Positions 1 through 10,650 of a stretch of DNA of 10,650 bases are shown piece by piece. Position 1 is the first letter of the stretch; every line of letters starts with the position of its first letter. The stretch lies in assembly GCA_016930435.1 (NCBI GenBank), contig JAFGGQ010000104.1, positions 1-10,650 on the forward strand, in the 5' to 3' direction. The notes below the pieces were generated by a model that did no database searches, was not told the origin of the DNA, and was given only the letters and a program-made list of their open reading frames with translations. The position numbers and the translations under genes are program-made. This stretch comes from a bacterium (GTDB taxonomy: Bacteria > UBP14 > UBA6098 > JAFGQG01).

Positions 1-81
1 TCTATTTGTACTTGTAAATTTATGATAATGGATTAGACGTTTTACCAGGGGATATTTAGGTTAAAGGAAAATACAAGGGCG
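1..81. other. Non-coding stretch downstream of the eutN-like gene
   Basis: No coding segment, hairpin with T-tract or recognisable promoter is visible between the eutN-like stop and the window edge. The next gene, if the locus continues, must begin to the left of the window. Confidence 0.4.
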
Positions 82-347
82 CTAATCCAAAATGATCTTA
101 TCCAAAATAGCTATTATCACTGTATCTGCAGAGATGCTTTGGGTATGGTCTATCTGTCGGGTGGCGCTGCCGCTGGTCAAAAGGACGGTATCCCCGATGC
201 CGCTTCCGGAATATCCGCGGCGACAGTATAACATCTCAGCACCATTCCTTTTGGGGACACATCCTTTACCATCATAAGCTTGAAGCCCTGAAGGTCATTG
301 AGCTTGCGGGTAGCCCAAACCTGGCCGATAACTATACCCAATTTCAT
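82..347 (-). pseudogene. Frameshifted EutN/CcmL-family microcompartment vertex protein
   Basis: Read on the minus strand from ATG 347, frame 1 begins MKLGIVIGQVWATRKL, continues with GFKLMMVKDVSPKG and reaches YTVAADI. It then runs into a stop at 177-179, giving 56 aa. From about position 207 a second frame takes over with GSGIGDTVLLTSGSATRQ, then ADTVIIAILDKIILD, ending at TAG 82-84. Joined, the two halves give about 88 aa, the normal size of EutN/CcmL (Pfam PF03319) proteins. The family's conserved blocks appear in order: the VxG N-terminus, KLLLV-like strand, VAxD, GAGxGDxVLL, GSxAR and the VIAIID-like C-terminus. Such pentamers cap the vertices of bacterial microcompartment shells. A single missing base at about 205-210 (TTCCGG on the plus strand) explains the break. 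It could be a real inactivating mutation or a sequencing or assembly error. The ATG has no clear Shine-Dalgarno and lies 57 nt past the cdd stop. Family assignment is strong; whether the gene is truly dead is open. Confidence 0.85.
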
Positions 348-404
348 GACAGCACTATCAGTATCACTCTATGGCAGTAATAAATAAAAATGTCATCAGG
401 CGAG

Positions 405-812
405 TTATCTTTTCCCTTTATTGATCTGAAAATTATTTGGTAATAGCTCTATTAAAGAGAATTTCCGGATCGACCCGTTACCGTTGGCAAGCAATATCTC
501 CATCTCCTCATTGAATTCGGCGATGACCTGCAGGCAGGCTCCACAGGGATAGATAAACTGCTTGGGGTTCTTCAGGCTATCTGAATAAACCAGTATCCTC
601 AGTATCCTTTTTTCACCATTAGAAAGCGCGTTAAATATAGCCACTCTCTCGGCGCAAATGGTTAGTCCGTATGAAGTGTTCTCGATATTGGTGCCGGTAT
701 AAATCCTCTCCGATCCGGATTCTACGGCTGCGCCAACCCGGAATTTAGAGTAAGGGGAATATGAAAACTTGATTACTTCCATGGCGGCTTTTAGTAATTT
801 ATCCTCAATCAT
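405..812 (-). CDS. cdd: Cytidine deaminase
   Basis: A 135-aa homotetramer-type cytidine deaminase, which hydrolytically deaminates cytidine and deoxycytidine to uridine and deoxyuridine in cytosolic pyrimidine salvage. The zinc site is complete: C53 in TICAER with catalytic E55, and C90 and C93 in the PCGAC motif. The N42-I43-E44-N45 segment matches the nucleoside-ribose-binding NxE motif, and SPYSKFRVGAA (19-29) is the usual N-terminal signature. Length is normal for the class (about 130 aa). The start is well supported: AAGGAG at 817-822 lies 4 nt before the ATG, and the gene overlaps the end of deoB by 8 bp, implying translational coupling. With deoB it forms a (deoxy)nucleoside catabolism pair. 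No pyrimidine or purine nucleoside phosphorylase, which would link the two reactions, lies in the window. Confidence 0.95.
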   Translation of the reverse strand: MIEDKLLKAAMEVIKFSYSPYSKFRVGAAVESGSERIYTGTNIENTSYGLTICAERVAIFNALSNGEKRILRILVYSDSLKNPKQFIYPCGACLQVIAEFNEEMEILLANGNGSIRKFSLIELLPNNFQINKGKR

Positions 813-1986
813 AAATCTCCTTCAAAAAGCTGTTCCCCTGACCGGTACCCTTTACCTTAAGGAACTCGGCCAGTGAAGCCCCCACATCGGCAAAGCTCCT
901 GCGAACACCTAAATTTAAACCTTTGCAGCTTTTACAGTAAGCTAACAATGGTACGTACTCCCGGGAATGGTCGGTAGAGGGTGTGGTGGGGTCATTGCCG
1001 TGGTCAGCAGTTATTATCAGCAGATCATGCTCGCCCATATTTTGATAAATTCGGGGCAATTCCTGGTCGAACTGTAATAACCCCTGAGCAAAGCCAGTGG
1101 GATTATTGCGATGCCCCCAAATAGTGTCAAAGTCCCCTAAATTTGTGAATATGAGTCCATCTGAGAGAGAAGCAATAAACTGGATGGTTTTTTCTATGCC
1201 CTCGGTATTTCGGGTAGTATGATAACTCTCGGTCAAACCTTTCCCGTTAAACAGGTCATAAATCTTTCCAATACCCACTACCGGCATTCCAGCGGCTTTA
1301 ATACTGTCCATTACCGTATCGCCGGGGGGATGAAGAGAAAAATCTTTCCGGTCCGGTGTGCGAATAAAGTGCCCCGGTTTACCGGTAAAAGGCCGGGCTA
1401 TCACTCTCCCCACCCCATGGTCGCCCACTAATATCCCGCGAGCTATTTCACACCATTCATAGAGTTTTTCCAAAGTGATTATGTCAAGGTGCGCGGCAAT
1501 TTGGAATACACTGTCTGCAGATGTATAGACAATTGGTTTACCCGTTGATAGATGTTCGTTACCCAATTGGTTGATAATTTCAGTGCCGGATTGGGCATAA
1601 TTACCTAAAATGCCCCTTCCGATAGCGGCAGTGAACCTTGAAATAATTTCGGGTGGGAATCCATCAGGATAAGTAGGAAGGGGCTGTTTTGAGATTAGTC
1701 CCATCAATTCCCAATGGCCTGAAGTAGAGTCTTTGCCGGTAGAGAGTTCCGCCATTTTGCCGAAAGCTCCCATAGGGTTTTTAACTGGTTGTATCCCTTT
1801 CAGGGGGTGAATATTTCCCAGGCCCAATGTTCGGAGATTGGGAAGGTTCAAGCCGCCCAGTAGTTCCGCCGTGTTCGCCAGGGTATTACTGCCCTGATCT
1901 CCATACTCAGAAGCGTCAGGCAACTCACCGATGCCCACTCCGTCAAGTATAATCAAAATTGCTTTATAACTATTTATGATGCCCAT
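805..1986 (-). CDS. deoB: Phosphopentomutase DeoB
   Basis: A 393-aa phosphopentomutase of the alkaline-phosphatase superfamily. It interconverts ribose-1-phosphate or deoxyribose-1-phosphate with the 5-phosphates, joining nucleoside phosphorolysis to the pentose-phosphate and DeoC routes. Metal and catalytic elements are all present: D15 in ILDGVGIGELPDA; T88, the phosphorylated threonine, in GKDSTSGHWE; D287 and H292 in NLGDFDTIWGHR; D328-H329 in TADHGNDP; and H340 in STDHSREY. The cap-domain signature YTSADSVFQIAAH (154-166) is also present. Length matches the usual 390-400 aa. The ATG follows the pcrA stop by 13 nt but has no obvious Shine-Dalgarno, so expression may depend on readthrough or coupling from pcrA. 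The stop codon lies inside the start of cdd. The association with cdd, and with a BMC vertex gene further on, points to deoxynucleoside breakdown rather than replication. Confidence 0.95.
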   Translation of the reverse strand: MGIINSYKAILIILDGVGIGELPDASEYGDQGSNTLANTAELLGGLNLPNLRTLGLGNIHPLKGIQPVKNPMGAFGKMAELSTGKDSTSGHWELMGLISKQPLPTYPDGFPPEIISRFTAAIGRGILGNYAQSGTEIINQLGNEHLSTGKPIVYTSADSVFQIAAHLDIITLEKLYEWCEIARGILVGDHGVGRVIARPFTGKPGHFIRTPDRKDFSLHPPGDTVMDSIKAAGMPVVGIGKIYDLFNGKGLTESYHTTRNTEGIEKTIQFIASLSDGLIFTNLGDFDTIWGHRNNPTGFAQGLLQFDQELPRIYQNMGEHDLLIITADHGNDPTTPSTDHSREYVPLLAYCKSCKGLNLGVRRSFADVGASLAEFLKVKGTGQGNSFLKEIYD

Positions 1987-1999
1987 TTATTATTCAGAC

Positions 2000-4171
2000 T
2001 TAATACTGCACAATTTCCAGGTTGGCGTATTTCAACATAATTTTTTTGATGCCTACGGAATAGAAGCTGATGGTCAGCGTGATGTTGTCTCCCAAGCCCT
2101 GAACTGCCCGGACAACGCCTCTGCCGAAATTGGGATGATAGACCACGGAGTCAGGCTTTACCGGTAGGCGGCCTCCAAAAGTAAAACTAAAACCACGGTT
2201 GGCAACATCTTCTGCTTTGGCCTCTTTTCTTTGGGTTAGCTCGGATGGAATTTCCTTGATAAACCGGGATACCAGATTGTTGAATTCTTCGGTAAAACGG
2301 TGTCTGATTGCGGCCCATGAGATATAGGCTTTCTTTTTGGCCCGGGTTAATACCACATAAAAGAGCCGGCGCTCTTCCTCAATATCGTGATTTTCATCCT
2401 GAGCCCTCATCAGGGGAAATAATCCCTCTTCCATCCCTGCAGCAAATACTACATCAAACTCCAGACCCTTGGCTGCATGCGCCGTCATCAGGTTAACCAG
2501 TTCCTCCCGTTCCTGCCATGTATCGATGTCCGTGATCAGTGAAACCTGCTGAAGGTAAGCTTGCAGACTGGCATTTTCATGGTTTTCCCGGGTAAAGGAA
2601 TGAGCGTCTGCCACGAATTCCCCGATATTGTCTAATCTCGACTCGGATTTTATGTCCTCGGATTCCTGCAGCATTTTAAGGTACCCGGAGCCGTCAAGGA
2701 GCATATCTACTACCTCATCAACGCTGCGATTCCGCGCATATTCCTGAAGATCGTTAATCAGAGCCCCAAAATCCCTGGCTGCGTTGTGCGCTCTTGGGGT
2801 GAGACCCTCAAGTCCGGAATGGATGATATAGTCAAGTATGGACATTTTGCTCTTACGGGCTCCGGTTTCTATTCGCTCCAGACTGACTTTCCCGAGACCT
2901 CGAGGGGGTATGTTTATGATCCTTTTAAGAGCAAGATCATCCTGGGGGTTTGCGATAAGACTGAGGTAGGCTAATACATCCTTTATCTCTGCCCGTTCAA
3001 AAAACTTCACTCCGCCAATCACCGTATATTGAATATTTCTTTTTCTAAGGGCTTCTTCGATCAACCGGGATTGTGCGTTGGTACGGTAAAGTACTGCTAT
3101 CTGACCCCCTTTATAGCCTTTTTCCCGGATCAGCTCCTCGATTGTACTGCCGATGGTCTCTCCTTCCAGCCGGTCATCAGTTAGCTTCAGGACGGTCAAT
3201 GGTTCCCCTCTTTCCGCCTCCGTCCATAATTTTTTGGGGTGTCTTTCACGGTTGTTTTCAACCACAGCTCCCGCGGCATCGAGGATGTTCTGAGTGGATC
3301 GATAATTCTGCTCTAAACGGATGGTCTTTGCGGATGGAAAATCCTCCGTAAAATAAAGAATATTCCCCAGATTTGCACCTCTCCAGCTATATATCGATTG
3401 ATCATCGTCTCCCACTACGGTCAGGTTCTGCCAGGCAGATGCTAAATGCCGCAGGAATTCATACTGGGCGCTGTTGGTATCCTGAAATTCATCTACCAGA
3501 AGATAAGAGAACATTTCCGCATAACGGGTTTTAACCTCCGGGTAATTTTGAAAGAGCTGTACCACGAACATGAGCATATCATCAAAATCTACGGCGTTAT
3601 TTTTTCTTAAGATATTTTGATAAGAGGAATAGACTTCGGATATAATTTTATCGAATGGGGATTTTACTTTTTGCTTATAGCCCTCCGGGTATATAAGGTC
3701 ATTTTTAAGGTTGGAAATGTGATAGAGTATAGATTTGGGTGAGGCCAGTTTGGGATCAAGGTCCATTTCCTTGAAGACATTTTTTACCACACTGAGGGAA
3801 TCTTTCTCGTCGTAGATAGTGAAGTTCGAGGTATATCCCAGGAGATTTATCTGATCCCGGAGTATTCTGCCGCATAAGGAGTGAAAAGTACCCATCCAGA
3901 TTCCCTTGAGGCTTTTATCGTAATTAGAAGCGTCAGAGTAGATAAGTTTTTCGGCCCGTTGCCGCATCTCTCCTGCAGCTTTGTTGGTAAAGGTTACAGC
4001 CAGGATTGAACCCGGGAAAACCCCTATTTCCTGGATCAGGTAAGCGATCTTGTAAGTAAGAACGCGGGTTTTGCCGCTTCCCGCCCCGGCCAATACCAGT
4101 ACCGGACCTTCAGTAGTTGTAACTGCCTCGAGTTGCTGAGGATTTAGAGATTGTTCAAAATTTATACTCAT
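2000..4171 (-). CDS. pcrA: ATP-dependent 3'-5' DNA helicase, PcrA/UvrD family
   Basis: A 723-aa superfamily 1A helicase that unwinds DNA in excision and mismatch repair and strips RecA or stalled complexes from DNA. Motifs run in order: Q motif LNPQQ (9-13), Walker A AGAGSGKT (28-35), Ia TFTNKAAGEM (60-69), Walker B LLVDEFQD (224-231), motif III GDDDQSIYSWRG (254-265), motif IV LEQNYRS (286-292), motif V TAHAAKGLEFD (563-573) and motif VI EEERRLFYVVLTRAK (598-612). The C-terminal VYHPNFGRGVV (677-687) and following strands match the Tudor-like tail that in PcrA contacts RNA polymerase. PcrA and UvrD cannot be separated by motifs alone; the size and tail are compatible with either. The gene starts 44 nt after gyrB. 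No Shine-Dalgarno is evident before the ATG, but no better start exists ahead of the Q motif. Confidence 0.95.
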   Translation of the reverse strand: MSINFEQSLNPQQLEAVTTTEGPVLVLAGAGSGKTRVLTYKIAYLIQEIGVFPGSILAVTFTNKAAGEMRQRAEKLIYSDASNYDKSLKGIWMGTFHSLCGRILRDQINLLGYTSNFTIYDEKDSLSVVKNVFKEMDLDPKLASPKSILYHISNLKNDLIYPEGYKQKVKSPFDKIISEVYSSYQNILRKNNAVDFDDMLMFVVQLFQNYPEVKTRYAEMFSYLLVDEFQDTNSAQYEFLRHLASAWQNLTVVGDDDQSIYSWRGANLGNILYFTEDFPSAKTIRLEQNYRSTQNILDAAGAVVENNRERHPKKLWTEAERGEPLTVLKLTDDRLEGETIGSTIEELIREKGYKGGQIAVLYRTNAQSRLIEEALRKRNIQYTVIGGVKFFERAEIKDVLAYLSLIANPQDDLALKRIINIPPRGLGKVSLERIETGARKSKMSILDYIIHSGLEGLTPRAHNAARDFGALINDLQEYARNRSVDEVVDMLLDGSGYLKMLQESEDIKSESRLDNIGEFVADAHSFTRENHENASLQAYLQQVSLITDIDTWQEREELVNLMTAHAAKGLEFDVVFAAGMEEGLFPLMRAQDENHDIEEERRLFYVVLTRAKKKAYISWAAIRHRFTEEFNNLVSRFIKEIPSELTQRKEAKAEDVANRGFSFTFGGRLPVKPDSVVYHPNFGRGVVRAVQGLGDNITLTISFYSVGIKKIMLKYANLEIVQY

Positions 4172-4215
4172 TAAAACAGAAGGGTATAATGGCCCTGAAT
4201 TTCTGGAAGACTAAC

Positions 4216-6651
<2,436 letters not shown>

Positions 6652-6663
6652 TTATATCTCCTG

Positions 6664-6969
6664 TCACACAAATTTTATATCATTAATCAGGTTGTTGTTC
6701 AATGCCGAGTTCAATTTTTTGAGGATCATAGGTTTTAAATAATGCAATTCCATGCGCCAAACAGGTGAGCTGACCTTGACCAGCATCACACCATTTTCGA
6801 CCCTAAGAGCCTTGCTTTGCAGGGCAATTTTTTCCCCCACTGCCCGTTCCCAATCAAGGCAAGCTTGGTTTTCGCTGAGAGTCCGGTTCCACCCTTTTTG
6901 TTTCAAAGCACGGGTTAAAATGGTACCTAAAGATTCAGGCTGTCGGTTGATCTGATCCCGGAATTTCAT
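6664..6969 (-). CDS. dciA: DciA-family (DUF721) replicative helicase loader/operator
   Basis: A 101-aa DUF721 protein. Members named DciA interact with the replicative helicase DnaB and are thought to replace DnaC/DnaI-type loaders in most bacteria. The family pattern is clear: W40 and V44-G45 in DWERAVGEKIA, the strand LRVENGVMLVKV (55-66), the SSPVWRMEL block (68-75, key W71), and the terminal NDIKFV. Start: GGAG at 6978-6981 lies 8 nt upstream, and the ATG overlaps the recF stop as ATGA (6966-6969), a coupled junction. The position between recF and gyrB is a common site for this gene. No separate dnaC or dnaI loader is seen here. The family call is firm; the helicase-loading role is from family knowledge. 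Confidence 0.9.
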   Translation of the reverse strand: MKFRDQINRQPESLGTILTRALKQKGWNRTLSENQACLDWERAVGEKIALQSKALRVENGVMLVKVSSPVWRMELHYLKPMILKKLNSALNNNLINDIKFV

Positions 6970-8072
6970 GTTACCATCTCCACTATACCGGGTTGATTAA
7001 TCTGGAAGATAATTCCTTCCTGATGTGGTTTAAGAACCAGTGGTTTAGGGCTGGTAATAAAGGTTTGCCCTATGCTGGGAGCCAATTCCAGAAGCTGTTG
7101 ACTATGATAATCATCAAGATCCGAGAAGCAATCGTCGAGCAGCAATATGGGTTCGGAATGGAAATGGTCCGCTAATTCCTTTGCGGATGCCAGGAGAATA
7201 GCCAGGCTGGCCGATCGAGCTTGACCCCATGAACCATATCGCTTTAAAGACCTCCCGCCTAAATTAATTTTAAGATCGTCCCTGTGTGGTCCGGTAAGGG
7301 TTCTGTAAGAGGAAATTTCTTTGCTGTAATTTCGGTTTAAATTGTCTTGAAATAAATCCTCTATCTGGGATTCCTCCTTGAAGTAAAAAGAAGGTGCATA
7401 TCGAATTAGTAATTTTGAATCATCTCGCGAAAGGGCTTGGAAAAAAGTGGCGCAACCGGATTTGATCTTTTCTATAAACTGCACTCTTTTTCTAATCAGG
7501 TAAGCTCCTTTTTCGATAAGTACATCATCGATTGAGGATAATAATACTTTTCCACCCACTACTCCTCCCCTGGCCAGCCTTTCCAGTACCTTGTTCCGGG
7601 ATATCAGGGTCTTGTTATATTTGCCAAGAGCTTCCAGGTATTCAGGATCGGTCTGTGATATGTGTATATCCATGAGTTTCCGGCGATCTGCCGGGGCACC
7701 CCTGACGATGTCGATCTCCTGGTGCCCAATCAGGGTCTGGGTGAAAATCCCCACCAGTTCGGAGGATGATTTTGCTGCCTGGCCGTTTATTTCCACTAAT
7801 TTTTTCCCATCCCTTAAAAATTTTACCTTGATCTCAATATTGCGATCAGATGCTTTTCCACAAACAGTTGACCAATCCTGTTCAAAATTGATAAAATCAT
7901 TATTGGTAGCAGCCCAGGGTGAACGGCCAAAAGCAAGGATATAAATTGCCTCTAATAGATTGCTTTTACCAACCCCATTGGGTCCTAAAATAAGATTTGC
8001 CTTTTTATTGAAATTCAGATTGAGCTTATTATAATTTCTGAAATTACGTAATAGAATCTCCTTCAAAACCAA
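6966..8072 (-). CDS. recF: DNA replication and repair protein RecF
   Basis: A 368-aa SMC/ABC-type ATPase that, with RecO and RecR, helps load RecA at single-strand gaps. Visible elements are Walker A GPNGVGKSN (30-38), the VRGAPADRRKLMD block (123-135) typical of RecF, TLTGPHRDDL (258-267), the ABC signature region SWGQARS (281-287), Walker B ILLLDD (309-314) and D-loop SDLD (317-320). Length is normal for the family (about 360-375 aa). The start is a TTG at 8072-8070, one base after the dnaN stop. It is supported by GGAGG at 8079-8083 inside the last dnaN codons and by an N-terminus (VLKEILLRNFRNY) aligned with the family. The signature has W282 and A285 where many RecFs have Q at both positions (SQGQQR), a mild deviation. 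Confidence 0.96.
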   Translation of the reverse strand: MVLKEILLRNFRNYNKLNLNFNKKANLILGPNGVGKSNLLEAIYILAFGRSPWAATNNDFINFEQDWSTVCGKASDRNIEIKVKFLRDGKKLVEINGQAAKSSSELVGIFTQTLIGHQEIDIVRGAPADRRKLMDIHISQTDPEYLEALGKYNKTLISRNKVLERLARGGVVGGKVLLSSIDDVLIEKGAYLIRKRVQFIEKIKSGCATFFQALSRDDSKLLIRYAPSFYFKEESQIEDLFQDNLNRNYSKEISSYRTLTGPHRDDLKINLGGRSLKRYGSWGQARSASLAILLASAKELADHFHSEPILLLDDCFSDLDDYHSQQLLELAPSIGQTFITSPKPLVLKPHQEGIIFQINQPGIVEMVT

Positions 8073-8073
8073 A

Positions 8074-9198
8074 TTATTCCTCCGGTAGCCGAAGCGGCAT
8101 CAAAATAGAAAGATATTGCTCATTCTCTTTCTGCTCAGCTGGTGTGATCTCAGAGGCAGACAGAGGAGACTTCATCGATAGTTTAACTTCGTCTGCTTCG
8201 ATATGTTCCAGGATCTCTAATAAATAATTACTGTTAAAACCTATTTCAAGCTCATCACCTTTGTAAGCCACATCAACTTCATCATGAGCTTTTGTGCCGA
8301 CCTCAAAATCAGATGAATATGCTCTAAGTTTGGATTCGCTAAGCTCAAATTTGGTCAGGTTTGTCAATGGACTGGCAAATACCTTAACCCGCTTGATAAG
8401 GTCAATCAGCTTGTCTTTGTTAATTATCAATTCTTTGTCGTTATCCTTGGGGATAACCTGCTCGTAGTTAGGGAATTTTTCAGCTATCAGATGCGAAGAT
8501 AAACCGTAATCATTGATGTTAAACAGGATGTTTTTCTCCCCCACGGTTATCTGAAAAGAGCCTTCCGGATAATCATCGGCCAGTTTTTTTAGATGAGTTA
8601 CTGTTTTTCCTGGCAGGAGGAGATCCAGCTCGGGACGGGTATCATCCGTTTCCATATAACGATAGAAGGTTAAACGATGTCCGTCAGTCGCGACCATACG
8701 CATTTCATCGGGTCGGGATTGCCAGTATAAAGCGGAAAGACTTATCCGGGTCATATCGTTGGATATGGCAAATCTGGTTTTCTCGATCATATCACCCAGC
8801 AGGCTGGAGGATATATTGAAAGTATTAATTTGCTTTTGCACAATGTTGAAAGAGGGAAAATCATCTTTCTCGACCCCGGATATCGAATATATACCTTCTC
8901 CCTGCTGAAAGGTAACCTTATTACCTTCAAGATTGAATTCTATTTCTCCTCCTCCAAACTCCCTTATCAGACTAAAAACTCTTTGGCCGGGGACCCCGAT
9001 GGAACCATCCTCTTGTCCTTCAACCTCGATTTTCCCCCACATATAAAGATCCAGGTCGGTACCCTTCAGGAATAAAGTGTTGCCCTCTAATTCCATAAGG
9101 ATGTGGGAAAGCACCGGATTAGTGCTTTTAGCGGGTACGACCCTCATAATATTCTTGACGATCTCAAACATCTTTTTATGATCAAACTTGAAAAACAT
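8074..9198 (-). CDS. dnaN: DNA polymerase III beta sliding clamp
   Basis: A 374-aa beta clamp that dimerises into a ring on DNA and tethers polymerase III and other partners. Three clamp domains fit the length, roughly 1-120, 128-248 and 250-374. Recognisable landmarks are KSTNPVLSHILME (24-36), the KDDFPSF segment (111-117), VATDGHRLTFYR (169-180, the hallmark of domain 2), FPNYEQVIP (242-250), FNSNYLLEIL (321-330) and the C-terminal LMPLRL (366-371), which contributes to the partner-binding pocket. GGAGG at 9203-9207, 4 nt before the ATG, gives the start. It heads the tightly packed run to recF (1 nt apart), dciA and gyrB, and follows an AT-rich spacer with a good promoter candidate. Unusually, dnaA is not directly upstream. 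Confidence 0.97.
   Translation of the reverse strand: MFFKFDHKKMFEIVKNIMRVVPAKSTNPVLSHILMELEGNTLFLKGTDLDLYMWGKIEVEGQEDGSIGVPGQRVFSLIREFGGGEIEFNLEGNKVTFQQGEGIYSISGVEKDDFPSFNIVQKQINTFNISSSLLGDMIEKTRFAISNDMTRISLSALYWQSRPDEMRMVATDGHRLTFYRYMETDDTRPELDLLLPGKTVTHLKKLADDYPEGSFQITVGEKNILFNINDYGLSSHLIAEKFPNYEQVIPKDNDKELIINKDKLIDLIKRVKVFASPLTNLTKFELSESKLRAYSSDFEVGTKAHDEVDVAYKGDELEIGFNSNYLLEILEHIEADEVKLSMKSPLSASEITPAEQKENEQYLSILMPLRLPEE
8079..8083 (-). promoter_or_regulatory. Ribosome binding site deciding the TTG start of recF
   Basis: GGAGG on the minus strand lies within the final dnaN codons, 6 nt before TTG 8072. It supports the unusual start codon, since no ATG or GTG start is available at this position. 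Confidence 0.8.
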
Positions 9199-9362
9199 TA
9201 TACCTCCATTTACTTATGAAATATTATTAATATACATTATATACAAATATAGTCAATGATATTTACATTAATTTTATACATACTTTGGTTATCAGAATGG
9301 CTACATTTGAAGTTGTGAAAAAAGAAAACCTCGTACAAAAATTGATATCTAAAAAAGCCGAG
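9199..9362. other. AT-rich spacer upstream of dnaN
   Basis: This 164-bp spacer is strongly AT-rich and holds the dnaN promoter candidate and a small dyad, ATATTA-T-TAATAT (9221-9233), just downstream of it. I see no cluster of TTATCCACA-type DnaA boxes, so I do not call it oriC. No strong terminator for the upstream gene is seen. Confidence 0.4.
9229..9256 (-). promoter_or_regulatory. Candidate sigma70-type promoter for dnaN operon
   Basis: The minus strand reads TTGACT (9251-9256), a 16-nt spacer, then TATATT (9229-9234). A perfect TATAAT (9236-9241) overlaps the spacer but has no good -35 at its own distance. The site lies 30-58 nt upstream of the dnaN ATG. The whole spacer is AT-rich, so chance matches are possible. 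Confidence 0.5.
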
Positions 9363-9785
9363 TTATTTTAAGAATATAAGCAATTGCTCCCTGATTTCAT
9401 TTAAGGCTATAGGATTTCCCTTAGCAAGATAGGATATAGTTATATCCCGACGGTCCATAATAAGTGATATCTTTTCCTTCATCCTTTGATCGTCAGTCTC
9501 TTCAGCGAATTTCTTAAGATCCGAACATAATGCGCTGGCCATCTTCTCGCCGTTCCCATAGTTTCTGTCCTCAACTTCAAGATACATAAGGGTGAAATCA
9601 GATGCTATCTGCTTGAGTTTTATTTCATAATCAAGTTTTTTACGGAGATCCTCAACTTCAGTATTCAGGTCTTTTACTTCACCACGTAGTCTGGCTACTT
9701 GAATTTTTGGAGGAATAAAACCGATGAGGAATACAATTAGTACACCGACCACGATCAATAGAACCATTTTTCCAATTCCTTCCAT
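9363..9785 (-). CDS. Small membrane-anchored coiled-coil protein, unknown function
   Basis: I do not recognise this protein. The preferred form is 140 aa from ATG 9785: AAGGAG at 9793-9798 lies 7 nt before it, whereas the more upstream TTG (9803) precedes that ribosome binding site and would place it inside the gene. Residues about 7-26 form one hydrophobic helix (MVLLIVVGVLIVFLIGFIPP). An uninterrupted heptad pattern follows, V30, L33, V37, L40, V44, L47, L51, predicting a short coiled coil. The rest (about 55-140) is charged and probably helical, with one cysteine and no catalytic motif. There is no cleavage site typical of a secreted protein, so a single-pass anchor is likely, with orientation unknown. 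It sits alone between the Nudix gene and dnaN, each side having a spacer with a candidate promoter, so it may be its own transcription unit. Confidence 0.7.
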   Translation of the reverse strand: MEGIGKMVLLIVVGVLIVFLIGFIPPKIQVARLRGEVKDLNTEVEDLRKKLDYEIKLKQIASDFTLMYLEVEDRNYGNGEKMASALCSDLKKFAEETDDQRMKEKISLIMDRRDITISYLAKGNPIALNEIREQLLIFLK

Positions 9786-9792
9786 AGTCCAT

Positions 9793-9798
9793 CTCCTT
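9793..9798 (-). promoter_or_regulatory. Ribosome binding site deciding the start of the coiled-coil gene
   Basis: AAGGAG on the minus strand, 7 nt before ATG 9785. It shortens the gene by six codons relative to the longest open frame starting at TTG 9803. Confidence 0.8.
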
Positions 9799-9850
9799 TC
9801 CAATTAGTATTCCTTAAAATACTTTTTTTCGATTTACTAAATGCTATTAC

Positions 9851-9860
9851 ATCTTAAGAT
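9851..9860. repeat. Palindrome ATCTTAAGAT over a -10 element
   Basis: A perfect 10-bp palindrome that overlaps the candidate -10 hexamer by five bases and lies 7 nt from the neighbouring dyad. It could be an operator half or chance in AT-rich DNA. Confidence 0.5.
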
Positions 9861-9883
9861 AAATCTCTTGACAGTTATGTCAA
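9856..9883 (-). promoter_or_regulatory. Candidate promoter for the coiled-coil gene
   Basis: The minus strand has a perfect -35 TTGACA (9878-9883), a 16-nt spacer and TATCTT (9856-9861) as -10. Transcription would start about 60 nt before the ATG. Both elements lie inside dyads (9868-9883 and 9851-9860), which suggests possible operator overlap. The -10 matches the consensus only in part. Confidence 0.5.
9868..9883. repeat. Inverted repeat TTGACA-N4-TGTCAA over a -35 element
   Basis: TTGACA (9868-9873), GTTA, TGTCAA (9878-9883) form a perfect 6-bp dyad with a 4-nt centre. On the minus strand one arm is the candidate -35. A dimeric repressor site is possible, but no regulator is known. Confidence 0.6.
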
Positions 9884-9919
9884 TTTATTTTTGTGCTTTA
9901 TTGATGCAATCCATAGTTG

Positions 9920-9960
9920 AATTCGGAGGAATTTTTAGCCTATGCTATAACCCCCGAATT
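9920..9960 (-). repeat. Hairpin-forming inverted repeat at the 3' end of the Nudix gene
   Basis: AATTCGGAGG (9920-9929) and CCCCCGAATT (9951-9960) pair over 10 bp with one G-T type mismatch, around a 21-nt loop that contains the Nudix stop codon. On the transcribed strand no T-run follows the hairpin, so it is not a standard Rho-independent terminator. RNA stability or Rho-type termination are possible roles. Confidence 0.5.
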
Positions 9961-10454
9961 TTCTTCTGCTCATCGATATAGTACGAGTGAATTTCGAAAG
10001 GGATCTCCGGTAATTGATCCAGTGGGAAAAACCTTACCTCATCCACATCGTCACCGCTCTTGAGGAAACCGTGGATTTCATTTACAAGGAAAACGATTAT
10101 AAGTACCCTTTTATATATCTTCCCATCCTGAATCCGAACCCCGATAAGGGAACTTAGTGTTGCATCCAGTCCGGTTTCTTCTTTGAATTCCCGCAAAGCG
10201 GCTTCCTCGGGAGCTTCATCGTTTTCTATGAAGCCACCGGGTAAACACCATTTGCCCTTCTCAGGCTCCACATTACGCTTGGCCAGGAGAATTCTATTAT
10301 CGTCGGTGATATAGATAAGGGCAACGGCAGGTACCGGATTCTCGTAAATCACGGCCCCGCAACTACGGCAGAACAGCCTCTCCCGATCATCAATATTTCC
10401 CAGGCTTAAAAGCCCTCCGCAGTAAGCGCAATATGCCTTTTCTCTAATGTCCAT
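9945..10454 (-). CDS. Zinc-ribbon Nudix hydrolase
   Basis: A 169-aa pyrophosphohydrolase of the Nudix superfamily, hydrolysing a nucleoside diphosphate linked to a moiety X; candidate substrates include ADP-ribose, NADH-type dinucleotides or damaged nucleotides. The N-terminal zinc ribbon uses C9-x2-C12 and C29-x2-C32, followed by the ENPVPAVALI strand. The Nudix box is complete from G74 to L96 (GX5EX7REUXEEXGU), with E80, R88, E89, E92 and E93 in place. A trailing DDVDEVRFFPLDQLPE (135-150) matches the usual C-terminal segment of MutT/ADP-ribose-type members. At 169 aa it is shorter than NudC (about 260 aa), so NudC itself is unlikely. The ATG has only a weak ribosome binding site. It lies first in the window on the minus strand, separated from the next gene by 159 bp, and no functional link to the replication genes is evident. 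Confidence 0.9.
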   Translation of the reverse strand: MDIREKAYCAYCGGLLSLGNIDDRERLFCRSCGAVIYENPVPAVALIYITDDNRILLAKRNVEPEKGKWCLPGGFIENDEAPEEAALREFKEETGLDATLSSLIGVRIQDGKIYKRVLIIVFLVNEIHGFLKSGDDVDEVRFFPLDQLPEIPFEIHSYYIDEQKKIRGL

Positions 10455-10650
10455 TTTTGATATTCCAGTAATATTTCAGGGATAAATTAGGGTATTTCCG
10501 GAAGAAAACAACTAAAAAACAAAAATATATGAGCTTTTTTCCTTTTTTACTTGCTTTTCAATTCAGTACTATTAATATTATAGATTTATTTTCGAATAAC
10601 TAATATAAATTAATTTTATATTCCGGGAATAATGAGTGATTTATCAAAGA
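10455..10650. other. AT-rich non-coding region upstream of the Nudix gene
   Basis: No convincing coding segment. On the minus strand a perfect TATAAT (10577-10582) lies about 120 nt before the Nudix ATG but without a good -35. Two T-runs, around 10533-10547 on the plus strand, have no stem in front of them. A dyad lies at 10602-10622. The spacer may extend past the window. Confidence 0.35.
10602..10622. repeat. AT-only inverted repeat AATATAAA-N5-TTTATATT
   Basis: Perfect 8-bp arms (10602-10609 and 10615-10622) around TTAAT, followed at once by ATTCC-G-GGAAT (10620-10630). In AT-rich DNA this could arise by chance. No function is assigned. Confidence 0.4.

Follow-up and report, generated by a model that had tools for sequence, protein, structure and literature searches.

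The DNA analysed here (the window) is a complete contig of 10,650 bp (C142), the left end of which carries a minus-strand gene for a EutN/CcmL-type vertex protein of a microcompartment shell (that is, BMC-P, the pentamer; type A in the grouping used below) at positions 347–82. The gene is split by a one-base shift. Given what has become of the other pentamer genes of the same genome, we favour, with modest confidence, the view that the type A gene was genuinely and recently inactivated by this shift. If the lesion is real, the genome offers a snapshot of an organelle that is losing its vertices but keeps its shell faces and its enzyme genes, a naturally occurring equivalent of a pentamer knockout; should it be an error, the organelle's only vertex gene is invisible to gene callers. 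In both cases, the genomic context connects a dispersed shell of the FRAG-like class, which has no known function, with the breakdown of deoxyribose phosphate (cdd, deoB, DeoC and RpiB), and this link is a testable assignment.

A vertex protein gene in two reading frames

The features on which the argument draws are as follows, in window positions.

1–81, no strand: short stretch from the vertex gene stop to the contig end (the window is the whole of contig C142)
82–210, minus strand: C-terminal part of the EutN/CcmL type A protein, −1 frame, 42 aa plus TAG at 84–82 (PF03319, 31.3 bits)
198–213, minus strand: one-base lesion zone (shift-point scan, single gap against the intact ortholog, stop position)
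210–347, minus strand: N-terminal part of the EutN/CcmL type A protein, frame 0, 46 aa to the junction zone (PF03319, 40.1 bits)
405–812, minus strand: cdd, cytidine/deoxycytidine deaminase (PF00383, 62.5 bits; synteny)
805–1986, minus strand: deoB, phosphopentomutase, overlapping cdd (PF01676 match)
2000–4171, minus strand: pcrA/uvrD helicase, synteny anchor (66.6% identity to the nearest relative, same order)

From the start codon (ATG, 347–345), frame 0 reads MKLGIVIGQVWATRKLNDLQGFKLMMVKDVSPKGMVLRCYTVAADI and then meets a TGA at 179–177 (codon 57), whereas the −1 frame carries on with GIGDTVLLTSGSATRQIDHTQSISADTVIIAILDKIILD up to the terminal TAG. An uninterrupted reading frame for the whole vertex protein is thus absent, frame 0 ending after 56 aa. 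Both pieces nevertheless match the BMC-P family profile above its gathering score of 25 bits, the N-terminal one over model positions 1–45 and the C-terminal one over positions 48–83, and when joined across the shift they reach 80.1 bits (E 1.7e-22) over positions 1–83 of 83. The first-pass annotation had read a EutN/CcmL-type shell protein of about 88 aa across one frameshift at this place, and the match of the frame-corrected protein to the whole PF03319 model bears this out; the same two half-matches were recovered independently in a profile search of the whole genome. The closest solved structures (PDB) are EutN/CcmL shell proteins, and the fold of the encoded protein is not in doubt. As it scores under the NCBIfam equivalog cut-offs for both CcmL and EutN, it is assignable to neither. 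The gene is like those of known EutN/CcmL/CsoS4 vertex proteins (BMC-P, PF03319) in its full-length match across the shift, and differs from them in its broken frame.

That the resemblance is due to chance and that no shell gene exists here, a suggestion that has the interrupted frame as its one support, is refuted by halves that separately exceed the family cut-off, in the right order and spacing, and by the existence of an intact syntenic ortholog; we attach practically no weight to it.

Position of the frame break

Every possible shift point was scored with a model built from the EutN proteins of other genomes, which placed the junction at about 198–213, the best points (201, 213, 210 and 207) lying within 1.2 bits. 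The nearest relative, a genome of the same family (G001), has an intact syntenic ortholog with 57% identity, and alignment of the two at the DNA level shows a lone one-base gap near 201–202. Scan and gap both fall close to the junction at 205–210 that had been proposed from the sequence at first reading. In the same alignment, no further lesion or indel was found in the coding region, and the two halves are conserved to a similar degree (28 of 46 residues in the N-terminal half, 22 of 42 in the C-terminal half).

Programmed −1 frameshifting, by which translation would restore the full protein, is a highly improbable explanation: the two frames do overlap, and one heptamer of slippery type (C CCA AAA, the sole one found) is present at about 252–258, but this lies too far upstream, and a shift at that point yields 79 bits, compared with 92 for the true junction, and replaces the conserved YTVAAD segment. 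Moreover, there is no slippery heptamer within the junction zone (198–213), and the G001 ortholog needs no shift.

Genomic neighbourhood

The vertex gene lies 57 bases downstream of cdd on the same strand, and cdd also precedes the vertex gene in G001. The order in the window is pcrA, deoB, cdd and the vertex gene; in G001 it is, on one strand, pcrA, cdd, an inserted AAA ATPase gene and the vertex gene. The name deoB rests on sequence resemblance and context, PF01676 identifying the superfamily only. Cdd deaminates deoxycytidine, and DeoB converts deoxyribose 1-phosphate (derived from deoxynucleosides) into deoxyribose 5-phosphate, which is the substrate of DeoC. A scan for promoters and terminators found no more sites than in shuffled sequence. 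The core replication genes dnaN, recF, dciA, gyrB and pcrA (2000–9198, minus strand) are followed directly, on one strand, by deoB, cdd and the vertex gene.

Loss of the other pentamer genes

In a whole-genome search, the split gene was the only PF03319 gene of its genome. A tree of the EutN proteins of the class distinguishes types A to D (the A, C and D groups well supported, B weakly resolved); relatives that bear microcompartment genes have up to four of these pentamer types, and G001, G008 and G010 have four EutN genes each. The source genome (G000) comprises 2.85 Mb in 180 contigs and is 90% complete, with a contamination estimate of 0.14%; absences in it carry the corresponding margin, except at the places of types B, C and D, which were seen directly.

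Types B and C are absent from the G001-equivalent place on contig C58 (L145:2796–2875), where the flanking genes, one nucleotidyltransferase-like and the other for a small lipoprotein, stand 79 bases apart. The place of type D, well inside a 36.6 kb contig (C56), is flanked by one gene that is sodium:solute symporter-like and another that is phosphate permease-like, and holds only a truncated relic (G000:C56 from 21618; L146:1342–1490) of 22 codons that are 64% identical to type D of G001 (E 8e-6); beyond these codons the frame changes, stops follow and the remainder is lost, the G001 gene at this place being intact. Both places are therefore assembled and contig-internal, and neither has a working pentamer gene. 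Given that types B, C and D also occur in a second family, type C there beside a similar lipoprotein gene, the direction of change is loss. As decay has gone much further in the type D relic than in the type A gene, there was probably a period in which type A alone served the vertices, and its own lesion, if real, is recent.

The small lipoprotein gene, which has no Pfam match, adjoins the vertex gene of type C in several members of the class (L040:9965–10360; L044, L048 and L052) and persists in the window genome (L145:2875–3288) after that vertex gene has gone; it possibly encodes a microcompartment-associated protein.

Inactivation or assembly error

Because the window is a whole contig, its position 1 is a contig end, and the lesion thus lies about 200 bases from the contig end of a draft genome. 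The genus is represented by the window genome alone, and the weights that we give to the competing explanations are judgements rather than computed values. The main alternative to inactivation is that the cell has an intact gene and that the shift arose by mistake in the assembly or consensus close to the end of the contig, in which case four pentamers would have been reduced to one working gene, type A. The closeness of the contig end, the presence of one lesion only in a gene that is otherwise well conserved, the intact shell-face and enzyme genes, and the need for some pentamer in a closed shell all speak for such an error; the lineage is, however, demonstrably losing pentamer genes, and no frameshift was found elsewhere in the approximately 85 genes (over roughly 85 kb) that we compared with G001. 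Of two cases flagged in that comparison, one proved to be an antisense ORF and the other an alignment that runs into a natural stop. On the basis of these genes the assembly is generally not indel-prone, and we reject the idea that it is. We regard an error as a possible but less probable explanation than inactivation.

The points that count against inactivation overlap with those above: the contig end is close, the lesion is single, the two halves are equally conserved, the BMC-H, BMC-T, DeoC and RpiB genes are intact, and there is no significant acceleration. The window gene does have a longer branch in the tree, but relative-rate tests were non-significant and the same tendency is seen in other genes, so accelerated evolution of this gene is rejected. 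In favour of genuine inactivation, none of the three remaining pentamer types has a working gene (B and C are gone, D is a relic), which suggests that the organelle is probably losing its vertices, beyond any sequencing slip. The frameshift-free comparison with G001 and the failure to find a EutE/PduP-type aldehyde dehydrogenase in this genome also count on this side.

We also considered a mixture of strains in which the shift is present in some cells only and the assembly shows one allele. The contig breaks just past the gene in a genome of 180 contigs, as can occur at strain variation; against this stand the low contamination estimate, the finding that the contig end has no second copy in the rest of the genome and the lack of direct evidence, and we consider the mixture very unlikely.

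Shell and enzyme genes of the organelle

The intact shell genes of the window genome encode a BMC-H protein (C77), a C-terminally extended BMC-H protein (C123) and a tandem BMC-T protein (C17) on separate contigs, so that with the vertex gene on C142 the shell genes are spread over four contigs. DeoC and RpiB are encoded by adjacent genes on C108 (TIGR00126, 284 bits, and TIGR01120, 153 bits, respectively), a locus that contains no shell gene in this genome. Among the 17 genomes of the class that were analysed, 8 have BMC-H or BMC-T genes, dispersed over contigs. In G006, a gene for type D EutN, an HD-domain gene and the gene for DeoC form one run on one strand (L053:7614–9408). These gene contents suggest a dispersed, FRAG-like organelle with the SPU-type enzymes DeoC and RpiB, for which a role as cargo is predicted.

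Microcompartments of the FRAG types have dispersed shell genes as their hallmark and lack a signature enzyme (Sutter et al. 2021, PMC8217296). The organelle considered here is like them in that its shell genes stand at several genomic places and that relatives have several BMC-P paralogs. It differs in that SPU-type enzymes are identifiable and in that, instead of a BMC-P triplet, the window genome keeps one BMC-P gene, which is broken. The SPU (sugar phosphate utilising) types are marked by DeoC and RpiB (PMC4207490, PMC8217296); likeness to these lies in the adjacency of the DeoC and RpiB genes and, in G006, in the single run that DeoC shares with a shell gene. The differences from SPU types are that enzyme and shell genes here occupy separate loci, that PduL is absent from all 17 analysed genomes of the class, and that the window genome (90% complete) yielded no aldehyde dehydrogenase of the EutE/PduP type. 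An enzyme of this type is encoded beside BMC-H in several genomes of the second family.

Proposed function and fate of the vertex protein

We suggest that the intact type A gene would have provided the protein of the five-fold vertices, closing a BMC-H/BMC-T shell around DeoC and RpiB, with cdd and deoB acting in a deoxynucleoside breakdown that would supply deoxyribose 5-phosphate to DeoC, and with the shell presumably holding back acetaldehyde. The vertex gene may be carried on one transcript with deoB and cdd, and through such a shared transcript vertex supply would follow nucleoside use. If the lesion is in the DNA of the cell, as we favour, the shell would now lack vertices and leak, and the organelle would be in the course of being lost.

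Carboxysomes of Halothiobacillus neapolitanus that lack CsoS4AB provide a precedent, in that shells still form, most of them normally shaped, but are leaky (PMC2760150). That case is a laboratory knockout of a carboxysome, whereas the present one would be a natural loss in another type of organelle; by analogy, vertex loss here would result in a leaky shell or in none. A natural vertex-free microcompartment, in which all four pentamers are dead or gone and BMC-H, BMC-T, DeoC and RpiB are kept, an open or leaky shell or a sheet serving as a scaffold, is conceivable but in our judgement unlikely.

Enzyme extensions and associated genes

The N-terminal extensions of RpiB and DeoC (L149:9347–10984, G000:C108) resemble encapsulation peptides, and RpiB has a long extra N-terminal region in both the window genome and G001. 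The hydrophobic moments of these extensions were not clearly above those of shuffles; from their sequences, we suggest that DeoC and RpiB carry putative encapsulation peptides. DeoC is N-terminally extended also in relatives without microcompartment genes (L105–L109), where the extension may have been left behind by an ancestral microcompartment that was lost elsewhere in the class. The HD protein that stands between EutN and DeoC in G006 precedes DeoC in G010 and G015 too, and might be a nucleotidase that feeds DeoC. The EutE/PduP-type aldehyde dehydrogenase of the second family has a helix-like N-terminus, and its gene lies directly beside that of a single-domain BMC-H protein (L153, L154 and L155). 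The gene for the extended BMC-H protein (G000:C123; L038:16292–18195) is divergent from a gene of the class II fructose-bisphosphate aldolase family.
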